NCBI RefSeq assembly: GCF_018617485.1
Contig: NZ_JACSKH010000001.1
Span: 1,736,001-1,800,000, forward strand
Direction of reading: 5' to 3'
Source of the DNA: Exiguobacterium sp. s124
Lineage (GTDB): Bacteria > Bacillota > Bacilli > Exiguobacteriales > Exiguobacteriaceae
DNA length: 64,000 nt
The notes beneath the pieces are model-generated. The model ran no database searches. It had not been told where the DNA came from and saw nothing but the letters and a program-made list of their open reading frames with translations. Positions 1-64,000 of this stretch are shown here, one piece after another. Within the stretch, counting starts at the first letter, position 1; each line of letters begins with the position of its first letter. A program made the translations under genes and the position numbers.

Positions 1-2040
1 GAAGACCGGCATAAGCACGATCGGGAATTCGGACCCTTGTGACTTATGGATCGTGATGGCATATGCGTGGGTGAACTGGTCCCATTCACTGCGGTTATAT
101 TCGACTTCTGTCTGATCGAATCGGATATAAATTTTATCGACTTTATCGACGTTCTCTTTTGCGAAGAAAATATTTGTGATTTCACCGATATCTCCGTTAT
201 AGACGTTCTCTTCGGCGTTGTTGACGAGTTGTAGCACTTTATCGCCGTTTCGGTAAATACGTGTCCCGTGCTTCACTTCTCGGGCGCCCGATTTCGGATT
301 GAATACGTTTTGGAGCGCCTCGTTCAACCCGTCGATTCCGCACACACCTCGATACGTCGGAGCGAGCACTTGGATATCAAATGGCGAATACCCTTTCCGA
401 AGGGCCGCACCTGCCATCTGACAAATCGCTTGAAGCGCCGTCTCTTGGTTCGCCGTATAGAATCGACGGTCCGGGAGCGCCGCCAATAAATCTTCTGGCA
501 TTTTTTTAGCGTTCAACGAATGGGCGAGTCGCAAGATGCTCGACTCCGACGCCTGACGGTGGACGACGTCGAGTCGGACGACCGGAATCCCGTCCGTCGC
601 CATCAAATCGGCGAGCACTTGACCCGGACCGACCGAAGGAAGCTGATCGCGGTCACCGACGAACAAAATCTTCATGCCGTTCGGAACCGCCTTCAACAAG
701 CTCCTGAACAAGAAAATATCAATCATCGATGCCTCGTCGACAATGAGTACTTTTCCCACGAGCGGATTCGTCTCATCGACTTGGAACGAACTTCCGTCAA
801 ACTTCAACAGACGGTGAATCGTCGATGCCGGGAGACCCGTCGATTCACTGAGCCGTTTTGCGGCACGACCCGTCGGTGCGGCCAACACGAACGGGAACGG
901 TTGGTTCGGGACGGGTTCGAGTTTCCAGTCGAAAACGTCACTCAGTGCATGAATGATGCCTCGGACGACCGTCGTCTTCCCGGTACCCGGACCTCCCGTG
1001 AGGACCATGAGCGGTGATTTGAGCGCAAGTTCGATTGCCTCTCGTTGTTGTGTCGCGTATTCAATCGAGAACATTTCTTCGACACGACCGACCGCGTCAA
1101 AGATTGTCGTCATATCCACGTCCTCCGTCGTCGATGTCGCCATGATGCGCGCCAACTCTTCTGCCGCCTTCCGTTCGGCGCGAAACACGCGAGGGTGATA
1201 CACGACCGCGTCATCGATGACGACCCGTTCTTCTTTTGCGAGCGATTCTAATGCTGTGACGAGCGCGTCACCTGGGTCCGCCCCGATGATACGTGGCATC
1301 TCCGCTTCGAGTTGCTCCGCTGTCACATACAAATGACCGTTCCCTTGTTCGAGTTCCAACACGTAAAGGACCGCTGCCGCGATACGTTCGGGATGAATCC
1401 CTTGAATCCCAAAATGCGCGGCGATGGCATCCGCTGTCTTGAATCCGATTCCTTGCACATCATACATGAGCGCATACGGATTCTTCTCAATCGTTTCCAT
1501 CGCCCGTCCTTCATATTCTTTATGAATTTTCGAGGCGAGACGCGGCGTGACGTCGAATGGGGCGAGAAACAACAACAGTTGGTCGACGCCATACAAGACG
1601 TTCAGACGTTCCGTAATGACGCGCGCCTGCTTTTCTTTCAATCCGTCGACTTCCGAGAGAATACTCGGATGCTTCACGATTTGGTCGATACAATCATCCC
1701 CGAGTGTATCCGCAATCTTTTGAGCGGTCTTTTGACCAATCCCAGGGAAGGAACCGTTCGTCAAAAAACGGACGGCGGCACGTTTTGTCATCGGAACGAC
1801 GCGACGAATCCAATCCGCTTTCATCTGTTTCCCGAATCGAGGATGCTCGACGAGGCGACCGTGCGCTTTATACGTCTCTCCCTTTTCGATGCCGACTCCG
1901 ACGCCAGCGATGACCATCTCGGTCTCGTCCGTCTCAAAATTCTTTTCTTTTATTCTGACGAGCGCAATGGTGTGCGCTTCTTCTTCTGATTGAAACAGGA
2001 CTCGAATGACTTTTCCAGTCAACTCGTAAGGTGCTGCCAT
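1..2040 (-). CDS. recD2: ATP-dependent RecD2-type DNA helicase (3' end beyond window)
   Basis: RecD2 is a 5'-3' superfamily 1B helicase acting in DNA repair and recombination outside RecBCD. About 680 codons are visible; the stop lies left of the window and roughly 100 residues are probably missing relative to B. subtilis YrrC. Helix-hairpin-helix motifs FPGIGQKTA (near residue 100) and GIGFKTA (near 200) form the long N-terminal region typical of RecD2. Walker A GGPGTGKTT lies near residue 347, followed by LIVDEASM, GDRDQLPSVGPG and, close to the edge, KSQGSEF. ATG at 2040 is preceded by a GGAGGTG ribosome site. The next gene upstream in B. subtilis, yrrB, is also nearby here, but a membrane protein and a VOC protein intervene. 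Confidence 0.95.
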   Translation of the reverse strand, partial: MAAPYELTGKVIRVLFQSEEEAHTIALVRIKEKNFETDETEMVIAGVGVGIEKGETYKAHGRLVEHPRFGKQMKADWIRRVVPMTKRAAVRFLTNGSFPGIGQKTAQKIADTLGDDCIDQIVKHPSILSEVDGLKEKQARVITERLNVLYGVDQLLLFLAPFDVTPRLASKIHKEYEGRAMETIEKNPYALMYDVQGIGFKTADAIAAHFGIQGIHPERIAAAVLYVLELEQGNGHLYVTAEQLEAEMPRIIGADPGDALVTALESLAKEERVVIDDAVVYHPRVFRAERKAAEELARIMATSTTEDVDMTTIFDAVGRVEEMFSIEYATQQREAIELALKSPLMVLTGGPGTGKTTVVRGIIHALSDVFDWKLEPVPNQPFPFVLAAPTGRAAKRLSESTGLPASTIHRLLKFDGSSFQVDETNPLVGKVLIVDEASMIDIFLFRSLLKAVPNGMKILFVGDRDQLPSVGPGQVLADLMATDGIPVVRLDVVHRQASESSILRLAHSLNAKKMPEDLLAALPDRRFYTANQETALQAICQMAGAALRKGYSPFDIQVLAPTYRGVCGIDGLNEALQNVFNPKSGAREVKHGTRIYRNGDKVLQLVNNAEENVYNGDIGEITNIFFAKENVDKVDKIYIRFDQTEVEYNRSEWDQFTHAYAITIHKSQGSEFPIVLMPVF

Positions 2041-2075
2041 CATATCCGACACCTCCAGCTATTTTTCCATCATTC

Positions 2076-2105
2076 ATTATAGCCCGAGATGAATCGATTG
2101 AACAA
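2076..2105 (-). promoter_or_regulatory. Probable sigma-A promoter of recD2
   Basis: On the minus strand a TTGTTC box (2100-2105) and a perfect TATAAT (2076-2081) are separated by 18 bases and lie about 35 bases before the recD2 start. Confidence 0.6.
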
Positions 2106-2110
2106 ATGCC

Positions 2111-2797
2111 CTAGTCGAACAGACTCAAGATTTGCTCGATTCTGTCGAGGTCGACGACTTCTAATATGCGAATGAGTTGTTCAAGGTCGACTCGGTCCAA
2201 GATGCGCTCGACTTGTTCGAGATCCACCTCTTCTATTAAACGTTGTATCCGGTCCAAATCACCTGACGCCTCGTACGCTTCAAGTTTTGTAAAGAGTTCG
2301 GTCTTCTCGATACGAATCGAATCCTCTAACATCCCTCTAGCCCCAAATAAGACGAGACCGATGACCGCTAGTTGAATCAACCAATTCGTGACGACTTTCC
2401 AAAACGGGACGGTCTGTCCGATGAACGGGATGAGCGGAATGAACGTCAATTGTAAGAGCAAGATTCCGACTTGGACATATACGTTCGGAATCAACAACCC
2501 TAGAATCGCAAGAAGCAATGGAACGAACCATCCGACCCCGACATGTTCCGACGTGAGTTGCCAAGACTTTTGTTGCGAGTACACATAATGGACACCCCAC
2601 CCGACAACGAGAAGCGCCACAAACAGAATGAGTAGTAACGTTAATAGTCCACGTGGCTCGACGACCACTTGATATAAAATCGTGTTCGTCCACTTTCCTT
2701 CAGCAAGTCGCTGATTTACCGTTTCAAATAATTGCGTGAACCATACATACTCGATTATGAAAAACAAGATGACACTGACCATGCTATATTTTCGCAA
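2111..2797 (-). CDS. Membrane protein with C-terminal 12-residue repeats, unknown function
   Basis: I do not recognise the family. The protein has several hydrophobic segments: one at the N-terminus (MVSVILFFIIEYVWF), one near residues 55-75, a pair near 90-130 separated by a short loop, and one near 155-175. The last 50 residues are soluble and contain four tandem 12-residue units of the form D-L-x-x-I/L/V-x-R/Q-I/L-L/I-x-x-V/F (DLDRIQRLIEEV, DLEQVERILDRV, DLEQLIRILEVV, DLDRIEQILSLF). The units look like consecutive amphipathic helices. The start chosen is TTG at 2797, because AAGGAGG lies 9 bases upstream; an ATG at 2827 adds ten basic residues but has a poor ribosome site. It ends 71 bases before the recD2 start on the same strand. 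Confidence 0.75.
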   Translation of the reverse strand: MRKYSMVSVILFFIIEYVWFTQLFETVNQRLAEGKWTNTILYQVVVEPRGLLTLLLILFVALLVVGWGVHYVYSQQKSWQLTSEHVGVGWFVPLLLAILGLLIPNVYVQVGILLLQLTFIPLIPFIGQTVPFWKVVTNWLIQLAVIGLVLFGARGMLEDSIRIEKTELFTKLEAYEASGDLDRIQRLIEEVDLEQVERILDRVDLEQLIRILEVVDLDRIEQILSLFD

Positions 2798-2912
2798 ACG
2801 ATTCGACCTCCTTCTATAAGTTGTCATTCCCTCACTTTCAGACAGCTAGTCGCGTTTTTGATTGATGGAAAGCGGGAACTGTTCGAATGACACATTGAAG
2901 GAGGCGTCATAT

Positions 2913-3461
2913 ATGGGTAAACGAATTCCAGTCAGCGGTCTATGTGAGCTTGTATTAGAAGTGACAGATATGGAAGAAGCCGTTTCGTTTTGGTCTGAAA
3001 AATTAGGTCTCCCCGTCGTCGAACAATGGGTGGGAGACGATGCGGAACCGAGTGAATCGCAAGAACAGGCAAATGAGCCGTGGGCAACGTGGCTCTATAT
3101 CGGAGGAAACACACGACTTGGACTTTGGCTAAAGCGAGATTTCACCGAGGAAGAGGACGCCAATCGAAAACAAGACGTGACCGAGTGGGACACGCTCTAT
3201 GATGAAGGTGGAGTCCACGTCCACTGCGCGTTCTTCGTGCCGATGGAGTCGTTTGAAAAGGCACTCGAGATTTTGGATGAGACCGATGTACCCGTAAAAT
3301 TACGGACGTGGGACGAAGATGAAACGAAGAACGGGAAAGAACGGTCGGCGTACTTCAAAGACCCGAGCCATAACATCATTGAATTGTACACGAAAAATAT
3401 GGACGAGGCTTACGGTGATTTCGCCGGGGAACCCGTCAAGATTACGACGAAACAACTTTAA
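2913..3461 (+). CDS. VOC (glyoxalase/bleomycin-resistance fold) family protein
   Basis: This 182-residue protein has the beta-alpha-beta-beta-beta repeat layout of the vicinal oxygen chelate superfamily. The N-terminal half begins LVLEVTDMEEAVSFWSEKLG and the C-terminal half contains GGVHVHCAFFV and ends a sheet with DPSHNIIELYTKN, including the usual metal-ligand Glu in the last strand. The substrate cannot be told from sequence; dioxygenase, glyoxalase and antibiotic-binding proteins share this fold. ATG at 2913 is preferred over 2862 because an AAGGAGG lies about 9 bases before it. It stands alone on the plus strand, convergent with the TPR gene. Confidence 0.8.
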   Translation: MGKRIPVSGLCELVLEVTDMEEAVSFWSEKLGLPVVEQWVGDDAEPSESQEQANEPWATWLYIGGNTRLGLWLKRDFTEEEDANRKQDVTEWDTLYDEGGVHVHCAFFVPMESFEKALEILDETDVPVKLRTWDEDETKNGKERSAYFKDPSHNIIELYTKNMDEAYGDFAGEPVKITTKQL

Positions 3462-3472
3462 TCACGAGCACT

Positions 3473-3508
3473 AAAAAAAGTGCCATCGCTCCATTGCGAT
3501 GGCACTTT
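3473..3508 (-). terminator. Rho-independent terminator after the TPR gene
   Basis: A 13-bp stem (AAAGTGCCATCGC and its complement) with a 6-base loop spans 3477-3508. On the minus strand it runs into seven T. The plus-strand side has only three T, so it may serve the VOC gene weakly. Confidence 0.8.
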
Positions 3509-3521
3509 CCTATTCAAGAGA

Positions 3522-4181
3522 TTAGTTTCCGAGCAGTGCATCCATCTTCGCGATGGCGTCTCGTGCGAGTTCGTGATCTGGTTGCATCTCCAAGACACGT
3601 TGGAGCTCCGCATACGTCCGTTCCTGGTCACCTAAGAACGCATAAGCGATTGCCAAGTTATAGCGAGCGTCTGTATGGCTTGCATCGAGGTCGAGCGTCT
3701 CTTCTAATGCGACGACCGCCTCTTCTAACTGTTCACTTTGTGCGAGTGCGAGTCCGTACTGGAACGTGATTTCTACGTCTTCAGGCGATTGCTTTTTCGC
3801 TTCGCGCAGGCGTGGCATCGCACGAACGAAGTCACCCATCGCCTTGTACGTCAACCCGAGCATGAAATGAAGATCAGCATCGTCCATTCCAGACAGGAGC
3901 GCTTGACGTAGTGAGGCCTCCGCCGACTCCAATTGCTCGAGTTCATAAGCGAGAGCACCTTTCGCATAGTGCGCGGCACCGAACGAACCGTCGAGTTCGA
4001 TCGCCTTGTCATAGAAGATGACGGCACGATCGTAGTCGTTGATGGCCTGAAACAACGTTCCCATGTTGACGAAGCCAGTCGGGTCCGTCGGGTTCGCTTC
4101 AATCGCCTCATTGAAATGTTTGGCCGCCTGTTCGAATTCACCTTGCTGCATCGCTTGGATGCCTTGTTCGTTTGCGTTCAT
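3522..4181 (-). CDS. yrrB: Tetratricopeptide repeat protein
   Basis: The 219-residue protein consists almost entirely of TPR units. Successive 34-residue helical pairs carry the W/L-G-Y-A-F-A-P pattern (for example AAKHFNEAIEANPTDPTGFVNMGTLF is one unit boundary region, with Pro-32 type residues closing each unit). TPR proteins are scaffolds for protein-protein contacts; the partner is unknown. Position beside mnmA and near recD2 matches B. subtilis yrrB. ATG at 4181 is chosen over a TTG at 4187, because the ribosome site GAGGTGA abuts the TTG and sits six bases from the ATG. The stop of mnmA lies 11 bases upstream, so the gene is probably in the cymR-iscS-mnmA transcript. Confidence 0.85.
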   Translation of the reverse strand: MNANEQGIQAMQQGEFEQAAKHFNEAIEANPTDPTGFVNMGTLFQAINDYDRAVIFYDKAIELDGSFGAAHYAKGALAYELEQLESAEASLRQALLSGMDDADLHFMLGLTYKAMGDFVRAMPRLREAKKQSPEDVEITFQYGLALAQSEQLEEAVVALEETLDLDASHTDARYNLAIAYAFLGDQERTYAELQRVLEMQPDHELARDAIAKMDALLGN

Positions 4182-4192
4182 ATTCAATCACC

Positions 4193-5314
<1,122 letters not shown>

Positions 5315-6451
5315 CTATCTCACTCCGTTCATAAATGTCGAGACGACTTCTTGTAGTCGCTCCGCGAGCCGTTTCGCGTCCTCGACCGAGTTGCCGTGGC
5401 CAAAACTGATTCGAACAGACTGACGCGTCCGTTCTGAATCCCCGTACATCGCCGACAATACATGGGACGGTTCAACCGACCCCGCCGTGCAGGCACTTCC
5501 GCTCGAAATCGCCATGCCCCGCATATCCATCATGATGAGGAAGGGTTCAAGGTCAATTCCAGGAAGGTATAAATTCACGATGTGAGGTAAACGATTCGAC
5601 CCGTTCACCTCATAAGTTACGCCGAGTTCGTCAAGGCGCTGACGGAGCGCCGTATCGAGCGACTCATAATGAGCCACTCGGGTCTCACGTTCTGCCATGA
5701 CGAGTTCAGCTGCTTTTTGGAATCCGACGGCACCCGGAACATTTTCCGTGCCGGCTCGACGTTTACGTTCTTGTTGTCCACCAAAAGAACGTGACGCTAA
5801 TTTTACACCTGTTTTCATGAAAAGAAAACCGATACCTTTCGGTCCATTCACTTTATGTGCGGATGCCGACAATAAATCGACATGAACTGCCTTCACATCA
5901 ATCATTTCTGTACCGAGCGCTTGTACCGCATCGGTATGAAAGATGGCTTGATGGTCTTGTAACAACTCCCCGATCTCCTGAATCGGTTGACGTGTCCCGA
6001 CCTCGTTGTTACCGTACATGACCGATACGAGAATGGTGTCATCCCGTAATGCCGCACGCACCGCGTCGACAGTGACGGCTCCCGACGCTTCGACATCGAG
6101 ATACGTGACATCGAAGCCCTCGCGTTCGAGTTGCTCCATCGCGTGAAGAACGGCGTGATGTTCGACTTTCGTCGTGATGATATGTTTTCCTTTTTCTTGA
6201 TGGGCATATGCCGCACCAAACAAGGCGTAATTATCCGACTCCGTCCCACCTGACGTAAAGACAATCTCGTTCGGTGAAGCACCGATCCATTTCGCAAGGA
6301 CACGACGTGACGAATCGAGCGCCGCCCGGGCGTTACGTCCAATCCCGTGGATGCTCGATGCGTTCCCGTACGTATCTAAAAAGTAGGGTGTCATCGCTTC
6401 GAGGACTTCTGGTCGCATCGGTGTCGTCGCAGCGTGATCAAAATAGTTCAT
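5315..6451 (-). CDS. iscS: Cysteine desulfurase, IscS/YrvO type, for tRNA thiolation
   Basis: This PLP enzyme converts cysteine to alanine and a protein-bound persulfide. The 378 residues show the N-terminal YFDHAATTPMRPEVLEAM, the PLP lysine in SAHKVNGPKG (near residue 203), and the active cysteine in SSGSACTAG (near 325). GGQQERKRRAGTEN is the usual substrate and PLP phosphate loop. Directly coupled to mnmA and lying 17 bases downstream of cymR, it is more likely the tRNA-thiolation enzyme than the general Fe-S desulfurase (SufS-type genes are not in this window). A second desulfurase, linked to NAD synthesis, lies at 37.3 kb. Confidence 0.95.
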   Translation of the reverse strand: MNYFDHAATTPMRPEVLEAMTPYFLDTYGNASSIHGIGRNARAALDSSRRVLAKWIGASPNEIVFTSGGTESDNYALFGAAYAHQEKGKHIITTKVEHHAVLHAMEQLEREGFDVTYLDVEASGAVTVDAVRAALRDDTILVSVMYGNNEVGTRQPIQEIGELLQDHQAIFHTDAVQALGTEMIDVKAVHVDLLSASAHKVNGPKGIGFLFMKTGVKLASRSFGGQQERKRRAGTENVPGAVGFQKAAELVMAERETRVAHYESLDTALRQRLDELGVTYEVNGSNRLPHIVNLYLPGIDLEPFLIMMDMRGMAISSGSACTAGSVEPSHVLSAMYGDSERTRQSVRISFGHGNSVEDAKRLAERLQEVVSTFMNGVR

Positions 6452-6468
6452 CTAAAGTCACCTCATTA

Positions 6469-6876
6469 TTAAATATAAAACATATAGCCGTCTGACTCTT
6501 CCTCAGCAAGGTCAGCGAGTGTCGTTTCGTCAAGGACGGTATCAATGGCTTCTTTGATTTTATCCCAAAGCTTCCGTTTCACCGCATCATCTGCTTCAGA
6601 TTCTTCGACGATAGCGAGCGGTCCTTCAAGCAAGCGAATGATTTCACCCGCTGTCACTTCTTCTGGCGGTTTGACGAGCTGATAGCCGCCATACGCACCA
6701 CGCACGCTCTTGACGAGTCCACCGTTACGGAGTGGCCCGATCAATTGCTCTAAATAATGCTCTGGCAATTCATGTCGTGCCGCGATCTTTTTTAAACTGA
6801 GCGGTTTATTATCTGTCTCGCGCGCCAACGCAATCATAATCGTCAAGCCATAACGGCCTTTTGTAGATATTTTCAT
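6469..6876 (-). CDS. cymR: Rrf2-family regulator CymR
   Basis: CymR represses sulfur and cysteine metabolism genes in Bacillales, acting together with CysK. The 135-residue protein opens with MKISTKGRYGLTIMIALA, the canonical Rrf2 winged-helix start, and continues with ISLKK-like SLKKIAARHELPEHYLEQL (recognition helix) and GLVKSVRGAYGGYQL (wing). It lacks the three Fe-S cysteines of IscR, as CymR does. ATG at 6876 is used because AAGGAG lies eight bases before it; the TTG at 6882 is too close. It heads the iscS-mnmA-yrrB run, so it may control it. Confidence 0.93.
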   Translation of the reverse strand: MKISTKGRYGLTIMIALARETDNKPLSLKKIAARHELPEHYLEQLIGPLRNGGLVKSVRGAYGGYQLVKPPEEVTAGEIIRLLEGPLAIVEESEADDAVKRKLWDKIKEAIDTVLDETTLADLAEEESDGYMFYI

Positions 6877-6892
6877 CTTCAAGTCTCCTTCT

Positions 6893-6921
6893 GTTATACT
6901 AATCGAACAAACGTTTGTCGA
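6893..6921 (-). promoter_or_regulatory. cymR promoter overlapping a 12-bp palindrome
   Basis: On the minus strand TCGACA (6916-6921) and TATAAC (6893-6898) are 17 bases apart. The perfect palindrome ACAAACGTTTGT (6908-6919) overlaps the -35 box and is shared with the start region of divergent rarA, so it is a candidate operator. Confidence 0.5.
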
Positions 6922-6936
6922 AAGGAATGGTTACGT

Positions 6937-8253
6937 ATGCCTGATCTATTTCATCAATCGAATGGCGGACCACTCGCCAACCGGATGCGGCCCGAAACGT
7001 TAGATGACGTCATCGGACAGCGCCATATTGTTGGCGAGGGCAAGCTACTTCGTCGTGCCATCGAAGCCGACCGACTCGGTACGATTATTCTTTATGGTCC
7101 ACCTGGAACCGGGAAGACGACACTCGCCCGTGTCATTTCGAATTACACGAAAGCGACATTCGTCCAATTGAACGCCGTCACGGCCAAACTCGAGGAATTG
7201 CGGAACGTCATTCGTGAGGCCGAGTCCCGGTTTGACTATGAGGACGAACGAACAATTCTCTTTTTAGATGAGATCCATCGATTCAATAAGCTTCAGCAAG
7301 ACGCGCTCCTCCCTGCTCTGGAGTCCGGCAAGCTCGTCCTCATCGGAGCGACGACCGAAAACCCGAGCTTTGAAGTGAACGCCGCCCTCTTGTCACGAGC
7401 GACCGTCTTTCGGCTTGAACCACCGGGTGCCGAGGAATTACGCACTGTTCTCGAACGGGCGCTACACGACTCACGCGGTCTCGGAAACTACCCGGTGAAG
7501 ATGGATGAAGCTGCTGCAGACCATTATATCAAAATGGCGGATGGTGACTACCGTGTCCTATTGAACGCACTCGAACTCGCCGTCTTGACAACACCAGAGA
7601 TAGATGGACAGATTCACATCACGCTCGAGGTCGCGGAAGAGTCGATTCAACAAAAGTCGATCAAGTACGATAAGACAGGCGACCGACACTACGACGTGAT
7701 CTCGGCGTTCATCAAATCGATTCGCGGTTCGGACCCGGATGCGGCGCTTTACTGGCTCGCTGTCATGATTGAGGCTGGTGAGTCACCGCGCTTCATCATG
7801 CGTCGTCTTTACGTCCATGCTGCCGAGGATATCGGAATGAGCGACCCGAACGCGCTACTGATCGTCGATGCGGCAGCACGAGCGAGTGAGTACATCGGTT
7901 TCCCAGAAGCTCGCATACCGATCGCAGAAGCCGTCCTGTACTTGGCGACCGCTCCAAAATCGAATGCGGTTATCACCGCCATCGATAAGGCGCTTCACCA
8001 CGTCCGTACAGTCGAGGGTGGACCTGTGCCCGTACATTTGCGCGACGCCCACAGTCCAGGAGCACGTGAACTTGGAAACGGGGTCGGTTACAAATATCCG
8101 CACGATGAAAAAGACGGGTTCGTCCCTCAAAACTACTGGCCAGAAAACTTGGCTAGAAAACGACCAAATTACTATAAACCGACACCACGTGGATTCGAGC
8201 AACAAATTCAAAAACGGCTCGATTATTGGGAAAAACGACGCGACTCGAAATGA
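6937..8253 (+). CDS. rarA: Replication-associated recombination ATPase RarA (MgsA)
   Basis: RarA is a AAA+ clamp-loader-like ATPase acting at stalled replication forks. The 438-residue protein has Walker [10 protein letters not shown] (near residue 55), Walker [12 protein letters not shown], sensor GATTENPSF, and the C-terminal MgsA domain with [14 protein letters not shown] and VGYKYPHDE. Start ATG 6937 follows AAAGGA by ten bases. It is transcribed divergently from cymR, the same arrangement of neighbours as in B. subtilis, though there rarA is separate from the sulfur operon. Confidence 0.96.
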
Positions 8254-8265
8254 GCCAGCGTCGTT

Positions 8266-9033
8266 TTATTTTTGGATGCGGTTGATTTCGACGCCCGCTT
8301 TTTCGAGCAAATCATTGATGACGTAACCCGCAGCGACAAGTCCTGCAACCGATGGGACGAATGCGTTCGAGCTCGGTGGCATCTTCGCTTTCCGAATCGG
8401 AGCGTCTTTCTTCCCGACGACCTCGTTCACATCTTCGCGTGTCACGATTGGAGATTCGTCTGAGAAGACGACTGGGACGCCTTTATAGATTTTTTCTTTA
8501 CGCAGACGTGTGCGGACCATCTTCGCAATCGGGTCATATGACGTATCTTTAATGTCGACGACTTTGATGCGTGTCGGATCCATCTTATTCGCCATCCCCA
8601 TGCTCGAGATGACCGGGATGCCGCGACGTTTACATTCCACGATTAAATGAATCTTATAGATGATCGTATCTGACGCATCGATGACGTAGTCGATGTTTTG
8701 AGCGAAGAACTCTTCATATGTCTCTTCTGTATAGAACATCTTCAATTGGACGAGGTCTAAGTCCGGGTTGATGTCGAGGAGACGTTTCCCCATCGCTTCG
8801 ACTTTCGGTTGACCGACTGTCGACAATAATGCGTGGATTTGACGGTTGACGTTCGTGATGTCGATATCATCTTTGTCGACGAGGACGATGCGTCCGACGC
8901 CACTGCGCGCAAGTGCCTCTGCCGCAAACGAGCCGACACCGCCGACACCTAAAATCGCGACCGTTTTATTCTTTAGAGCATCCAGGCCTTCAGAACCGAT
9001 GGCCAATTCATTTCGTGAAAACTGGTGTAACAT
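8266..9033 (-). CDS. tcdA: tRNA threonylcarbamoyladenosine dehydratase TcdA
   Basis: TcdA, a ThiF/E1-like enzyme, cyclises t6A37 of ANN-decoding tRNAs to the hydantoin form using ATP. The 255-residue protein has the nucleotide-binding glycine motif GVGGVGSFAAEALARSG (near residue 32), the arginine finger region DITNVNRQIHA and the family tail PSSNAFVPSVAGLVAAGYV. The GGAGG ribosome site is about eight bases before ATG 9033. Its end is convergent with rarA, 12 bases apart. Orthologue position (between rarA and the 6S gene) matches yrvM in B. subtilis. Confidence 0.93.
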   Translation of the reverse strand: MLHQFSRNELAIGSEGLDALKNKTVAILGVGGVGSFAAEALARSGVGRIVLVDKDDIDITNVNRQIHALLSTVGQPKVEAMGKRLLDINPDLDLVQLKMFYTEETYEEFFAQNIDYVIDASDTIIYKIHLIVECKRRGIPVISSMGMANKMDPTRIKVVDIKDTSYDPIAKMVRTRLRKEKIYKGVPVVFSDESPIVTREDVNEVVGKKDAPIRKAKMPPSSNAFVPSVAGLVAAGYVINDLLEKAGVEINRIQK

Positions 9034-9090
9034 GTTTCTTCCTCCAACTAATTCTATTTTCTCATACTATTTTACTCGGAATTATATTCA

Positions 9091-9112
9091 AAAAAAAGAC
9101 GTCTCGCGACGT
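9091..9112 (-). terminator. Terminator downstream of 6S RNA
   Basis: A short ACGTC/GACGT stem with a 4-base loop (9099-9112) runs on the minus strand into about eight T. It lies between the 6S RNA and tcdA. Confidence 0.6.
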
Positions 9113-9120
9113 ATTTACAA

Positions 9121-9323
9121 AAAAATCGATGGGGCCCGGAGTGCCGTGACGATGCCTTGCTTTTGAACCTGCGTATGCAGGTGGGTGACCTAGCGTTTCC
9201 TTCACAAGTCCTCCTGCACGTGATGAGGCAGTTGATCTGGTTAGCAGTTCGGTCTCCCGTATTCAAAGTGTTGGCTCAAAATAACGAAGGCGGCTCTCGT
9301 ACACCTCAGGTATCCCATCTGTT
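9121..9323 (-). ncRNA. ssrS: 6S RNA (BsrA/SsrS type)
   Basis: 6S RNA mimics an open promoter and sequesters sigma-A RNA polymerase. The roughly 200-nt RNA opens GATGGGATACC and closes GGGCCCCATC, giving the terminal closing stem. Between them lie internal segments resembling other 6S RNAs (TTTTGAGCCAACA on the 5' side, GGCATCGTCACGGC on the 3' side) around a large central bubble. It lies next to tcdA, exactly where B. subtilis carries bsrA. A strong promoter precedes it. The 3' end could be at the T-run just after the closing stem or at the hairpin near 9100. No structure model was run. Confidence 0.82.
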
Positions 9324-9329
9324 GATTTA

Positions 9330-9358
9330 ACTATAGCGCTTCTGTAAAAAGAAGTCAA
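9330..9358 (-). promoter_or_regulatory. Sigma-A promoter of 6S RNA
   Basis: On the minus strand TTGACT (9353-9358), a 17-base spacer and TATAGT (9330-9335) place the transcription start near 9323, immediately before the closing stem. Confidence 0.8.
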
Positions 9359-9389
9359 TGAGAAACACCGACTTCTCGTGACAGTTTGG

Positions 9390-10604
9390 TCACAACCACC
9401 TGTTACGAAACGCACCATCTGGATCGTACGTGAACTGTTGACGCTCGATATTGAAACGTCGATTTCGTGAATCGTTTCCGACACCCGCTTGGTACGCCCA
9501 GTTGCCGTAATTGCTTGCGACATCGTAATCGATCAGTTTCGATTCAAAGTAGGCAGCCCCGTAACGCCAGTCTTGCTCTAACTCTTTGGCGAAATAATTG
9601 GCAACGATTTGTCGTCCCCGATTTGACATCCATCCCGTCGCATTCAGTTCGCGCATGAACGCATCGACGAAATCGATACCCGTCTCTCCCCGTCTCCATT
9701 TTTCAATGACATCCGCATCGACTCGCCAGTCTTTTCGTTTCGACCGGATCCCTTGCGTCCGAAACAAGCGTTTCCCTTGTTCAAGCGCGACCCATTGAAA
9801 GAATTCCCGCCACAGCAGTTCAAAATAGAGCCAATACGTCGATTCGTTCACCCCATGTGTTCGTTCATGTGCCTCGAGTTCAAAGAACACCCGTCGTGGT
9901 GATAGCGATCCGTTCGCCAAATAGGCAGATAGCTTCGTCGAGTCATCGACACCAAAACCATTCCGCGTCTCTTTATACGTTCGAATCGGCACGGACAGAT
10001 AGTCATTCAATCGGCGCTTCGCAGCCAATTCGCCACCTTTGAACGGAAACGCCGTCCTCGGGTCTTTCTCGATTTCTTGAAACGGAAAAGGGAACGTCAC
10101 GTCGCGCGTGGCGGCAGTCGCCTTTCGAGAGACGAGCTCGCGAGGACGAACATCATATTCGACGGCTTTGCGGAACTCTGTGAATAAAAAGGGCATTTTC
10201 TCAAACGGGATATCGTCCTCTTCAAATAACGTGAATCCACCGAACGTCTCGTACTCCCCCTTCCATTTTTTCATCACTTCTTCTTCACGCCGACGCTCAT
10301 TGTACCCGACGGCTCGTTGAAACAAGAGGCGGTCGTTCGGGTCGAGCGTCTCGAGCGGATGACCGACATGAACAAAGAATGGGATCCCGAGTGCGTCTAA
10401 CGAACCTGCCACGTCTTCTAGCGACTCCTTCAGGAAATGAAGTCGTTCGTTCCCGAGCGGAATGACGCCAAAGCGATTTTCAACGAGCTGTTTTGGGCTA
10501 ATGAAAAAATGACCTTCAATCGGGTCGTCATATCGCAGCGCTTCCTCGAGCGGCAAATGATCATCCACACGTAAATCGTTTTGGTACCAAATGATTGTTT
10601 TCAT
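9390..10604 (-). CDS. Cryptochrome/photolyase family protein, CRY-DASH-like, short C-terminus
   Basis: FAD-dependent blue-light DNA repair enzyme of the photolyase superfamily. The 404-residue protein starts with the photolyase Rossmann domain (IIWYQNDLRVDDHLPL, chromophore side), and its FAD domain includes YWLYFELLWREFFQWVA, TGWMSNRGRQIVANYF and YDVASNYGNWAYQAGVGND. The following NRRFNIERQQFTYDPDG is the CRY-DASH signature area. DASH proteins normally continue past WLPEL for tens of residues; here the frame ends right after NRWL. It may act on single-stranded or loop DNA lesions like other DASH members, but that is inference. ATG at 10604 is chosen because AGGAGGT lies six bases before it. 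Confidence 0.88.
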   Translation of the reverse strand: MKTIIWYQNDLRVDDHLPLEEALRYDDPIEGHFFISPKQLVENRFGVIPLGNERLHFLKESLEDVAGSLDALGIPFFVHVGHPLETLDPNDRLLFQRAVGYNERRREEEVMKKWKGEYETFGGFTLFEEDDIPFEKMPFLFTEFRKAVEYDVRPRELVSRKATAATRDVTFPFPFQEIEKDPRTAFPFKGGELAAKRRLNDYLSVPIRTYKETRNGFGVDDSTKLSAYLANGSLSPRRVFFELEAHERTHGVNESTYWLYFELLWREFFQWVALEQGKRLFRTQGIRSKRKDWRVDADVIEKWRRGETGIDFVDAFMRELNATGWMSNRGRQIVANYFAKELEQDWRYGAAYFESKLIDYDVASNYGNWAYQAGVGNDSRNRRFNIERQQFTYDPDGAFRNRWL

Positions 10605-10639
10605 CAATAGACCTCCTCTACTTCTTAGTATGATGGGTT

Positions 10640-10653
10640 ATGATCTTGATCAT
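10640..10653. promoter_or_regulatory. ATGATC-TT-GATCAT palindrome between divergent genes
   Basis: A 14-base inverted repeat lies 36 bases upstream of the photolyase start and about 85 bases before the divergent small gene. It could be an operator for either; no known regulator is recognised. Confidence 0.3.
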
Positions 10654-10736
10654 GAAGATGGAATATGCTTAAGATATGTTTTTAAAATCAAATTGTGTGG
10701 AATATATTCTTCTAGAAGAGAAAGGGGTGCAGCATA

Positions 10737-10847
10737 ATGGCTAAGAAAGGCAAAATGGGAACATTGATTAAAATCGCGACGGCGGTCGCACCGTTCGTCT
10801 ACGATTACTATAAAAAGAACAAAGCAAAGAAATCACCGAAGAAATAA
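10737..10847 (+). CDS. 36-residue basic peptide, unknown function
   Basis: The reading frame encodes MAKKGKMGTLIKIATAVAPF followed by VYDYYKKNKAKKSPKK. A hydrophobic core of about 15 residues is flanked by lysine clusters, so an amphipathic or membrane-associated peptide is likely. An AAAGGGG ribosome site precedes the ATG by about nine bases, and a strong terminator hairpin follows the stop by seven bases, so it looks like a complete monocistronic gene. A TTTTAA/TATATT pair about 17 bases apart upstream is a plausible promoter. Function is not recognised; a cationic toxin-like or ribosome-associated role cannot be told apart. Confidence 0.65.
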   Translation: MAKKGKMGTLIKIATAVAPFVYDYYKKNKAKKSPKK

Positions 10848-10854
10848 GTCCTGC

Positions 10855-10884
10855 GTCTCAGCCAACAAGCTGAGACGTTTTTTT
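10855..10884 (+). terminator. Terminator of the small peptide gene
   Basis: GTCTCAGC, a 6-base loop and GCTGAGAC are followed by G and seven T. Confidence 0.88.
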
Positions 10885-10946
10885 CATGTTTTGCAATCGC
10901 CTATGCTAAGATAAATCAATCATTCTATTGAAACGAGGCGATGTTC

Positions 10947-11594
10947 GTGCACGCAAGGTCTATCCACTTTTTACGCATTCTCTTCAAATGGGGTCTCTTC
11001 ATGACCGGGTTGTTCTTACTCGCACTCGGGTCATCGATCATGATCACCGCAAACCTCGGTGTCTCCACGTGGGACGTCCTTCATATCGGCATTGCTCACC
11101 ATCTTCCGATTTCAATCGGAACGGTGATTTTATGCGTCGGTCTTTTACTCGTGCTATTTAAATACATACTCGACCGCATCCGTCCTCAATTCGGAACACT
11201 AGTCAACGCGGTGTTCGTCGGGGTGTTCATGAACTTGATCTTAAATGAGCAATGGCTCCCTGTTTTCGAAGGGATGATTGTAAATATCGTTTGGCTCACA
11301 TTCGGCATATTTGTGATGGGCATGGGAGCAGGTCTCTATGTCGCCGTCGGGTACGGTGCCGGTCCACGCGATGGATTGACGCTTGCTTTAGCAGACCGTT
11401 TTGCCACATCTGTCCGTGCCATGCGAACCTGGATGGAACTGACCGCTTGTCTCATCGGATGGATGCTCGGCGGACCACTCTTCTTCGGGACCGTCTTATC
11501 GATTTTCCTCATCGGTCCGTTCTTCCAATTTTGGCTAGAACGGTTCCGCCTGTTCATCGCCTACGTCGATCGTCTCAAAGTAAAATTCGCATGA
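10947..11594 (+). CDS. YczE/YitT-like multi-pass membrane protein
   Basis: The 215-residue protein has about five hydrophobic segments and the family pattern GLFLLALGSSIMITANLGVSTWDVLHIGIA in its first third, and GYGAGPRDGLTLALADR in the middle, as in YczE (Bacillus membrane protein linked to surfactin/competence functions) and YitT relatives. Its biochemical role is unknown. GTG at 10947 is preferred; GAGG lies eight bases upstream of it but only two bases before the ATG at 10941. It is followed by a terminator shared with the convergent oxidoreductase gene. Confidence 0.8.
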   Translation: MHARSIHFLRILFKWGLFMTGLFLLALGSSIMITANLGVSTWDVLHIGIAHHLPISIGTVILCVGLLLVLFKYILDRIRPQFGTLVNAVFVGVFMNLILNEQWLPVFEGMIVNIVWLTFGIFVMGMGAGLYVAVGYGAGPRDGLTLALADRFATSVRAMRTWMELTACLIGWMLGGPLFFGTVLSIFLIGPFFQFWLERFRLFIAYVDRLKVKFA

Positions 11595-11622
11595 AAAAGA
11601 GAGGGGCTGCCCTCTCTTTTTA
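11594..11622. terminator. Bidirectional terminator
   Basis: AAAAAGAGAGGG and CCCTCTCTTTTT form a symmetrical stem between the two convergent stops; each strand ends in a T-run. Confidence 0.8.
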
Positions 11623-12660
11623 TGTGTTCGGAATCAAGACGATCTTTCCGAACTTACCCGATTGTTTAAAATACGTCTGTGCCTCACGTGCCTCTTCAAG
11701 CGGGAACGTCCGGTCAATGACCGGTTTCAGCTTCCCTTCGGCAATCGAGCGCAACATTTCCGCGAACTCATGCCGTGTCCCGAGAACAGACCCGTACATC
11801 GCAATATGTTTCAAATACAGTGTCCGAAAATCGAGATGGGTCGTCTGTCCTCCTGCCGAACCAGAGATACAGAACTTCCCTCCTTTTTTCAAGATGTTTA
11901 GAGACACATCAAATAGCGCATCCCCCACGACATCGAGTACGGCATCGACCGGTCCACCGTTTGCCGCGATGATGTCATCGGCGAGCGTCTCAGAACGATA
12001 CGAAAAGACTTCGGTCGCCCCGAACGCTTTCAATTCTTGCTCGTTTTTCAAATCACCGACGATCGCGAATACTTTCGCGCCGAAGACGTTCGCTGCAATC
12101 TGAACGTTGAGCGAGCCGACACCACCACTCGCACCTGTGACGACGATCGTCTCACCAGAACGGATGTGTAACTGCTCATTCATATGCCACGCTGTGAGTC
12201 CGCTCACGGAAAAGACCGCACTCTCGACGAAATCATCGAGCGGCATATCAAAACAAAGTTCGGCTGGCCACGCCACGTATTCTGCATAACCCCCGTCATA
12301 TTCTGAACCGATAAAGGACATATCGTCCGATAAATGTTCTTTCCGTTCAGGTCCGCTCGAGGTGAACGGGAACAGAACGACGTGTCGTCCCATCATCCCT
12401 TGGTCGACCCCGTCCCCTAGCTCCACAACTTCTCCCGTGATATCTGAACCAGGAATACGCGGGAACTGGACACCCTCCGGACGCCAACCCGACTTCTCTC
12501 CAGTTCCGTACGCCCCTTCTCGCATCCAAATCTCTGTATTGTTGATGGCACAGGCGCGCACCTTAATCAGTACTTCTCCCGTTTTCGGTGTCGGTTTTGG
12601 GATATCAACCACTTGGAGTTGATCGACATCCCCATATCCTACGACTTGTACAGCTTTCAT
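11620..12660 (-). CDS. Zinc-type alcohol dehydrogenase / quinone oxidoreductase family protein
   Basis: A medium-chain dehydrogenase/reductase of 346 residues with an N-terminal GroES-like domain (MKAVQVVGYGDVDQLQVVDI, EVLIKVRACAINNTEIWMREG) and a Rossmann domain with VTGASGGVGSLNVQIAANVFGA. The structural zinc cysteines of classical alcohol dehydrogenases are not evident, and the Asn-Asn at the catalytic-zinc position fits NADPH quinone reductase-like enzymes. The substrate is unknown. ATG 12660 is chosen because AAGGAGG lies ten bases upstream; a longer frame from 12708 has no ribosome site. It stands alone between a terminator and the ABC gene. Confidence 0.87.
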   Translation of the reverse strand: MKAVQVVGYGDVDQLQVVDIPKPTPKTGEVLIKVRACAINNTEIWMREGAYGTGEKSGWRPEGVQFPRIPGSDITGEVVELGDGVDQGMMGRHVVLFPFTSSGPERKEHLSDDMSFIGSEYDGGYAEYVAWPAELCFDMPLDDFVESAVFSVSGLTAWHMNEQLHIRSGETIVVTGASGGVGSLNVQIAANVFGAKVFAIVGDLKNEQELKAFGATEVFSYRSETLADDIIAANGGPVDAVLDVVGDALFDVSLNILKKGGKFCISGSAGGQTTHLDFRTLYLKHIAMYGSVLGTRHEFAEMLRSIAEGKLKPVIDRTFPLEEAREAQTYFKQSGKFGKIVLIPNT

Positions 12661-12730
12661 GGTGTATCTTCCTCCTTCTCTTTCGTTCATCCATATGTAT
12701 TTACCCACGAACCACCCATATCACGCCAGA

Positions 12731-12755
12731 AAGGCCACCTTTTAGAGGTGACCTT
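12731..12755 (-). terminator. Terminator of the ABC exporter gene
   Basis: AAGGTCACC and GGTGGCCTT pair on the minus strand with one U-G wobble and a 7-base loop; the trailing T-run is short. Confidence 0.5.
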
Positions 12756-12759
12756 CCGT

Positions 12760-14472
12760 TTAGAGCTGTTGGCGTTGTAACAGGTTCGTGAAGACGCCGC
12801 CTTTTTGGCTAAGTTCTTCGTGCGTCCCATCTTCCACAATTCCTTCTGCCGTCACGACGAGAATGCGATCCGCATTTTTTACCGTCGCTAGGCGATGGGC
12901 GATGATGAGCGTCGTCCGATTCGCGGCTAGTTCATTGAGTGAATCTTGAATGATGGCCTCAGTTTCCGTGTCAAGCGCCGAAGTCGCTTCATCTAAAATT
13001 AAAATCGGCGGATTTTTCAAGAACATGCGGGCGATGGCAATCCGTTGTTTCTGTCCACCAGAGAGCTTCAGTCCCCGTTCACCGATTTGCGTGTCGAGAC
13101 CGTGTTCAAGTTCCTCGACGAGCGTGCCGAGATGTGCCTTCTCCACCGCATGCATGATATCTGCATCGGTCGCGTCAAGCTTTCCGTAAGCGATATTCTC
13201 CCGAAGCGTACCGGCAAATAAGAAGACGTCCTGTTGAACGATTCCGATTTGGCGACGTAGGCTCTCTTTCGTCATGTCACGGATATCCATACCGTCAATC
13301 GAAATCGCACCCTCTGTCACGTCATAAAAGCGAGGGATGAGTGAACAGATGGTCGTCTTCCCTGCCCCACTCGTCCCGACCAAGGCAACGGTCGTCCCTG
13401 CCTCAATCGACAAGTCAATATCCGTCAACACTTGGCGATAATCTGAATAACCGAAGGAGACGTCGTCAAAAGTAATATCGCCTTTCAACGTCTCGACCTC
13501 GATGGCATCCGCACGGTTCTCGATGTCTGGCTCTTCATCGAGCAACTGGGTGAATCGTTTAAACCCAGCCATCCCTTTCGGATACATCTCTAGAAGTGCC
13601 GTAATCTTCTCAATCGGCTTGATGAGCAAGTTCATATACAAAATAAATCCGACGAGCTGTCCGTATGTCAACTGCCCTTCATACGTTAAGTACGCCCCGT
13701 AGACAAGGACGAGCAACGTCATCAGACGCGTCGTGATGTAAATTCCGGCGAGCGATGTACTCATGACACGATACGCCTCAATTTTTGAGCCACGATAGAA
13801 GTTGTTATCTTTTTGGAAACGCCCGATTTCAAACGCCTCATTCGTAAATGATTGGACGACACGTGCCCCTGAAACGCTGTCTTCGACGCGCGCATTCACT
13901 TCCCCGATGTTCGTGTACATTTTTTGCCACGCCTTATTCATATTCTTATTCGCATATGTGATCATGATAATCAGGAACGGCACAGCGACAACGGTGACGA
14001 GCGCGAGTTCCGGGTCGATCGAGAACATGATGCCGAACGCACCGAGTAACGTCATGATGGCGATAAAGAAATCTTCCGGCCCATGGTGTGCCACTTCCCC
14101 GATATCGAACAAGTCGTTCGTGACCCGACTCATCAAATGTCCAGTCTTATGATTATCAAAGAATCGGAACGACTGTTTATGAATATGCGTGAACAACTCT
14201 TCCCGCATATCTGTCTCGATATTAATCCCGAGCTTATGCCCCCAGTAGTTGACAACGTACTGCATCATCATGGCCAATATGTATAGGATCAATAGACCAA
14301 TGCTGACGATGATAATCCAGTTCCATTCCCCACCTGGCAATAAGTCATCGATGAACCATTGAACGGCGAGCGGAAACCCGAGTTCAAGCAGTCCGACGAG
14401 AATCGCGAATGAAAAATCGAGCATGAACAACTTTTTATGTGGTCGATAATAACTAAAAAACCGTGAAATCAT
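12760..14472 (-). CDS. ABC exporter, fused permease and ATPase (MdlB/MsbA-like)
   Basis: The 570-residue half-transporter has an N-terminal six-helix exporter domain (residues about 15-310) and a C-terminal ATPase. Walker A is VGTSGAGKTT (near residue 375), the Q-loop IGIVQQDVF, signature LSGGQKQRIAIA (near 477), Walker B ILILDEATSALD and the H-loop IIAHRLATV. It would act as a homodimer or with a partner encoded elsewhere. The substrate (lipid, drug or peptide) cannot be inferred; the gene is monocistronic. It resembles B. subtilis YgaD-type transporters. Confidence 0.92.
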   Translation of the reverse strand: MISRFFSYYRPHKKLFMLDFSFAILVGLLELGFPLAVQWFIDDLLPGGEWNWIIIVSIGLLILYILAMMMQYVVNYWGHKLGINIETDMREELFTHIHKQSFRFFDNHKTGHLMSRVTNDLFDIGEVAHHGPEDFFIAIMTLLGAFGIMFSIDPELALVTVVAVPFLIIMITYANKNMNKAWQKMYTNIGEVNARVEDSVSGARVVQSFTNEAFEIGRFQKDNNFYRGSKIEAYRVMSTSLAGIYITTRLMTLLVLVYGAYLTYEGQLTYGQLVGFILYMNLLIKPIEKITALLEMYPKGMAGFKRFTQLLDEEPDIENRADAIEVETLKGDITFDDVSFGYSDYRQVLTDIDLSIEAGTTVALVGTSGAGKTTICSLIPRFYDVTEGAISIDGMDIRDMTKESLRRQIGIVQQDVFLFAGTLRENIAYGKLDATDADIMHAVEKAHLGTLVEELEHGLDTQIGERGLKLSGGQKQRIAIARMFLKNPPILILDEATSALDTETEAIIQDSLNELAANRTTLIIAHRLATVKNADRILVVTAEGIVEDGTHEELSQKGGVFTNLLQRQQL

Positions 14473-14544
14473 CCTGTTTCCCCCTTCTCAACACTCTAAG
14501 TGTACGCTTTTTTCCGAAAGGTGGAAAATAGGATGCATCCCTTT

Positions 14545-14572
14545 TTCATTCTTTTTTCAATCGGCGTATAAT
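14545..14572 (+). promoter_or_regulatory. Probable promoter of the HesB-like gene
   Basis: TTCATT (14545-14550), a 16-base spacer and TATAAT (14567-14572) lie just upstream of the ribosome site. Confidence 0.5.
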
Positions 14573-14592
14573 GAAAATAAGGAGTGATACAC

Positions 14593-14943
14593 ATGAATGT
14601 ACACATTACAGAACGTGCGCTCGAACGAATCGAGTCATTGAAAGGCGAACGTGAAGGACAGATGCACCTCTTCTATGAGACGGAAGGTTGTGGCTGTGGA
14701 AACAGCGGAATCTTTGAGATTCGATATGTTACGGAGAAGACTCCAGAAGACGTCGAGATTGACTCGAACCTCGGTCCGATCTTAATCAAAAACTGGACGA
14801 AAGTATTTTTAGATGAACAGATGACAATCGATTTCCTCGAAGAACGTCGTACGCTCGTCTTGAAGAGTGACGGACAAGTGTTCAATTCGAATCTACTCGT
14901 CACTGACGGAACGGGTTGCCAGCTGAACGTTCCGAGCCGATGA
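14593..14943 (+). CDS. HesB/IscA-like iron-sulfur protein (YqkB type)
   Basis: The 116-residue protein resembles the HesB/YadR/YfhF fold. It starts VHITERALERIESLKGE and has ETEGCGCGNSGIF, a cysteine-rich loop, plus a C-terminal TGCQLNV; the C-x-C-G-C arrangement of true IscA is not kept. Members bind iron or Fe-S clusters or are uncharacterised. ATG 14593 follows AAGGAGTG. The stop codon overlaps the start of the next gene by four bases (ATGA), so the two are co-translated. Confidence 0.75.
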   Translation: MNVHITERALERIESLKGEREGQMHLFYETEGCGCGNSGIFEIRYVTEKTPEDVEIDSNLGPILIKNWTKVFLDEQMTIDFLEERRTLVLKSDGQVFNSNLLVTDGTGCQLNVPSR

Positions 14944-15137
14944 AACAGGCGTTACGAGAACATCCTATCCTGTGGCTATGGTTCCTCCTAAGCTTCGGAC
15001 TCGGACTGTTCGGAATCTATCTGGCGTTCACCGATTCGGTTTACACGATGTCCGCAGTTATCGCCTCGCTCTTTGCGTTCGGGTTTGCGTTGCAGCGTAC
15101 AGCAAAGTATATGCAGCGAGAGGAAGATAGACGTTAA
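14940..15137 (+). CDS. Small two-helix membrane protein, unknown
   Basis: A 65-residue protein with two predicted membrane segments (ILWLWFLLSFGLGLFGIYLAF and MSAVIASLFAFGFALQ) and a charged C-terminus. It begins at an ATGA overlap with the HesB-like gene and has only a weak ribosome site, so it probably relies on coupling. I recognise no family; the coupling suggests a partner or membrane anchor for the upstream protein, which is inference. Confidence 0.6.
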   Translation: MKQALREHPILWLWFLLSFGLGLFGIYLAFTDSVYTMSAVIASLFAFGFALQRTAKYMQREEDRR

Positions 15138-15204
15138 AATAGACTTCATTTCTATTTAGACATTTGTGATCGAGCAGTGGGCCAAAATATAATTTCACAC
15201 ACAG

Positions 15205-15237
15205 AAAAAGGAGATTCGCCGCGGCGAATCTCCTTTT
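15205..15237. terminator. Bidirectional terminator before aspS end
   Basis: A perfect palindrome AAAAGGAGATTCGCC and its complement separates the convergent small membrane gene and aspS; T-runs occur on both strands. Confidence 0.85.
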
Positions 15238-15243
15238 GAATAC

Positions 15244-17016
15244 TTACTTTTTCTCTTTTACTGCCGTACGAATCGACAACTCTTCAAGTTGTGCGTCTGC
15301 GACCGGGCTCGGTGCTTGCGTGAGCAAGTCGCTTGCCGAAGCCGTTTTCGGGAAGGCGATTGTGTCACGAAGGTTAGAACGACCTGCAAGAATCATGACG
15401 AGACGGTCAAGACCGAGTGCGATCCCTGCGTGTGGTGGTGTTCCGTATTCGAACGCTTCAAGTAAGAAGCCGAACTGTTCAACTGCTTCTTCTTGCGTGA
15501 AGCCGAGCAATTTGAACATGCGCTCCTGGATGTCACGCTCATAAATACGCTGTGAACCGCCACCGAGCTCGTAACCGTTCAAGACGAGGTCATACGCGAT
15601 TGCGCGTACACTTGCCGGATCTGTCTCGAGAAGGTGAAGGTCTTCACGGTTTGGCATCGTGAACGGATGGTGGTTCGCGTAGAAACGACCGTCTTCTTCT
15701 TCAAACGTCACGAGTGGGAAGTCCGTCACCCAAAGGAAGTTGAACTTCGACTCGTCGATGAGACCGAGGTCGTGACCAAGTTTGACGCGGAGTGCGCCAA
15801 GGCTGTCTGCGACGACAGTTGGTTTCGATGCGACGAAGAGGAGAAGGTCACCTGCCTCTGCATTCGTTGCTTCGATTAACTTCTGTGCATACGTTTCGTC
15901 AAAGAACTTCGCGATCGGGCCGTTCAAGCCTTCCGCCGTCACTTTGAGCCATGCGAGACCTTTCGCACCGTAAACTGCCGTGAACTCTTGAAGCTTGTCG
16001 ATGTCTTTACGTGAGAAGTTGTCCGCCTCACCTTTGACGTTGATCGCTTTGACTTGTCCGTTTGATTCGAGTGCGGCGTCGAATACTTTGAAGCCGGCAC
16101 CTTTCACCGCGTCTGCCACGTCGATGAGTTCTAGACCGAAACGCGTGTCCGGCTTATCTGAACCGAAACGACGCATCGCTTCTTCATGAGTCATGCGCTC
16201 GAACTTCGCTGGTGTGTCCGTACGACCGAGCGTCGATTCCATCACTTGGCCCATCATCGATTCCATCATCGCCATCAAGTCTTCGATGTCCATGAAGCTC
16301 GTCTCGATGTCGACTTGTGTGAATTCAGGCTGACGGTCTGCACGAAGGTCTTCATCACGGAAGCAGCGCGCGATTTGGAAGTAACGGTCAAATCCTGCGA
16401 CCATGAGCAACTGTTTGAAGAGCTGTGGCGATTGCGGGAGTGCATAGAACTCTCCACCGTGGACACGGCTCGGGACGAGGTAGTCACGTGCGCCTTCTGG
16501 TGTCGACTTCGTCAAGATCGGTGTCTCGACTTCGAGGAACTCCTGCTCCGTCAAGAAGTTACGGATCGTGTTCGATGTCTTCGAGCGGAGACGGAACGTC
16601 TCTTGAAGCGCCGGACGACGAAGGTCGAGGTAACGGTACTTGAGGCGAAGGTCTTCTGAGACGTTTTCTGCTTCGTCACCGATTGGGATTGGCGTCATCT
16701 TCGCTGCGTTCAAGATGTTGATTTCTGAAGCGATGACTTCGATGTTTCCTGTCGGCATGTTCGGGTTCTTGTTCTCGCGCTCGAGAACCGTCCCTTTCAC
16801 GTCGAGAACGAACTCGCTACGAATCGTCTCCGCGAGCTTGTGGACTGCTTCGTTTTCTGGGCGAACGACGACTTGGACGATCCCTGTGCGGTCACGAAGG
16901 TCGATGAAGATGAGTCCTCCGAGGTCACGTCGTTTTTGTACCCATCCTTTTAATTGTACTTCTTGGCCGATGAGTGACTCTGTCACGCGGCCGTTCATAT
17001 GTGTGCGTCCGATCAT
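15244..17016 (-). CDS. aspS: Aspartyl-tRNA synthetase
   Basis: Charges tRNA with aspartate. At 590 residues it is the bacterial type with the GAD insertion domain. N-terminal OB fold: [20 protein letters not shown]. Class II motif 2 is [18 protein letters not shown] (near residue 217), and motif 3 is [13 protein letters not shown] (near 534). The ATG overlaps the hisS stop by four bases (ATGA), so hisS and aspS are co-translated; an AAGGAG lies eight bases upstream. The pair is controlled by the T-box leader ahead of hisS. Confidence 0.98.
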
Positions 17017-18296
17017 TGTCCTGCTCCTTCCGATAGTTCACGAATTTTGTCTGCGACGGCCGAGAGCGGCACATCGACTTGTTCACCAGTCATCATATCT
17101 TTCAAGGCGGCTGCACCGCGTTCGACTTCGTCATCCCCTAAGATGACTGTGAACTTGGCTTTCAAGCGGTCCGCCTGTTTGAATTGTCCTTTGAACTTGC
17201 GTCCTTGGTAATCACGGTCTGCCTTGAACCCTTCCATGCGAAGGAGTTGTAAGAGACGTGTCGCCGTTAATTCGACTTCTTTCTCACCTTGCGCGACGAT
17301 GAAGACATCAAGTCCTGTCTCAAGTTCGGGTAAGACCCCTTCATTCTCTAATGCGAGGATGAGGCGCTCCAAGCCGATTCCAAACCCGATTCCTGGCATG
17401 TCTGGTCCGCCGATATCCTGTACGAGACCGTTGTAGCGTCCGCCGCCACAAAGTGTCGTGATGGCGCCGAATCCTTCTGCCTCGGACATGATTTCAAACG
17501 CCGTGTGCGTGTAGTAATCGAGTCCACGGACGAGCGTCGGGTCGACTTCATAGGCGACACCGAGTGCGTCGAGTTGAGCGAGCACTTGATCGAAATAGGC
17601 TTTCGACTCTTCATTCAAATATTCAAGGATCGACGGTGCCGTCTTCATCGACGGGTGATCGCGGTCGACTTTACAATCCAAGATGCGAAGCGGATTCTTA
17701 TAAAGGCGTGACTGGCAGTCTTGGCAAAGTTCGCCTGCCACCGGCTCGAAGTGACGGATGAGCGCATCGCGGTGGGCGTTGCGGCTTTCCGCGTCCCCAA
17801 GCGAGTTGACGACGACTTTGATTTTTTGAAGGCCAAACGATTTGTAAATCGAGTAGGCGAGGCTGATGACCTCAGCGTCAACGGCCGGGTCGCTACTGCC
17901 GATCGCTTCGACACCGTATTGGTGAAGCTGACGGAAACGACCTTTTTGCGGACGCTCATAGCGGAACATCGGTCCCATGTAATAAAGCTTCGTCGGTTGG
18001 TCCGGATTGCCGAACAGTTTGTTCGTCACGAACGCACGAACGACAGATGCCGTTCCTTCTGGGCGAAGCGTGTACTCGTCTTTCCCTTTCTTCACGAGCG
18101 TGAACATCTCTTTTTGTACGATGTCCGTCGTCTCCCCGACACTACGTGTGAACAGGTTCGTCGTCTCAAAGATTGGTGTGCGGATCTCTTTATAGTTATA
18201 ACGGGCGCTCATGTCGCGAAGCTTTTCCTCGACATATTGCCACGTCTCGACCGTGCCCGGAAGCAGGTCTTGTGTACCGCGTGGTGCTTTCATCAT
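17013..18296 (-). CDS. hisS: Histidyl-tRNA synthetase
   Basis: Charges tRNA with histidine. The 427-residue protein begins [14 protein letters not shown], the normal family start. Motif 2 is [18 protein letters not shown], the histidine-specific motif is [14 protein letters not shown], and GGGRYNGL is present; the C-terminal anticodon-binding domain ends the protein. The open frame extends to 18413, but the extension lies in the leader; AAGGAGG is nine bases before ATG 18296. First gene of the hisS-aspS pair. Confidence 0.97.
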
Positions 18297-18314
18297 TCTT
18301 GTTTCCCTCCTTAA

Positions 18315-18567
18315 AAATACAAAAAAGGCCCTCGTCCGCAAAGGGACGAGAGCCTGTGTAAGTTTCCCGTGGTACCACCCTCGTTGCAGAGCCATTACTT
18401 GAAACTCTGCCACTCGAAATCGGTTAACGCCCGATGAGACGGCTCCCCCTACTCGTTTTCAAGGGAGCACCTCCAAAGTGTCGTTCGGGTCATCATCCAG
18501 TCGATGCTTTCAGCCAAGGCATCGCTCTCTTTGCTGGTGGGTTGACCGTACTCTTCTTTATCGTAGG
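18315..18567 (-). promoter_or_regulatory. T-box leader of hisS-aspS
   Basis: The minus strand carries the T-box core AGGGTGGTACCACGGG at 18366-18381, followed by a terminator with stem GGCTCTCGTCC/GGACGAGGGCC and six T (18322-18355). Upstream is a long stem I region with the distal loop GGCTGAAAGC. A CAC histidine codon at 18478-18480, in GAACGACACTTTGG, is the likely specifier. Uncharged tRNA-His would pair with the T-box and stabilise the antiterminator, so both synthetase genes would be induced on histidine starvation. A TATAGT near 18574-18579 may be the -10; the -35 is unclear. Confidence 0.92.
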
Positions 18568-18611
18568 TGTTTGACTATATGCTTCATGATGCCGAATGAA
18601 GCCGGCATCTG

Positions 18612-19055
18612 TCAAGCGTTTTTTTCGAGCATGAGTGTGACCGGGCCGTCATTGACGAGAGCGACGTCCATCATCGCCCCGAAGCGTCCCGTCTCGACGA
18701 CGAGTCCGTTTGACCGAAGTCGTTCGTTAAACTTTTCATAGAGTGTCTCAGCCATGTCCGGTTTCGCCGCCTTTGTGAAAGCAGGTCGACGTCCTTTCAT
18801 CGTATCTCCATACAATGTGAATTGAGAGACAGATAAAATCTGACCGGACACATCTTGAATCGATAAGTTCATCTTTTCTTGATCGTCTTCGAAGACACGA
18901 AGCCCGGTCACCTTGTCGGCGAGCCAGTTGACTTCTTCTTCTGTGTCTTCATGTGTCACGCCGACGAGAAGCAAGTATCCGGCGTTGATTGCCCCGACGA
19001 CTTCTTCCTCGACTGTGACCGATGCTTCTTTCACTCGTTGCAATAATACACGCAC
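18612..19055 (-). CDS. dtd: D-aminoacyl-tRNA deacylase
   Basis: Hydrolyses D-amino acids from mischarged tRNA. The 147-residue protein shows both signature motifs, SQFTLYGD (near residue 77) and NDGPVT (near 136), and the N-terminal [13 protein letters not shown]. The start is GTG at 19055, with AGGAAGAGG upstream. It lies 16 bases after relA, as in B. subtilis; the yrvJ amidase gene that follows dtd there is missing here. Confidence 0.96.
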
Positions 19056-19071
19056 GTTCCTCTTCCTTTCG

Positions 19072-21261
19072 TCACGTCATCATGACTCGGCTGACCGAAT
19101 ACACGTCTGAGATTTGTTTGATGCGCTCGACGACTTTCTGCAAATGATTCACGTTCGGAATCGAAATCGTCATCGAGATGCGGGCTTGTTTGTTTTGGTC
19201 GCCACGACCGCTGACGGCCACGATATTCGTATTCGTCGCGGAAACCGCTTGAAGGACGTCGTTTAAGAGACCTGAACGATCATATCCTGTGATTTCGATA
19301 TCGACGTTATAGTTCTTCTCTTTCGCCTGTCCGACTTCCCATTCGACGTCGAGGAGACGCTCGGGATGTTGTTCGTTGACGATGTTCAAGCAGTCTTTCC
19401 GGTGAATCGAGACGCCGCGTCCACGAGTGATGTATCCGACGATCTCATCTCCCGGTACCGGGTTACAGCAACGACTCATGCGAACGAGCATGTTGTCGAT
19501 CCCTTTGACCGTCACGCCCGCTTCCGTCGTTTTCTTCTTCGGTGCCTGACTGACTTTCAATTCACTGATCGCTTCAGAGAGTTCGAGTTTCGGTTCTTTC
19601 CGCTGCTTCTCCGTCAACTTATGTGCGACTTGAGCGGCAGTGATGCCTTGGTAGCCGACCGCGGCGTACATCTCTTCCTCGTTCCCGAAGTTGAATTTCT
19701 CGACGACGATACTGAGTGCAGGCTCATCGATTACTTCTTTCGGTTCAAAACCAAGTTTCTTGATTTCCGCCTCGACGAGATCTTTCCCTTTCTCGACGTT
19801 CTCTTCACGCTGTTGACGTTTGAACCATTGGCGAATCTTGTTCTTCGCCTGACTCGAAACAGCGAGTTTCAACCAGTCTTTGCTCGGTCCATAACTGTGC
19901 TTCGACGTGATGATTTCAATGATGTCACCTGTCTCGAGTTTGTAGTCGAGCGGCACCATCCGACCGTTCACTTTCGCACCTGTCATCCGATGGCCGATTT
20001 CCGTATGGATCCGGTAGGCATAGTCGATCGGGACAGAGCCTTTCGGCAACTCGAATACGTCCCCTTTTGGTGTAAAGACGTAGAGCATGTCGCTAAAGAA
20101 GTCGACTTTAAGCGACTCCATAAACTCTTCGGCATCCGTCGTATCTTTTTGAAGCTCAAGAATCTCACGAAGATGGGCAATCTTCTCGTCGAACCCGTTC
20201 GTCGAGACGTTTTTGCCTTCTTTATATGCCCAGTGTGCCGCAATCCCGAATTCGGCGATGAAATGCATGTCTTTTGTCCGAATCTGGACTTCAAGCGGCT
20301 CACCCTTCGGACCGATCACTGTCGTATGGAGCGACTGATACATGTTCGGTTTCGGCATGGCGATATAATCTTTGAAGCGTCCTGGCATCGGCTTGTATTG
20401 CGTATGGATGATCCCAAGTACCGCATAACAATCACGAATCGAGTCGACGATAATGCGGACCGCCATCAAATCATAAATTTCATTGAATTCTTTTTTATGC
20501 TTCACCATCTTATTGTAGATGGAATAGATATGTTTCGGTCGACCGTTTACGTCGGCATCGATATGCACTTCTTCAAGAACTCCGTTCACTTCCGTGATGA
20601 CAGAGGTGACGAGTGCTTCTCGTTCCGTCCGTTTTTGTTTCATCATCGAGACGATCTTGTAGTATTGCTGCGGGTTGATATAACGTAACGAAATATCCTC
20701 GAGCTCCCACTTGATTGTCGAGATCCCCATGCGGTGGGCGAGCGGCGCAAAGATTTCAAGCGTCTCTTCTGCCTTTTGGACTTGCTTTTCTTTCGGCATA
20801 TGCTGAAGCGTCCGCATGTTGTGGAGACGGTCCGCGAGCTTGATCAAGATGACGCGCACGTCTTCCGCCATCGCGATAATCATCTTCCGATGGTTCTCTG
20901 CGAGTTCTTCTTTTTTCGACTTATATTTGATTTTCCCAAGCTTCGTGACGCCGTCGACGAGCATGGCCACGTCCGGACCAAAATCGTCCGTCAATTGCTG
21001 TAACGAAATATCCGTATCTTCGACGACATCATGCAAGAGCGCTCCGATAATCGTCGTGGCATCTAAGCCGATATCAACGAGAATGCCGGCCACTTGGACC
21101 GGATGGAGGATATAGGGCTCGCCCGAACGTCGGAACTGACCGGTATGATGAAGTTTTGCGTATTCGTAAGCGCGTTTCACTTCGGCAATATCGTCGTCAC
21201 CCATATACTCCCCGAGCGCGTCGAGAAGATCCTCAATACTTACGATTTGTTTTTTGGTCAT
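19072..21261 (-). CDS. relA: Bifunctional (p)ppGpp synthetase/hydrolase RelA (Rel)
   Basis: Long Rel protein controlling the stringent response. The 729 residues contain an HD hydrolase domain ([26 protein letters not shown]), a synthetase domain ([20 protein letters not shown] and [12 protein letters not shown]), a TGS domain ([20 protein letters not shown]), a conserved-cysteine [14 protein letters not shown] region, and a C-terminal ACT domain. Both catalytic domains look intact. ATG 21261 is favoured over GTG 21273, which overlaps the ribosome site. Confidence 0.97.
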
Positions 21262-21354
21262 AACATTCGACACCCTTTTTCTTACCGCTCCAATCGACTC
21301 AGATTCGTCGCAGCATGGTAGTAGTTTATATTCAAGATTCTATAATTTTTATAA

Positions 21355-21385
21355 CCATTATCGAAAAAATCTGACGACCTGTCAA
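21355..21385 (-). promoter_or_regulatory. Candidate relA promoter
   Basis: On the minus strand TTGACA (21380-21385) is followed after 19 bases by TAATGG (21355-21360); the spacing is long. Confidence 0.35.
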
Positions 21386-21415
21386 AGGTTGTAGGTTATT
21401 TTCCTCAAAAACTAT

Positions 21416-21444
21416 TCAAAAACGGGAAGCATATGCTTCCCGTT
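21416..21444 (-). terminator. Terminator after apt
   Basis: AACGGGAAGCAT and ATGCTTCCCGTT form a perfect palindrome at 21421-21444, and the minus strand continues into five T. It separates apt from relA. Confidence 0.8.
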
Positions 21445-21450
21445 TAAAAA

Positions 21451-21969
21451 TTAGTCTTCGTATCGGATGAGTGAGAAGATGTCATATCCTTCAAGACGCT
21501 CACGTCCGCCGAGTCCGTCGAGTTCAATCAAGAACCCGATTCCTGCTACAACTCCACCGAGCTGCTCAATCATTTTGATGGTCGCTTCAATCGTTCCACC
21601 TGTCGCGAGCAAGTCATCCAAGATGACGACTTGTTGTCCCGGCTTGATTGAATCTTTGTGCATCGTTAAGATGTCCGTTCCGTACTCGAGACCGTATGAT
21701 ACACGTACTGTCTCACGTGGTAACTTTCCTTCTTTACGAACTGGTACAAATCCGAGCTCGAGTGCGTACGCTGCCGGGCAACCGACGACAAATCCGCGCG
21801 CCTCTGGTCCAGCAATCAACTCTGCCCCACGCTCACGTGCATAAGCGACGAGCTCGTCTACTGATTTCTTGTAGACTTCGCCATCTTGCATAAGTGACGT
21901 GATATCTTTGAAGCTGATTCCTTCTTTCGGATAATCTGCTACTTCTTTAATATGCTGTTTGAAATCCAT
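21451..21969 (-). CDS. apt: Adenine phosphoribosyltransferase
   Basis: Salvages adenine to AMP with PRPP. The 172-residue protein has the typical start [17 protein letters not shown] and the PRPP loop [13 protein letters not shown] (near residue 124). ATG 21969 lies one base after the recJ stop; its AGGAGG is inside the recJ end, 12 bases away. The longer frame to 22077 runs back into recJ and is not used. recJ-apt order is as in B. subtilis. Confidence 0.97.
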
Positions 21970-21970
21970 T

Positions 21971-24265
21971 TTATGTGTATGCCTCCTGCATCTTGTTCGA
22001 TCGCAACGATTGTAACCGCTCTTTGAGCTCTGCCAATGACGCATAAACGAAACGTTCTTCGAGTTGTTGGCACCCAATCCGGCGTTGATAGCACGGCGCT
22101 TCGGTCAAATCGCGTTTCGGTGCTTCTGGATTGACTCCAGGCAGTCCGTCTTCCATTGTAACAAGAAATTCGAGTTCAGAGAATACTTGATGCATAAATT
22201 GAATCGTATTTTTTGACCATTTTCGTTCTTTTGACAGACGAATCAGGTTTTCACGTAGATTTTTCCGTTCACATGTCGCCATGTGCACGTAATACGTTCG
22301 GAAATCCTCACGTGACGGGAGACGCTCGAAGAACGAGTCACCTTGACCGAAGGCGCAATAGATTCGCTCGACACCCTCGTGAAGTTTTTCTGCAAGAACC
22401 TCTTCATCGTCAGGTAGGTCGAGTAAGACGACGAAACGATTGAGTGGTTCATCTCCTTCATGAAGTGGATAATCTTCGGCTATTCCTTGGAACGATAAGA
22501 ATGACGTATGTTCTTTCGGCAAGTCTTTCAACTCTTGTACCGACTTTTTCTTCCCACGGTAATCGAACACCTGGAAGTCATCGACACGTAAATCTTGAAT
22601 CATGAGCTGAGGTTTTCGCATCCCGTTCCACTCGTTCACTTGAAGACTGCCCATCACCGAGATGTGAGCCATCTGCGAGATTTCTGAGACGACGTGTCCG
22701 AACCCGAAGCCGATACCGTCGAGTTCACGCTTGTCTCCGGCGAGCTGAACTTTCAAATGTGTCGCGTCACGTCCGATTTGACGAATATCGCGCAGTTTGG
22801 CATCCGCAACGACGACCCGTGGAGACGGGTTCCCCATGCCGAACGGTGCCAGTTTCGCGATCTCGGAGATGAGATCGAGCGAGACGTCATTGACCGTCAG
22901 TTTCAAATCGACATTGACCCGTGGCACGAATACATCGTCTGGAATCCCTTCTGCTTGACGATTCAACCGTTCACGCAGTTCAGCAACGTTCTCGGACTGA
23001 AGCGTCATCCCCGCGGCTGCCGGGTGTCCCCCGAAGTGCGGCAAGATGTCTTCGTTCTTCGAGAGTTCTTTAAACAAGTCAAACCCGTCAATCGACCGTC
23101 CTGAGCCTTTCGCCTTACCAGTTTCCGGGTCGTGGCAAAGGAGGATGACCGGACGATAGTACGCCTCGACAAGACGGGAGGCGACGATTCCGACCACACC
23201 CGGGTTCCACTTCTCGCTCGCGACGACGAGTACACGGTCCTCGGTCATGGACGCTTCGACGAGTTCCTTCGCTTCAGCGGTGATCGTTTTGACGATATCT
23301 TGACGCTCTTTATTTTGCTTATCGAGTTGCTTCGCAAGTTCGAGCGCTTCCTCGACATGTTCGGCAAGGAGCATTTGTAGCGCCGGCATCGCCGAATCGA
23401 GACGTCCTGCCGCATTGATCCGCGGACCGAACGCAAAACCGACGGATTCTTCGTTCAACACGCTGTCACCGAGCCCACATACTTCACGTAACGCCAAAAT
23501 GCCTGGTCGTTTCGAAGCTTCGAGTGCCGCGATTCCTTTTTTTGCGAGCAATCGGTTTTCGCCGTCGAGTGGGACGAGGTCAGCGATTGTTCCGAGAACG
23601 GCCAAATCCAGCAATTCCTCTGGCATCCTTCCTAAGACGGCATGTGCCACCTTCAGCGCGACCCCCGCACCGGCGAGCTTATCGTATGGATATCTCGGGT
23701 CAATGTGCGGATGGATGATCGCATACGCGTCCGGGAGTGTCTCTTTCGGCTCATGGTGGTCGGTAATGATCAAATCGACACCGAGGTCTTTTAAGAGCGT
23801 CGCTTCTTCAATCCCTGAGATCCCGCAGTCCACTGTGATCACCAAGGTGAAGCCTTCGTTCGCTGCCCATTGGAACGCTTCCTTGTTCGGTCCATACCCT
23901 TCTGTGAAGCGGTTCGGGATGTAGCATTCGGCCATGACGCCAATCTCGGTCAAAGCGTGCCACATGACCGAAGATGCGCTGACACCATCGACATCGTAGT
24001 CTCCATAGATGAGTACCATCTCACCCTCGTCCGCCGCTTGCTTGATACGGGCTACGACTTTCTCCATCTGTTCGAATAAATACGGGTCATGAAAGACGAG
24101 TTCATCCTCGGCATACAAGAATGCCTTGGCCGCTTCTACGTCCTGATGACCTCGCTGAACGAGTAACGTCGCCAGTTGTGCTGATATATTTAATTCGTTT
24201 TGTAAACGTGTGACGTCGTCCGGGTTCGTTTCCGGGTAGAGCCACTGTTTCTTCGAATGGTACAT
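21971..24265 (-). CDS. recJ: Single-stranded-DNA-specific exonuclease RecJ
   Basis: A 5'-3' ssDNA exonuclease of the DHH family in recombination and mismatch repair. The 764 residues show motif [13 protein letters not shown] (near residue 85), motif [10 protein letters not shown], the DHHA1 motif [10 protein letters not shown] and GGHPAAAGM (near 410), and the Firmicute C-terminal extension (from about residue 570). ATG 24265 has GGAG eight bases upstream and an extended -10 promoter just beyond. Upstream secF ends at a separate terminator, so recJ-apt is its own transcript. Confidence 0.96.
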
Positions 24266-24289
24266 GTCCTTCACTCCAATCAATTGTAG

Positions 24290-24298
24290 ATTATAGCA
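24290..24298 (-). promoter_or_regulatory. Extended -10 promoter of recJ-apt
   Basis: TGCTATAAT on the minus strand is an extended -10; a recognisable -35 is lacking. Confidence 0.55.
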
Positions 24299-24330
24299 GA
24301 CCGCGTGAAAGATGTGCCGTCTTGACATTT

Positions 24331-24358
24331 AAAAAGGTCTCCCGTTTGAAGGGAGACC
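24331..24358 (-). terminator. Terminator after secF
   Basis: GGTCTCCC, a 7-base loop and GGGAGACC precede five T on the minus strand. Confidence 0.85.
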
Positions 24359-24364
24359 CACTCG

Positions 24365-25291
24365 TTACGCCTCTGTGACCGGCGTATCTTTTTTCTTGTT
24401 GATGGTCGTACGTTTGATTAACAACCACAAGTATGACGCGATGAAGATAGATGAGTACATCCCCATGAAGAGCCCGATGATCAATGCGAGCGAGAAGCTT
24501 CGAATCGATTCGGCACCGAACGCGTACAAGGCAATGGCCGTCACGAGTACCGTGATGACGGTGTTGACCGAACGGACAATCGTCTCTTGAATCGATTTAT
24601 TGATGATCGACTCATACACATCCATCGAACGGATCTTCCGTTCTTTTTCATACGACGTGATATTCTCTCGGACGCGGTCGAACGTAACGATCGTATCGTT
24701 GACGGAATAACCGATGATCGTCAGGATCGCTGCGATGAAGTATAAGTTGACCTCAATCCCAAAGAGCGAGAACGCGACGATCATGAAGAACGCATCGTGT
24801 AGCATCGCCACCACGGTCGCGACCGCATAAGAGAATTGGAAACGGACCGTGATGTACAAGATGATCCCGATTGAAGCGACGGCTACCGCGTACAAGGCGT
24901 TCTTCGCCAAGTCACGACCGACTTGAGCCGACACGGTGCTGATGTTCGGGTCGTTCCCGAACTGCTCCGTGAACGCCGTCTTGACGCTCGCGACTTCCTC
25001 TTGACCTAGTTGTCCGACGAACGTCACATAAGCCAAACGACCTTCGTCGGCATATTGGACGCTCGAGATTTCTTGGTCGATCCCTGCATCATTGAACGCT
25101 TGCGTAAACTCTTCTTGTGAGACACGCTCTTCTGTTAATACCTCGACACGTGTTCCTGAAGCGAAGTCGATCCCAAGGTTCAATCCTCGGAAGAACAAGA
25201 GACCGATTCCGAGAACGACGATTGCCGTCGAGACTAAGAACATCGTGCGCATATGTTTGACGTAATTCCATTCAGTAAGCTTAAAGTTCAC
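24365..25291 (-). CDS. secF: Protein translocase subunit SecF
   Basis: Membrane partner of SecD, using the proton gradient to complete Sec translocation. The 308-residue protein has the first periplasmic-domain entry GLNLGIDFASGTRVEV (near residue 35) and the C-terminal membrane block with GYSVNDTIVTFDRVREN, the conserved SecF signature. A GTG at 25291 is chosen: AAGGAGA lies nine bases before it, while the GTG at 25300 abuts the ribosome site. It overlaps the 3' end of secD by about 11 bases, so the two are coupled. In B. subtilis the two are fused as secDF; here they are separate. Confidence 0.95.
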   Translation of the reverse strand: MNFKLTEWNYVKHMRTMFLVSTAIVVLGIGLLFFRGLNLGIDFASGTRVEVLTEERVSQEEFTQAFNDAGIDQEISSVQYADEGRLAYVTFVGQLGQEEVASVKTAFTEQFGNDPNISTVSAQVGRDLAKNALYAVAVASIGIILYITVRFQFSYAVATVVAMLHDAFFMIVAFSLFGIEVNLYFIAAILTIIGYSVNDTIVTFDRVRENITSYEKERKIRSMDVYESIINKSIQETIVRSVNTVITVLVTAIALYAFGAESIRSFSLALIIGLFMGMYSSIFIASYLWLLIKRTTINKKKDTPVTEA

Positions 25292-26585
25292 GGATTTCAC
25301 TCTCCTTCACACCAAACCATCCTTTACGTTTGTCGAACAGACGACTTGAGACAAGGAGGTGCATCAAATAACGTGAGATGAATACGTTCGAGATGAACGT
25401 CATCGCGATTGAGATCATGAGCATAATCGCGAACCCTTTGACTGAGCTTTGTCCGAAATAGAACAAGACCGCAGCCGAGATGAGTGTCGTCAAGTTGGCA
25501 TCGATGATCGTGCTAAGTGATCGGCGGTTACCGGCACGGAATGCAGACAAGACCGACTTCCCAGAGCGGAGCTCATCTTTGATTCGTTCCGCCGTAATGA
25601 TGTTCGCATCGACGGCCATCCCTACCCCGAGGACGAGTGCTGCAATCCCTGGGAGCGTCAAGACCGCATTGATTCCATTGAAGAACAACATGATCAAGTT
25701 GATATACAAAACAAGCGTGATGATTGACACGAGTCCTGGTAGACGATAGAAGAACAACATGAAGATAAATACGGCAATGATCCCGATAGAAGCGGCAAAT
25801 ACCGTCTCTTCTAATGCGTCTTGACCGAACTGAGCCGATACCGACGTCGAGTAGATTTCATCAAGTTTAACCGGGAGCGCCCCTGCGTTCAAGATGTCGG
25901 CGAGTTGCTTTGCGCTCTCAGCTGTAATATCTCCACCTTTAATGATAGCTTTGTCCGACAAGATTTGACTCGTGACTCGGGCATCTGACACAATCTTCGA
26001 GTTCTCTTTTTGAATCTCTTCCTCGTATGTGTCGCCTTCTTCATAATCGAGCCAGATGACGAGGCGATTCTCAGGTTCGGGAAGCTGTGCGATTTCAGCA
26101 GTTACTTCACCAAATTTTTCAGCCGATTGTAAGGTTAACTCAACAACTGGTTCCCCGCTGTTAGGATCGTACCCAATAGCCGCACCACGTGGCGCCAAAT
26201 CTTTCCCGTCGAGCAAGACGTTGTCGTTCACGTCACGGAACGTCAATTGCGCCGTAGACGAGATGACTTCGCGCGCTTCGTTTTGGTTCGACACGCCAGC
26301 GAGCTGGACACGGATTCGGTTGTTCTCTTCGATTCGAACGTCCGGTTCGGATACCCCGAGGACGTTGATTCGGTTGTTGATGGCGCGAACGGTTGCATTC
26401 ATCGCCGACTCGTCGATGACGTCGCCGTCTTCGAGCGGTTGTACTTCATACAAAACTTCGAATCCACCTTTTAAGTCGAGTCCGAGGTTCGTGTTCTTGA
26501 CTACCCAAGGTGTCGAGAACACAGCGAGCAGGATTGTCGCAATCATGATGATTGCAAAAATCGCAATATTGCCTTTTTTGTACAT
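25281..26585 (-). CDS. secD: Protein translocase subunit SecD
   Basis: Subunit of the SecDF complex. The 434-residue protein has an N-terminal membrane helix, NLGLDLKGGFEVLYEV after it, a large extracytoplasmic domain to about residue 265, and a membrane block with VLGVGMAVDANIITAERIKDELRSGKS (VDANI is the family signature). ATG 26585 has AAAGGA nine bases upstream. It lies downstream of a good promoter and is coupled to secF. Confidence 0.96.
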   Translation of the reverse strand: MYKKGNIAIFAIIMIATILLAVFSTPWVVKNTNLGLDLKGGFEVLYEVQPLEDGDVIDESAMNATVRAINNRINVLGVSEPDVRIEENNRIRVQLAGVSNQNEAREVISSTAQLTFRDVNDNVLLDGKDLAPRGAAIGYDPNSGEPVVELTLQSAEKFGEVTAEIAQLPEPENRLVIWLDYEEGDTYEEEIQKENSKIVSDARVTSQILSDKAIIKGGDITAESAKQLADILNAGALPVKLDEIYSTSVSAQFGQDALEETVFAASIGIIAVFIFMLFFYRLPGLVSIITLVLYINLIMLFFNGINAVLTLPGIAALVLGVGMAVDANIITAERIKDELRSGKSVLSAFRAGNRRSLSTIIDANLTTLISAAVLFYFGQSSVKGFAIMLMISIAMTFISNVFISRYLMHLLVSSRLFDKRKGWFGVKESEIREL

Positions 26586-26635
26586 ACGACTATTTCCTTT
26601 CTAAACCACTGTTCTTGATATAACTTCTCTCGTTA

Positions 26636-26664
26636 ACATTACAAATTTTCTAAACATTTATCAA
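26636..26664 (-). promoter_or_regulatory. secDF promoter
   Basis: On the minus strand TTGATA (26659-26664), a 17-base spacer and TAATGT (26636-26641) lie about 50 bases upstream of secD. Confidence 0.55.
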
Positions 26665-26731
26665 TCATTTTCCTAAAATTGTAACGTCTCTTTACTGAAA
26701 TGACGCCTTGATTTGCGTATAAGACTAAATG

Positions 26732-26760
26732 TTGCACAAGGGCAAAACTTCATGTATGAT
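26732..26760 (+). promoter_or_regulatory. Promoter of the ZIP transporter gene
   Basis: TTGCAC (26732-26737), a 17-base spacer and TATGAT (26755-26760) precede the ATG by about 36 bases. I see no convincing Zur box. Confidence 0.7.
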
Positions 26761-26796
26761 GTAGCTAACATCACAACATCAAAGGAGTCTTACCAC

Positions 26797-27657
26797 ATGG
26801 ACAGCACAATTATTTTTGCGTTCCTCCTCACCTTGTTCGCAGGTCTTGCGACAGGAATCGGGAGTATGATCGCATTCTTTGCGAAACGGACGAATACGGC
26901 CTTCTTGTCCATCTCTCTCGGATTTTCCGGAGGCGTCATGATTTACGTATCATTCATCGAGATTTTCCCGAAAGCGCTCGAGGAGCTCGTCGGCGCACAC
27001 GGAGAATATACGGGTACAATTTATACCGTCCTGGCGTTCTTCGGTGGGATGTTCTTGATTGGAATGATTGATAAGTTCATCCCGAAAATGGAGAATCCAC
27101 ACGAGGTCAAATTCGTCGAATCGATGCAGAACGACCCGTCAACTCAAGAGTTGGCGACGACAGCTACAAATGAAACAACTGCGATTCAACATCCGGAATC
27201 ACAAAATCGCTTAAAGAAAATGGGGATTTTCATGGCACTCGCCATCGGGATTCATAACTTCCCGGAAGGACTCGCGACGTTCATCTCGGCGCTTGATGAT
27301 CCGACAGTCGGTGTCGCCATCGCCATCGCCATCGCGCTGCATAACATTCCAGAAGGGATCGCCGTCTCCGTCCCGATTTATTATGCGACCGGTTCACGGA
27401 AGAAGGCGTTCAAGCTCTCCATGTTATCGGGTCTCGCCGAGCCAGCTGGGGCTGCCATCGGATTTTTAATTCTCATGCCGTTCTTGAGCGACACCGTCTT
27501 CGGTCTGTTGTTTGCAGCAGTCGGCGGGATCATGGTATTCATCTCGCTCGATGAGTTGCTCCCTGCGGCCCGTGAATATGGTCATGCCCATCATTCGATG
27601 TACGGAATGGTCGCCGGGATGATTGTCATGGCGACGAGTCTTATCCTATTAATGTAA
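26797..27657 (+). CDS. ZIP family metal transporter (ZupT-like)
   Basis: An inner-membrane importer of zinc or other divalent metals. The 286-residue protein has about eight hydrophobic segments. The metal motifs are IGIHNFPEGLATF in helix 4 and IALHNIPEGIAVSVPIYYATG in helix 5, as in bacterial ZupT/GufA. The loop between helices 3 and 4 is polar but not His-rich. ATG 26797 has AAAGGAG nine bases before it; the frame back to 26713 covers the promoter. Metal choice (zinc, iron, manganese) cannot be told. Confidence 0.92.
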   Translation: MDSTIIFAFLLTLFAGLATGIGSMIAFFAKRTNTAFLSISLGFSGGVMIYVSFIEIFPKALEELVGAHGEYTGTIYTVLAFFGGMFLIGMIDKFIPKMENPHEVKFVESMQNDPSTQELATTATNETTAIQHPESQNRLKKMGIFMALAIGIHNFPEGLATFISALDDPTVGVAIAIAIALHNIPEGIAVSVPIYYATGSRKKAFKLSMLSGLAEPAGAAIGFLILMPFLSDTVFGLLFAAVGGIMVFISLDELLPAAREYGHAHHSMYGMVAGMIVMATSLILLM

Positions 27658-27662
27658 CGAGC

Positions 27663-27692
27663 AATGCCCTGACGCCTCGCGTCAGGGCATTT
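27663..27692. terminator. Bidirectional terminator between ZIP and chemoreceptor genes
   Basis: AATGCCCTGACGC, a 3-base loop and GCGTCAGGGCATT form a strong stem between the convergent stops. Confidence 0.8.
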
Positions 27693-27693
27693 A

Positions 27694-29466
27694 TTATCTC
27701 GTTTTAAACACATGGACGACATCTTTTAATTCGGACGACATATGACTCATCGTCTCGGCGATACTATTGATTTCCTGAATGGCCGCGAGTTGCTCCTCGA
27801 CATTGGCCCCCGCTTCTTCGACACTTCGTTGCGTCGAGACCGCATTCGTAGACATATCCTCGACCGAAACAGCGACTTCTGTCGTATTCGCACTCACTTC
27901 TTCCGTCGCCGCTGCAATCTCACTCATCTGACGTGATGTCTCTTCGATGACCGATACGATCTCACGGAACGCCGAGGCGACTTCACCCATCTGTGATACC
28001 CCGCTCTCGACATGGACGCTCGATTCTTCGAACGCCGTCTCGACTTGTTCCGTATCACGCTGGATATCCCGGACCACAGTCTGAATTTGAATGGCAGATT
28101 GCTTCGATTCTTCGGCGAGCTTACGTACCTCAGCCGCGACGACTGCAAATCCTTTTCCATGTTCACCGGCACGTGCCGCCTCAATGGCCGCATTGAGGGC
28201 AAGCAAGTTCGTCTGTTCCGTGATGGCGGTGATGGAACGGGTGATCTTTTCAATCTCAAGTGATTGGTTTGAAAGACGGGTCACCATCTGTTGTGTCAGC
28301 TCATTGGCACGACGAATCTCCTGCATCCGTTTCTCCGCTAATTGAACGGTCTCAAGTCCACCGTTTGCCGCTTCAAGTGTATGAATCGTCTGTTCGTTCA
28401 CCCCTTGTGAGGCTGCAGCGATCTGGTTCAATCCATCGACCGCTTGATTTACTCCAATGGTCCCTTCCTCTGCTCGTTTAGACGATCCTTGGGCCGCCAC
28501 GTTCATGTCTTCAAACAATCGTGAGACACCTTGGGTCGTCGTCGCGACATGGTCTGTGCTCGCGTAAAGTTCTTCAGAATAGGCTGTGACTTTCTCTGAG
28601 GCTTCTCCCACTCGACGAATCAACCCGACAAGGTTTTGTTTCATCTCGTTGAATGCCTTTACAAGGTCTCCGAGCTCATCGTTCGAGGTGACCTCGATAT
28701 CCTCTTCTGTCAAGTCGCCGCCTGCCATGATTCGCGCTTGACGGCCAAGTCGATTGATCGGTTTTAAGAAGAGGCGTTGCAAGGCAAGCATGGACAGAAT
28801 TCCGATTACGACACCAATGACGCTAATGACAAGCATCCAGAGGATCGAGCTCTCCGCATCTGCTTGAACAGCTTTCGTCTCGGTCGCGAGGAGTTCACCT
28901 TTGTATTCGACAAGATCTGTCACCGTCATCCGAACGCGGTCCGTCGTCGGGGTGACGCTCGTATTCAGTACCGTCTTGTAGCCAATCTCATCTTGTTGTT
29001 GGCGAAGTTCGATGGCACGAGTCATCTCACGGTCCAACAGTTCATTAAACTTCTCTAAATCCCCTAACCAAGACAAGACCTTTTCATCTGAAGACGATGC
29101 CTTGAGTGCTGACATTAATTCGTCACGCTGTTCCTGGACACTTTGTAGACTGATGAGTGTTTTCGGGTTGGCGACGAGCATATAGTAGTTTAAATAACGT
29201 TCTGCATCGGTCACCGCGAGCGACAGATTTTCCGCCAACAGCATCTCTTGCGTCCCTTCGTTCAGGACTCGGTCGTACGCGGCAGTCGATTGTCTCAACT
29301 GGTATGACCCGAGGGCTCCGACGAGAACGAGCGCGATGATTGTCGGAATCAACGCAATCGACATCCGTCTTCTGAGAGACGAACGCCCCTTCTGTTTAGT
29401 ACCGCTTCGCTTCCACGTCCACCCTTTCCACTTCTTCATCGGTCGTACAAATCGTTTCACGTCCAT
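27694..29466 (-). CDS. Methyl-accepting chemotaxis protein
   Basis: A transmembrane chemoreceptor of 590 residues. A basic N-terminus precedes TM1 (about 34-55), followed by a roughly 150-residue extracellular four-helix-bundle-like sensor (about 56-205), TM2 (about 207-230), a HAMP domain ([21 protein letters not shown]), and a signalling domain with the hairpin tip [22 protein letters not shown] (the central part is the hallmark). The ligand is unknown. ATG 29466 follows AAGGAG by ten bases. A consensus catabolite-responsive element lies 48 bases upstream, suggesting control by CcpA. It is a single-gene transcript. Confidence 0.95.
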
Positions 29467-29513
29467 GTCATTCGTTCTCCTTCATCTCGAATTTCTTCTC
29501 AACTTGACATTAA

Positions 29514-29527
29514 TGCAAACGTTTTCA
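29514..29527 (-). promoter_or_regulatory. Catabolite-responsive element (cre) before the chemoreceptor gene
   Basis: TGAAAACGTTTGCA on the minus strand fits the CcpA consensus TGNAANCGNTNNCA at every fixed position, and the complementary strand fits it too. It lies 48-61 bases before the start codon, in the expected promoter region. Whether it represses or activates depends on the unmapped transcription start. Confidence 0.6.
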
Positions 29528-29606
29528 CGAATCAAACCGATTTTTCGAAATGAGGTGGATGAATCATCAGATTGACATACTTTGTCAAAAATCAGACGTT
29601 TTCAAC

Positions 29607-29647
29607 TAAAAAAAAGCGCCCGACCATTAATTAATGGTCAGACGCTT
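29607..29647 (-). terminator. Terminator after yajC
   Basis: TGACCATTAATTAATGGTC with outer AAGC/GCTT pairing forms the stem; the minus strand ends in eight T. Confidence 0.82.
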
Positions 29648-29653
29648 ACTTAC

Positions 29654-29941
29654 TTATTCCTCAAATGAGGCATTCGCTTTTTTCACGACTTCCGCAACTG
29701 CGCTTCGGTTGAAACGGAGAAGCGATTGATCGCATTTCAAAACGACATGTGTGTCTTCGATTTGATGAACGACGCCGTGTAAACCGCCGATTGTGACAAC
29801 GCTGTCGCCACGCTCGAGGGCGTTTTGCATCGCTTGTACTTCTTTTTGGCGTTTCGTCTGTGGACGAATCAACAAGAAGTAAAATACGACGAAAATCAAG
29901 ATCATTGGTAATAACGCAACGATTGTTTCCATGAGTAACAT
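29654..29941 (-). CDS. yajC: Sec translocase accessory protein YajC
   Basis: Small single-pass protein associated with SecDF. The 95 residues hold one N-terminal membrane helix (IVALLPMILIFVVFYFLLIRP) then RPQTKRQKEVQAMQNALERG and a beta-rich tail (VVTIGGLHGVV). An in-frame ATG at 29932 is an alternative start; the ribosome site AAAGGG is three bases from the first and twelve from the second. It has its own promoter but follows tgt in the usual tgt-yajC order. Confidence 0.93.
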   Translation of the reverse strand: MLLMETIVALLPMILIFVVFYFLLIRPQTKRQKEVQAMQNALERGDSVVTIGGLHGVVHQIEDTHVVLKCDQSLLRFNRSAVAEVVKKANASFEE

Positions 29942-29967
29942 TCACCCTTTCCTTCAATATCAGGTTC

Positions 29968-29996
29968 ATTATACCGTGAAACTGAAGCATTGTCAC
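29968..29996 (-). promoter_or_regulatory. yajC promoter
   Basis: On the minus strand GTGACA (29991-29996), 17 bases and TATAAT (29968-29973). Confidence 0.65.
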
Positions 29997-30016
29997 ACAA
30001 TGTCCGACACGTTTGC

Positions 30017-32217
<2,201 letters not shown>

Positions 32218-32220
32218 ACC

Positions 32221-33222
32221 TTACTCCTCTTCCTCTTCATAACCAAAATGCGACTTGGCAAACTGTGTGATCATCCGTCCTCGCGGCGTACGCTGCAAGA
32301 ACCCTTGTTGTAGTAAATATGGCTCATAGACGTCTTCGATTGTCTGAGCATCCTCACCGATCGTTGCGGCGAGCGTCTCGAGTCCGACCGGTCCACCCCC
32401 GAACCGCTCCACCATAGCTCGAAGCAATCGGTGGTCGACTTCATCGAGCCCGAGCGCATCGACGTGTAGACGGTCGAGCGCATCAGATGCGAGCACAGGG
32501 TCGATCTCTTTCGTTCCGGCTACCTGCGCGAAGTCACGGACTCGACGCAAGAGACGGTTTGCAATTCGTGGCGTCCCTCGCGAACGCTTCGCAATCGCGC
32601 CGCTCGCTTCAGGTGAAATCGAAAGGCGGAACAGCTGGGCCGTCCGACTGACGATTGCCGCGAGTTCATGCGCCTCATAATATTCGAGCTTCAACGTGAC
32701 CCCGAAACGGTCCCGAAGCGGCGCCGATAACATCCCGGCACGCGTCGTCGCCCCGACGAGCGTGAACGGTGGCAAGTCGATACGGACGCTTCGTGCCATC
32801 TCTCCTTGTCCGTAGACGATGTCGAGACAATAGTCTTCCATCGCCGGATAAAGAATTTCCTCAATCGTCCGGCTCAAGCGGTGGATCTCATCGATAAACA
32901 AGACGTCACCTGGCTCAAGAGTCGAGAGAATTGCCGCCAAATCACCTGGTCGCTCAATCGCCGGTCCGGCTGTCGTCTTGATCCCGACACCCATCTCGTT
33001 GGCGATGATTTGCGCGAGCGTCGTCTTCCCGAGTCCCGGGGGTCCGTATAACAAGACGTGGTCGAGCGTCTCACTGCGAAGTTTGGCGGCCTGAATGAAG
33101 ACCGACAAATTCCCTTTCGCCTTTTCTTGCCCGATATATTGCTCGAAGCGCTGCGGACGTAAGCTCCACTCTTCAGAGTCTTCATATTGCTGATGAGATT
33201 GTGACAACAATCGTTCGTCCAT
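32221..33222 (-). CDS. ruvB: Holliday junction branch-migration ATPase RuvB
   Basis: Hexameric AAA+ motor of the RuvAB branch-migration complex. The 333-residue protein has [19 protein letters not shown], Walker [10 protein letters not shown] (near residue 66), Walker B FIDEIHRL, the sensor GATTRAGML and a winged-helix end with [13 protein letters not shown]. It starts ten bases after ruvA and forms one operon with it. Confidence 0.97.
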
Positions 33223-33232
33223 AGCTTCCTCC

Positions 33233-33820
33233 TTATTTCAATAACAGCTGTAGCGCGCGTTTTATGTACGCGTCGGTCGTCAAGATCTCTCCGCTCAATG
33301 CTTTGCGGACTTTCGCGATCTCTCGTTCAGAATATCCGAGGGCGACGAGCGCCTCACACGCCTCGTCGAGTTCAGACGCACCTTGCGCGAACAACCCTTC
33401 GTTCGGCACATAATCCGGTGCGAGCTCGGATAACTTTCCTTTCAAGTCGAGTGCCATCTGCTTGGCCGTCTTCTTCCCGACTCCCGGGAACTTGGTCAAA
33501 TACTTCTCGTTCTCGGTCTCAATCGCATCGATCAACGCGTCGATATCACCCGAGGCAACGATGGCGAGTGCCCCCTTCGGTCCGATACCGCTCACGCTAA
33601 GGAGTTTATTGAAAAGCTCCCGTTCCCGGCGTGACCGGAAACCGTATAGCGTCTGTTGATCTTCACGGACGTAATGATGCGTAAACACGATTACATGTTC
33701 GTCTTGTTCACGATAAAAAAACGGGTTAGGCACATGTACTTTGTAGCCGACGCCCGAGACATCTAACGTTATATATTCCGCACACACATAGGCGACGGGT
33801 CCTTTTACGAATTCAATCAC
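33233..33820 (-). CDS. ruvA: Holliday junction DNA-binding protein RuvA
   Basis: Junction-binding tetramer of the RuvAB complex. The 195-residue protein has the OB fold start [25 protein letters not shown], tandem helix-hairpin-helices ([15 protein letters not shown] and [15 protein letters not shown]), and a C-terminal RuvB-binding domain. The start is GTG 33820, with AAGGAGAG six bases upstream. Unlike B. subtilis, the genes safA, coxA and bofC do not separate it from nadA. Confidence 0.96.
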
Positions 33821-33856
33821 GGTGTACTCTCCTTTTCGGTCGGAAAAACTGCATTT

Positions 33857-33865
33857 ATTGTACCA
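33857..33865 (-). promoter_or_regulatory. Extended -10 promoter of ruvAB-queA-tgt
   Basis: TGGTACAAT on the minus strand resembles an extended -10; the -35 region is only T-rich. Confidence 0.45.
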
Positions 33866-33879
33866 TAACGAGCGATATG

Positions 33880-33906
33880 AAAAAAGGACAGGCGTTTGCC
33901 TGTCCT
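33880..33906 (-). terminator. Terminator after nadA
   Basis: AGGACAGGC, a 4-base loop and GCCTGTCCT precede six T on the minus strand. Confidence 0.85.
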
Positions 33907-33913
33907 GAAGCGA

Positions 33914-34993
33914 TTAACGTGCGAGCATGCGTTCAAGTGCGCGTTTTGACCATTCTGTCGTATCAGCATCGACACGAATTACGTTGACAGGATCCGTCTC
34001 GAGCGACTCGAGCGCCCAAAGCAGATGTTGCAAGTCGATTCGGTTCATCGTCAAACATGGACACATGAACGGGTTCAACGAGACGATATCGAGGTGCGGG
34101 TATGTTGCCGCTAACCGGTTCACGAGGTTCATCTCGGTCCCGACCGCCCATTTCGTTCCCGGTGCACTCGCATCAATCTTGTCGATGATATACGACGTCG
34201 AACCGGCCTCATCCGCCGCCTGGACGACGTCAAACGTACATTCCGGATGGACGATGATACGACGATCCGGTTCGCGCTCACGGAATGCTTGAATTTGCGA
34301 CACCGTGAACTTCTCGTGAACAGAGCAGTGTCCTTTCCACAAGATGACCTTCACTTGCTCGTCATCCCCCTCGGCGACCAATTCTTCACGGAGCGGATCC
34401 CAGACGGCCATCGCCTCGCGCGGGATCCCGAGATCGTATGCCGTATTCCGTCCGAGGTGTTGATCTGGAAGGAACAAGATGCGTTCGCCTGCCTCAAGCG
34501 CCCAACGGACGATTTCATGTGCATTGGACGATGTGACGGTCGCCCCGCCGTGACGCCCGACGAACGCTTTGATGGCCGCCGTTGAATTGACATATGTGAT
34601 TGGGATGATCCCATCCCCGAATCGTTCCGTCAGTTCTTCCCACGCAATCTCTGTCTGATCGATATCGGCCATGTCTGCCATTGAACAGCCGGCGCGCATG
34701 TCGGGCAAAACAACAATTTGGTCATCCCGTGTCAACATGTCTGCCGTCTCTGCCATGAAATGCACACCACAGAAGACGATGAATTCCGCTTCGCTCATCT
34801 GTTCCGCGAGCCGTGCGAGCTGGAGCGAATCTCCTGTCGCGTCCGCGAACTGGACGACCTCGTCTTTTTGATAATGATGCGCCGGTAAGAAGAGACGTGT
34901 CCCGAGTCGATCTTTGACCGCCTGAATCCGTGTCTCCATTTCCTCCACCGACAGATTAGCGTACGTCGGTGGGAGTGTTCCGAGTAGTTGCAT
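33914..34993 (-). CDS. nadA: Quinolinate synthase A
   Basis: 4Fe-4S enzyme condensing iminoaspartate with dihydroxyacetone phosphate to quinolinate in NAD synthesis. The 359-residue protein has [47 protein letters not shown] and [13 protein letters not shown]; three of these cysteines bind the cluster. ATG 34993 has AAGGAGG nearby and overlaps the end of nadC by 38 bases. Works with the NadB and NadC encoded upstream. The nearby nifS probably supplies its cluster sulfur. Confidence 0.97.
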
Positions 34994-35825
34994 ATTTCAT
35001 TCCTCCTTGTAAGTTCATACTACAGTCGAGCGCTCGCACTGAATGGGTCAATTGACCGAGCGAGATGACATCAATCCGAATCCCTCGATAGTCGGCAATC
35101 GTGTCGAGCGTGATGCCGCCGGATACTTCGATCGTGATATGGTTCGGGATATGACGCACCCATTCTCGTAATTCATCTGGTGTCCGATTATCGAGCATTA
35201 CAATATCCGGATTCACTTGAATCGCTTGTACGAGTTGGTCGAACGATTCGACCTCGACCTCGATCGGCGTCGTATGCCCTACTTTCGAGCGCGCCGCGTG
35301 AACGGCTTCTGCCACACCGCCGAGGGCGACGATATGATTGTCTTTGATCATGACGGCATCGTCGAGCCGAAGCCGATGGTTATAACCCCCGCCGACACGA
35401 ACCGCATATTTCTCAAGCATCCGAAGTCCCGGTGTCGTCTTGCGTGTATCCGTGACATGAATCGAGTCGTCACCGAGCGCATCGACGCACTGCCGGGTCA
35501 TCGTCGCAATCCCGCTCATCCGCTGAATCACATTCAATAGGACGCGTTCTGTCTCTAAAAGGACACGGGTCTTTCCTTTCAAGACGATGAGTACATCGCC
35601 TGGTGCAATTCGACTTCCGTCTTCTTGACAAGCCACTAAGTCGAGTTGCTGCATGATCGCGAGTTCACGGACGATCGGTTTTCCGCAGAAAACGCCATGC
35701 TCTTTCGCGATGACAGTCGCGACTGACTCGTCCCGTTCATCGATCAGTTCACTCGACAAATCACCATATCCGATATCCTCAATCAGAAACTGTCGCAGCT
35801 GTTCGCGTAGATAAATCGTGTTCAT
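34956..35825 (-). CDS. nadC: Nicotinate-nucleotide pyrophosphorylase (carboxylating)
   Basis: Converts quinolinate and PRPP to nicotinate mononucleotide. The 289-residue protein has [12 protein letters not shown], the conserved [33 protein letters not shown] (substrate loop) and a C-terminal [11 protein letters not shown]. Start ATG 35825 lies inside the end of nadB (46-base overlap), with GAGAGG upstream; the longer frame to 35894 has no ribosome site. Overlaps on both sides show tight coupling of nadB-nadC-nadA. Confidence 0.96.
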
Positions 35826-37212
35826 CGTACCTCTCCATTTCGAGGATGCTTTGCGCGAGAAGGCGCGCCGCATCGAGTTGTAAAGTTTGTTCACTTAATT
35901 GTCTTGTCACGTGTTTCGTCAAGGTCAACGTTTGGGTATTTTGTAAGAAACATTTCATTTCATCCAAGTTCGGTGAAATCGTCAACCATTTGCCGATTTG
36001 ATGACGAAACGCCTGAAACGTTTCAGGTGAGATGTCATACACCATCACATCGCTCGTCGCTAAGGATGCATCGTTCACCTGAATCGCCTCGGCGACACGT
36101 TTTCCGAACACCCAACATTCCAAGAGTGAGTTCGATGCCAGTCGATTCGTTCCGTGTACACCCGTATCCGCCACTTCCCCGACGGCGTATAGGCCATCGA
36201 CGTCCGTTCGACCCGATTCATCCACTTCGATTCCACCCATATGAAAATGAAGCCCTGGGCGAACGGGGATTTGTCGAAGGTCGATTCCTAGCTTGTCACA
36301 CGTCGCAACGAGTTTTGGGAAGCGGTCACGCAGTCGCTTCACCTTTGTCGTATCGAGAAAGACGAGTCCGACATGGTCTGTCAGGACGCGCGCCACCACA
36401 TCGCGAGGAGCGAGACTTCCGAGTGGGTCATGCGCCATCACGTGGTTACCGGATGCATCGACAAGCTTGGCACCGGCACCACGGAGCGCTTCGGTGACGA
36501 GATGTGGTTCCTCGGCAGCAAGTAATGTCGGATGAAATTGAATCTGTTGTAAGTGCGTCAGCTTCGCCCCGCATCGGTTCGCCAAGACAAGCCCGTCACC
36601 GGTCACCGTCTTGGCGTTCGAGGTCCAATCGATCAGACCACCAATTCCACCTGTAGCGAGAATGACTGCACCGGCCTCCAACTGGAGCATTTCCTCATGG
36701 TGAAAGGCTAGCGCACCGACAACACGCCCTTCCTTCATCACAAGGTCATGGACGAGAACATGCTCTAGAATGCTGACATTGTCCGGTAACGACCGACGTA
36801 ACTGTCGCATCACATGTCGACCCGTCTCGTCACCCCCGGCATGAAAGATGCGATGCAACTGGTGTGCCCCTTCTCGTCCTAGGGCATATCCGTCTTCGTC
36901 ACGATCGAAGCGGACACCGAACCGTTCCATCTCTTCAATCGCTCGACGACCTTCTTTTACGAGAATGTCGACACGTTCTGAGCACGATGTCCTGTTCGAA
37001 GCAAGCATCGTGTCTTCTTTATGTGCCTCACTCGTCTCCTCTAGATACGAGCTCGCAATACCTCCTTGTGCCAAATCAGAGTTCGTCGACGTCACCTCAC
37101 CCTTTGAGACGAGGAGAACAGACAATGAGGATGGCACATGAAGCGCCGTCGCGACGGCAGCAAGTCCTGTTCCGATAATCAAAATGTCGGTTTTCTTTAT
37201 CTGTAAAGACAC
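35779..37212 (-). CDS. nadB: L-aspartate oxidase
   Basis: FAD enzyme oxidising aspartate to iminoaspartate. The 477-residue flavoprotein has the dinucleotide-binding start ILIIGTGLAAVATAL, SDLAQGGIA, EGAHQLHRIFHAGGDETG, HPTLL and GLYAVGEVADTGVHGTNRLASNSLLE. It is shorter than many orthologues (about 530), with a trimmed C-terminus. The start is GTG 37212, with AGGTGA seven bases upstream. Divergent from nifS and, by synteny, repressed by NadR. Confidence 0.96.
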   Translation of the reverse strand: MSLQIKKTDILIIGTGLAAVATALHVPSSLSVLLVSKGEVTSTNSDLAQGGIASSYLEETSEAHKEDTMLASNRTSCSERVDILVKEGRRAIEEMERFGVRFDRDEDGYALGREGAHQLHRIFHAGGDETGRHVMRQLRRSLPDNVSILEHVLVHDLVMKEGRVVGALAFHHEEMLQLEAGAVILATGGIGGLIDWTSNAKTVTGDGLVLANRCGAKLTHLQQIQFHPTLLAAEEPHLVTEALRGAGAKLVDASGNHVMAHDPLGSLAPRDVVARVLTDHVGLVFLDTTKVKRLRDRFPKLVATCDKLGIDLRQIPVRPGLHFHMGGIEVDESGRTDVDGLYAVGEVADTGVHGTNRLASNSLLECWVFGKRVAEAIQVNDASLATSDVMVYDISPETFQAFRHQIGKWLTISPNLDEMKCFLQNTQTLTLTKHVTRQLSEQTLQLDAARLLAQSILEMERYDEHDLSTRTAATVSD

Positions 37213-37307
37213 TTGTATATCACCTGTTTTTCATATGTAATGTTGACTTGTAAACTAGTTTCGCATAATTTTGTGTAGAAGACAACATGAGAAAAGGGGA
37301 GTCCATG
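37213..37307. promoter_or_regulatory. nadB-nifS divergent regulatory region
   Basis: The plus strand carries TTGACT (37243-37248), 17 bases, TAATTT (37266-37271), a good nifS promoter. The element ACTTGTA occurs at 37211-37217, over the nadB start, and again at 37246-37252, overlapping the nifS -35 region. The repeat is a candidate NadR operator; this is inference, since the B. subtilis NadR also acts on this interval. Confidence 0.45.
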
Positions 37308-38438
37308 ATGAACCGCTACTTCGACTACGCCGCTACACATCCTATGACACATGCAGCATTAGACCATTACGTGGCTATGGCCAAAAACGTTTATGGGAAC
37401 CCATCATCACTCCACGCACACGGATATATGGCTGAAGACTATTTGACAGAGGCACGACGTTTGATCAAACAGGCGCTCGGGCTTGATATGTTACGAGGGA
37501 AATTATTATTCACCGGAAGTGGCTCGGAGAGTAATTACATCGCACTGACGAGCTTACGGAAACGAATGAAAGGGAAAGAAGTGATCACGTCCTGGCACGA
37601 ACATGATTCGGTTGCCCTCTTACTTGAAGAATGGGAACGAGAAGGGGTCATCGTCCATCGGTTGAAACTGAAGGACGGAAAGTTTGATATGGACACGTTC
37701 ACACACTTACTTGACCGTGACATCGGACTCGTCACGCTCCAGCACGTCAATTCCGACACAGGTTGGGTGTTACCGCTCCACCATATCCAATGTCTCCTCA
37801 AATATAAGAAGATCCTCTTTCACGTGGACGGCGTACAGGCACTTGGGAAAATTCCCATCTCTGTGGAAGGAATCGATGCCTATTCGTTCAGTGCCCATAA
37901 GGTTGGGGGGCCAAAAGGAATTGGTGCCCTCTATATGGAACGCCTGATTCCACCACCTTACTACCCAGGTCATCATCAATACGGGATTCGCCCAGGTACG
38001 ATCGATGTTCCCGGAATAAGCGCCTTCGTCAAAGCGCTCGGGGAACGTCAGGAGCAATTGACACGTTTTCAGAGAAATTTCATGGCATTTCGTGCTATCT
38101 TGAAAGAGAAGACGTCAGCGTATGTCCATTGGCTCGAGTTTGACGAACAAAGTCCCGCTATCTTCTCCTTCGTATCTCATCAACGCGATGGACAATGGTG
38201 GATGACTGAGCTCGACGATCTCGGGTTCCAAGTATCAGCCGGGTCCGCATGCCGCGCCGGTCAGAATGGACCGAACCGCATGCTTGAAGCACTCGGATAT
38301 GAGACGAGCGCATGCCACGGACTCGTCCGCATTTCCTTCGGCGCGCAAACGACCGTCGAAGACACATCGGCCCTCGCCGATGCCATCGTCACTTTAGCAA
38401 GGAGAGTCGAACATCATGAACAAACGTTTAGCCGGTGA
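37308..38438 (+). CDS. nifS: NifS-like cysteine desulfurase for NAD synthesis
   Basis: PLP enzyme whose B. subtilis homologue supplies sulfur for the NadA cluster. The 376 residues start NRYFDYAATHPMTHAAL, with the PLP lysine in FSAHKVGGPKG (near 198) and the active cysteine in VSAGSACRAGQNGPN (near 318). The ATG at 37305 is an alternative; AAGGGGAG is better spaced for 37308. It overlaps nadR by 23 bases. The extended active-site loop is of the group II length pattern common in nad-linked NifS. Confidence 0.95.
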   Translation: MNRYFDYAATHPMTHAALDHYVAMAKNVYGNPSSLHAHGYMAEDYLTEARRLIKQALGLDMLRGKLLFTGSGSESNYIALTSLRKRMKGKEVITSWHEHDSVALLLEEWEREGVIVHRLKLKDGKFDMDTFTHLLDRDIGLVTLQHVNSDTGWVLPLHHIQCLLKYKKILFHVDGVQALGKIPISVEGIDAYSFSAHKVGGPKGIGALYMERLIPPPYYPGHHQYGIRPGTIDVPGISAFVKALGERQEQLTRFQRNFMAFRAILKEKTSAYVHWLEFDEQSPAIFSFVSHQRDGQWWMTELDDLGFQVSAGSACRAGQNGPNRMLEALGYETSACHGLVRISFGAQTTVEDTSALADAIVTLARRVEHHEQTFSR

Positions 38439-38955
38439 AGAACGCCGTCGCACTTTACTTCAATTGATCGAATCGAGCAATGAACCGATCACAGGATCTG
38501 AACTGGCGAGGCACGTATCTGTCAGTCGCCAAGTCATCGTCCAAGACTTGTCGCTCTTAAAAGCAAAAGGTCACCAAATCGTCGCGACCGCTCGTGGTTA
38601 CGTCTATTTGCAAGGTGACCTCACCCCGTCTACTTATTCGAAAAAGGTGGCTTGCCGCCATACGGCAGAGGAGATGGAGGCAGAAATGAACGCCATCGTC
38701 GATGAAGGGGTCACCATCAAAGACGTCATCATCGATCACCCTGTTTACGGATCCATCACCGGACAACTCATGGTGAAGAGCCGACGTGACGTCCGTGCCT
38801 TCCTCGAACGGGTCAAAGCGCACGGTGCCTCTCCGCTTTCTCAACTGACCGGAGGATTACACGTCCATACACTTGAAGCCGATCATCAAGAGGCAATCGA
38901 TGCCGCCGTGAAAGAGCTCGACCGGCTCGGTATTCTCGTATCTGAATTAGATTGA
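38416..38955 (+). CDS. nadR: NAD biosynthesis repressor NadR (NiaR/YrxA, 3H domain)
   Basis: Nicotinate-responsive repressor of nadBCA-nifS in Bacillales. The 179-residue protein has an N-terminal helix-turn-helix (RRTLLQLIESSNEPITGSEL, SVSRQVIVQDLSLLKAKG) and a C-terminal 3H domain with its conserved histidines, seen at CRHTAEE, DHPVYG and HVHTLEADH. It overlaps the 3' end of nifS, so both are co-transcribed. It thus probably regulates its own operon as well as nadB. Confidence 0.93.
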   Translation: MNKRLAGEERRRTLLQLIESSNEPITGSELARHVSVSRQVIVQDLSLLKAKGHQIVATARGYVYLQGDLTPSTYSKKVACRHTAEEMEAEMNAIVDEGVTIKDVIIDHPVYGSITGQLMVKSRRDVRAFLERVKAHGASPLSQLTGGLHVHTLEADHQEAIDAAVKELDRLGILVSELD

Positions 38956-38990
38956 AGAGACGTCACGAATATGTGACATCTCTTCTTTTT
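38954..38990 (+). terminator. Terminator after nifS-nadR
   Basis: GAAGAGA-C-GTCAC and GTGAC-A-TCTCTTC pair around a 6-base loop, followed by five T; the stem begins at the nadR stop codon. Confidence 0.8.
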
Positions 38991-39062
38991 CTTTTCAGTC
39001 ATGTCCGTTATACTGATGGATGGAACAACTTTCCCGAAATCAACTCGAAAGGAGGATTCGTC

Positions 39063-39641
39063 ATGAACGTCCTCGAGCACATGCTCGCCGTATGCGGTGT
39101 TTTCAGCATTCCCATCGGTATCTTCATTCAATTCATCCCGAACGAACTCGTTCTCGCATATGGTGGCTTTCTCGTCGATTCACATGACGCGTCCTTCTTC
39201 CTAACGTTCCTACTGGCGTGGTTCTCTTTCACGCTCAGTCAGATCGGTCTTTACTGGATTGGTCGATACGGCGGACGTCCCGTCGCCTTGAAGCTGTATG
39301 GATATTTCCGGATTCGCCAAGACAAGCAGCTTCGTGCCGAGCGCTGGTTTGAGAAATACGGGGCATGGATCGTCTGCCTCAGTCTCTTCTGGCGCCAACT
39401 GTTCGCCGTGAGTGCGGGCGTGATGCGCCTGTCGTTCCGAAAATTCTTGTCGGTGACGACACTCATTTTCGCCGTCTGGTCATTCGTCTTCATTCATGTC
39501 GGGATGATGCTCGGCAACAACTGGCGCATGATCGGTCATTTCATGGACGACATCCTGCCCTTCCTGGCACTGGCCATCGGAATCGTTCTCGTCGTCCGCC
39601 ATCTTCGCCAGCAACCAAAACATGTGAAAGGATCAGCGTAA
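39063..39641 (+). CDS. DedA/VTT family membrane protein
   Basis: The 192-residue protein matches the DedA superfamily (lipid scramblase/flippase-like, e.g. undecaprenyl phosphate carriers). Visible features are the N-terminal re-entrant pattern FIQFIPNELVLAYGGFLV, then WIGRYGG, RQDKQLRAERWFEKYGAW (family: F-x-R-x-x-P/G region), LFWRQLFAVSAGVMRLSFRKF (the G-x-x-x-M signature) and a C-terminal membrane segment. About five hydrophobic segments are present. ATG 39063 follows AAAGGAGG; the frame upstream to 38952 runs into the terminator. Substrate unknown. Confidence 0.85.
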   Translation: MNVLEHMLAVCGVFSIPIGIFIQFIPNELVLAYGGFLVDSHDASFFLTFLLAWFSFTLSQIGLYWIGRYGGRPVALKLYGYFRIRQDKQLRAERWFEKYGAWIVCLSLFWRQLFAVSAGVMRLSFRKFLSVTTLIFAVWSFVFIHVGMMLGNNWRMIGHFMDDILPFLALAIGIVLVVRHLRQQPKHVKGSA

Positions 39642-39661
39642 CCAGCGCTGATTCTTTTTTT
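39632..39661 (+). terminator. Terminator after the DedA gene
   Basis: ATCAGCG and CGCTGAT with a short loop flank the stop codon and lead into seven T. Confidence 0.7.
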
Positions 39662-39760
39662 GTTGAAAAGGGAAACGCTCACATCTGTCGAATAAGAACA
39701 ATGTAAGCGAATCGCGGTCACACATACAGGACACCGCACAACGAAAAAGGAGGAATCACC

Positions 39761-40534
39761 ATGTTCCATCGCCGTAAAACGTATACGATTCGACCTGAAC
39801 GCCTGCAAGAATTCACCGACTTCTTCCATACATACATCTATCCGATTCAAGCGTCCCATGGCGCTCGCCTCGTCGGACGCTGGGTGACCGAAGACAAATC
39901 CGAGGTCATGGCATTATGGGAATATCGGGACCGTGAACACTATGAGCAAGTCGAGCGAGATTATCGCGGCAGCGCGTTAAGACGGGATGCCATGAAAAAA
40001 CGGGCCCGCCTCGGAAAAGACTTGTATATCAAGTCAAGCGAAGAGTTCATGATGCCGACCGGTCACTATACGCCGCCGCGTGCCATCGTTTGTGTGACGG
40101 CGTATATTACGAACGAAGCGGGTGAGGTCCTCCTTGTCAAAAACATGCATCGGAACGACTCGTTCGAGATGCCGGGCGGACAGGTCGAAGAACATGAATC
40201 GCTCGTCGACGCAATCCACCGTGAAGTGGACGAAGAGACAGGTGTGAAAATCGAAGTAGAAGGCATCACCGGGATTTATCAAAACGTATCGTCCCGTGTC
40301 CTCTGCGTCACGTTCCGCGCGAAATATGTGTCTGGAGAACTTCGACCACAAGCCGGAGAAACGCAAGAAGTCGGATTCCACAAAGTCGATGCTCATAATG
40401 TCGGCGACTATATCAAACGGGAGCACTTCCAGATGCGCTTCCTCGATGCGATTGATCCCGTCTATATGCCATACGCCATCTATAAAGTACGTCCATACGA
40501 ATTGATTGAGCGCATCGAGCGCCAATCGGTCTAA
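39761..40534 (+). CDS. NIPSNAP-like domain fused to a Nudix hydrolase
   Basis: The 257-residue protein has two parts. Residues 1 to about 95 look like a NIPSNAP/dimeric alpha-beta barrel domain (RRKTYTIRPERLQEFTDFF, MALWEYRDREHYEQVERDY). Residues about 105-250 are a Nudix hydrolase with a perfect box, GQVEEHESLVDAIHREVDEE followed by TGV, fitting GX5EX7REUXEEXGU. Nudix enzymes cleave nucleoside diphosphate-linked compounds; the NIPSNAP part may aid dimerisation or specificity (inference). ATG 39761 follows AAGGAGG. It is a one-gene transcript with terminators on both sides. Confidence 0.85.
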   Translation: MFHRRKTYTIRPERLQEFTDFFHTYIYPIQASHGARLVGRWVTEDKSEVMALWEYRDREHYEQVERDYRGSALRRDAMKKRARLGKDLYIKSSEEFMMPTGHYTPPRAIVCVTAYITNEAGEVLLVKNMHRNDSFEMPGGQVEEHESLVDAIHREVDEETGVKIEVEGITGIYQNVSSRVLCVTFRAKYVSGELRPQAGETQEVGFHKVDAHNVGDYIKREHFQMRFLDAIDPVYMPYAIYKVRPYELIERIERQSV

Positions 40535-40538
40535 CACA

Positions 40539-40575
40539 AAAAGGGATGATTCGCTCGTGGCGAATCATCCCTTTT
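40539..40575. terminator. Bidirectional terminator between Nudix gene and CorC-like gene
   Basis: AAAAGGGATGATTCGC, a short loop and the complement form a 16-bp stem with T-runs on both strands. Confidence 0.88.
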
Positions 40576-40577
40576 CT

Positions 40578-41855
40578 TTATGCTTCTTCTTGCATGTCTT
40601 CTTGCTGTGATTGTCCAGTCTCCACTAACAGTTTCCGGACACGGCGTTTTTCCACGTGGAGAACGGTGAACGTCAAGTCTTGATACGTCACTTGCGCACC
40701 TTTCTCCGGGATGTCGCCGAGTAATTCTACGAACCAACCGCCCATCGTGTTGGAATCGACGTCTGGTTCCGCAATCCCCATCTCTTCGGCGAATTCATCG
40801 ACGTTCATGTCAGCCATACACTCGTATACGCCTTCACGGAGACGTCTGAGATAGACGACAGATTCGTCGTGCTCATCCCAGATGTCGCCGACGAGCTCCT
40901 CGAGCATGTCTTCTAACGTGATCAGACCCGCCGTGCCCCCAAATTCATCGAGGACGACAGCCATGTGAGATTGTTTCTGTTGGAGAATCGGAAGTAGTTC
41001 AATCAATTTCGTCTGCGGTGACACATACGTGAGCGGTCGAATGAGCGAACGGACATCCGTCACTTCATCCTTCATCATCGAACGCAAGAAGTCACGTTCT
41101 GACAAGACACCGATGACGTTGTCAATCGAGTCTTTGTAGACCGGCAAACGTGAATGTCCACCACTGAAAATCGTGTCTTTGATTTCATCGAGCGAATCGT
41201 CGATGTCGACTGCCAAAATATCGATTCGCGGCGTCAAGACGTCATCGACGGTAATATCGTTGAAGGCGAAGGCGCTATGGACGAGCTCAGCTTCCGTCTC
41301 ACCAAGCACACCTTCTTCTTCTCCCATATCGACGAGCACTTTCAACTCTTCTTCCGTGACTGACGGCTCCTTGGCTTTCATCCCAATCATCCGAAGCGTC
41401 AACTTCTTCAAGCCAGTGAAGATCATCGTCACCGGTTTGAGGACTTTGACGAGGAACACGAGAATCCCGCTGATGAGAAGCGAATACTTCTCCGCAAATT
41501 CTTTGGCGAGCGATTTCGGTAAGATCTCACCGAAGATTAAGATGATGACCGTCGTCGCGAACGTCGACACGAGAAGACCCGTACCGCCACTGAAAATTGA
41601 TGTGGCGATGGCGGTCGATACCGTCGCCGAACCGATATTGACGATGTTGTTCCCGACGAGGATCGTCGAGAGCGTATCGTCAAAGCGGTCGACGAGACTG
41701 AGGACGCGTTTAGCGGCTTTGTCGCCGTCTTCTGCCATCCGAATCATCCGAACACGGTTTACACTTGAAAGCGCCGTTTCTGCTGATGAGAAAAACGCTG
41801 ACAACATGATGAGAACTACATATAGAATTAAACTTGACGAGGGCACAGGGTCCAC
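40578..41855 (-). CDS. CNNM/CorC-type membrane protein with CBS domains (HlyC/CorC family)
   Basis: The 425-residue protein has an N-terminal DUF21/CNNM membrane domain (LIMLSAFFSSAETALSSVNRVR, VGNNIVNIGSATVSTA, LIFGEILPKSLAKEFAEKYS), a CBS pair from about residue 200 (DVLTPRIDILAVD, SRLPVYKDSIDNVIGVL, HMAVVLDEFGGTAGLITLED), and a C-terminal CorC transporter-associated domain. Family members move or sense magnesium/cobalt. The start is GTG 41855, with a weak GGAG about 12 bases upstream. It lies downstream of obg with a 42-base gap, so it is probably in the same transcript. Confidence 0.9.
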   Translation of the reverse strand: MDPVPSSSLILYVVLIMLSAFFSSAETALSSVNRVRMIRMAEDGDKAAKRVLSLVDRFDDTLSTILVGNNIVNIGSATVSTAIATSIFSGGTGLLVSTFATTVIILIFGEILPKSLAKEFAEKYSLLISGILVFLVKVLKPVTMIFTGLKKLTLRMIGMKAKEPSVTEEELKVLVDMGEEEGVLGETEAELVHSAFAFNDITVDDVLTPRIDILAVDIDDSLDEIKDTIFSGGHSRLPVYKDSIDNVIGVLSERDFLRSMMKDEVTDVRSLIRPLTYVSPQTKLIELLPILQQKQSHMAVVLDEFGGTAGLITLEDMLEELVGDIWDEHDESVVYLRRLREGVYECMADMNVDEFAEEMGIAEPDVDSNTMGGWFVELLGDIPEKGAQVTYQDLTFTVLHVEKRRVRKLLVETGQSQQEDMQEEA

Positions 41856-41897
41856 GTTAGCTTCACACTCCGTTTCTTCTTAACAAATAATTTTTTC

Positions 41898-43187
41898 TTA
41901 CTCCACGAACTCGAATTCGAAGTCGAGAATCGCAACGACGCTGCCGTCTTCGGCACCAAGCTTACGAAGATCATCATCGACGCCCATCTGACGCATTTGA
42001 CGAGCGAATCGTTTGATTGACTCATCATGGTCAAAGTTCGTCATCTTGAAGAGCTTCTCGATACGTGGCCCCGTGATGACGAAGCGATCGTACTCATCGA
42101 TGTGGATCTGATAGCCTTTCTCTTCCTTCTCATAACGATACACGACACGAGGCGTCGCTGTCTTCTCTTCAAGCTCATCGAGTGGGAATTCAGGTGTCGT
42201 ATCGACAAAGTTCGCCACTTCGATCAACAAGTTGCGAAGACCATCTTGTGCGAGAGCAGAGATTGGGAAGACTTTGACATCGTCTCCTACCTTCTTCTTG
42301 AACTCTTCGAGATGTTCCTCTGCGTCCGGCATATCCATTTTGTTCGCAACGACGACTTGCGGACGCTCGAGGAGGCGTAGGTTATACGACTCGAGCTCAC
42401 GGTTGATCGTCGTGTAATCTTCGAACGGATCGCGTCCTTCCATCCCACTCATATCGATCATGTGAACGATCACTTTCGTCCGTTCGATATGACGAAGGAA
42501 TTGGTGACCGAGCCCAACGCCTTGGCTAGCCCCTTCGATGAGTCCTGGAAGGTCGGCCATGACGAAACTGCGGTCGTCCGCTGTCTTGACGACACCGAGG
42601 TTCGGTGTGATCGTCGTGAAGTGGTACGCCCCGATTTTTGGACGTGCCGAAGAGACGACCGACAGAAGCGTTGATTTCCCGACAGACGGGAATCCGACGA
42701 GTCCGACGTCTGCGAGAAGTTTCAACTCAAGACGCAACTCACGCTCTTGACCTGGTTCACCGTTCTCAGCGATTTCTGGAGCCGGGTTGGCAGGTGTCGC
42801 GAAACGACAGTTCCCGCGTCCGCCACGTCCGCCTTTGGCGATCGTCGCTTGTTGTCCGTGCTCCGTCAAGTCGGCGATGACCGTATCCGTCTCTGCGTCG
42901 AATACGATTGTGCCAGGTGGGACTTTGACGATGAGCGGCTTCGCTTTACGTCCGTGCATCCCTTTTGACATTCCTTTTTCGCCATCATGGGCGATAAACT
43001 TCTTCGAATAACGGAAATCAACGAGTGTGCGCAATCCTTCTTCTACTTCGAAGACGACGTCTCCACCGTGACCACCGTCACCACCTGCAGGTCCACCATC
43101 TGGGACATACTTTTCGCGGCGGAAGGCAACCATTCCTTTACCACCGTCTCCAGCTTTTACAAAAATATTAACCTGATCGACAAACAT
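41898..43187 (-). CDS. obg: Obg GTPase
   Basis: Essential GTPase in ribosome assembly and stress. The 429-residue protein has the glycine-rich Obg fold ([29 protein letters not shown], shown in part), G1 [11 protein letters not shown] (near residue 165), G3 [10 protein letters not shown]4 NKMD and a C-terminal OCT domain. It starts directly after the Spo0B-like gene, without gap. Order rplU-prp-rpmA-spo0B-obg is that of B. subtilis. Confidence 0.97.
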
Positions 43188-43628
43188 TTATTTCCCCTCC
43201 TTTATGTGAAACGTAGTCATCGCTACGTTCTGTTCGTACACATCGGCTGACGTGAGCACGTCTTCCGGGACATCTCCCGTGACGCGAACCATCAGTCCGT
43301 CCGTGAACGTCACATGAATCGGCCCGTCCGTGTTTTCTAACAATCGGACAAGCATCTCTGCCACTCGCGCATCATCGATGGCGAGTTGGTCGGTCGAAAT
43401 CGTATACGTCATCCGTCCTTCCCAATTCGCTTGAATCACGACAAGGCTCGTCTGTGGCACGTTCAGGCGAACGAGCGCACTCTCCTCGTCGGCCTGTTTC
43501 CGATAGCGTTCGTAAAGTTCTTCTAGCTTAGTCGGATCGAGTGCCGCATAGAGCGAGATCAATTGAAGCCGATTCATCCATTCGTGACGGACGGTCGATA
43601 AGAGCTCGAGTGTCTGTTCTGAATCCAT
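43188..43628 (-). CDS. Short Spo0B-like phosphotransferase domain protein
   Basis: The 146-residue protein corresponds in place to spo0B (upstream neighbour of obg). Its start, STVRHEWMNRLQLISLYAAL, resembles the Spo0B phosphorylatable-histidine helix, with His15 and Asn19. Spo0B of B. subtilis (192 residues) is a response-regulator phosphotransferase with a degenerate kinase-like C-terminal half; here that half is shorter. Spo0B's role in sporulation initiation is known; its role here is unclear because no other sporulation gene is visible. ATG 43628 is preceded by GGAGAGG. A terminator separates it from rpmA. Confidence 0.75.
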   Translation of the reverse strand: MDSEQTLELLSTVRHEWMNRLQLISLYAALDPTKLEELYERYRKQADEESALVRLNVPQTSLVVIQANWEGRMTYTISTDQLAIDDARVAEMLVRLLENTDGPIHVTFTDGLMVRVTGDVPEDVLTSADVYEQNVAMTTFHIKEGK

Positions 43629-43648
43629 TTGATCCTCTCCTAGAAAAA

Positions 43649-43680
43649 AAGACTCTAACCAAAAAAGTGGCTAGAGTCTT
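43649..43680 (-). terminator. Terminator between rpmA and the Spo0B-like gene
   Basis: AAGACTCTAGCCA and TGGTTAGAGTCTT pair (one G-U) with a short loop, then seven T on the minus strand. It would uncouple the ribosomal genes from spo0B-obg. Confidence 0.82.
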
Positions 43681-43694
43681 CTGCGTCGTTCAAC

Positions 43695-43976
43695 TTACGC
43701 GACTGGGTAAACGCTCACTTGTTTCTTGTCGCGACCAAGACGCTCATAGCGTACTACGCCGTCAACTTTCGCAAACAAAGTGTCGTCGCCACCACGGCCA
43801 ACGTTTTCACCTGGGTGAATCTTTGTACCGCGTTGGCGGTAAAGGATTGATCCAGCTGAAACTGTTTGTCCGTCAGCGCGTTTTGCACCGAGACGTTTCG
43901 AAATTGAGTCACGACCGTTTTTAGTCGAACCAACTCCCTTTTTCGAAGCGAAGAACTGAAGGTTCAATTGTAACAT
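43695..43976 (-). CDS. rpmA: Ribosomal protein bL27 with Firmicute N-terminal extension
   Basis: The 93-residue L27 precursor starts [20 protein letters not shown]. The first nine residues are the Firmicute-specific extension ending in FF before the mature ASKKG; cleavage by the Prp protease is needed for ribosome assembly. The rest ([23 protein letters not shown]) is typical L27. ATG 43976 has AGGAGGTG six bases upstream. The prp gene lies just upstream in the same operon. Confidence 0.97.
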
Positions 43977-43988
43977 GAGGTCCACCTC

Positions 43989-44324
43989 CTATTGTTCAAT
44001 TTGGATATATTCACCGTAGCTTTGGGCGATCGTGTCTAACTGCACGAGCATCCCTTCTAATAACAGTTGGGTGCGTTCCATATCCTGCGGTGATAAGTCA
44101 GGATACGTCTCGACATAAAAGTAACCACCCTCTGTTTGATCTGCCATTTCTACAAGAAGTGATTGACCCGCAAGCGTTTCGACGGCGTTATAGGCACCAA
44201 ATATGATGGCTGAAACACCGGCGCACACCAAGTCAGAACCAGGTTCTGCAAAATTGGCATGACCAGTCACTTCGACGGAGCGAATCGACTTCGCCTCGTC
44301 TCGTCTTACCTTGACCCGAATCAT
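43989..44324 (-). CDS. prp: Ribosomal-processing cysteine protease Prp (YsxB)
   Basis: Removes the N-terminal extension of L27. The 111-residue protein has the catalytic His in TGHANFAEPGSD (His22) and Cys in LVCAGVSAI (Cys34), the family's dyad. Lying between rplU and rpmA fits its role. The start ATG 44324 lies three bases after the rplU stop, so the genes are translated as a unit. Confidence 0.95.
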   Translation of the reverse strand: MIRVKVRRDEAKSIRSVEVTGHANFAEPGSDLVCAGVSAIIFGAYNAVETLAGQSLLVEMADQTEGGYFYVETYPDLSPQDMERTQLLLEGMLVQLDTIAQSYGEYIQIEQ

Positions 44325-44327
44325 AGC

Positions 44328-44636
44328 TTACGCTTCGATTTTCTCGATGCGAACTTTCGTGTAAGGCTGACGGTGACCTTGCTTACGACGGTAGTTTTTC
44401 TTAGCTTTCATTTTGAAGACAGTGATCTTCTTAGCGCGGCCGTGTTTTACCACAGTACCGACAACTTTAGCGCCTTCTACGAGTGGAGCGCCGACTTTAA
44501 CATCGTCACCACCAACGAAAAGAACCTCACCGAATTCTACAGTACCTTCGACATCAGCATCGAGTTTTTCGATGTAGATCTCTTGACCTGCTTCAACTTT
44601 GATTTGCTTACCACCAGTTTTGATGATTGCGTACAT
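44328..44636 (-). CDS. rplU: Ribosomal protein bL21
   Basis: 50S subunit protein. The 102-residue sequence begins [20 protein letters not shown] and ends with [14 protein letters not shown], full length for L21. ATG 44636 follows AAGGAGG by nine bases; the frame back to 44672 lies in the leader. First gene of the rplU-prp-rpmA operon. Confidence 0.97.
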
Positions 44637-44747
44637 ATACGTGCACCTCCTTGTTAAACTCAGACTCGCCATCCTGGGCAGGGCAAATACCTTTAAAACC
44701 CGTTCTGTGCGGTTGTAGCCATTTGGGTGCTTCCAAACGAACTAACG
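44637..44747 (-). promoter_or_regulatory. Probable L21 leader (autoregulatory mRNA element)
   Basis: About 110 nt of untranslated leader lie between the promoter and rplU. The sequence has GC-rich paired segments (CCGC-AGAACGGG, GCCCTGCCCAGGATGGCGAG) just before the ribosome site, in the position of the L21 leader described in Bacilli. I did not fold it; identity rests mostly on position. Confidence 0.5.
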
Positions 44748-44753
44748 TTATAG

Positions 44754-44783
44754 ATAATACCACTCTCAATTATTCATTGTCAA
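44754..44783 (-). promoter_or_regulatory. Promoter of rplU-prp-rpmA
   Basis: On the minus strand TTGACA (44778-44783), 18 bases and TATTAT (44754-44759). It overlaps the end of the upstream RNase gene. Confidence 0.75.
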
Positions 44784-46105
44784 CGGCGAGATAAGAAATT
44801 CTGACATTCTGCAGACGTCCCGTAAAAGGCAAACTTCGGATCCCCTTCGATGAGGTGGACGTCGATGTCGAATTCATGCCAGGAAACGTCGTGCCACTTT
44901 TTCGGTAACGAGAGGACGACCGCCTCGTATTGCCCGCTGAGATCGAGGAGCGCACGTTCAAACTGCGAGAAAACGGCTAGCTTCGACGACTTGCCCGCAT
45001 AGGTCATCCGGTCTTGAATCGAGCGCCCGGTCCGCTCCCTCGACAACTCGAACAATCCCATCAATGTGAATCCATACACTTCGACGCGACGTGGGTCGCG
45101 TGCCCCGAGTTCTTTCATTTTCTTGAGAAGTCGGGTCTGTCCTTCTTTCGAACCACGGAGGAAGTCGATGACGATCATCCCGCCAATATTACGTAAGCGC
45201 AACTGTTCCATAATCGTATAGAGTGCCGCTTCATTGATCGTATCGGCCGCACGTCCTTTATCTTTGACGGCGACGTTCTTCCCGCTGTTGACGTCGATAA
45301 CGGTCATCGTCTCGACTTGTTCGATCAAGACGAACGCCCCTCCATCCAACCAGACGGCACGACTTTCGAGCTTTTCAATCATCCCATCGAGACGTTTCGC
45401 CTCCGGGATTCGTCCTTTGCCGATATGACGTTTCACAGGGACGTCGAGTCGCTCAATGCGCGCCTGTCCTTCCTTGTCGTTCAAAAGGACTGATTCGACC
45501 GCATGACGGCGTACGAAATGTTCACATAGTAGCTCGTCTTGACCGTAGCGCTGTTCAATCACGGTTTTCGCACGATCACGAAGCAAGTCGAGTTCTTCCT
45601 GTAAGGCGTCTGGTGCCACTTGGCCGGCCTCCGTCCGAAACAGGACCCCTTCCTCTTCTGAAAGGGCGACCGACTTCGAGAGGCGGTCCTGCGTGACGAG
45701 GTCGAGCTTTCGACTGAACAACTTCCGACGACCGTATGGGAAGTAGACGAGATAGCGTCCACCGAACCGAATGTTCTCCGTCACCTTATGATGCTTGCCA
45801 TTGATGCCTTCTTTCGTCACTTGCACGAGTCGTTTCTCCCCGACGACAGCCGCTTGTCCGATCGCCGGCACGTCCGGATACGAGGCGAGCGCGCGAAGCG
45901 TCTCCGCAATCGGTAAAAAGAACGTCGTCTCCCCGTCCGTCAAAAAAGCCGCCCCGAGTGACGGATGAATCCGTTCAATCGCAGCCTCGACGATTGTACC
46001 GACCGACAACTGGTCGACGAAGCGTTCCTCGACTTCGAGCAAACGTTCCCCGTCCACGAGCATCGCCCGTTCGATGGAAGGTGTTCGTTCGTAGATTAAC
46101 TTCAT
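44780..46105 (-). CDS. rng: Ribonuclease E/G family protein without zinc-link cysteines
   Basis: Endoribonuclease of the RNase E/G family (441 residues). An S1-like RNA-binding domain is near residues 35-115 (IVEAAIERIHPSLGAAFLTD), a 5'-sensor/catalytic domain follows, and TMTVIDVNSGKN (near residue 290) holds the catalytic Asp with FLRGSKEGQTRLLKKM and RVEVYGFTLMGLFELSR after it. In RNase E/G the next segment carries CPxCxG, which coordinates the inter-subunit zinc; here RSIQDRMTYAGK follows, with no Cys pair. ATG 46105 follows GGAGAGG by five bases. B. subtilis lacks this family; some Bacillus relatives have it. Confidence 0.87.
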   Translation of the reverse strand: MKLIYERTPSIERAMLVDGERLLEVEERFVDQLSVGTIVEAAIERIHPSLGAAFLTDGETTFFLPIAETLRALASYPDVPAIGQAAVVGEKRLVQVTKEGINGKHHKVTENIRFGGRYLVYFPYGRRKLFSRKLDLVTQDRLSKSVALSEEEGVLFRTEAGQVAPDALQEELDLLRDRAKTVIEQRYGQDELLCEHFVRRHAVESVLLNDKEGQARIERLDVPVKRHIGKGRIPEAKRLDGMIEKLESRAVWLDGGAFVLIEQVETMTVIDVNSGKNVAVKDKGRAADTINEAALYTIMEQLRLRNIGGMIVIDFLRGSKEGQTRLLKKMKELGARDPRRVEVYGFTLMGLFELSRERTGRSIQDRMTYAGKSSKLAVFSQFERALLDLSGQYEAVVLSLPKKWHDVSWHEFDIDVHLIEGDPKFAFYGTSAECQNFLSRR

Positions 46106-46128
46106 GTGCACCTCTCCTTTCGACAGAA

Positions 46129-46150
46129 AAAGGCAACTTTCGTTGCCTTT
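46129..46150 (-). terminator. Hairpin at the end of minD
   Basis: AAAGGCAAC, a GAAA-type loop and GTTGCCTTT overlap the minD stop; the T-run is short, so termination may be partial and allow reading into rng. Confidence 0.55.
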
Positions 46151-47006
46151 ACGCTTTTTTCATTCCAAATTTCATCATGAGTCGTGCCCAGAAGCCGACC
46201 GGTGCCGTCTCCGTCTGAATCGACATGAGCGGGACCGATTCACCAAGGATGCGGCGCGTGATGTTGCGGTACGCTTGTCCGGCATTGTTGTCCGGGTTCA
46301 TCGTGACCGGTACCCCACGGTTCGCAGCGGCAATGACTTCCTCATCATCGATGACGACGCCAAGGAGGTCGATCGACAAGATGCGCATGATGTCATCGAT
46401 ATCGAGCATATCACCTGATTCGACGAGGTGATTTTTCACCCGGTTGACGATCAGCTTCGGCGCTTCGATGTGATTCGCTTGTTCGAGCATCCCGATGATG
46501 CGGTCTGCGTCTTGGACGGCCGCCTTCTCTGGCGTTGTGACGACGATCGCCTCGTCCGCCCCCGCGATCGCGTTCATGAATCCTTGCTCAATCCCCGCAG
46601 GGCAGTCAATCAAGACGAAATCATATTCCGTCTTCAATTGGTCGACAATCTCTTTCACTTGCTCAGGATTGACCGACGTCTTGTCTTTCGACTGCGCGGC
46701 CGGAAGCAAGTACATCTCTTCGAACCGTTTGTCGCGAACGAGCGCCTGGTTCAATTTACATTGTCCTGTAATGACGTCGACGAGGTTATAGATGCTCCGG
46801 TTGTCGAGTCCGAGAATGATATCGAGGTTACGCAACCCGATATCCGTATCGACGAGACAGACCGAGTGTCCAGACAAGGCGAGCCCCGTCCCGATGTTGG
46901 CGGTCGTCGTCGTCTTGCCGACGCCCCCTTTTCCTGATGTCACGACGATGGCTCTGCCGTTTTTCACTTCTTTTTCTGTATGTACAGGCTCCACTACTTG
47001 CTCCAT
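46149..47006 (-). CDS. minD: Septum-site determining ATPase MinD
   Basis: Membrane-bound ATPase that recruits MinC and blocks polar division. The 285-residue protein has deviant Walker A VTSGKGGVGKTT (near residue 25), DTDIGLRNLDIILGL, DCPAGIEQGF and a C-terminal amphipathic membrane-targeting helix (VGFWARLMMKFGMKKA). It carries an N-terminal extension of about 18 residues relative to B. subtilis MinD. ATG 47006 is chosen; a GTG at 47015 overlapping the minC stop (GTGA) is an alternative. Confidence 0.95.
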   Translation of the reverse strand: MEQVVEPVHTEKEVKNGRAIVVTSGKGGVGKTTTTANIGTGLALSGHSVCLVDTDIGLRNLDIILGLDNRSIYNLVDVITGQCKLNQALVRDKRFEEMYLLPAAQSKDKTSVNPEQVKEIVDQLKTEYDFVLIDCPAGIEQGFMNAIAGADEAIVVTTPEKAAVQDADRIIGMLEQANHIEAPKLIVNRVKNHLVESGDMLDIDDIMRILSIDLLGVVIDDEEVIAAANRGVPVTMNPDNNAGQAYRNITRRILGESVPLMSIQTETAPVGFWARLMMKFGMKKA

Positions 47007-47011
47007 TCCAC

Positions 47012-47683
47012 TCACCCTCTCTGTAATTCCATTGCATATGCGTCTTTCAGACCGGTCATGACGTGGCGGAGACGTGTCATCTCGATCCCGTCATTCGTCT
47101 GGTACGCACAACCCATCTCAATCTCAGGAAGTTCTTCTTCATCGTCGGACGTGAGAACGTGTTCGCCGATTGCCAAAAACTTCGGATGGAGTAGGCTCGC
47201 GGTGATGACCGCTTCTTCCCATCCTTCGACACCCGCACGCACATTTCCTCGTATCGTGCCTAAACAATAAATACTTCCTGTCGCCCGGACCTCTGAGCCA
47301 GGGTTGATATCCCCGATCACAAGCACCGAACCATCAAACGTGAGGACCTGCCCACTGCGAATCGTCCCGCTATGGTAGTGGAACGTCTTTCTGCCGTACG
47401 TTGCTTTCGCTTCTTCCGTCAACATGACATCGCTCGACAAGTCTTCAATATAAAAAACGCCATGACGAGCGACGACCTCACGAATTTGACGTATCAGCTC
47501 CTCGTCAAGATAACGAGTACCCGCGTGCAACTTCAGGGCAATCTTACCGGACGGCGGCTCCATTTCTTGTAATGTCGCTTCAAAGTCCGTAAGCACCTCG
47601 TCGATGCCACTCTTCGGATTGAAGTGGATGGCAATTCCGTTGCGATGTCCTTTAATCGTAATGTGTCGTTTACGCTCCATCAT
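47012..47683 (-). CDS. minC: Septum-site determining protein MinC
   Basis: FtsZ assembly inhibitor. The 223-residue protein has an N-terminal MinC_N domain and a C-terminal beta-helix with HYHSGTIRSGQVLTFDGSVL and NPGSEVRATGSIYCLGTIRG (typical MinC_C). A double Met start at 47683. It directly follows mreD by two bases and precedes minD. The mre-min linkage is a Bacillales arrangement. Confidence 0.94.
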   Translation of the reverse strand: MMERKRHITIKGHRNGIAIHFNPKSGIDEVLTDFEATLQEMEPPSGKIALKLHAGTRYLDEELIRQIREVVARHGVFYIEDLSSDVMLTEEAKATYGRKTFHYHSGTIRSGQVLTFDGSVLVIGDINPGSEVRATGSIYCLGTIRGNVRAGVEGWEEAVITASLLHPKFLAIGEHVLTSDDEEELPEIEMGCAYQTNDGIEMTRLRHVMTGLKDAYAMELQRG

Positions 47684-47685
47684 GG

Positions 47686-48189
47686 CTACCCTCTTTTCAC
47701 AACAGGTCGGATCGTCACATACCGCATCATCGGATAATAAAGAATCACGATGGCGATGGCATTGACGAGCACGGTCCCTGGAATCTGTTCAATCAATAGT
47801 GTTTGAATCGTCATCAACGTCCCACCGATCGCCGCCATGATCCCGTATATCGCAACTGTGAATACGACAATCATGAACGTAAAGGTGATGGTGACGGAGA
47901 AGAAGTTCTCACCTATATATTTTAACACGAAGCTGGCTAAGAGAGGAATGAGTGAAAAAGTAAATACATAAATTCCAAGCAAGTCGGTATAGACGATATC
48001 GTACAGCAACCCGAATACAAGACCGAACCCGAGCGCCGTCTCCCATCTGCCATACAGACTGACGAACATCAGCCCAATCAACGTCAATAAGAGATAGGGC
48101 GTGGCATAGTGCCACGAGAAAATCGATGCCCATGTTCCTTCAATAAGAAAAAGGAGGAACAGGGCGATGAACACTTTCATGTTACTCAC
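47686..48189 (-). CDS. mreD: Rod shape-determining protein MreD
   Basis: Membrane component of the elongasome. The 167-residue protein has about five hydrophobic segments and the family element GLVFGLLYDIVYTDLLGIYVF. GTG 48189 is chosen, with AAGGAGG eight bases upstream, overlapping the mreC end by eight bases; the ATG at 48180 is 17 bases from it. Function through contact with MreC and MreB is known for the family. Confidence 0.92.
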   Translation of the reverse strand: MSNMKVFIALFLLFLIEGTWASIFSWHYATPYLLLTLIGLMFVSLYGRWETALGFGLVFGLLYDIVYTDLLGIYVFTFSLIPLLASFVLKYIGENFFSVTITFTFMIVVFTVAIYGIMAAIGGTLMTIQTLLIEQIPGTVLVNAIAIVILYYPMMRYVTIRPVVKRG

Positions 48190-49072
48190 CCGCTGTTCCT
48201 CCTTCCTCGGGACCCGTTAGAAACGGTTCGTCTAGTGTCCGATCAATCACGTACATTTGTGAGAACTCATTGAAGTCGGCCTCCGGTTTGATCCGGGCGA
48301 CTTGCGAGACGCCATATTCATCCGTCTCGATCGACTCGATCGTACCGATGACGAGTCCGGCCGGGTAACGTCCCCCGAGTCCAGAGGTCGATACGATTTC
48401 TCCTTCTTTCAACTTGACGCTATTCGATACTTTCGTGAAGAATAACTCGTTCGTCTCCGTATCGAACCCGTCAATCGTCCCATATGTCGCTTTGCCGTCC
48501 GCATCTTTGACGACAGCCGAGACGTTGTTCGTCCGGTTGTTGTCGCTGAGCAGTTGCACTTGTGACGTATAGGCACTCGTTTGAATGACACGACCGACCA
48601 TTCCGCTCGCTGCGGTCACGGCCATGCCTTTCTCAACGCCGCGTTCAGAACCGACGTTGATGGTGACGTAGCGTTGCCAATCGTTCGGTGTCCGACCGAT
48701 GACCTCCGCAGGAATGAGGTCGAAGTCGCGTAACGACTTGTCTTTCGCTTCGACCATTTTTCGAAGCTCCTCATTCTCACGGCGCAAGTCATCTGCCTCA
48801 ACCGATACCTCGGCGTACTTCGCCAAATGTTCTTTTAGTTGGCGGTTCTCTTCGTAGATGTCGCGGACGTCCGAGATGGATGAGACCGTCGAGTCCATCC
48901 ATCCGATTGGTACCGCGAACACTCGCTGGAACGTGCCGACCACATCACGCGTGACGTCTTGGTACCAGGCTGATTCCGATCGTCCTCGAATCGAAACCCC
49001 TAAAATAACGAAAAACAAGATCAGTACAATTAGCGTGATGATGAGCTTTTTATTGCGTACGAATCGGCTCAT
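48182..49072 (-). CDS. mreC: Rod shape-determining protein MreC
   Basis: Bitopic extracytoplasmic protein of the elongasome. The 296-residue protein has a short cytoplasmic tail, one membrane segment (LIITLIVLILFFVILGVSI), a coiled coil (about residues 70-110, YEENRQLKEHLAKYAEVSVE) and a C-terminal double beta-barrel (VNVGSERGVEKGMAVT-like region). ATG 49072 follows GAGAGGTGA. Lies between mreB and mreD. Confidence 0.95.
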   Translation of the reverse strand: MSRFVRNKKLIITLIVLILFFVILGVSIRGRSESAWYQDVTRDVVGTFQRVFAVPIGWMDSTVSSISDVRDIYEENRQLKEHLAKYAEVSVEADDLRRENEELRKMVEAKDKSLRDFDLIPAEVIGRTPNDWQRYVTINVGSERGVEKGMAVTAASGMVGRVIQTSAYTSQVQLLSDNNRTNNVSAVVKDADGKATYGTIDGFDTETNELFFTKVSNSVKLKEGEIVSTSGLGGRYPAGLVIGTIESIETDEYGVSQVARIKPEADFNEFSQMYVIDRTLDEPFLTGPEEGGTAGE

Positions 49073-49085
49073 CGTGTCTCACCTC

Positions 49086-50123
49086 TCATCGACGTGACGA
49101 GATGCCTGATTTCGAACGGAGGACGTCCATCATTTCAAGAGATTTTCCTGTACCGACTGCTACACAGTCGAGTGGCTCATCCGCAACGAGTGTCGGGATG
49201 TGCGTCTCGTCTGAGATGACGTCGTCCAAGTTTTTGAGGAGCGCGCCGCCGCCTGTCAAGACGATTCCACGGTCCATTACGTCAGCCGCGAGTTCTGGTG
49301 GTGTTTGTTCAAGGGTCTGCTTGACACCTGCCAAGATGGCTTCGACTGTATCCGAGAGTGCTTCGCATACTTCTGTAGACGACACTTCGATTTGTTTCGG
49401 AAGTCCCGTCACGAGGTCACGACCACGGATTTCCATCTTCTCCGCCTCGTTCGATGCGTCGATGCGCGCCGAACCGACTTCCATTTTGAGCGTCTCGGCC
49501 GTACGTTCCCCGATCATGAGGTTGTACTTGTTTTTGATGTAACGAATAATGGCGTCGTCCATTTCGTCACCACCGACACGAATTGATTGGCTTGTCACGA
49601 TGCCGCCGAGTGAGATCACTGCGACTTCGGTCGTACCGCCACCGATATCCACGACCATCGAGCCAGTCGGTTCCCAAACCGGGAGACCTGCGCCGATTGC
49701 TGCCGCGAACGGTTCTTCGATTGTGTATGCTTCACGAGCCCCTGCTTGTTTCGCAGCGTCTTCGACAGCACGTTTTTCAACAGACGTGATACCACTTGGT
49801 ACACAAATCATGACGTTCGTCTTCGATGAGAACAAACCGCCTTTTGATTTTTGAGCTTGTTCCATGAAGTATTTAATCATCGTTGCTGTCGTTTCAAAGT
49901 CAGCGATAACGCCGTCTTTCATCGGACGACGAGCAGAGACGTTCCCTGGCGTACGTCCAATCATATCTTTGGCCTGGTTACCAACGGCCTCAATTCTACC
50001 TGTATCTGTACGGAACGCCACAACGGACGGTTCACGAACAACAATTCCTTGACCCTTTACGTAAACGAGCGTGTTAGCCGTTCCAAGGTCGATTCCGATT
50101 TCTCGGTTAAAACTACGAAACAT
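49086..50123 (-). CDS. mreB: Actin-like rod shape-determining protein MreB
   Basis: Cytoskeletal ATPase guiding cell-wall synthesis. The 345-residue protein has phosphate-1 [12 protein letters not shown] (near residue 9), phosphate-2 [16 protein letters not shown] and adenosine motif [15 protein letters not shown] (near 285). ATG 50123 with GAGGAG eight bases upstream; the frame extends to 50192 without a ribosome site. A clear TATAAT lies upstream. First gene of mreB-mreC-mreD-minC-minD. Confidence 0.96.
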
Positions 50124-50157
50124 AGGTGTTGCTCCTCTCTTCGTTACACTATTTTTT

Positions 50158-50163
50158 ATTATA
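50158..50163 (-). promoter_or_regulatory. Probable -10 of the mre-min operon
   Basis: Perfect TATAAT on the minus strand 35 bases before mreB, with TTTTCA 16 bases upstream as a moderate -35. Confidence 0.5.
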
Positions 50164-50278
50164 ACGGAAAAATCATGTTTGAAAACGTTCATTCGATTAC
50201 AGGTTATTTACAATAACCGCATCTCAGTCCTGTCTCACCGTCTACTAGTTTGCCTTCTTTTGAGGAAAAAGGCAAATC

Positions 50279-50307
50279 AAAAAAAGCAGACGCGAGTAGG
50301 CGTCTGC
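50279..50307 (-). terminator. Terminator after the membrane protein gene at 50.3 kb
   Basis: GCAGACGC and GCGTCTGC (50286-50307) are followed on the minus strand by seven T. Confidence 0.82.
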
Positions 50308-50321
50308 CTAAGAGAGAACGG

Positions 50322-50762
50322 TTACAAACCTGGTTGGAGCGGGAGGAGTAACATCGCGCCGTAGAAGAAGACAGAGAAGATCAGCACCGGTCGAAAGAAG
50401 CGGGACGGTTTCACACGCGTCGCTCCGGCTAAAAAGCTTGTCGTCGTCATCACGAATATATAGATTCCAACATACATGAGAAGTAAGCGGACGAGCACCG
50501 TCCAGATTCCGAGTTGATCGAGTTCATTGAAAGAGACTACCACCAGACCAAGATAGCCGATGAGTGATAGAACACCTACTCCGACACCGACGATTGGTGA
50601 GACACGGTCGAGCCAGTGGTCCTCGTCGAACCGAAGGAATAGTGCCGTACTCACGAATAAAAACAGGACGAACAGGACGAGCGAGAAGATGGTCGCGTCT
50701 AGTTGGACGTAGCTCACGAGGAGCGATACGCCAAGCATGAACAACCAGATGATTTTTTCCAT
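50322..50762 (-). CDS. Multi-pass membrane protein, unknown
   Basis: I do not recognise the family. The 146-residue protein has about five hydrophobic segments, with a polar loop around FDEDHWLDRVSP between the second and third and a short basic stretch (TRVKPSRFFRP) before the last. ATG 50762 has GAGGTG six bases upstream; a longer frame to 50798 has no ribosome site. Base composition still matches the backbone, and the stop is followed by a terminator, so it appears to be a complete gene, lying just outside the AT-rich stretch. Confidence 0.65.
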   Translation of the reverse strand: MEKIIWLFMLGVSLLVSYVQLDATIFSLVLFVLFLFVSTALFLRFDEDHWLDRVSPIVGVGVGVLSLIGYLGLVVVSFNELDQLGIWTVLVRLLLMYVGIYIFVMTTTSFLAGATRVKPSRFFRPVLIFSVFFYGAMLLLPLQPGL

Positions 50763-50836
50763 GTTGAACACCTCACCTGATATTTTATCAAAGTCCACGA
50801 ATCAATTGGAGGAAATTGTATATTCTTTCTCCCTCG

Positions 50837-51451
50837 TCACAGTTTCTTCAATAAATGAAGGATAGATTGTTGCAAGGAGATGTGGAGATTGTCTTCGTTT
50901 AATCGGATGTACAGACTTTTCAAAAATGTTTTCACGTTATGAACGACATACCAATACGATTCCTCATCAAGATGTTGTTTACGCTCCTCCAGAAGATGTG
51001 GGAACCGCTCTACATGATGAAGGAGGATTTCAGAATCCAACCCCCGTTCGAGTAAACGTAGGACTGGATTGATAAGACGTTCGTCTTCATCATGCGCCAA
51101 TATGTCGGAACGCATGATTTGTTCGATGATGATATTGAAAAGTTCAGGAAATGACTTCGGATTGAGTTTGGGATTTGCGATGAGCTCGTCTACCGCATCT
51201 GCAGCATGGGCAATCGAGTGGGCCCATCCCTTCCCATTTACGTATCCTCTTGTGTCTTTCTCTAATGTTAAATATTGAATAAGAGCAGTCGTTGTCCGCT
51301 TAAACTGCTCCTCTGCCAAAAAGTCCTCTTCTATATCCCGATGGAGGATCAATGCTATCATTAAAGTCGTGAACGCTCTCGTGAAAACCGCATCCGACTC
51401 TCTTTCCTCAATAATTATTACAATGCTCTCTGTGATATCTTCCTTACTCAC
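50837..51451 (-). pseudogene. DUF2785 family gene, apparently truncated at the 5' end
   Basis: The translated 204 residues match the C-terminal part of DUF2785 proteins (SDAVFTRAFTTLMIALILHRD, YVNGKGWAHSIAHAADAVDE, the second motif is the family hallmark). Full family members are about 270 residues, so about 70 N-terminal residues appear absent. The only start, GTG 51451, lacks a ribosome site, and the DNA beyond it turns abruptly AT-rich. I infer truncation by an insertion or deletion at about 51455; it could still be expressed. Family function is unknown. Confidence 0.5.
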
Positions 51452-51498
51452 AATTTAAGGTTAGAATTTATTATCTTCACCCTAACTATATAAACAAT

Positions 51499-51963
51499 TT
51501 AAGAATAGAAACCGATTTTTTTTAAATGTTCATCTCTTACTCGGATTAATTCAAAAAGAAACTTTCTATCTTCATCCAAGAATTTTTCATCGTTTGAATA
51601 TGAACTTTCTTCACCTGTCAACAAAAGTTTCACTTCAAATTCTCTACGTATTTCGTCTTGATACCTCCATAAGATATTATAAAGATTTGAATCTACAAGA
51701 TGGCGATTTCTTGAAAAAATTAAATCAATTTTCTTTACGTCATTCATGGAAAGACCTTCATAATAACCATTTTGAATAATGTATTTTTCGATGTCTACAA
51801 GTATAGGACTATATATTTCTTCTACTGCCTTTTCAGATAATTTCAAAGAAAAATCAACTCTTTTATTTTTCTCATAGTAACGTGCGGCTAAAATTGCCGC
51901 CAAAGCAACTGTAAAAATCGGCGATACCATTTTGCCTATCTCAATCCAAGTCTGAGTCGTCAT
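51499..51963 (-). CDS. Orphan protein with one N-terminal membrane helix
   Basis: I recognise no family. The 154-residue protein has an N-terminal hydrophobic helix (MVSPIFTVALAAILAARYY), then a charged, helical cytoplasmic region rich in Lys and Glu (SLKLSEKAVEEIYSPILVDI), ending EHLKKIGFYS. GGTGAT lies six bases before ATG 51963. Codon use and base composition are clearly more AT-rich than the neighbours, so horizontal transfer is likely. It is divergent from the gene at 52149. A membrane-tethered effector or defence component is possible, but only as speculation from the setting. Confidence 0.55.
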   Translation of the reverse strand: MTTQTWIEIGKMVSPIFTVALAAILAARYYEKNKRVDFSLKLSEKAVEEIYSPILVDIEKYIIQNGYYEGLSMNDVKKIDLIFSRNRHLVDSNLYNILWRYQDEIRREFEVKLLLTGEESSYSNDEKFLDEDRKFLFELIRVRDEHLKKIGFYS

Positions 51964-52148
51964 TAAATCACCACTTTTTTAATAATAATTACGCAATAAA
52001 GTTCAATGAACCTAATTACCGCTATCTATCATTATAAATATATCACTCAATTAACCATTTTCGCTTCTGTCTTTCACGTGATTATCTTCTACTATTTTCC
52101 TAATTAAAAACTTATACTAACATCATGAAATATTAAAGGAGTCTACAT
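51964..52148. other. AT-rich divergent intergenic region of the orphan pair
   Basis: About 185 bases with multiple A/T-rich -10-like elements (e.g. TATACT at about 52110). No clear -35, repeat or binding palindrome stands out; promoters for both genes must lie here. Confidence 0.4.
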
Positions 52149-52907
52149 ATGAAACGTGAGCATATAAATTACCCAATGATTCTCAAGTCCGCAAAAGACA
52201 TGGATTTCAAAAAGATTATTGCTGATACGCTAGATTTTGGCATTTCTTCAAATTTGAGTTTTCCTTTACCTGCACGCGCGATTTTAGACCACTGTGAAAC
52301 ATTTCTGCAAAGTCTTCGCGTAAACTATCTAGATGTTTTGATGGCAAAAGTATATATCGATTGCGAGCGTGATCAAGACTATTTAAAAGAATTATTTTCA
52401 CAACTGACAAAAAATGAAGCACTCATTGCTTATATCGGTAGAGCTTCAGAAGTCTCTAAACAAACTCATAGCAATCAAGCAACTATACTTTTAGGAATAT
52501 ATTCAGGACAAATAGTTGTAAAGCCCGAACTGTTAGAGAATCATATTTCTATAGTAATGTTAGAAATTCTATCAAGTTTGAATGATACTGATATTAATCA
52601 TTTTTGCTTATTATACGATTTCTTAATTTGTAATCCAGAGTCGGATATCGTTTCACACCAAGCCTATTATGGTTTCAATGAAATGAAACACGGATCATTC
52701 CTCAAAGAACAAATACAAGTTGACCCTAATTTAGTTTCATATTTTACAAGCGCTAATAAATTTATAAACTTGGGATTAATATCAAAAGGTGCTAGTACTT
52801 GGGGTGCTATTGATAATTTTATAGTTACAACCAATATTTATAGCACTTCTCTTAAAGATTTGATTCTAGAATACGAAGAACTTTCAAAGTATAAGATATC
52901 ACCATAA
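52149..52907 (+). CDS. Orphan protein of 252 residues, unknown
   Basis: I recognise no domain. The protein looks mainly alpha-helical and soluble (LKELFSQLTKNEALIAYIGR, ISIVMLEILSSLNDTDINHF, FLICNPESDIVSHQ), with no signal peptide or membrane segment. An ideal AAAGGAG lies eight bases before ATG 52149, arguing for a living gene. Composition is AT-rich. It is divergent from the membrane-anchored orphan, and no transposase, integrase or repeat flanks the pair. Helical bundles of this size occur in some abortive-infection proteins, but no motif here supports that. Confidence 0.6.
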   Translation: MKREHINYPMILKSAKDMDFKKIIADTLDFGISSNLSFPLPARAILDHCETFLQSLRVNYLDVLMAKVYIDCERDQDYLKELFSQLTKNEALIAYIGRASEVSKQTHSNQATILLGIYSGQIVVKPELLENHISIVMLEILSSLNDTDINHFCLLYDFLICNPESDIVSHQAYYGFNEMKHGSFLKEQIQVDPNLVSYFTSANKFINLGLISKGASTWGAIDNFIVTTNIYSTSLKDLILEYEELSKYKISP

Positions 52908-53005
52908 TTTGAAAACTTCTGCAATCAGTATACAAAGTCCATACAGAACATTATAGTTCGTGGAATTCTCCTTCTATATTTGCAATCCCAAATTCTCAAT
53001 CACTC

Positions 53006-53134
53006 TTAAGACAAGTAATTGCGAATTTCATTCACACAATCAGCTCTATTTTTAAGATCATTTAGTTCACGCCTTGCACCCACAATCAAATGAAAAGCAG
53101 GCACCCTAATGCCTGCTTCCCACTCCTCACCCAT
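53006..53134 (-). other. 42-codon open frame overlapping radC end and its terminator; rest of gap empty
   Basis: A frame starting ATG 53134, inside the last codons of radC, encodes MGEEWEAGIRVPAFHLIVGA then RRELNDLKNRADCVNEIRNY plus LS and stops at 53006. The second half has protein-like composition and AT-rich codons. The radC terminator lies inside the frame, so translation is doubtful; it may be the tail of a gene lost when the island formed. Between 52908 and 53005 I see nothing else. Confidence 0.25.
53095..53118 (-). terminator. Terminator after radC
   Basis: AAGCAGGCA and TGCCTGCTT pair around a 6-base loop; four T follow on the minus strand. Confidence 0.75.
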
Positions 53135-53750
53135 TCATATATCCCCGCTGCTTCATGCTGACGTAATGGTCTTCCCCGATGATGACGTGATCGAGACACG
53201 CGATGCCGACGATGTTCCCCGCTTCGACCAACCGCTCGGACACTTCGATGTCTTCTCGACTCGGCGTCGCGTCACCGCTCGGATGATTGTGCACGGCGAT
53301 AAAACACGCCGCCGATAACTTGAGCGCTTCTCGGAACACATCGCGCGGATGCACGATCGACGAATTGAGTCCACCGACAAAGAGCGTCTTCCGGGCGATG
53401 AGTTGATTCTTCGTATTCAAGTACAGACAGACGAAATGCTCCTGATTCAAGAGCCTTAACTCATCTCGCAACAACTCATACGCATCCTGGGGCGACCGAA
53501 TCGTGGGCATACTCGCTTTCGGTTCTTCGACGTATCGAATCCCAATCGTGAACGCGGCGAGGAGCTGCTCCGCTTTCTTCTTCGTCATCCCTTCGATTTT
53601 GCACAAATCATGGACGGATGCCTGTGACAGCGCCCGTAACGTCGGATACACGTCCGAGATGCGGCGCGCCGTCTCCATCGGGTCGGGTCCCCGTCCTCCG
53701 ATTTGAAGCAATCTGGCGATAGCGGTCTCTACACTACGGTCAAGCACCAT
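53127..53750 (-). CDS. radC: DNA repair protein RadC (JAMM domain)
   Basis: The 207-residue protein has an N-terminal helix-hairpin-helix (IEGMTKKKAEQLLAAF) and a C-terminal MPN/JAMM domain with HNHPSGDATPSREDI, the metalloprotease-like metal motif. The cellular role remains unclear, despite the name; B. subtilis RadC is not needed for repair. ATG 53750 is chosen because GGTGAAGGA is six bases upstream; a GTG at 53783 overlaps the maf stop (GTGA). In B. subtilis it is followed by mreB; here the AT-rich island intervenes. Confidence 0.95.
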   Translation of the reverse strand: MVLDRSVETAIARLLQIGGRGPDPMETARRISDVYPTLRALSQASVHDLCKIEGMTKKKAEQLLAAFTIGIRYVEEPKASMPTIRSPQDAYELLRDELRLLNQEHFVCLYLNTKNQLIARKTLFVGGLNSSIVHPRDVFREALKLSAACFIAVHNHPSGDATPSREDIEVSERLVEAGNIVGIACLDHVIIGEDHYVSMKQRGYMNG

Positions 53751-53779
53751 GGTCATTCCTTCACCTACTTTCAAGGCAT

Positions 53780-54364
53780 TCACAGGAAGCGAGGCGTCAC
53801 CCCATGCCGGTCGAGCGTCTTGACGAGCGGATGGATCGGTAAGCCGACGACGTTGTAAAAATCACCTTCGATTTTCTCAACGAAAAGACCACCCGACCCT
53901 TGGATGCCATAGGCACCTGCCTTATCATACGGCTCTTCTGAATCGAGGTAGTCTTCCATCCAACTCTCGGGAATCACATCGAACGTTACATGCGTCGTCG
54001 TAACGAACAAGTCTTGGGTCGCACCGATGATGCTCACGCCAGTGAGCACTTCATGAGTCGAGCCGGATAAGCGTTCAAGCATCCGTTTCGCATCCTCCCG
54101 GTCAGTTGGTTTTTCCAAAATGACACCGTCTAAGACGACGACTGTATCCGCACCGATCACGATGGCATCTCGATGATCACGCGCCACGTCCAACGCTTTT
54201 TCGCGGGCGAGACGCCCGACATACTCACTCGGAGATTCCTTGCCGTCCGTCCCTTCCGTCACGTTCGATGGGATAACTTCATGCTCAATTCCTGCTTTAC
54301 GCAGTAGCTCGGTGCGTCGTGGTGACATCGAGGCGAGGATGACACGCTTCTGTGTTGTATTCAT
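53780..54364 (-). CDS. maf: Maf-type nucleotide pyrophosphatase
   Basis: House-cleaning dTTP/UTP pyrophosphatase. The 194-residue protein begins ILASMSPRRTELLRKAGIEHEV and has SPSEYVGRLAREKA, VIGADTVV and DKAGAYGIQG-like EEPYDKAGAYGIQGSGG, all family motifs. ATG 54364 follows AAGGAG; the longer frame to 54439 has none. Its end overlaps the radC frame, so maf-radC are one unit. Confidence 0.95.
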   Translation of the reverse strand: MNTTQKRVILASMSPRRTELLRKAGIEHEVIPSNVTEGTDGKESPSEYVGRLAREKALDVARDHRDAIVIGADTVVVLDGVILEKPTDREDAKRMLERLSGSTHEVLTGVSIIGATQDLFVTTTHVTFDVIPESWMEDYLDSEEPYDKAGAYGIQGSGGLFVEKIEGDFYNVVGLPIHPLVKTLDRHGVTPRFL

Positions 54365-54425
54365 TGTATCGACTCCTTCTCTTCTTCTGAAACGGGCTTC
54401 CTTGCCGTTTCTCACTTCTCTGTTG

Positions 54426-54454
54426 ATTGTAGGCAACACGCGTCATAAACACAA
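54426..54454 (-). promoter_or_regulatory. maf-radC promoter
   Basis: On the minus strand TTGTGT (54449-54454), 17 bases and TACAAT (54426-54431), just after the pilus operon terminator. Confidence 0.6.
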
Positions 54455-54466
54455 TCACTCGGGTCG

Positions 54467-54499
54467 AAAAAAACGCCCCTTCATTTTGTGAAGGGACGT
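54467..54499 (-). terminator. Terminator of the pilus operon
   Basis: ACGTCCCTTCA and TGAAGGGGCGT (G-U included) form the stem after pilO, followed by seven T on the minus strand. Confidence 0.85.
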
Positions 54500-54505
54500 G
54501 TCGAT

Positions 54506-55213
54506 TCATGGTGTCGTGTAATCATAGACCGGGATATCCTTTTGCTCGAACGCCGGTTCTGGGATGTAGCGATCTGGAACAAGCTGATCGAGGTCCGGGC
54601 GATAGAAAGCATCCAGTTCGACCGTAAAATCAAGCGCCTGTACTTCTTCGACCGTATTCGGTCCCGTCTCGGCAGGTCCTGTGAACTGGACCGTCCGCAA
54701 AACATGGATGCGGTTCATCGACTCGATTGATTCTAAGAACGAGACGAGGGCATCGTATGTCTCGGCCTGAAGGGTCACGGTTGAACGAACGGTCGAAGCA
54801 TTGACCGGTGCAACGTCTGTCGGTTCAGCCGGTTCGTTCGTCTCACTGACGTCAGCCGGATTGAACGGTTCGACCGTCTCGGGTACTTCCGACTCAGCCA
54901 CCAAACCGTCCGCGAAGGCGATGCTTGTCACATCAACACCAGCGAGCAGGCTCGCCTGAGACAACGCCTCGACGACCGTGTCGAGTGCAGGGGCTGTCGG
55001 AACGCGTGTCTGGAGCGTTTGTGAGTCCGCCACATCAACGGCTTTGCCTTCCTGACGCAACAGTTCAAGTTTCGTCCGTTCAAGCGAGAGGTCGCGTTCA
55101 AGCGCCTCGACTTCACCTTGTTTGATGAAATACGTATATCCGAAGTAAGCCGGTGCTACGATGGCTATGAGGAGGCAAATCGCAAATAACGCATAAATTG
55201 TCGAACGTTTCAT
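54506..55213 (-). CDS. pilO: PilO-like type IV pilus assembly protein
   Basis: Inner-membrane alignment component. The 235-residue protein has a short cytoplasmic start, one membrane helix (IYALFAICLLIAIVAPAYFGY), a coiled-coil (VEALERDLSLERTKLELLRQ), an acidic Pro/Glu-rich linker (about residues 112-140) and a C-terminal ferredoxin-like domain (ALVSFLESIESMNRIHVLRT). The ATG overlaps the upstream pilM-pilN stop by four bases (ATGA). Sequence identity in this family is low; the call rests on layout and position after PilM/PilN. Confidence 0.75.
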   Translation of the reverse strand: MKRSTIYALFAICLLIAIVAPAYFGYTYFIKQGEVEALERDLSLERTKLELLRQEGKAVDVADSQTLQTRVPTAPALDTVVEALSQASLLAGVDVTSIAFADGLVAESEVPETVEPFNPADVSETNEPAEPTDVAPVNASTVRSTVTLQAETYDALVSFLESIESMNRIHVLRTVQFTGPAETGPNTVEEVQALDFTVELDAFYRPDLDQLVPDRYIPEPAFEQKDIPVYDYTTP

Positions 55214-56775
55214 TGACTCACCACCTCCGCATCTGCTTCCTCTTCTTCAGTCAATTCTTCCTCCACGTCTTGGAACATGAACGTGAACTCTCCGATATAA
55301 CGTGGAAGGGGATCTTCTTCGAATGAATTCTCCTCTTCCTCTTCTGCCGCCTTCAATTCGGTCGTCACGCCGAGGAGCTTCACGTCAAGGAAACGTTCAT
55401 CGGTCATGAGCGAACGTTGGAAGGCGTTCAGATCCTCAAGCGTCTCAAACTGAGTCCGCACGCTCATAATCGAGCCGTCCGCGTAGTTATACGTCAAGAC
55501 GTATCCCGTCGGAGGCAATTGTTCCGTCAACGCCCGTAGTGCCGGTACCGCATCTTTCTCCATATCCGTCAACGCCGTCACGGTCTGGTCGAGGGCGAGC
55601 ACTTGTTGCGCCTTCGAGTTCACCTGTTCCGTTTGATAAATCTCCACGAGCTGAAGTTCTTCTTCGATACGTGCCTGATCCGCTTCCAATTGACCGACCT
55701 CATAGTACAGGTAACCGGCAGCGCCTCCACCGAGGAGTAATGCAACGAGCCCGGTCACGATCGGCCAGCGGAGCGTCACATCGGTCGAGTTGATGAAGTT
55801 CGTATTCTGATCACGTTGCAGAGTCGCCATCCCGAGTAGTGGGAGCATCTGATGCGAGAGCGGCGTCCCGTGCGCAATCGCGAGCGGTTGTTCGACCCGT
55901 GTCACGGGAACAAGAGATTCAGTTTGAATCATGCGGACCAAGTCGTCCACTTCAGGTACCGTACCCGAGACGTACAGGTGGTCAATGGCACGACCATCCG
56001 TCCGTAGCGAATAACGATAGAAGTCGAGGAAACGGGCGAGTTCGTTCAACCAGTCGTCCATCTGGTTCGCTTTCATCTCATCCGTCCCATTGTATGTATA
56101 CGTCACAACGCCATCTTTCGTCCCGACTTGGTACGGGAGGTCCGACTCGATGGAACGAATGAAGCGAATCTGCCCCTCTTCAAGTACAAGCAATTGATGC
56201 GAGAACGGGGTCACATGCCAAATCAACGTCGACTGAAGCGAATCGATCTCCGATAAACGCATGACACCATTCGCGACCGCGACGGAACGTGGCGTGATCT
56301 TCTTCAAGGCGAGACCACGTTTTTTCATATAAGACCGAAGCGACTTCGTCAGCTCGATCGATACGGCATGAAGCATGACGTCCGTTTTGACACCATCTTC
56401 GCCTAACACTTCATAATCGAACGACACGTCATCGAACGGTAAAATGATGGAACTGCCGATTTCCATGAACAAGTAGCCACGGATTTCGTCTTTCGGAATC
56501 GTAGAAGGAATCTCGACTTTCCGAGATAACACTTCGGTCTCATCCAATGCGACCGCACACGTCATGCCACGTCGGACTTTCAACTTGCGACAAAGTTCGT
56601 CGAAAGCGAGGCTGAACGCGGTCTCGTCGAGGATTTTTCCTTCTCCGTACGCATCTTTCGCCAATTGAACCGAGGCGCTTCGCTTGAACACTCCTTGCTT
56701 GATGACGGCACCGTGGATGCTGAGTGCATCAAACGAAAAATAGGTGACCGTCCCTTTCTCTATCCCACGACTCAT
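55210..56775 (-). CDS. pilM: PilM-PilN fusion protein of type IV pilus assembly
   Basis: The 521-residue protein looks like two pilus proteins in one. Residues 1-320 resemble PilM, the cytoplasmic actin-like platform (SIHGAVIKQGVF, MTCAVALDETEVLSRKVEIP, FMEIGSSIILPFDDVSFDYE). Residues about 325-521 resemble PilN: an NFIN start, one membrane helix (337-358, WPIVTGLVALLLGGGAAGYL), a coiled coil and a ferredoxin-like domain, with an acidic tail. In most bacteria PilN's N-terminal peptide docks on PilM, so fusion would fix that contact. The frame is continuous with no sign of a sequencing error. Coupled to pilO. Confidence 0.75.
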   Translation of the reverse strand: MSRGIEKGTVTYFSFDALSIHGAVIKQGVFKRSASVQLAKDAYGEGKILDETAFSLAFDELCRKLKVRRGMTCAVALDETEVLSRKVEIPSTIPKDEIRGYLFMEIGSSIILPFDDVSFDYEVLGEDGVKTDVMLHAVSIELTKSLRSYMKKRGLALKKITPRSVAVANGVMRLSEIDSLQSTLIWHVTPFSHQLLVLEEGQIRFIRSIESDLPYQVGTKDGVVTYTYNGTDEMKANQMDDWLNELARFLDFYRYSLRTDGRAIDHLYVSGTVPEVDDLVRMIQTESLVPVTRVEQPLAIAHGTPLSHQMLPLLGMATLQRDQNTNFINSTDVTLRWPIVTGLVALLLGGGAAGYLYYEVGQLEADQARIEEELQLVEIYQTEQVNSKAQQVLALDQTVTALTDMEKDAVPALRALTEQLPPTGYVLTYNYADGSIMSVRTQFETLEDLNAFQRSLMTDERFLDVKLLGVTTELKAAEEEEENSFEEDPLPRYIGEFTFMFQDVEEELTEEEEADAEVVSQ

Positions 56776-56788
56776 GATCGTTTTCCCC

Positions 56789-57541
56789 CTACATCAACTC
56801 AAAATACCAATCAAAAAAGCTTTCACTAAACCAAAACGTCAACATCGTCCCGAGCGCGATTGATGGCACGAACGGAATCGGTTGTTTACGTCCAATTTTT
56901 TTCGAAGCGATCAAGCCCATCCCGACCACGGCTCCAATCAAGCTCGACAAGAACAATGCGACGAGCACATCCCGTGGACCGAGCACGAGACCGATCATAG
57001 TAAACAATTTGACGTCCCCTGCCCCAAGTCCCCCTTTTGACACGAAAAAGACAGTCGCTAAAAGAGAAAATCCGAGAAGCGCCCCAGCAAGCGGTGACCA
57101 CCACGTGGCCCCTGCCACATAGGTAAGGACGAGTAATACCGGTGCCGTGATCCGCAAGATGACGTTCGGCACAAGCATCGTCGATAGATCAGATACTGCG
57201 AGCGCCAATAGCGTCGATAAGAAGGCGAACGCAAGGAGCGTCGTCATGCTAAATCCGTAGAGCGTATAGCTATAGCCATATCCAATGGCTCCGAGCAATT
57301 CAAAGATTGGATACGTCGGCGCGATCCGCTCGCCACACCCACGGCATCTCCCACGAAGGGCGAGATAGCCGAAAATCGGGATGAGTTCCCACGGTGACAA
57401 TTCATGACCGCAAGACGGACAATGTGACCGTGGCGTCACGATTGATTGTTTGCGTGGCACGCGGAGCCCGACGACGTTGGTGAACGACGTGATGACCGCC
57501 CCGAGGATGATGCTATATAAGAATCCAATCAATTCGATCAA
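56789..57541 (-). CDS. pilD: Prepilin peptidase (PilD/ComC)
   Basis: Aspartic membrane protease that cleaves and N-methylates prepilins. The 250-residue protein has the zinc cysteine pairs CPSCGHELSPWELIP (near residue 41) and CRGCGERI (near 66), and catalytic aspartates in AVSDLSTMLVPN and GGLGAGDVKLF (GxGD). The start is TTG 57541, supported by AAAGGAGG eight bases upstream. It sits where comC is in B. subtilis (upstream of maf), so it probably also processes competence pseudopilins. Confidence 0.93.
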   Translation of the reverse strand: MIELIGFLYSIILGAVITSFTNVVGLRVPRKQSIVTPRSHCPSCGHELSPWELIPIFGYLALRGRCRGCGERIAPTYPIFELLGAIGYGYSYTLYGFSMTTLLAFAFLSTLLALAVSDLSTMLVPNVILRITAPVLLVLTYVAGATWWSPLAGALLGFSLLATVFFVSKGGLGAGDVKLFTMIGLVLGPRDVLVALFLSSLIGAVVGMGLIASKKIGRKQPIPFVPSIALGTMLTFWFSESFFDWYFELM

Positions 57542-57570
57542 GGGAGGATCCTCCTTTTGTCAGTATATGC

Positions 57571-57618
57571 CAAAAACAGAAAACCGGCTAGGCTGAGCGA
57601 GTGCCCAGCGCCAGCCGG
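57571..57618 (-). terminator. Terminator between the pilin and prepilin peptidase genes
   Basis: CCGGCTGG..., paired imperfectly with ...CAGCCTAGCCGG (57584-57618), followed on the minus strand by TTTTCTGTTTTT. Partial termination would keep pilin mRNA in excess over the assembly genes. Confidence 0.65.
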
Positions 57619-57627
57619 AGTAAATAG

Positions 57628-58101
57628 TTACGGTGTTGATAAAGAAGATTTACTTAGAGAACCTTCTTCTACACCATTAATATTAAATTTTGAGCCTTTA
57701 AGAGTAACAGTGTAAGTATACTTACCTCCAGACTCAGCAATTGCTACTGAACCAGCTTTATAAGATGCATCATTAAAAGGATCTTCTAATTTAGAAATAT
57801 ACTTATATCCCTCTTCTTCAGTTGAGTCATCAGAAGCCGTTGCTCCTGCTTTAAGGAATACCAAATCATGATCTCCTGGATTTGAAGCACTGTAGAGTTT
57901 TGCGGCCGAAATCATTTGTCTAGCATCGGCAACCATTGCATCCTTCTTCGAGTTCTCAATAATCCCACCAATCGCAACAACCGCAATCGCTGCGATAATC
58001 CCTAAAATAACGACGACGACGAGCAACTCGACGAGTGTGAGTCCACGCTCATCTTTTAATTGTTTGGCATCTTGCCAAATCATTTTCAACTTCTCTACCA
58101 T
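57628..58101 (-). CDS. pilA: Major type IV prepilin
   Basis: The 157-residue prepilin has a 20-residue basic leader ending in ERG, then LTLVELLVVVVILGIIAAIA, the N-methylated helix with the essential Glu5. A disordered-looking C-terminal globular domain lacks cysteines and is notably more AT-rich than the neighbouring genes. It has its own promoter and a terminator after it, and a GGGGAG ribosome site. Likely the main pilus subunit. Confidence 0.88.
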   Translation of the reverse strand: MVEKLKMIWQDAKQLKDERGLTLVELLVVVVILGIIAAIAVVAIGGIIENSKKDAMVADARQMISAAKLYSASNPGDHDLVFLKAGATASDDSTEEEGYKYISKLEDPFNDASYKAGSVAIAESGGKYTYTVTLKGSKFNINGVEEGSLSKSSLSTP

Positions 58102-58184
58102 GATTCATTCTCCCCTTTTGTGTGTTGTGCTGCATGTAAGCTAGATTCATTACGAAAGACCTAAACTAGAAGTAGAACAATTTT

Positions 58185-58213
58185 ACTATACCTTCTAATT
58201 TTAGTATTGAAAA
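58185..58213 (-). promoter_or_regulatory. Pilin gene promoter
   Basis: On the minus strand TTTTCA (58208-58213), 17 bases and TATAGT (58185-58190), leaving an untranslated leader of about 75 nt. Confidence 0.55.
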
Positions 58214-58243
58214 GGTATATTTTCAAAACTTTGCATATTCATT

Positions 58244-59461
58244 TTATTGATTTTGAATATCGCCATAGATTTGGAACATCGGGACCACGATGGAGATGAC
58301 AATCACCCCGACGACACTCGCGAGAACAACGATGAGAAGCGGTTCGATGATGGACTTCAGTCGGTCCGTTGTCGTCTCAACTTCGGTCTCATAAAACTCG
58401 GCGACTTCGTTCAACATCGAGTCCAAATCTCCACTTTCTTCCCCGACCGCAATCATCTGTGTCATGAGCGGAGGAAAGTTCGAGTTACGCATGAGCGGCT
58501 CGTGGAGCGGAATCCCTTGTGCCATCATTTCCCGTGCCTCCGTCAATCCTTTGCGGATCACGCGGTTCGACACGATGCGTTCCGTAATCTCAATGGCTGT
58601 TAAAATAGGGACTGCCGCCTGTAACAGAACGGCTAAGCTTCGTGTGAGCAACGCGATTTGAGACTTCGTCACAATCGGTCCGAAAATCGGCATCTTGAGC
58701 AATAATCGGTCAATGACATATCGTTCCCGGTCCCGTTTCAGCATCCATGTGAACACAAATACCCCAAGCATCGCGATAGCGAGTAAGAGCCACCAGAATG
58801 CTGCGATAAAGTCCGAAACGGCGACGACGATTCTCGTGATGAGCGGAAGCTCACCGCCAAGTTGCCCGAAGATGCTCGCAAACGTCGGGACGACGTTCAC
58901 CATCAAGAACGCGACCACGCCGATGGCGACGATTGAGACGACCAACGGATACGTGAGCGCGGAGATGACTTTCCGCTTCACATCATACTGCTTCTGGAGT
59001 TGCAGCCCGATTTGGTCGAGTGCCTCCTCCAAGTTCCCGCTCGTCTCCCCGGCGAGAGCCATCGAACTAAAGAAGTTCGAAAAGACGCGCGGATGTTTCT
59101 TGATCGCCTCGGAGTAGGCAATCCCTTCTTTCAAATCGTCTTCAACCTGACTGAGCGTCTTCTTCAATACTTTCGACTCGGTCTGGACTCTCAGAATCGA
59201 AGTCGCACGTACAATGGGTACCCCTGCACGGATCAGCGTCGCAAACTGTCTGACGTACATGATCAGATGTTCAATCTTGACGCGTTCTGGCAGGATGTTG
59301 ACCTCTTTGTTCAGTCCGGTCGACTCGAGCTCGGACAAATCCGTCACGAGAATCGATTCTTGTCGTAATTTATCTTTCGCCTCCCGAAGCGAGACGGCCG
59401 TGATGCGACCTTTCTTACGCTTCCCGTTCAGGAGCTTTCCTTCATACTGAAATATCGCCAT
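58244..59461 (-). CDS. pilC: Type IV pilus inner-membrane platform protein PilC
   Basis: Platform protein of the GspF family. The 405-residue protein has two GspF repeats (FATLIRAGVPIVRATSIL and LAVLLQAAVPILTAIEITE), each with the GLP-like helical unit, and three membrane segments (near 175-205, 215-245 and 375-400). ATG 59461 is chosen, with GAGGTGA about six bases upstream overlapping the pilT stop. Confidence 0.93.
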   Translation of the reverse strand: MAIFQYEGKLLNGKRKKGRITAVSLREAKDKLRQESILVTDLSELESTGLNKEVNILPERVKIEHLIMYVRQFATLIRAGVPIVRATSILRVQTESKVLKKTLSQVEDDLKEGIAYSEAIKKHPRVFSNFFSSMALAGETSGNLEEALDQIGLQLQKQYDVKRKVISALTYPLVVSIVAIGVVAFLMVNVVPTFASIFGQLGGELPLITRIVVAVSDFIAAFWWLLLAIAMLGVFVFTWMLKRDRERYVIDRLLLKMPIFGPIVTKSQIALLTRSLAVLLQAAVPILTAIEITERIVSNRVIRKGLTEAREMMAQGIPLHEPLMRNSNFPPLMTQMIAVGEESGDLDSMLNEVAEFYETEVETTTDRLKSIIEPLLIVVLASVVGVIVISIVVPMFQIYGDIQNQ

Positions 59462-59467
59462 CACTCA

Positions 59468-60505
59468 TCACCTCATCTCTTCTGTCGGAACGGCGTTCGG
59501 ATTGATGATTCCTTGCCTTACGAGTTGTTCAATTGCGGCATCCATCGACTGCATGCCGTGCTGGCGACTCGTCTGGATGACGGTCGGAAGCTGGAACTCT
59601 TTTTCATTTCGAATCAAGTTGGCGACAGCCGGGTTCCCTAACATGATTTCCATCGCAGCGACACGGCCTTTCGGGACATCGATCCGTGGGAACAACCGTT
59701 GACTGACGACCCCGAGTAAGACGTTTGCGAGTTGCGTCCGGATTTGATCTTGTTGCTCGGCCGGGAACGCATCGATGATTCGGCTCACCGTCGACATTGC
59801 ACTCGACGTATGAAGAGTCGCCATGACGAGATGCCCTGTCTCGGCTGCTGTCATCGCCGTCGAAATCGTCTCTAAGTCGCGCATTTCCCCTAGCAAAATG
59901 ACGTCCGGGTCTTGGCGAAGTGCTGCGCGGAGACCGCTCACGAACTTCATGACGTCCGAACCGATCTCCCGTTGGTCGACGATGCTTTGGTCGTGTGAAT
60001 GCAAATACTCGATTGGATCTTCTAATGTGATGATTCGCTTCCGTTGCGTCCGGTTGATTTCATGGATCATGGCCGCAAGCGTCGTCGATTTCCCTGAACC
60101 GGTCGGCCCCGTCACGAGGATGAGACCGTGCGGTTTTTCAATCAATCGCTTCAACACCGTCGGCAAATTAAGTTCATTCAATGTCGGGATTTCCCCGGAA
60201 ATGGAACGGAATGCGATCGCAATCGTCCCCCGTTGATAGTAGGCGTTGACACGGAAGCGTGAGACACGCGGCACCCCGAACGAAAAGTCGAGATCACGTT
60301 CATGCTCGAGGCGTTCACGCATATCCTCCGTCATAATTTCTTTTAAAAACCCTTCAAGATGATGGGGCAGCACTTTCTCCTCGCCCATCGTGATAAGACT
60401 TCCGTCCACTCGAATGATTGGTGGCGAACCCGCCGTCAAATGAATATCTGAGGCTCGTCGCTCGACCGCATTCGTCAAGATGACTTCAATCGATTGATTA
60501 ATCAT
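59468..60505 (-). CDS. pilT: Pilus retraction ATPase PilT
   Basis: Hexameric ATPase for pilus depolymerisation. The 345-residue protein starts with the PilT N-domain (NAVERRASDIHLTAGSPPI) and has Walker A GPTGSGKSTT (near residue 135), the Asp box MRDLETISTAMTAAETGHLV and the His box ATLHTSSA. The C-terminal AIRNLIRE-type motif is altered to VANLIRNEKEFQLPTVIQT, which is a family variant. ATG 60505 is favoured over GTG 60511. Its start overlaps pilB. Confidence 0.95.
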   Translation of the reverse strand: MINQSIEVILTNAVERRASDIHLTAGSPPIIRVDGSLITMGEEKVLPHHLEGFLKEIMTEDMRERLEHERDLDFSFGVPRVSRFRVNAYYQRGTIAIAFRSISGEIPTLNELNLPTVLKRLIEKPHGLILVTGPTGSGKSTTLAAMIHEINRTQRKRIITLEDPIEYLHSHDQSIVDQREIGSDVMKFVSGLRAALRQDPDVILLGEMRDLETISTAMTAAETGHLVMATLHTSSAMSTVSRIIDAFPAEQQDQIRTQLANVLLGVVSQRLFPRIDVPKGRVAAMEIMLGNPAVANLIRNEKEFQLPTVIQTSRQHGMQSMDAAIEQLVRQGIINPNAVPTEEMR

Positions 60506-62168
60506 ATGCACTCTCCGTAATGACCGTTCGTAATATTTCTTCAGTTGTCGTCAAACCGGCGGCGACTTTCTCTAACCCGTCAGCCAGTAAGAACGTCGCT
60601 CCTTGCGACTTCGCATACTCCACCATCTCCGACTCGGTCGCCTGGTTCATGATCATTCGGCGTAACCCTTCGTTGATCGGAATCACTTCATGAATGGCAA
60701 GACGCCCTCGGTAGCCTGTCGAGTTACAAGATGAACACCCTTTACCGCGTACAACCTGATCGATATGAACGCCTTCTGCCTCGAATAGGCGTTGTTCACT
60801 TTTTGAGACCGGTTCTGCCTGACCACAGTCGCGACAGACACGTCGTACAAGACGCTGTGCGACGAGTCCGGTCGTCGAAGCGGCAACAAGGAACGGTTCG
60901 ACCCCCATATCGACGAGACGGGTGATGGAACTGATGGCCGAGTTTGTATGTAATGTCGATAGGACAAGGTGTCCCGTAAGTGAGGCGCGAATGGCAATCT
61001 CGGCTGTTTCGGTATCACGAATCTCCCCGACCATGACGATGTTCGGGTCTTGTCGCAAAATCGAGCGGAGACCGGACGCGAACGTCAATCCGACTTTCGA
61101 ATTGACCTGGACTTGGTTGATACCATCGAGCTGATACTCGACCGGGTCTTCTACCGTGATGATATTTTTCGTCTCATCGTTCAATTCTTTGAGTGACGCA
61201 TATAATGTCGATGACTTCCCAGAACCGGTCGGGCCGGTGATAAGGATGATGCCGTTCGGACGTTTCAGCATCTCACGGTATGCTCGCTCGTTCTGCTCCC
61301 CGAACCCGAGTTTCGTCAAGTCCGTCAGACCTTGCGACGAGTCGAGCACTCGAATAACAATCTTCTCCCCATACATCGTCGGGAGCGTCGACACACGGAA
61401 GTCATACGCACGATTTCGCAACGTATACTTGATCCGTCCGTCTTGTGGTAGACGACTTTCGGTGATGTCGAGGTTACTCATCACTTTGAGGCGTGTCAGC
61501 ATCACGCTCTGAATCTTCTTCGGATAGATTGTTTCCGTACGTAAATCCCCGTCAATCCGAAAACGGACGTGAAGTTGTTTCTCATGCGGGTCGAAGTGGA
61601 TGTCCGATGCGCGTTGGTCGATCGCGCTTAAAAAGATTTGGTTCACGAGACGGATGATTGGCGCATCGTCTCGACTGATTGTTTCTTGCTGATCGATTTC
61701 CGGTGCATCTTCTTTTAAAATCTCGACGAGCGAGTGATCCATCTCATAGTAACGACTGATCGTCTTTCGAATTTGTTCACGCGTCGAAATCCCAATCTCA
61801 ATGTTCATCCCGGTCTGCAATCGGACATCATCGATCGCAATCAAGTCGAGCGGGTCGGCCGTCGCAACGTGAAGCGTATTCCCAATCAGTTTATATGGCA
61901 TAACGTCGTGTTTTTGCGCTAACGCTTTTGGTACGAGTTTCGTCACCGTCACGTTAATATCTTGCGAATACAGTTCGATAATCGGAACGTGTAACTGTTC
62001 ATGAATCATTTGAATCAATTGCGTCTCGGTAATATGGTTCAATCGGATAAGTGTATCCCCTAACTTTTCACCGATGCGCTTTTGTTCGAGTGCCTCATCA
62101 AGCTGGCTCTCCGTAATCAGCCTTGCCTCGATTAGCATCTCGCCGAGTCTTCGTTTCGTTCGTCTCAC
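60498..62168 (-). CDS. pilB: Pilus assembly ATPase PilB
   Basis: Extension ATPase of the GspE family. The 556-residue protein has an N-terminal MshEN-type domain (RLGEMLIEARLITESQLDEA), Walker A GPTGSGKSST (312-319), Asp box GEIRDTETAEIA and the zinc-binding tetracysteine (Cys445, Cys448, Cys478, Cys481 in CRDCG and CSSCNSTG). Full-length. The start is GTG 62168, with GGTGA six bases upstream, one base after the stop of the preceding gene. The MshEN motif in relatives binds cyclic di-GMP, a possible control here. Confidence 0.95.
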   Translation of the reverse strand: MRRTKRRLGEMLIEARLITESQLDEALEQKRIGEKLGDTLIRLNHITETQLIQMIHEQLHVPIIELYSQDINVTVTKLVPKALAQKHDVMPYKLIGNTLHVATADPLDLIAIDDVRLQTGMNIEIGISTREQIRKTISRYYEMDHSLVEILKEDAPEIDQQETISRDDAPIIRLVNQIFLSAIDQRASDIHFDPHEKQLHVRFRIDGDLRTETIYPKKIQSVMLTRLKVMSNLDITESRLPQDGRIKYTLRNRAYDFRVSTLPTMYGEKIVIRVLDSSQGLTDLTKLGFGEQNERAYREMLKRPNGIILITGPTGSGKSSTLYASLKELNDETKNIITVEDPVEYQLDGINQVQVNSKVGLTFASGLRSILRQDPNIVMVGEIRDTETAEIAIRASLTGHLVLSTLHTNSAISSITRLVDMGVEPFLVAASTTGLVAQRLVRRVCRDCGQAEPVSKSEQRLFEAEGVHIDQVVRGKGCSSCNSTGYRGRLAIHEVIPINEGLRRMIMNQATESEMVEYAKSQGATFLLADGLEKVAAGLTTTEEILRTVITESAYD

Positions 62169-62169
62169 G

Positions 62170-62454
62170 TTACTTCACCATCCTTTGAGGAGCCTCCTCT
62201 TGCTCGACTTCCCTCTCTTCGACGAAAGTACTAGCCGTCACTCCACCAATCAATATGACAACAAGTATGAGCCACGTCCACCATGCCTCGGTCAAATTCT
62301 CCGTGATCATAAAGTAAATCCCAGCAGATAGAAGAGCCGTCCATAAACTGATAAGTAATTTCGTTTCACGCTTTTTCATCGATGGGACGGACAAGGCGAA
62401 CAGCGTAAGCGTCGCCAATACCCAAAAGCCGAGTAAAATCATATAACCGATCAT
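62170..62454 (-). CDS. Small three-helix membrane protein in the pilus operon
   Basis: A 94-residue protein with hydrophobic segments at about 3-22, 34-50 and 58-75, and a charged C-terminal tail (EEREVEQEEAPQRMVK). I recognise no family. It overlaps the upstream VanW-like gene by four bases (ATGA) and ends one base before the pilB start, so it is coupled to the pilus machinery; its role there is unknown. Confidence 0.65.
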   Translation of the reverse strand: MIGYMILLGFWVLATLTLFALSVPSMKKRETKLLISLWTALLSAGIYFMITENLTEAWWTWLILVVILIGGVTASTFVEEREVEQEEAPQRMVK

Positions 62455-63662
62455 CCGACCGCCTCCTGATCTGCAGGATATTCTTCAAAAACGGGTGGTT
62501 CTTCGAAGTTGTCATCTAATTCATCGTCAAAAATCGGGTCTTCTTCCACCTCTTCATCCGGGAAAGTTGGAATGACCGGTTCGACCGGTTCAGGTGGCGG
62601 AAGCGGTACCGAACTCTTCGTTACGATTTCCGGTGTCGGTGCATAAAAATCAAAGCCGAGCAACTCCATCGTTTCTCCTTCTTCCGTCACTTTGACGCGG
62701 TAAAGTTTGCCTGACTGACCAGTTTGTCCGGACTGCGTGACAGATGAACTGCCTGAAGGAAGGGATGAAGAAAAACGGACGACTTTTTGATAAGGAACCG
62801 ACGTCACCTCTTCCACTCGTGCCTCGTAAGCCGAATCAAACGGTTGACCGAGTAATTGGACGGTCACTGCATCTCCTTCATTCAAGACGAGAATGGCGTA
62901 TGACGACTCCTCACGATTTTGCACCGCAAAGTTTGATCGGGCATCCACTTTCGTGTCGTATCCGAGTTCCATCCCAGAAGGAAGCGTCTCGTGTGGTACA
63001 CGTTCGAGAATGGCGAACGGCGTGGCAGCAAACATGCGATAGAACGAAGAACCGAGCGTCGTGAGTGCCTCAAAGTCTTCGCCGAATGATTTGAGGCTGA
63101 AGATATCCCCTGCTGCCATCTCGAATCCGTTCATTCGGTCGAGTGTCGACTGCATCGCCGGAGTCGGACTCACGGTAAATGAGGCTACGACTTCACTTTC
63201 CGCCGCGACTTGTTCTAAAGTGACCGTCGACTCGAGCATCGATGCCGCATCCATCAGTGCCGGTGCAATCATCGTCATCGTCACGGGTTGACCATCAAGA
63301 TATGGCTCGACTTTTGTTTCATCGATTGCAGCCAACAATGGATAATCTCCCGCCTCGGTGATGGAATCGAGCGTATTCGGCACATCGAATGTCACGACCT
63401 CTTTTCCAATCTCGATGATGGTTCCGTCCATCAAATTGACCGAAAACGGTAGCGTATTAAAATCTTTAATTGCGTTATCGAGGCGGACGTCAGCTTCTTC
63501 CTTCGTCATCTCGGAAACGTCTACACCGGCGACCGTTGTTTCTGTATATGTAGCGCTTGACTCGGCGGACGCATCTAAGTAATTGACGAGTCCGATTGTC
63601 GGCAATGTCACGAGTGCGACGAGTCCAATCAAAATGAAAAGATGCATCCCATACCGCTTCAT
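62451..63662 (-). CDS. VanW-like protein leading the pilus operon
   Basis: The 403-residue protein has an N-terminal membrane helix (LFILIGLVALVTLPTIGLVNYL), a putative peptidoglycan-binding YoaR-like region (VAGVDVSEMTKEEADVRLD), a VanW-like domain (about 190-290: SSFYRMFAATPFAILERVPHE, VDARSNFAVQNREESSYAI), and a beta segment with a long acidic Pro/Glu-rich tail. The VanW call is moderate because the conserved residues are partly changed. VanW proteins are cell-wall associated and of unknown chemistry. AGGGGG precedes the ATG at 63662. First gene of the minus-strand pilus operon. Confidence 0.65.
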   Translation of the reverse strand: MKRYGMHLFILIGLVALVTLPTIGLVNYLDASAESSATYTETTVAGVDVSEMTKEEADVRLDNAIKDFNTLPFSVNLMDGTIIEIGKEVVTFDVPNTLDSITEAGDYPLLAAIDETKVEPYLDGQPVTMTMIAPALMDAASMLESTVTLEQVAAESEVVASFTVSPTPAMQSTLDRMNGFEMAAGDIFSLKSFGEDFEALTTLGSSFYRMFAATPFAILERVPHETLPSGMELGYDTKVDARSNFAVQNREESSYAILVLNEGDAVTVQLLGQPFDSAYEARVEEVTSVPYQKVVRFSSSLPSGSSSVTQSGQTGQSGKLYRVKVTEEGETMELLGFDFYAPTPEIVTKSSVPLPPPEPVEPVIPTFPDEEVEEDPIFDDELDDNFEEPPVFEEYPADQEAVG

Positions 63663-63820
63663 GTAAAAATCCCCCTATGTCTTATATGTCTACTATTCTA
63701 TGTATCCGTTCAGTGTATAACTTTAGTATAATATGTCTTGTACAAAAAATAACAATTTATTCATTATTCCATACGTTATTTACCGATTGTTTCACTTTTT
63801 TTGAATAGGAGGTCAACGTT
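63663..63820. promoter_or_regulatory. Divergent promoter region of the pilus locus
   Basis: An AT-rich 158-base interval. On the minus strand TTGTTA is followed after 16 bases by TATTAT (near 63725-63735), a likely operon promoter. On the plus strand TATAAT (63727-63732) is a possible -10 for the divergent prepilin gene, without a good -35. Confidence 0.45.
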
Positions 63821-64000
63821 TTGTCGCATAACGAAAAAGGATTTACGCTCGTTGAAGTGCTCGTCTCGATTGTCGTCGTCTCCATCTTGGCAGGAGCCAT
63901 GATGAGTATCTTCTCGAAAAGTCTTCAAATTACCTCTTCTGATTTAGATCGAACGGTTGCAAATCAAATTGCGCAAAACACGTTACATACGATTGAACGT
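63821..64000 (+). CDS. Prepilin-like protein with type IV signal (runs off window)
   Basis: Only the first 60 codons are visible. The leader MSHNEKG is cut before FTLVEVLVSIVVVSILAGAM, with Glu5 kept: a class III signal peptide of a minor pilin or pseudopilin (PilV/GspI-like). The start is TTG 63821, with AGGAGG eight bases upstream. It is divergent from the pilus operon, and other minor pilin genes may follow beyond the window. Confidence 0.85.
   Translation, partial: MSHNEKGFTLVEVLVSIVVVSILAGAMMSIFSKSLQITSSDLDRTVANQIAQNTLHTIER

Follow-up and report, generated by a model that had tools for sequence, protein, structure and literature searches.

Fusion of PilM and PilN into one polypeptide has been described in the type IVa pilus of a monoderm, Clostridioides difficile (Melville and Craig 2013, cited in PMC6916266). 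PilM and PilN together are also treated as the counterpart of a single protein, GspL (PMC4471445, PMC3815138), whose representatives (PulL, XcpY, EpsL) combine in one chain a cytoplasmic part of actin-like fold, a single membrane helix and, in the periplasm, a ferredoxin-like domain. A PilM/GspL fold is further described for the N-terminal part of BfpC, which belongs to a type IVb system, that of the bundle-forming pili (PMC4471445). In Thermus, cryo-tomography combined with AlphaFold3 is described as placing the N-terminus of PilN on PilM, in a six-fold arrangement of PilM, PilN and PilO (PMC13039148). In Bacilli, stand-alone PilM and PilN are encoded by two genes. A published pil locus of Paenibacillus thiaminolyticus gives PilM (387 aa) and PilN (200 aa) as separate proteins (PMC9765702). 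A literature search, covering for the most part freely accessible papers, returned no survey of fused PilMN across Bacilli.

The locus analysed here encodes a PilM-PilN fusion (hereafter pilMN) and is compared below with each of these systems; for the C. difficile protein, which comes from another lineage, and for BfpC, the likeness is drawn from published descriptions. A first, sequence-only reading of this DNA had doubted that such a fusion was the standard form. For the best-studied systems this doubt is justified; the kind itself was nevertheless already in print, through the C. difficile fusion and the GspL counterpart. The pilMN architecture is a known and recurrent kind to which Exiguobacterium adds a case; what the present analysis adds is its fixation across a whole family, made up of Exiguobacterium and a sister genus, another fused family within Bacilli, and the fate of the docking motif.

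The window, i.e. the whole stretch of 64,000 nucleotides from Exiguobacterium sp. s124 that was analysed, carries a type IVa pilus operon of a monoderm, with the genes pilB, pilT, pilC, one pilin, pilD, pilMN and pilO following one another on the same strand (-). The extension ATPase PilB (60498-62168) was recognised by TIGR02538 (E 2.4e-187; 624 bits, close to but under the cut-off of 675.65) and by its MshEN and T2SSE domains, the retraction ATPase PilT (59468-60511) by TIGR01420 (469 bits, above the cut-off of 319), and the platform protein PilC (58244-59464) by PF00482 (E 1.2e-59). The type IV pilin (57628-58101) matched PF07963 (E 3.2e-7) and exceeded the cut-off of TIGR02532, and the prepilin peptidase PilD (56789-57541) matched PF06750 and PF01478. 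PilB, PilC, PilD, a pilin and PilT are thus found together with PilMN and PilO, the last of these (54506-55213, 235 aa) being assigned by a weak match (PF04350, E 0.011, under the cut-off), its position and an N-terminal membrane segment that would serve as anchor. The stop codon of pilMN and the start codon of pilO share an ATGA at positions 55210-55213, as had been read from the letters alone, and such a stop-start overlap (ATGA or TTGA) was found in 12 of 12 loci checked in relatives. The source organism is closely related to E. aestuarii (98% identity). According to a survey from 2011, E. sibiricum has one pil operon (PMC3244431).

The pilMN gene (55210-56775, strand (-)) is a single open reading frame that begins with ATG and runs through 521 codons without an internal stop. 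Its domains follow in the order actin-like PilM, short linker, one transmembrane segment, coiled coil and ferredoxin-like PilN. The PilM-like actin-fold domain (residues 1-318, the end being approximate; 55822-56775) was assigned by Pfam PilM_2 (PF11104, residues 31-170, E 4.8e-11, 42.6 bits, above the gathering cut-off of 27), by TIGR01175 pilM (residues 33-298, E 2.9e-14, 52.9 bits, under the curated cut-off of 133) and by comparison of the family profile with solved structures, which gave the Myxococcus PilM chain of 3jc8 at E 5e-12 and weaker matches to the PilM structures 5eox, 5eou and 2ych. The TIGR01175 cut-off was reached by none of the 38 pilMN proteins of the Exiguobacterium family, and a stand-alone PilM (locus L129) likewise scored under it, with 100.5 bits. 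The transmembrane segment was placed at residues 338-356 (55708-55764) from a hydropathy maximum at residues 338-357, and a coiled coil was predicted at residues 357-403 (55567-55707), where a low-confidence full-length model has a helix from 352 to 419. This full-length prediction, built on 6 close sequences (pLDDT 43.8, pTM 0.32), was used neither for the fold nor for docking of the linker. Loss of the nucleotide-binding loops of PilM was considered as a consequence of fusion; in the alignment, stand-alone PilM proteins of Bacilli are also devoid of a glycine-rich first loop, so nothing is claimed on loop loss through fusion.

Assignment of the C-terminal half was performed by other means than Pfam, since the PilN family (PF05137) did not appear among the matches of the complete protein at E values up to 1, nor among those of residues 325-521 at E values up to 0.1. 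A profile built from the C-terminal parts of the family's proteins (from residue 324 of the window's protein onward) matched separate ORFs located directly downstream of stand-alone PilM, with a best E value of 2e-25; among 38 loci fetched from other Bacilli, 25 had such a separate PilN ORF adjoining a separate PilM ORF, and the match began in most cases at about residue 4-6 of the stand-alone PilN. When fused and stand-alone sequences were aligned jointly, PF05137 was found in 22 of the 29 members, and the profile of this joint alignment matched the PilN chain of 3jc8 at 2.9e-8. The model predicted for residues 386-505 (pLDDT 70.6) has the topology a-b-b-a-b-b, in which a PilN/GspL-periplasmic-like ferredoxin-fold domain was delimited at residues 404-505 (55261-55566, strand (-)). 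Its best VIA-align matches were the periplasmic domains of the GspL proteins PulL, XcpY and EpsL (Z 8.3-9.7) together with PilO (Z 8.7); Thermus PilN scored Z 5.9. Since unrelated rows reached Z values up to 7.7, only the top group was used. Foldseek, run on the same model, found nothing with an E value of 0.001 or lower, its first row being Thermus PilN (E 0.015). As modelled, the domain has a permuted ferredoxin-like fold, and its structural matches include GspL, PilO and PilN. Profile homology, the joint alignment and the modelled fold show the C-terminal domain to be PilN; the expectation that this half would match PilN or GspL was borne out in these respects, but not by a Pfam PilN match of its own. 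With the PilM matches and the intact frame, this also upholds the proposal that PilM and PilN lie in one polypeptide. A profile search for a second, free PilN in the same genome returned the fused gene at E 9.1e-54; the next matches had E values of 0.03 upward, and the top one among them lies within the pilO frame.

The shared architecture, and a C-terminal domain whose best structural matches are PulL, XcpY and EpsL, would also suit a GspL from a type II-like secretion system or a pseudopilus system. The best family match of pilMN is nevertheless pilM, GspL (TIGR01709) is absent among its NCBIfam matches up to E 1, the gene stands in a pil operon with a PilT that exceeds its cut-off, and in the tree presented below the Exiguobacterium family falls among Bacilli with separate PilM and PilN. 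We consider it improbable that pilMN is a GspL rather than a type IVa PilM-PilN fusion.

Conservation of the fusion was examined across the Exiguobacterium family. The gene was found fused, with an open frame at the junction, in all 38 family genomes: a full-length, stop-free pilMN is present in each of the 19 genomes of the window's genus, its length is 571-590 aa in the 18 sister-genus genomes with an extracted locus, and for the last sister-genus genome (G032) the fusion was confirmed from its own locus. Identity to the window's protein ranges from 35 to 98% across the family and from 35 to 38% in the sister genus, and residues on both sides of the PilM/PilN junction are conserved in the alignment down to the sister genus. 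An annotation or sequencing artefact, or a gene in decay, was considered as an alternative; nothing was found in its favour, while an open frame in 38 of 38 genomes at such identities and the conserved residues flanking the junction speak against it, to the point that it can in practice be set aside. A missed stop codon, named in the sequence-only reading as a result that would overturn it, is excluded by the open junction frame in these 38 genomes. Comparison of the family sequences confirms the fusion as real, old and family-wide.

The distribution of fused and split forms was surveyed at two levels. In the class Bacilli, 398 genomes were searched and 147 gave a match (38 from the Exiguobacterium family and 109 others), and loci were fetched from 38 of these 109. 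Eleven of the fetched loci, all in one family (f4), hold single ORFs of 521-560 aa, and the 25 described above hold separate PilM and PilN. Locus L131 and locus L150 have a PilM ORF, and no PilN was found in them with the C-terminal profile; in L150 the PilM-like ORF (428 aa) has an insertion of about 90 residues halfway through the region matched by PilM. At the level of the phylum, PF05137 matched in 248 of the 398 genomes searched and, among the 150 matches listed, 10 fell in frames of at least 400 aa, of which 8 are also matched by the PilM profile. As PF05137 misses the window's own type, this phylum count of fusions is an undercount. The two other long frames, L158 and L161, belong to one family (f87) and have their PilN match in open frames of 417-419 aa; the corresponding ORFs (413 and 415 aa) are not matched by the PilM profile. 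The survey of fused and split forms that had been suggested for this locus shows that the other Bacilli examined are mostly split, the fused form being found in the Exiguobacterium family, in f4 and in a few other members of the phylum. As far as these profile searches indicate, PilM-PilN fusion is a minority, recurrent form.

The junction was then compared between the two forms. In split Bacilli the two halves of the fused protein have their counterparts in the same order, in adjacent genes. In split loci, PilM mostly ends in GL[AG]LKEV, PilN starts with M-x-x-x-INLLP, and the gap between pilM and pilN is mostly 0 to -11 nt. In the fused proteins of the family, the end of PilM (G-x-A) is followed after 5-7 residues by the motif in 33 of 37 members (4 lie outside the pattern), and in f4 the distance is 7-9 residues (11/11). 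The sequence that in stand-alone PilN forms the N-terminal docking motif is [IV][ND]LL[PE] in split Bacilli (25/25), I[ND]L[LM]P in the f4 fusions (11/11) and INLLP in the linker of the sister genus (18/18). In the window's genus it reads [AT]NFIN (19/19); the remnant in the window, TNFIN (residues 325-329, positions 55789-55803, strand (-)), aligns with INLLP as it stands in the sister-genus linker and at the start of stand-alone PilN, and keeps the Asn and two hydrophobic positions. A literature search on the motif INLLP returned no paper. The sequence-only reading had proposed that the N-terminal peptide which PilN normally inserts into PilM has here become a covalent linker, and the alignment indicates that it was right on the descent of the inter-domain linker from this docking peptide.

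In the window's genus, where [AT]NFIN stands in place of the canonical INLLP, docking of the linker in the PilM groove is at most plausible. This substitution, shared by all 19 genomes of the genus, together with altered motifs in several other fused proteins of the phylum (e.g. INLFR, SNFFK, SDFFT), would also be expected if the chain were fused but its linker no longer docked in PilM in this genus, tethering having replaced docking and the motif having drifted. Against this stand the motif kept in the fusions of the sister genus (18/18) and of f4 (11/11), the positions still retained in the window, and the stand-alone PilN proteins themselves: in a sample of 20 drawn from the phylum search, [ND]L[LI] is retained by 18, and of the other two the first reads LNFFEP and the second is without a clear motif. 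Variants are therefore not exclusive to fusions, and loss of INLLP is not supported as a general mark of fusion. Lost docking in the window's genus is regarded as somewhat unlikely.

The origin of the fusions was addressed with phylogenies. In a tree of the PilM domain (56 rows), the Exiguobacterium family branches from within split Bacilli (99/98 support), in a group that does not include the f4 fusions. In a second tree (44 rows), constraining the 18 fused rows to a single group cost 7.92 log units (AU p 0.035). The tree program warned of long branches, so that two separate fusions are favoured but not settled; on these trees, the f4 fusion probably arose independently of that of the Exiguobacterium family. 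The simplest route would be loss of the pilM stop codon between abutting or overlapping genes, and an ancestor of the Exiguobacterium family probably lost it between adjacent or overlapping pilM and pilN.

The reading we prefer, with a probability of roughly 0.8, is that pilMN encodes the fused PilM and PilN of a type IVa pilus in a monoderm, with PilM and PilN joined by a tethered linker in a 1:1 ratio and working like the PilMNO ring. The cytoplasmic actin-like PilM part would face the PilB and PilT motors and the platform protein PilC; a linker of about 20 residues, formerly the docking peptide of PilN, would lead into the single membrane helix; and the external coiled coil and ferredoxin-like domain would pair with PilO. 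The linker may still occupy the groove of PilM, tethering the two parts of one chain, and the complex would work like the PilM-PilN-PilO ring of other type IVa pili and like GspL-GspM of type II secretion. The pilMN protein resembles GspL in having one chain, and differs from it in lacking a GspL family match and in standing with PilT in a pil operon. Covalent linkage would fix PilM and PilN at 1:1; the overlap with pilO may extend this fixed stoichiometry to PilO.

Whether PilN must leave PilM during motor exchange is a mechanistic question of pilus dynamics. A broader reading, to which we give slightly less than even chances, is that Bacillota acquired the fusion more than once, each time through loss of the stop at this junction and with the docking peptide becoming a same-chain tether; as PilB and PilT are both encoded in the window's operon, release of PilN from PilM would not, on this reading, be required for extension or retraction. 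A natural, family-wide fusion located beside both motor genes offers a ready test of PilN release during motor exchange, and the two sister genera, with and without INLLP, provide a natural comparison of the docking motif. Gene surveys based on Pfam PilN would score genomes of this kind as PilN-less.

Some features of the surroundings of pilMN were also recorded. The first gene at the head of the pil operon (62454-63662) encodes a 403-aa protein that has a G5 domain and matches VanW below threshold; after it (62170-62454) comes one for a 94-aa membrane protein to which no family was assigned. The interval between radC and mreB (50200-53127) looks like a variable spot; in the window it contains a DUF2785 gene together with two ORFs for which neither Pfam nor PADLOC gave a match. 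Across the 19 genomes of the genus, pilMN and the MreB-like match lie between about 2.9 kb (G014) and about 15.1 kb (G009) apart.
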